Assembly: GCA_947594085.1 (NCBI GenBank)
Contig: CANQEB010000053.1
Location: 1-11,939, forward strand
Direction of reading: 5' to 3'
DNA: 11,939 bases
DNA from: an uncultured Lachnospiraceae bacterium
GTDB taxonomy: Bacteria > Bacillota > Clostridia > Lachnospirales > Lachnospiraceae
Part shown: in pieces, positions 1 to 11,939 of the stretch
Layout: each line of letters starts with the position of its first letter
Position numbering within the stretch: the stretch's first letter is position 1
Notes under the pieces: generated by a model
The model's database searches: none
What the model was told of the DNA's origin: nothing
What the model saw: only the letters and a program-made list of their open reading frames with translations
Position numbers and translations under genes: made by a program

Positions 1-1322
1 CTGTCGACCGGCAGGCTGTCCAGCACAAGAATATCCGGCCCGTTCCCTGCCAGAATCTCCGTGTTCAGCGTGCGCAGCGCGTCGGAGACCGTCACGCCGT
101 CCTCGCCGCTCATGCCGACCTCATAATTCACATAGGTGTCCGGATATTGCGTTTGGAACAGCGTGATCGCCTGCCGAAGCGCGCTCCCCTCGAACAGTGA
201 ATAGACCGTCAATTCCTTCTGCGGCACGCTTGGCGTGTCGGCGAAATACTCATATTTCAACAGCTTGTATTCTCTACTGACGCCATCGATACACACGAGA
301 TAAAAGCACTGATCCAGCACGGTCATCGCGCAGAGTTCCGTCGACGGGGACGCCAGGGTGCCCAGGGTGCCGTCCACGACCTGCTCCACGACGCTTCCGT
401 CCATCGCGTGCGCGAAAATGCCCTCGTTCTTCGTGCCGTAATACAGCCGTCCTTCCTTGTCCTCCGTCATCACAATCGGCACTGTATTGCTGGTCGTGAT
501 TGCATAAGGGTATTCGGATCTGTTCGCATACAAAGCGTCCTCGAGCGCCTCATCGCGCGCGTGCGGCTCCCCCGTCTTAATATCATAGCGCTGAAGCTCC
601 GTACTCGTAAGCACAAGCGCCTCCTGCCCGCATGTCCCGATCATGTCCGCGCTTTTCGCGATCGTGCCCGTGATCTCAGCTGTAGCCGGATCAAGCCTTA
701 CAACCTCACCTGCAACTATCACCCCGATCAGCTGTCCGTCCTGCGCAAAATCCAACACCATGTACGAGTCGTCACAGTCCTTTCTCACCGTCACGTTCCC
801 CTGCGTGTCGAACACGATCACGTAATCCAGGTACTGCGGCGTATTCCCGCCGTCCGAATAGGTTACATCCATTCCGATTGCAACTCCGCCGCCTGACGGA
901 CTCAAATCGATATCTTTGAACCATACCCCATACTCCTCCGGCAGCGCGCCAGTCTGCTCCCAGCTTGCTCCACCGTCCGCGCTATCCCAGATCGTGTAGG
1001 AGGTTTCGCTCTCGCGCGACCCGATGATGCGCAGCGTTCCCTCCGCTGTCCGCACAATATCCATCGGAGTAAAATCCTCCGCCGGCAGGGTAACCTCAGA
1101 CTCGAGGTAACGCCCCATCGCGACGTCGCCCTCCTCGGCGTGAACCACGCTCCCCGGTACCTTCCCGACCAGCTCTGTCGGAAGAGCCTCAACCAGCCCA
1201 CCCGGCAGACTCCGGACGATATCTCCCGGCAGACCGCCCGCGAGCGCTCCCGCCATCGCAAGGCAGACCGCGGAAACACCCGCGCACCACTTTTTCCACA
1301 AACCCTTTCTTGTCATTCTCAT
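1..1322 (-). CDS. Secreted Asp-box/propeller-like protein fused to an extracellular solute-binding domain (partial, C-terminus beyond window)
   Basis: The reverse strand is open from ATG at 1322 to the window edge (440 codons). The start is fixed by GGAGGT at 1329-1334, 6 bases upstream; a second in-frame ATG at 1316 is spaced too far. Residues 1-30 are a basic then hydrophobic signal sequence (MRMTRKGLWKKW...). No convincing lipobox is seen; cleavage could follow the VVHA at 59-62. Residues 114-121 (SADGGASW) are an Asp-box as in BNR/sialidase-type propeller repeats, and the stretch up to about 365 reads like beta-strand repeats. From about 369 (ELTVYSLFEGSALRQAI) begins a family-1 solute-binding domain, with the typical NTEILAGNGPDILVLD segment at about 420-435. 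Such domains capture sugars or other ligands for ABC importers. Here the domain is C-terminal and probably incomplete in the window. The fold assignment of the middle part is inference. The gene diverges from the two-component operon and carries the same putative operator. Confidence 0.75.
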   Translation of the reverse strand, partial: MRMTRKGLWKKWCAGVSAVCLAMAGALAGGLPGDIVRSLPGGLVEALPTELVGKVPGSVVHAEEGDVAMGRYLESEVTLPAEDFTPMDIVRTAEGTLRIIGSRESETSYTIWDSADGGASWEQTGALPEEYGVWFKDIDLSPSGGGVAIGMDVTYSDGGNTPQYLDYVIVFDTQGNVTVRKDCDDSYMVLDFAQDGQLIGVIVAGEVVRLDPATAEITGTIAKSADMIGTCGQEALVLTSTELQRYDIKTGEPHARDEALEDALYANRSEYPYAITTSNTVPIVMTEDKEGRLYYGTKNEGIFAHAMDGSVVEQVVDGTLGTLASPSTELCAMTVLDQCFYLVCIDGVSREYKLLKYEYFADTPSVPQKELTVYSLFEGSALRQAITLFQTQYPDTYVNYEVGMSGEDGVTVSDALRTLNTEILAGNGPDILVLDSLPVD

Positions 1323-1453
1323 ACTCTGACCTCCTGTTGAATGTTCCGGCACGACGGGATATGCCTCTTCGCAAATCACTATGGCATTTCGCGGCTGCGC
1401 TGTGCGCTGTTCCTGTGCGTGTTTCCCGCGCGCCCTCCTCCGCTTTCCCTGCC

Positions 1454-1487
1454 AGTGTAACCTGTCAGTCTCTAAATTTGCTCTAAA
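1454..1487 (-). promoter_or_regulatory. Putative activator-dependent promoter of the solute-binding gene with tandem TTTAGAG boxes
   Basis: On the reverse strand two perfect TTTAGAG heptamers (1481-1487 and 1470-1476) are separated by 4 bases (CAAA), an 11-bp pitch. Exactly 10 bases separate them from a -10-like TACACT (1454-1459). The position of a normal -35 box reads AGCAAA, a poor match. Repeats replacing the -35 are what PhoB/OmpR-type activators use. The predicted transcript has a leader of about 125 bases before the ATG at 1322. The layout is seen directly; the regulator that binds it is inferred. Confidence 0.6.
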
Positions 1488-1496
1488 TCGGGAAAA

Positions 1497-1796
1497 ATGA
1501 TGAAACCGATAAAAATTTATATCAAAAATTTTGTTTGGCAAGCAGTCGTTCCGACCGCCGATATGATGTACCAATCGGGGCGGATCAGCGGACGCGTCCG
1601 CTCTCTGTGCGACGTCTTTGATCTGCATCCGATGCTCAGCCTGAAGAGCCTGAAGGACAGCAAAATTGCCTGTACCGGAATCTTTGCCGACGCGTAGGAG
1701 CAGGCGTCGGCGGCCATCAGCAGCAACTGTGGCGCGGGGACGTTCGAGCTGATCTATGTACGTTCCGGGATGGATGCGGAAAGCAGAAAAGGGTAA
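1497..1796 (+). pseudogene. Decayed DegV-family (fatty-acid-binding) gene fragment
   Basis: An ATG at 1497 opens 66 codons ending in TAG at 1695-1697. The peptide contains WQAVVPTADMMYQSGRIS and CDVFDLHPMLSLK, then KIACTGIFA. From memory these resemble the central and C-terminal part of DegV proteins (the '...GGRIS' segment followed by 'LHPxLxxKxSK'). Reading on in the same frame past the stop gives more protein-like sequence (FELIYVRSGMDAESRK) until TAA at 1794-1796. Intact DegV proteins are about 280 residues, so both ends and some interior are missing. I see no ribosome site of quality, only AAAAA before the ATG. The fragment lies between two divergent promoters, so it is probably a relic. 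No function is claimed; the family match needs a search. Confidence 0.45.
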
Positions 1797-1805
1797 TTTT
1801 TATAT

Positions 1806-1839
1806 TTTATAGAAAGTTTAGAGATTATTATGCTATACT
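1806..1839 (+). promoter_or_regulatory. Putative autoregulated promoter of the two-component operon
   Basis: TTTATAG (1806-1812), 4 bases (AAAG), TTTAGAG (1817-1823), then exactly 10 bases and a near-perfect -10 TATACT (1834-1839) with an extended TGC just before it. The 17-bp-spaced -35 position reads AGAAAG, which is poor. The layout is the same as upstream of the divergent solute-binding gene, with one mismatch in the distal box. Transcription would start near 1846, giving a leader of about 60 bases before the regulator ATG at 1908. Confidence 0.65.
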
Positions 1840-1907
1840 AATAAATATTAGACTTGGCACCAGAGTTTCTGCATTCGAGCAAACGAACAAAGAGGAGAAG
1901 TGACGAC

Positions 1908-2594
1908 ATGCGCATACTGCTGATCGAAGACGACAAAGAGCTGTGTCGCTCCCTACAATCTATGCTGGAACAACAGGGTTATGATGTGACGGTCTCGCAT
2001 GACGGCGAGGAAGGACTGTTCTATCTTCTGGAAAACGCGCACGATCTGGTGCTCTTGGACCGGATGCTGCCTGAGATGGACGGCATGGAGGTGCTGCGGC
2101 TTGCCCGGAAGCAGCATGTGACCGTCCCGGTCATCTTTCTGACGGCGCTCAGCAGTCTCGACGAACGGATCGACGGCCTCGACTGCGGCGCAGACGACTA
2201 TATTGTCAAGCCTTTCGCGTTCGAGGAATTGATGGCGCGTATTCGCTGCATCTGTCGCCGCCCACAGCGCCTAACCGGGACAGAGGGACTCAGTTTCAGC
2301 GATCTCACCTATGCCCCGGAACAAAATCTGCTTCGCTGTAAGGGGTGCAGCTGTACTCTCTCGCGCCGCGAGGGCGATCTGCTCATGCTCTTTCTGCAGA
2401 ATACCGGGCAGACAATTCCCCGCGCGACGATTCTGACGCGCGTCTGGGGTCCGAGCGCCGACGTCGAGGACGGCAACCTCGACAACTACATCCACTTCCT
2501 GCGCCGCCGGCTCCGCTCGGTTGGCAGCACCGTCGAGCTCCGAACCGTCCGTGGCGTCGGATACCTGCTGTGCGACGACACGCTTCGTGTATAG
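1908..2594 (+). CDS. OmpR/PhoB-family DNA-binding response regulator
   Basis: Cytoplasmic transcription factor of 228 residues, the usual length. The receiver domain (about 1-118) has the acidic pair D8/D9, phospho-acceptor D51 in LLDRMLPEMDG, T79 in VIFLTA and K101 in YIVKPF. A winged-helix domain follows (about 128-225), with SRREGDLLMLFLQNTGQ, then VWG, the recognition-helix region NLDNYIHFLRRRLR and the wing VRGVGYLL. The start is ATG 1908 with AGGAG at 1893-1897. A TTG at 1854 would add 18 residues but has no ribosome site and would lie almost at the predicted transcript start. It is the first gene of an operon with the kinase at 2644 (49-base gap). Family and mechanism are certain; the stimulus and target genes are inferred from the shared TTTAGAG boxes upstream of this gene and of the divergent solute-binding gene. 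Confidence 0.97.
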   Translation: MRILLIEDDKELCRSLQSMLEQQGYDVTVSHDGEEGLFYLLENAHDLVLLDRMLPEMDGMEVLRLARKQHVTVPVIFLTALSSLDERIDGLDCGADDYIVKPFAFEELMARIRCICRRPQRLTGTEGLSFSDLTYAPEQNLLRCKGCSCTLSRREGDLLMLFLQNTGQTIPRATILTRVWGPSADVEDGNLDNYIHFLRRRLRSVGSTVELRTVRGVGYLLCDDTLRV

Positions 2595-2630
2595 TATACT
2601 TCAATAGCAACGAGCCCTGCACACTCGAAA

Positions 2631-2643
2631 AGGGAGGCTCCCT
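2631..2643 (+). promoter_or_regulatory. Palindromic ribosome-binding site of the kinase gene
   Basis: AGGGAG-G-CTCCCT is a perfect 6+1+6 palindrome abutting the ATG and containing the whole Shine-Dalgarno element. As RNA it can fold with AGGG/CCCT paired around a 5-base loop. That would hide the ribosome site and could keep kinase levels below regulator levels. The sequence is clear; the effect is inference. Confidence 0.4.
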
Positions 2644-3996
2644 ATGTTCCGCAAACTACACCTTCAGCTCACCGCCCTGTGCATCGCGATCACCGGAATT
2701 GTCCTCACGGTTCTGTCGTGTATCTGCCTGTACATTTCCGAGTCCGGCATCCGCAACCAGGCATATTCCTCTTTCCTCGCCGAGCTCAACACCATGTACC
2801 AGAATCTGGCACAGCAGACCTCTCTATCCCACACCTGGGTCCGACAGATGGAACACAATCATCAGTTTTATCTTCGGATCACTGACAACGGCTCGCCGCT
2901 CTTTCTTCAGGAGCTCGACAACACTCCGATTCCGCAAAAGTTCTGGGACAGTGCCGAGGAAATAGCCAGATCCGTCTGTGGTCTTGACCTGCAAAAGCCC
3001 GGCAGCCTCAGTGTTCTGACGCGGCACGGGGAGTTCCCGTTGACGTGTGACGACGAACGTTACAACGCCTCGGTCTGCCTGATTCCGCGCGACAACGGAT
3101 ACATCGGCATCACGGTGCTGCAGCCTCTCGCCCCGATGGAATCCCGCATTCACCGGCAGCGCCTTGCGTTCCTGCTCGCGGATTTGACCGCGCTTGCATT
3201 ACTCGGCGTCTTCTTCTGGCATTTCATCAAAAGAATACTCCACCCGCTCATCGAGAACAGAAAAAAACAGATGCAGTTTGTCGCATCTGCTTCACATGAG
3301 CTGCGCTCGCCGCTCACAGTGATATTGAATCATACAGCCGCCGTGAGAAGCGGCGCAATGAAAAGAGATTCCCACTTTCTGGATGTGATCGATTCCGAGG
3401 GAAAACGAATGTCCCGCCTGATCTCGGACATGCTGCAGCTCGCGAATGCGGACGACCGAAGCTGGTCAATCCAGCCGGCGCCAGTCGAGATGGACACACT
3501 GCTTCTGCAGGTTTGGGAACATTTTGAACCTGCGGCGATCTCCCACGGTCTGCACTGGGAAATTTCACTTCCTGACGTCCCTGTGCCGCGCTGCGTCTGC
3601 GACGGAGAGCGCATTCGTCAGCTGCTCTCTATCCTGATCGAGAACGCCTTCAGCTACACGCCGTCCGGCGGCCTGGTCAAGCTTTCACTGTCCGTGCCTT
3701 CGCAGGCCGGAAAATCCGCCGCATATATGCCTTTGTCCCGACGCTTCACGCACCGCGACTGTCTCTGTATCGCTGTCAGCGACAACGGACCGGGTATCCC
3801 AGATGATCAGAAGGAAGCGGTCTTCGAACGCTTCCGAAGACTCGACCGTTCCCGCACAGACAAATCGCACTTCGGACTCGGCCTTTGTATCGCTCAGGAG
3901 ATCGCGCGCCTCCATCACGGGCAGATCTCCCTCACAGACACGCCGGGCGGAGGAGCAACCTTTACCCTCATGCTGCCGATTTCCATGAACGCCTGA
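2644..3996 (+). CDS. Membrane sensor histidine kinase, partner of the upstream regulator
   Basis: 450 residues. Membrane segments at about 9-30 and 173-195 flank an extracellular sensor region of about 140 residues that I do not recognise. The second membrane segment runs into the dimerisation helix with only about 22 residues between, so there is no room for a HAMP domain. The H-box is SASHELRSPLT with phospho-accepting H218. The ATP-binding domain has the N-box at N334 (LIENAFSYTPSGG), G1 with D380 (DNGPGIP), an F-box (VFERFRRLDRS) and G2 at 411-414 (GLGL), ending with GGGATFTLMLP. All catalytic boxes are intact. The ribosome site GGGAGG at 2632-2637 lies inside a palindrome. It most likely phosphorylates D51 of the regulator encoded 49 bases upstream. 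A ligand linked to the neighbouring binding protein is possible but only inferred. Confidence 0.96.
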   Translation: MFRKLHLQLTALCIAITGIVLTVLSCICLYISESGIRNQAYSSFLAELNTMYQNLAQQTSLSHTWVRQMEHNHQFYLRITDNGSPLFLQELDNTPIPQKFWDSAEEIARSVCGLDLQKPGSLSVLTRHGEFPLTCDDERYNASVCLIPRDNGYIGITVLQPLAPMESRIHRQRLAFLLADLTALALLGVFFWHFIKRILHPLIENRKKQMQFVASASHELRSPLTVILNHTAAVRSGAMKRDSHFLDVIDSEGKRMSRLISDMLQLANADDRSWSIQPAPVEMDTLLLQVWEHFEPAAISHGLHWEISLPDVPVPRCVCDGERIRQLLSILIENAFSYTPSGGLVKLSLSVPSQAGKSAAYMPLSRRFTHRDCLCIAVSDNGPGIPDDQKEAVFERFRRLDRSRTDKSHFGLGLCIAQEIARLHHGQISLTDTPGGGATFTLMLPISMNA

Positions 3997-4062
3997 CACA
4001 AATAATCAAATAATCGCTGTCTTTTGCAACGTTTCAAACTACCGGACAAAGAATGTCTGCCC

Positions 4063-4076
4063 GGGCTTTTCAGCCC
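4063..4076. terminator. Weak stem-loop between the convergent kinase and endoglucanase genes
   Basis: GGGCT-TTTC-AGCCC forms a 5-bp GC-rich stem with a 4-base loop in the 91-base convergent gap. On the plus strand it is followed by pyrimidine-rich CTTCTTC rather than a clean T-run; on the minus strand there is no T-run. It is the only plausible terminator here, and it overlaps the 18-bp repeat at the endoglucanase stop. Confidence 0.3.
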
Positions 4077-4107
4077 TTCTTCAGAAATTAGCCCTTCTTC
4101 AGAAACT
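4072..4107. repeat. 18-bp tandem duplication across the endoglucanase stop codon
   Basis: Two adjacent 18-base units, 4072-4089 and 4090-4107, share the 16 bases AGCCCTTCTTCAGAAA. Read on the minus strand, the inner copy encodes the last residues FLKKG, with TAA at 4088-4090. The outer copy repeats FLKKG in frame and reaches its own stop, TGA. The repeat therefore duplicated the 3' end of the coding region, with a stop in each copy. Confidence 0.85.
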
Positions 4108-5617
4108 TAACTGACACAACTTTATTATTCGCCCGCGCGGAACTTACGATGAAACCGATATTCGTGATGGATGACTTAGGGGCTATCTCTTTGTTGAAAC
4201 TCGGCCTGATTATAATGCTCTTTTTCTTAAATTTATATATGGCGCTCCACTGAGTATTCTCCTCTATCGCGTACGCGAACTTAACTCTTATTTTCCAACC
4301 GGAAATCGTCTTTTTGGACTTATTCCTGATCGTCAATACATACTGCGTACAGTAGCCCTGGCCGGTAGGCCAGGAAGCGACTTTCTTCACTTTCGCTTTG
4401 GCATATTTCGAAGAGGCCCTGACAGATTTGGAGGATTTTCCAGGCGTCTTCTGTCCGCTGCCCGTCTCGTCCTTGCCGGATGTGTTATCCTTGTCTTTTC
4501 CGTTTGTCCCCTGTGTGGAAGGCTTTTTCCCATCTGTCGTTCCAGGCGATACGTTATCCTTGCCACCAGCCGTCCCGGATGAGGCGGTCTTCGCCAGCTT
4601 CCCACCAAACTTTTTCACAAGCCACTGTCCGGACTGTGTCAAATCGGACCATGCCCAGCCAAAAGTCTTGCTCGTGCTGCTCTTTATCAAGGCGCTGGAC
4701 TCGCTCTTATTGGAGAGATTCCATGCCACATAGCCGATCCCGTATTGATTCAGGAAGCTGATCCACCTGTCTCCCTCCGCGGTATCCAGATAACCGTTTC
4801 CGGAGGCATCTGAAATGCCGAATTCGCTCACGAATATGGGAAGCCCTGCCTTGATCGCCGTCTCAGCTTTTTGGCGGTAGGAATCCTTGTGTGTCCCGGC
4901 ATAAAAATGCAGGGTGTATACAAGATTTGAACCGGAAAGAGGACTCCTCGCCGCTTCGTCCACATCCTGCGACCAGGTCGGTGTCCCTACAATGATAATC
5001 GCATCCTTGTCAATCTTTCGGATAGCTGTAATCACAACATTCGCATAGTTCCTGATGTTCGTCCAGCTTCCTCCGTTAGCTGCGGTTGGCTCATTGCAGA
5101 TCTCGTAGAGGACGTTGTTGTGACCCTTATATTTCTTCGCCATCTCCGTGAAGAAGCTGACAGCAGCCACCTGCCCAGCCCTGCTAAACGGCTGATTCGT
5201 ATCGTTCAGAATATGCCAGTCGATGATCACGTACATACCGAGCTCCGTCGCGGCCTTCACTCCCTCATCGATCTTCGCCTTCAGAGCGGTTCTGTCGCCG
5301 CCTGAGCAGTACCCGCCATACTCCGCCGTGTACATCGCCAGGCGAACCGTGTTTGCGCCCCATTTGTCGCGGAGATCCTTGAACGCCGCTTTTGACACGT
5401 ACTGCGGATACCATGCCAGTCCGTGCGTGCTGACGCCTTTGATCTGAAATGTCTTTCCCTTCGCATTTACGATCTTCGTCCCCTTGACTGACAGTTTTCC
5501 ATTTGAAGAGACAGGCGTCGCGCTCGCCGTACAGGTCATCGCTGCGAATCCCAAAACCATGATCAACACCAGGCATCCCAGCCACAGGAATCCCTTTCTC
5601 TTATGCAAACGCTTCAT
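4088..5617 (-). CDS. Secreted GH5 endoglucanase (cellulase) with C-terminal CBM2-like module
   Basis: 509 residues. Hydrolyses internal beta-1,4-glucosidic bonds outside the cell. Residues 1-33 form a signal peptide, cut after TASA. The GH5 TIM barrel spans about 37-340, with the N-terminal LSVKGTKIVNAKGK and GVSTHGL typical of the GH5_2/CelA type, W134-H135 (DWHIL), the acid/base E176 in YEICNEP, H237-Y239 (HFY), the nucleophile E265 in FVSEFG, and W299. A Gly/Ser/Thr/Lys/Asp linker (about 344-402) leads to a roughly 105-residue module with SWPTG, SGWKI and TQWSA and an ending NIGFIVSS. This looks like CBM2, but the third surface Trp position appears to be Phe (RPSFNKEI). The start is ATG 5617 with GGAGGG at 5626-5631. 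An upstream TTG at 5662 would place 15 charged residues before the signal peptide and has no ribosome site. It lies 78 bases after the DUF554 gene, on the same strand. Confidence 0.94.
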   Translation of the reverse strand: MKRLHKRKGFLWLGCLVLIMVLGFAAMTCTASATPVSSNGKLSVKGTKIVNAKGKTFQIKGVSTHGLAWYPQYVSKAAFKDLRDKWGANTVRLAMYTAEYGGYCSGGDRTALKAKIDEGVKAATELGMYVIIDWHILNDTNQPFSRAGQVAAVSFFTEMAKKYKGHNNVLYEICNEPTAANGGSWTNIRNYANVVITAIRKIDKDAIIIVGTPTWSQDVDEAARSPLSGSNLVYTLHFYAGTHKDSYRQKAETAIKAGLPIFVSEFGISDASGNGYLDTAEGDRWISFLNQYGIGYVAWNLSNKSESSALIKSSTSKTFGWAWSDLTQSGQWLVKKFGGKLAKTASSGTAGGKDNVSPGTTDGKKPSTQGTNGKDKDNTSGKDETGSGQKTPGKSSKSVRASSKYAKAKVKKVASWPTGQGYCTQYVLTIRNKSKKTISGWKIRVKFAYAIEENTQWSAIYKFKKKSIIIRPSFNKEIAPKSSITNIGFIVSSARANNKVVSVKFLKKG

Positions 5618-5638
5618 ACCTCTATCCCTCCTCAATTG

Positions 5639-5644
5639 AGTATA
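5639..5644 (-). promoter_or_regulatory. Possible -10 box of the endoglucanase gene
   Basis: TATACT on the minus strand is a near-consensus -10. No good -35 lies at 17 bases: TTGGTT is at 19. Initiation would fall just upstream of the ribosome site, giving a leader of only about 15 bases. The gene could instead be read from the DUF554 transcript. Confidence 0.3.
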
Positions 5645-5695
5645 CGGTCGTTTCTGAGACAAGAACCAAATTAAATCCGGGCTCTAACCCCACCC

Positions 5696-6376
5696 CTACA
5701 GCAGTCCCTTCACAATAAAAAACACGATCGGGACGGCCAATGCAGGCAGCATGTTGAGCGCCTTACAGTCCTTTATCTTAAGAATACCAAGTCCCGAGCT
5801 AAAAATCAAGACTCCTCCGACAATACAGAGCTCTGCAATCATGTCCTCCGAGAAAAATGTCCCTGACAGATTGCGCGCGATCAGCCAGATCGTCCCCTGC
5901 CAGCAGAACAATACCGGCGCCGCAAACGCCATACCGATGCCGTAAGTAGACGCCAACACGGTCGATGTGACGAAATCAAGCGTCGCGTTCGTGAACAGGT
6001 ACGTGTTGTCCCCGTGCAACGCACTCATCACCGGGCCGAGAATCGACAGTGTTCCGATGCAGTACAGGAGAATCCCGGTCGAGAGCCCTTGGCCAAGATT
6101 GGACTTGGAATATTTTCCGACCAAGCCCTGAAACTTCGCGTCGAGATCGATGATCGATCCGAGCAGGCTGCCGATCGCCAGACTGACGATAAACAACACC
6201 GGATATTTGCTCTTCGGCATATTGCTGACGACGGAATTGACGCCGAGCACCGTGGCCGCCAGCCCCATCGCTGTGTACAGTGCGTCCTGATATTTCTCTT
6301 TGATGCCCTTGCGCAAGACGCTTCCGAGCACACTGCCCGTCAGGATTGTTCCTGTATTTACAATTGTTCCAAGCAT
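5696..6376 (-). CDS. DUF554-family integral membrane protein
   Basis: 226 residues, normal for the family (about 225-235). The N-terminus MLGTIVNTGTILTGSVLGS is the diagnostic DUF554 opening. It is followed by several hydrophobic segments with Gly-rich stretches, including VLFIVSLAIGSLLGSIIDLD at about 60-80, GLSTGILLYCIGTLSILGP and ELCIVGGVLIFSSGLGIL. The family is conserved in Firmicutes and has been proposed to be a transporter, but no substrate is established. I chose ATG 6376 because the frame opening further upstream (to 6463) adds 29 hydrophilic residues not seen in the family. The nearest ribosome-like element (GAGAGGA) is rather far, about 14 bases. The gene follows citrate synthase by 113 bases on the same strand and may be co-transcribed. 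There is no functional link I can defend to either neighbour. Confidence 0.9.
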   Translation of the reverse strand: MLGTIVNTGTILTGSVLGSVLRKGIKEKYQDALYTAMGLAATVLGVNSVVSNMPKSKYPVLFIVSLAIGSLLGSIIDLDAKFQGLVGKYSKSNLGQGLSTGILLYCIGTLSILGPVMSALHGDNTYLFTNATLDFVTSTVLASTYGIGMAFAAPVLFCWQGTIWLIARNLSGTFFSEDMIAELCIVGGVLIFSSGLGILKIKDCKALNMLPALAVPIVFFIVKGLL

Positions 6377-6426
6377 TTTAGAATGTATGTCCTCTCTTCT
6401 GTCATAAATGTCCGCCGCATCTTTCC

Positions 6427-6441
6427 TGTGCCGCAGGCACA
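6427..6441. other. Short perfect hairpin between citrate synthase and DUF554
   Basis: TGTGCC-GCA-GGCACA pairs perfectly over 6 bp with a 3-base loop in the 113-base gap. No T-run follows on the transcribed (minus) strand, so it is not a clear terminator. It could be an RNA-stabilising or attenuating element in the spacer. Confidence 0.35.
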
Positions 6442-6489
6442 TTACCCCGGTCACAGCGCTCATCCGTCGCCGTGAATAGGTCCGTCAGA

Positions 6490-7830
6490 TTACAATGCTT
6501 CCCGCTCCTCCATCACGCTCAAATAGGCCGGTCGAATGATCTTGCCCATGCCGATCTGCTCCTCGATGCGGTGCGCGCTCCAACCTACAATTCGCGCGAT
6601 CGCAAAGATCGGCGTGTAGAGCTCCACCGGAATGCCGAGCATCTGATATACAAACCCACTGTAGAAATCGACATTCGGGCTGACCCCTTTGAAGATTTTG
6701 CGCTTTTTCGCAATCAGCTTCGGAGCTATCTCTTCGATGTTGTTGTACAGCGCCATATCGATCTCACGGTGCTTCTCAACCGCAAGCATCTCCACAAACC
6801 GCTTGAAAATACGCTCACGCGGATCGGACAGAGAGTATACTGCATGCCCCATTCCATAGATCAGACCCTGTCGGTCAAATGTCTCGCCGTCGAGCAGTTT
6901 TTCCAGGTAAGCTCCGACTTCATCCTTGTCCTCATAGTTCCGTACATGACTGCGAATATCCTCCATCATCTCCATAACCTTGATATTCGCGCCGCCGTGC
7001 TTCGGCCCTTTCAGGGATGACATAGCTGCCGCCATCGCCGAATACGTGTCGGAACCGGAAGACGTCACAACTCTCGTCGTAAATGTGGAATTGTTGCCGC
7101 CGCCGTGCTCCATGTGCAGCATCAATGCAATGTCAAGCACCTTTGCCTCGAGCTTCGTGTACGAACGGTCCGGGCGCAGCATCATCAGAAGATTCTCTGC
7201 CGTGGAAAGGTCATGGTCCGGACGATGAATGTACATGCTGGCATTGTTCTCATAGTGGTTGTACGCATGGTATCCGTAGACTGCCAGCAGCGGAAATACA
7301 CTTATGAGCTGAATGCATTGTCTGAGGCTGTTGGAAATCTTTGTATCCGTCGCGCTGTCGTCATAAGATGCAAGCGTCAAAATGCTGCGAATCATAGAAT
7401 TCATGATATCGCGGCTCGGCGCTTTCATAATCACATCTCTGGTAAAATTGGTCGGCAGATCGCGTCCCTCAGCAAGAATCTGGCGGAACTCGAGCAACTC
7501 CTGCGTATTCGGTTTCTCCCCGAACAGCAGAAGGTATGCCGTAGACTCAAACCCAAAACTGTTCCTGTCCAGCTCTTGGACAAGATGCTGTACGGAATAG
7601 CCCCGATACCAGAGCTGACCGTCGCATGGGGTCTTGACTCCGTCCACATCTTTAAATGAGACGATCTTGGAAATATTAGTCAGCCCGGTTATTACACCTT
7701 TACCGTTTTGGTCTCTGAGCCCGCGGTACACTCCAAACTCCTGAAACAGATGATCCGAAATCTGATCGTTCTTCCTGCACAGTTCTTCCTTGTGCTCTGC
7801 GTAGTTCATAATATTCTTCTCATATCCCAT
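6490..7830 (-). CDS. gltA: Citrate synthase
   Basis: 446 residues. Condenses acetyl-CoA with oxaloacetate to citrate in the cytoplasm, the entry step to the oxidative branch of the TCA cycle and, in anaerobes, to 2-oxoglutarate and glutamate. The si-type citrate synthase motifs are all present: H242 in MEHGGGNNSTF, GPKHGGAN with H278, GMGHAVYSLSDPR with H329 and R338, and D388 in SPNVDFYSG. The C-terminal IARIVGWSAHRIEE carries the substrate-binding arginines. The catalytic His-His-Asp set (H278, H329, D388) is intact. Start ATG 7830 is preceded by GGAGG at 7838-7842; the frame remains open to 7893, but those codons overlap the leader hairpin. 2-methylcitrate synthase cannot be ruled out from sequence alone, but no prp genes are nearby. 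The symbol is given by function, not proven orthology. Confidence 0.95.
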   Translation of the reverse strand: MGYEKNIMNYAEHKEELCRKNDQISDHLFQEFGVYRGLRDQNGKGVITGLTNISKIVSFKDVDGVKTPCDGQLWYRGYSVQHLVQELDRNSFGFESTAYLLLFGEKPNTQELLEFRQILAEGRDLPTNFTRDVIMKAPSRDIMNSMIRSILTLASYDDSATDTKISNSLRQCIQLISVFPLLAVYGYHAYNHYENNASMYIHRPDHDLSTAENLLMMLRPDRSYTKLEAKVLDIALMLHMEHGGGNNSTFTTRVVTSSGSDTYSAMAAAMSSLKGPKHGGANIKVMEMMEDIRSHVRNYEDKDEVGAYLEKLLDGETFDRQGLIYGMGHAVYSLSDPRERIFKRFVEMLAVEKHREIDMALYNNIEEIAPKLIAKKRKIFKGVSPNVDFYSGFVYQMLGIPVELYTPIFAIARIVGWSAHRIEEQIGMGKIIRPAYLSVMEEREAL

Positions 7831-7856
7831 CCTGCTGCCTCCTTTTCTCTGTGCGG

Positions 7857-7881
7857 TCACGGCAGGGATACCCCTCCGTGA
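7857..7881 (-). promoter_or_regulatory. Stable hairpin in the citrate synthase 5' leader
   Basis: On the transcribed strand, TCACGG plus AGGG pair with CCCT plus CCGTGA around the loop GTAT: 10 base pairs with a single bulged base. The structure ends 14 bases before the GGAGG of citrate synthase. There is no T-run, so it is not an intrinsic terminator. It may stabilise the transcript or be a protein or translation control site; which one is unknown. Confidence 0.5.
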
Positions 7882-7947
7882 TCCGTTCCACACTACGGTT
7901 TCCTGTCACCCTCTCCCTCAGCGCCAAGCGCAAAACGAATATTCAAA

Positions 7948-7976
7948 ATCATAACACATCTTTTCGCTTTCCGCAA
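7948..7976 (-). promoter_or_regulatory. Putative citrate synthase promoter
   Basis: On the minus strand, TTGCGG (7971-7976), a 17-base spacer and TATGAT (7948-7953). The -10 is good and the -35 keeps only TTG. It gives a leader of roughly 110 bases containing the hairpin at 7857-7881. Confidence 0.45.
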
Positions 7977-7985
7977 GTTCATACG

Positions 7986-8014
7986 TTTACATAAAACAAA
8001 ATAGGTGTTAAAAT
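7986..8014 (+). promoter_or_regulatory. Putative sigma-A promoter of the DUF5722-type gene
   Basis: TTTACA (7986-7991), a 17-base spacer and TAAAAT (8009-8014). This is a good housekeeping-type promoter, about 48 bases upstream of the ATG at 8062. It lies back to back with the citrate synthase promoter; the two -35 boxes are only 9 bases apart, so binding at one could affect the other. Confidence 0.6.
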
Positions 8015-8061
8015 GAATTCGCAGGGGTTGTCAGGAGTTTTTTACATTGGGGAGGATTTTT

Positions 8062-10233
8062 ATGCGGTTTCTGAAGAAATGGTTCTTATCTTGTATCACG
8101 ATTTTGATTCTTCTGTCTGTGTCACGGACACCTCTTACTGTGTCTGCCGCCACGAAACCGGTCAGCATCACTACATGTAAGCTCACGTCCACAAACATGG
8201 TCCAGGTCACAGCTACAGCCGGGAACACTCAAAAAATTTATGGCGATAAATTCTACCTTTTTGCGCTTACGTTTTCCGAATCCGGCATCACACAAAAATC
8301 TATGCCTCTCTCTTCTGTGAACAAGGCGAAGAAGACCACTTTTTACGTAAAGCTGAATAATGCCAAGGAATCCACCCTACTGTATTCCAAATTTGTGATT
8401 GCCTCAAAAAAACAAAATGGTACATACAAGGCGATCAGCAATACAAAATATATCTCCAATCCCAGAAAGATCGCAAAGTATACCTACGCTTTTCCTAAGG
8501 CGACATCAAAAAAAGGCTTGCAGGTGAGTCCGAACATGCTCGAGGACGCGATTGACCTGAACGTCCGCCATTCTGCTCTGAATATCGTTTTCTCAGAATT
8601 ACTCCCGACTGCGGCCGAGCGGAACAATACCTTCTCGGTATCTTATAAATATCACGGAAAGACCTATTGGTTCCGCAAAGCCCTTGTCTACGGCTATGAC
8701 GCACAGCTCACCGCGCTGAAGGAGAACAATGTTGTGGTGAGCGCAATTTTGCTGCTCGGATGGCGCGATGATCTCAAGTCTCTGATTTATCCGTCTGGAC
8801 GCACGCCCGGTCATGCTTTCTATGCCTGGAATACATCTAATGCCGCGGCACGCGAACAGCTTCAGGCGACACTCTCATTCCTCGGCTCACGCTATGGGAC
8901 TTCCTCGGCAGAACATGGGCGCATCGTCAACTGGATTGTCGGAAATGAGGTAAACAATTATAGCGTCTATAATTATGCCGGGCAGAAGACGCTCGCGCAG
9001 TACGCAAAAATCTATGCGGATGCGTTCCGTATGACATACAATACCATGACGAGCATATATGCCAACGCCCGCGTGTACATTTCCCTTGACCATCTGTGGA
9101 ACACGCACATAAGCGGCTGCTTCACTTCCAGAGAGATGCTGGAGCGATTTGTCTACGCCCTCAAAAAGCGAGGAAATATCAATTGGAATCTCGCCTTCCA
9201 CCCCTACGGTTCCCCGTTGACGGAGCCAAAATTCTGGTCAAATGTGAATGGGCAGGCGATACAGTCACTGTCATCCCCTGTCATCAGCATGAAAAATATT
9301 AATGTGCTGACCTCATACATCCGGGAGAATTATGGTTCCAAGACAAGGATCATTCTCTCGGAGCAGGGCTATACCTCCGTGCGCCACTTTGCTACCTCTG
9401 CTTCCGGAAACAAAACCGACCCCAATCATTCTGTGTCAAAAACAGATGCCCAGAAGGAGCAGTCGGCAGCCATCGCCTACAGCTACTACCTGACAGAGGC
9501 AGACGATATGATTGATTCCTTTATCATGAACCGTCATGTGGACAATCAGATCGAAATCGACCAGGGGCTTGACCTTGGACTTTGGACCACCGATTCCTCC
9601 AGCGGTCTTCCGGAATGGGCTGACACAAAGAAGGATTCCTGGCAAGTATTCAAATACATGGATTCCAACAAAGCGGCCAGTGTGACTTCAAACGCGCTTT
9701 CCGTGATCGGTATCAATAACTGGACCGATGTCATTCCCAACTACAACAAAAAGCTGTACCGCAAAACCGTCTATGCTTCTTCTGCGTTGAGGCAGGTAAA
9801 TGGCTACGAAAAGTCTGCAGTTATCCCTGCAAATTGGAACCCTTACGGAGCCGTCACGACCGGGTCCAGAGGAACCGACACGTTTTCTGCTTATCATGAC
9901 AACCGCCGGAACCGCAACAGTCTCTGGGGATTTTCCCAGACGTTAAGCCCCAAGGCAGACTTCTCTTCCGCACCGTGCTTCTATACGACATTAAATGTAC
10001 ATGGAGCTTCTGCCGCTGAAGTCCAAATCACAATACGTTTCTTCAGCGGCAAAAAAATTCTGGAATGCAGCCGGACAATACCTTGCAACATGTCTGTAAA
10101 GCTCGGTGTGTCGCTTGAAAAATGGAAAGGCAAAAATTCCGTGCAAAAAATTCAGGTTCTGGTCTCTCCCGTGAGGGGAAAATGGGCCGATAATGCTTAC
10201 ATTATAATGACCACGCCTGTGTGCGGAAATTGA
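8062..10233 (+). CDS. Large secreted DUF5722-type protein, probable glycosidase
   Basis: 723 residues. The start is ATG 8062 with GGGGAGG at 8049-8055; a TTG at 8047 overlaps that ribosome site and is rejected. Residues 1-29 are a signal peptide (MRFLKKWFL..., cut near VSA-A), with no lipobox, so the protein is secreted. Residues about 31-150 look like a beta-sandwich. From about 151 (KGLQVSPNMLEDAIDLNVRH) to about 550 comes a barrel-like region that I recognise as DUF5722, from memory of the family. It contains NWIVGNEVNN with E296 and RIILSEQGYTS with E434. These are 138 residues apart, in the 'NE ... E' arrangement of acid/base and nucleophile in clan-A glycosidases. FHPYGSP lies between them. 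The last 170 residues look like a second beta-rich domain, possibly carbohydrate-binding. Substrate unknown. The gene is Lys- and Thr-rich with AT-richer codons than its neighbours. Family assignment is moderate; activity is inference. Confidence 0.72.
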   Translation: MRFLKKWFLSCITILILLSVSRTPLTVSAATKPVSITTCKLTSTNMVQVTATAGNTQKIYGDKFYLFALTFSESGITQKSMPLSSVNKAKKTTFYVKLNNAKESTLLYSKFVIASKKQNGTYKAISNTKYISNPRKIAKYTYAFPKATSKKGLQVSPNMLEDAIDLNVRHSALNIVFSELLPTAAERNNTFSVSYKYHGKTYWFRKALVYGYDAQLTALKENNVVVSAILLLGWRDDLKSLIYPSGRTPGHAFYAWNTSNAAAREQLQATLSFLGSRYGTSSAEHGRIVNWIVGNEVNNYSVYNYAGQKTLAQYAKIYADAFRMTYNTMTSIYANARVYISLDHLWNTHISGCFTSREMLERFVYALKKRGNINWNLAFHPYGSPLTEPKFWSNVNGQAIQSLSSPVISMKNINVLTSYIRENYGSKTRIILSEQGYTSVRHFATSASGNKTDPNHSVSKTDAQKEQSAAIAYSYYLTEADDMIDSFIMNRHVDNQIEIDQGLDLGLWTTDSSSGLPEWADTKKDSWQVFKYMDSNKAASVTSNALSVIGINNWTDVIPNYNKKLYRKTVYASSALRQVNGYEKSAVIPANWNPYGAVTTGSRGTDTFSAYHDNRRNRNSLWGFSQTLSPKADFSSAPCFYTTLNVHGASAAEVQITIRFFSGKKILECSRTIPCNMSVKLGVSLEKWKGKNSVQKIQVLVSPVRGKWADNAYIIMTTPVCGN

Positions 10234-10256
10234 TCCCCGCAAACGCACAATTTTTG
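10221..10256 (+). terminator. Possible imperfect terminator at the convergent junction
   Basis: GTGTGCGG at the end of the DUF5722-type gene can pair imperfectly with CCGC and CGCAC just after its stop, followed by AATTTTTG. Only 27 bases separate this gene from the convergent deacetylase gene. The pairing contains bulges, so confidence is low. Confidence 0.3.
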
Positions 10257-10260
10257 ACCT

Positions 10261-10998
10261 TCACTGTAATAACTGCGATATCGGCACCGATACATAGCCC
10301 TGGCGCCGGAGGTCCTCAATAATAGCCTCCAGCGCTTGCGCTGTGTTTTTGGCACCGCCATGCATTCGGACGATCGCCCCGGCGTCAAGCTGTTCACTGC
10401 GTGTCACCTTGTTGACAATCGATTCTATCCCGTAATCCTTCCAGTCCTCAGAATCCACGCTCCACCGCACCGGCAAAAGCCCTTCTGAAGCTGTGATTCC
10501 GACCAGCACGCTGTCATACTCCCCATAGGGTGCCCGAAACAGCTTCATTTTGGTCCCAGTCAGTTTTTGTACCTTATCGCTTGTCTCCTCCAGTATCGTT
10601 CGGACCTCCCTGGCGGACTTTTCCGTCATGCTCTCACAGTCAGACCCGCGGTTTCCGATATCATGTCCTTCGTCTACAATACGTTTTGTCTCCTCCGGGT
10701 GCCCGTCTACCCAGTTCGCTGTCACAAAAAATGTAGCCTTGGCTCCACACTTTCCGAGAATATTCAAAATTGACTCGATACTTCCGCTACCTTCTGTCAC
10801 ATCGAAGCTTAACGCAAGCGCGCCATTCTTCCCTTGCACACAGTTGATCGGCATCGTCTGTGCATTGACCGCCCCATTCACTGCCATGCTTTTTTGGTTT
10901 GCAAGATATGCCCCGAAAAAAAACACGAAGGAACACAGGCACAAAAGCCCGAGTCCCCTCAAACGATACCACGCAAAACTGATCTCTTTCTCCATCAT
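10261..10998 (-). CDS. Membrane-anchored NodB-type polysaccharide deacetylase homologue with an altered metal site
   Basis: 245 residues from ATG 10998. A start at 11067 would add 23 residues but has no ribosome site; the chosen one has a GGGGCGGG stretch just upstream and remains uncertain. Residues about 13-33 are a single membrane anchor with the catalytic domain outside. NodB-fold motifs: motif 1 LSFDVTEG (D66) in the FD-x-x-x-G form seen in PdaB-like members; motif 3 RAPYGEYD (R155-P157); motif 4 VDSEDW (D185-W186); motif 5 VRMHGG (H213). Motif 2, normally G-H-x-I-G-N-H-x-x-x-H, is GHDIGNRGSDC here, so the two metal-ligand histidines are R117 and C121. Family members remove N- or O-acetyl groups from peptidoglycan or exopolysaccharide using a metal held by D-H-H. 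This one probably does not bind the metal in the usual way and may be inactive or altered. It converges on the DUF5722-type gene. Confidence 0.88.
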   Translation of the reverse strand: MMEKEISFAWYRLRGLGLLCLCSFVFFFGAYLANQKSMAVNGAVNAQTMPINCVQGKNGALALSFDVTEGSGSIESILNILGKCGAKATFFVTANWVDGHPEETKRIVDEGHDIGNRGSDCESMTEKSAREVRTILEETSDKVQKLTGTKMKLFRAPYGEYDSVLVGITASEGLLPVRWSVDSEDWKDYGIESIVNKVTRSEQLDAGAIVRMHGGAKNTAQALEAIIEDLRRQGYVSVPISQLLQ

Positions 10999-11113
10999 GT
11001 TTGACCCGCCCCAGGTGTTCTTCTTTAAACTATATGAGAATTTACGGGATAACATGCAATTGTCCATGCCTGTGGCTTTTTACTTTTTATTACAAATTCA
11101 TTTCCTGTCCGTT

Positions 11114-11141
11114 AAAAATACCCCGCGCCGCAAAAAGGCAC
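11114..11141 (-). terminator. Possible terminator after the cysteine-cluster gene
   Basis: On the minus strand, GTGCC pairs with GGCGC (one G-U pair) around a 7-base loop (11125-11141). GGGG and then TATTTTTAA (T-run at 11114-11118) follow. It lies just after the stop at 11152-11154 and ahead of the deacetylase homologue, suggesting separate transcripts. The stem is short, so support is moderate. Confidence 0.4.
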
Positions 11142-11151
11142 CGTAGAAACC

Positions 11152-11925
11152 TCACGCGAGTCCCAGCGCTTCCTTAGCAAAGGCAAGACGCTCCTCAAAC
11201 TGCGCATAGAAATCGGCCTTCTCATAAGGACGCATAAAGAACAGCTTCAGCAGAAGGATGTTGATCTGCTTCGCCCTCCCGTCAGCGGCCGTCTCCTTGT
11301 GCTTTCGGCCGTCTCTGTCACCATCTCTGTCAGCTGCGCAATCCGCCCCATCTTCCTCACAGCGGGCGTCTGATTTTGCCGCGAGTCGCTGCTGCACATC
11401 CTCCAAAAAATAGTGCCAGTCGTTCACGAAGCGCTCATAGCGATCCAGCTCCGGCGTGTCGATCCATTTGCTGACCTTCACCTTTGTCTTGTTTGGCATC
11501 GGGCACTCATGCACCTGCAGGAAGTAGCGGAAGCCGTGCGTCTGTCGGCCTTGTGCATCTGTCCCGCGGATAACTGCGTCCTCTGCTGTACCGATATCTT
11601 CTCCGGCTCCGCCATCCTCTGTCGGCGGATAATATCTCCCGAGCGGAAACAGACGACAGATTCCCGGACGCTGCGCGTGGATGCTGCACCGCCCCGCTCC
11701 ATTCAGAAACGCGCAGGTCTCGTTCTCCTCGCTCATCTTCAGATTCGGCAGGATCACCCCGTCCACCACATTCAGCTCGATCTTGTCTGCCATCAGCTGT
11801 TCAAAGGTCGATCCCTGTCCGACCGTCAATCGATAGATATCGAGCGGATCCAGGATCACGGAGTTCCCCATTCCGCTGCAGCAGGCAGAACAGCCCTTGC
11901 AGTCGCCCGTGCACGCGCGCACCAT
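11152..11925 (-). CDS. YkgJ-family cysteine-cluster protein with two low-complexity insertions
   Basis: 257 residues from ATG 11925. The frame stays open to the window end, so a start further upstream is possible; only GGGAAAAA precedes this one. The N-terminal cluster is C5-x3-C9-x2-C12-x2-C15-C16 (CTGDCKGCSACC). It is followed by C71 (ETCAFL), C80 (GRCSIH), C90 (RPGICRLFPLGRYY) and C141 (HECP). This is the signature of the YkgJ/UPF0153 group, predicted to hold zinc or an Fe-S cluster; no reaction is established. Two stretches look inserted: about 101-129, Gly/Asp/Glu-rich, between LGRYY and FRYFLQVHEC; and about 183-220, Asp/Arg/Lys-rich, before INILLLKLFFMRPYEK. Neither looks folded. The protein appears cytoplasmic. 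It is probably transcribed from beyond the window; no partner gene is visible. Confidence 0.88.
   Translation of the reverse strand: MVRACTGDCKGCSACCSGMGNSVILDPLDIYRLTVGQGSTFEQLMADKIELNVVDGVILPNLKMSEENETCAFLNGAGRCSIHAQRPGICRLFPLGRYYPPTEDGGAGEDIGTAEDAVIRGTDAQGRQTHGFRYFLQVHECPMPNKTKVKVSKWIDTPELDRYERFVNDWHYFLEDVQQRLAAKSDARCEEDGADCAADRDGDRDGRKHKETAADGRAKQINILLLKLFFMRPYEKADFYAQFEERLAFAKEALGLA
11309..11332. repeat. 12-bp tandem repeat in the cysteine-cluster gene
   Basis: Two adjacent 12-base units, 11309-11320 (CCGTCTCTGTCA) and 11321-11332 (CCATCTCTGTCA), differ at one base. On the coding strand they give Asp-Arg-Asp-Gly twice in frame. They lie in the second low-complexity insertion, so slippage is a likely source of that insertion. 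Confidence 0.8.
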
Positions 11926-11939
11926 ATCGTTTTTCCCGT

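Follow-up and report, generated by a model that had tools for sequence, protein, structure and literature searches.

The window, a stretch of 11,939 bases of Lachnospiraceae DNA, contains a two-component operon and, transcribed away from it, the beginning of a gene for a solute-binding protein (SBP). Two matching pairs of heptamer repeats, each followed by a -10 element, lie between them. The features are as follows.

1..1322, minus strand: 5' part of the SBP gene; the contig begins inside the gene, whose relatives encode solute-binding proteins.
1454..1487, minus strand: putative operator and -10 of the divergent SBP operon, TTTAGAG-N4-TTTAGAG-N10-TACACT; corresponding sites lie before the SBP genes of relatives.
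1500..1796, plus strand: disrupted coding sequence of some 300 bases with a weak likeness to DegV; no component of the switch.
1806..1839, plus strand: putative operator and -10 of the two-component operon, TTTATAG-N4-TTTAGAG-N10-TATACT; corresponding sites lie before the regulator gene of relatives.
1908..2594, plus strand: OmpR/PhoB-type response regulator with receiver and winged helix (Pfam Response_reg, Trans_reg_C); presumed ligand of both operators.
2644..3996, plus strand: sensor histidine kinase (Pfam HisKA, HATPase_c), directly downstream of the regulator.

Both PF00072 and PF00486 score above their cut-offs in the regulator, which places it among the OmpR/PhoB response regulators, and its recognition-helix region reads GNLDNYIHFLRRRL. 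None of the 25 best of 100 NCBIfam matches reached its equivalog cut-off. An identity with PhoB of the phosphate regulon was rejected, with TIGR02154 at 170.2 bits against a cut-off of 296.2. The start of the regulator was read as ATG at 1908; the TTG at 1854, where a mechanical ORF begins, was taken as over-extended because it sits in the leader. Likewise, the SBP start was read as ATG at 1322 on the minus strand, preceded by AGGAGG, and the mechanical ORF start at 1628 on this strand was taken as an over-extension because it runs through the operator. Elsewhere in the window, a DUF5722 protein (PF18989) of 723 amino acids is found at 8062-10230 and a polysaccharide deacetylase at 10264-11067.

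The minus-strand site (1487-1454) reads TTTAGAG CAAA TTTAGAG ACTGACAGGT TACACT, and the plus-strand site (1806-1839) reads TTTATAG AAAG TTTAGAG ATTATTATGC TATACT. The heptamer is TTTAGAG in three of its four copies and TTTATAG in the other, and the shared layout of heptamer, N4, heptamer, N10 and TACACT or TATACT that the first-pass annotation had described is present to the letter. It had also called the -35 poor in each promoter; with a 17-base spacer, the hexamers at this position are indeed AGAAAG in the operon promoter and AGCAAA in the divergent one. A TG at 1831-1832 gives the two-component operon an extended -10, and the SBP promoter of the window has no TG before its -10. Two features of the class II activator sites of OmpR/PhoB proteins are found in the window: tandem direct repeats at an 11-bp pitch, and a site that stands where the -35 would be, with a fixed spacing to the -10.

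The annotation had seen no other TTTAGAG pair in the window; not even a single further TTTAGAG or TTTATAG heptamer exists on either strand of the 11,939 bases. The joint pattern gave 0 matches in 200 dinucleotide-preserving shuffles. The genome search that the annotation had proposed returned only the two window sites from the source assembly (2.42 Mb, 71% complete), even at 3 mismatches, while the reversed-pattern control gave 1 match in the same assembly at 3 mismatches. The two matching repeat pairs are real and well beyond chance. Since the heptamers are short and AT-rich, one may still ask whether they are a chance likeness of AT-rich promoters, or one promoter duplicated without function. 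Given the empty shuffles, the single spacing conserved over many loci and the near confinement of the sites to genus genomes with the regulator (both below), the probability of this is negligible.

The stretch between the two operators differs among relatives. In the window, the first 50-60 bases match the left flank of an element that relatives carry (L006: 79% over 53 bases). The fragment at 1500-1796 aligns with a DegV protein by BLASTP at 26% over 34 amino acids (E 0.002 for that single comparison), and neither of its pieces has a Pfam match, DegV (PF02645) included. Because the left edge matches the flank of the element and the rest is weakly DegV-like, the relic seems to be a lineage-specific replacement of the element. 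L007 has no insert, and 24 bases separate its two sites. In L003, L004, L005, L006 and L009, 397-487 bases between the operators hold the small element, as does L008 in part, as far as its contig reaches. The element encodes a minus-strand ORF of 27-28 amino acids (read in L003, L005, L006, L008 and L009; two allow a longer upstream start), and the peptides of L003 and L006 match Hol_Tox (PF16935) at E 1.5e-4, just under the cut-off. By eye, the other strand carries a TTTGACA...TATAAT-like promoter and a hairpin, and from its sequence the element looks like a type I toxin-antitoxin pair. A search of the window, L003, L006 and L009 at the Rfam gathering score returned only a tRNA, in L003.

Conservation was examined upstream of related regulators, using the best 80 of at least 556 loci (53-93% identity; Lachnospiraceae and other Clostridia). 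The 250 bases upstream of these 80 genes were scanned for TTTAGAG-Nx-TTTAGAG at 12 or more of 14 matches, with gaps of 0-12. At gap 4, pairs were found in 53 of the 80 on the regulator's strand and in 38 on the opposite strand, compared with 0.4 in shuffled upstream regions. The gap is specific, as the next-best one reached 14/80. A control with the pattern reversed but not complemented gave 17/80 at gap 4, and we account for this by the natural TTTAGAGATTT context, which contains the reversed box. Including the window, the 81 loci collapse to 59 at 85% regulator identity. A site with 12 of 14 matches lies within 260 bases upstream of the regulator in 54 of the 81 loci (41 of the 59), and 27 (18 of the 59) have none.

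In these 41 non-redundant regulator promoters, the best -10 is 10 bases from the site in 29, ties counted, and the -10 at positions 29-34 is of TATAAT type. Positions that played no part in the choice of sites are also conserved: A8 in 33, A19 in 31, T21 in 34 and T24 in 32, together with the TG before the -10 (T26 in 33, G27 in 31). The consensus of the 41 is TTTAGAGAnTnTTTAGAGATTnnTnTGnTATAAT. The conserved core, TTTAGAGA, is longer than in the first-pass annotation, and most relatives have TG ahead of the -10. That annotation had named a lack of heptamer conservation in related genomes as evidence against itself, and the heptamers are conserved. No TTGACA occupies the -35 place in the 41 promoters, where a mean of 0.88 of 6 bases match. 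A third in-phase heptamer was considered, but its generality was rejected: the commonest upstream offset is indeed 11, yet only 9 of 116 sites have a heptamer there at 5 or more of 7 matches (6 of 116 for the next offset). Such a heptamer is present at some SBP promoters, e.g. L146 and L155.

Two similarly built promoters with a preferred, fixed spacing to the -10 would also be expected if the heptamers were the -35 element of a promoter for an alternative sigma factor. We regard this as highly improbable. The -10 begins 10 bases after the end of heptamer 2 and 21 after that of heptamer 1, whereas spacers usually have 16-18 bases; the -10 is of TATAAT type, mostly with TG; and the element is a tandem repeat.

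The tie between site and regulator was then evaluated in a panel of 47 genomes of the same genus, where a site is defined as at most 2 mismatches to the full pattern. A regulator match at E 1e-60 is found in 31 of the 47, with 28 at 64% identity or above and 3 only at 44-45%. Sites are found in 25 of the 28 genomes with a regulator at 64% or above compared with 1 of the 19 others (Fisher P 5e-9), the 64% line having been drawn after the match list was seen, with the three genomes at 44-45% counted as without. The single site among the 19 lies at a contig end, and the three exceptions with the regulator (G004, G027, G029) have sites at 3 mismatches. From the 43 sites in the panel, 19 precede an SBP gene, 17 a response regulator (one of them a 34% paralogue) and 3 a permease gene, 2 are at contig ends and 2 are elsewhere; identical 34-mers common to two genomes were classed from one locus, and the G037 gene labelled PERM1 in this classification is PERM2 (83%). 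In total, 38 of the 43 precede regulator, SBP or permease genes of this module. The motif had been predicted to belong to this regulator with the SBP gene as a target, and the two counts (25/28 versus 1/19 genomes, 38/43 sites) bear this out. Operator-like sites at 2 mismatches near truB and pnp (names by eye; L149:4009 and L152:4026, in genomes G016 and G023) are possibly an extra target or chance.

Among the 28 genus regulator genes, 22 are preceded within 300 bases by a site of at most 3 mismatches. The remaining six (G004, G006, G007, G029, G033, G046) have none at this threshold, so autoregulation would not be universal; each of the six has a site before its SBP gene.

The association was also approached from the motif alone. 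In 196 genomes of the order searched at no more than 1 mismatch, matches occurred in 3 (the window's own, G072 and G227), and the control gave none; since imperfect sites are missed, this search gives no measure of the frequency of the system. All four sites in these three genomes precede this regulator or the binding protein. The G072 site precedes a regulator 48% identical to that of the window, and those of G227 lie before a regulator (55% identical) and before an SBP gene. The helix is identical in 76 of the 81 regulator loci (the best 80 of at least 556, and the window), a figure partly built in because LDNYIHFL was one of the six search words. This circularity is eased by the motif-only matches, as the G072 and G227 regulators both carry GNLDNYIHFLRRRL.

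A diverged copy of the module exists in the genus. Boxes of the form TTTAGAT/ATTAGAT, with the same pitch and the same 10-base spacing, are found in G001, G008, G013, G014, G015, G027, G030 and G032, with G027 and G032 carrying the main regulator as well. In G001, G008, G013, G014, G015 and G027 the diverged sites lie between a regulator of about 44% identity and the permease-1 gene, which is followed by the permease-2 and fusion-protein genes in G001 and G013, the two examined. The helix of the diverged regulator is RNVDNFIYLLRNHL (G001, G013, G014, G015, G027). The diverged regulator goes with a diverged box, the change in the last base of the box being accompanied by one in the last part of the helix. 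A separate observation concerns a paralogue in G024 (L139:4087, minus strand; 34% identical, with a different helix), which has TTTTGAG-N4-TTTTGAG-N10-TATAAT before its gene; a similar site despite a differing helix is a point against a regulator-specific reading.

Another transcription factor might bind the repeats and control both operons, while the linked regulator acts elsewhere. The few sites away from the module and the regulator genes without a site are what such a factor would leave, yet the motif and the regulator co-occur across the genus genomes, the motif-only search leads back to this regulator, and the diverged regulator accompanies the diverged box. We therefore consider this reading very unlikely.

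Rearranged loci are natural experiments in which the sites accompany separated genes in several cases, with exceptions (the six regulators without a site). The two-component and SBP promoters are parted by about 2.4 kb in L177 (G017; the intruder a transposase by appearance), about 7.0 kb in L180 (G011; a sugar-ABC operon by appearance) and about 3.3 kb of other genes in L184 (G227), with the sites kept in all three. Two genomes, G026 and G037, have the permease-2 and membrane-fusion genes at a different place from SBP-PERM1, and there a separate site accompanies them (L118, L158). The SBP gene separates the kinase gene from the regulator gene in L031 and L056; the kinase has its own site, and the permease operon adjoining the regulator has another. 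The same site type thus recurs before the same genes in relatives, often even when these are separated, and so the repeat pairs are very probably the regulator's own sites. In some loci (L080, L174, L177, L180) a second SBP gene directly follows the first or lies near it, which suggests duplication of the binding protein.

Because the window contig ends inside the SBP gene, the rest of the target operon is known from relatives only. In those fully examined the order is SBP, permease 1, permease 2, membrane-fusion protein and a protein here called X, with variations. Pfam assigns SBP_bac_1/8 to the C-terminal half of the SBP (L148), BPD_transp_1 to both permeases and Biotin_lipoyl_2 to the fusion protein; the permeases are of the MalF/MalG type, the fusion protein is HlyD/MacA-like and X is a MacB/YknZ-like membrane protein. 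Complete SBP relatives (n = 62) have 725-897 amino acids. A model of the SBP (L007 protein; pLDDT 86) has a beta-rich N-terminal part, which may be propeller-like as judged from the strand pattern only, and a C-terminal domain that matches sugar-binding proteins. X gave weak MacB_PCD matches below the cut-off in 4 of 7 proteins scanned. Its model, built from 17 sequences (pLDDT 87), resembles three known structures, a non-canonical S. pneumoniae ABC transporter, the extracellular domain of YknZ, and MacB, with TM-scores of 0.3-0.4 over the whole chain and 0.61 over the YknZ domain. The operon resembles exporters of the MacAB/YknXYZ type in having a membrane-fusion protein and an X whose predicted extracytoplasmic domain matches YknZ/MacB. 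It differs from them in that a sugar-type SBP and two permeases of the MalF/MalG type accompany these components, and no ATPase gene was seen in the operons examined in relatives. As a guess, the substrate or signal could be an oligosaccharide or a cell-envelope compound.

The two promoter types were compared in the 28 non-redundant loci, out of the 59 clusters, that had both sites above the thresholds. The boxes of the target are better than the regulator's own in 13, worse in 3 and equal in 12 (Wilcoxon P 0.04), and its -10 is worse in 16, better in 1 and equal in 11 (P 0.0005). TG precedes the -10 in 23 of the 28 regulator promoters and 24 of the 28 target promoters. The window fits the pattern, with perfect boxes and TACACT for the SBP, and one imperfect box and TGCTATACT for the regulator. 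From these comparisons, the regulator promoter would be leaky and autoregulated and the target promoter more dependent on the activator.

The same numbers bear on the direction of control. The sites could be operators of this regulator and yet repress, the protein sitting on extended -10 promoters until a change in phosphorylation releases them. The operator does overlap the promoter, and with TG so frequent in both sets such promoters could fire without a -35. On the other hand, stronger target boxes (13 versus 3) joined to weaker -10s (16 versus 1) are expected under activator dependence, the SBP promoter of the window has no TG, and the preferred 10-bp distance with a missing -35 matches activation at CiaR promoters (PMC3091779). 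Repression is thus unlikely.

We conclude, with a probability of about 85%, that the repeat pairs are operators of the regulator at 1908-2594 through which it would activate its own operon and the divergent transporter operon; the interpretation of the first-pass annotation is supported at the level of sequence comparison. Binding, autoregulation, dependence on phosphorylation, activation rather than repression and the signal are what we infer. In the proposed mechanism, the partner kinase would phosphorylate the OmpR/PhoB-type regulator, which would then bind each site head-to-tail as a dimer with one subunit per heptamer, the 11-bp pitch placing both subunits on one face of the helix. The dimer would lie 10 bp above the -10, where a -35 element is missing, and recruit RNA polymerase with sigma-A. 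Activation of its own operon would be positive feedback, and activation of the divergent operon would raise the SBP, the two permeases, the membrane-fusion protein and the MacB/YknZ-like protein.

The kind of site is known and ordinary. The pho box of PhoB consists of 7-bp direct repeats with 4-bp AT-rich gaps at an 11-bp pitch, which replace the -35 about 10 bp from the -10; PhoB is also autoregulated, and its repeat sequence differs from TTTAGAG. The repeat length, the pitch, the place of the -35 and the distance of about 10 bp above the -10 are shared with the sites described here, whereas no phosphate genes were recognised among the targets. CiaR of streptococci, also of the OmpR family, activates promoters through TTTAAG-N5-TTTAAG and is reported at 15 promoters, and in its search pattern the -10 follows the last repeat after ten bases (PMC3091779). 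CiaR and the present regulator share the family, a direct repeat of 11-bp pitch ending in AG and the ten bases to the -10; they differ in the box (TTTAAG-N5 against TTTAGAG-N4), in the recognition helix (VVEVYVSKVRKKL against GNLDNYIHFLRRRL) and in the target set (15 promoters against a small, transporter-centred one) (PMC3091779). Neither the helix VVEVYVSKVRKKL nor the TTTAAG-N5-TTTAAG box was found here, and the regulator was rejected as a CiaR on these grounds. No paper recognisably on TTTAGAG/CTCTAAA as a regulator site was found among the open-licence papers listed, judged by titles and the starts of abstracts. What is new here is the motif, its regulon and the module that it targets.

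A wider proposal is tentative, and we lean against it at present: the operator may mark an undescribed, widely spread clostridial sensor-transporter module, i.e., a dedicated two-component system with a hybrid transport complex, in which the SBP is perhaps part of the sensor, targets have strong operators and weak -10s while the regulator gene has the reverse, and operator and helix have co-diverged in the second copy. If the difference in operators and -10s holds, the system would keep a basal level of itself and switch the transporter sharply. The diverged regulators and their boxes are a natural pair for studying recognition. The analysis assigns an operator and a small regulon to a hitherto unassigned two-component system found in many gut Lachnospiraceae and their relatives, yields a pattern with enough specificity to locate the system by its operator alone, and indicates an odd transporter operon as its probable controlled target.
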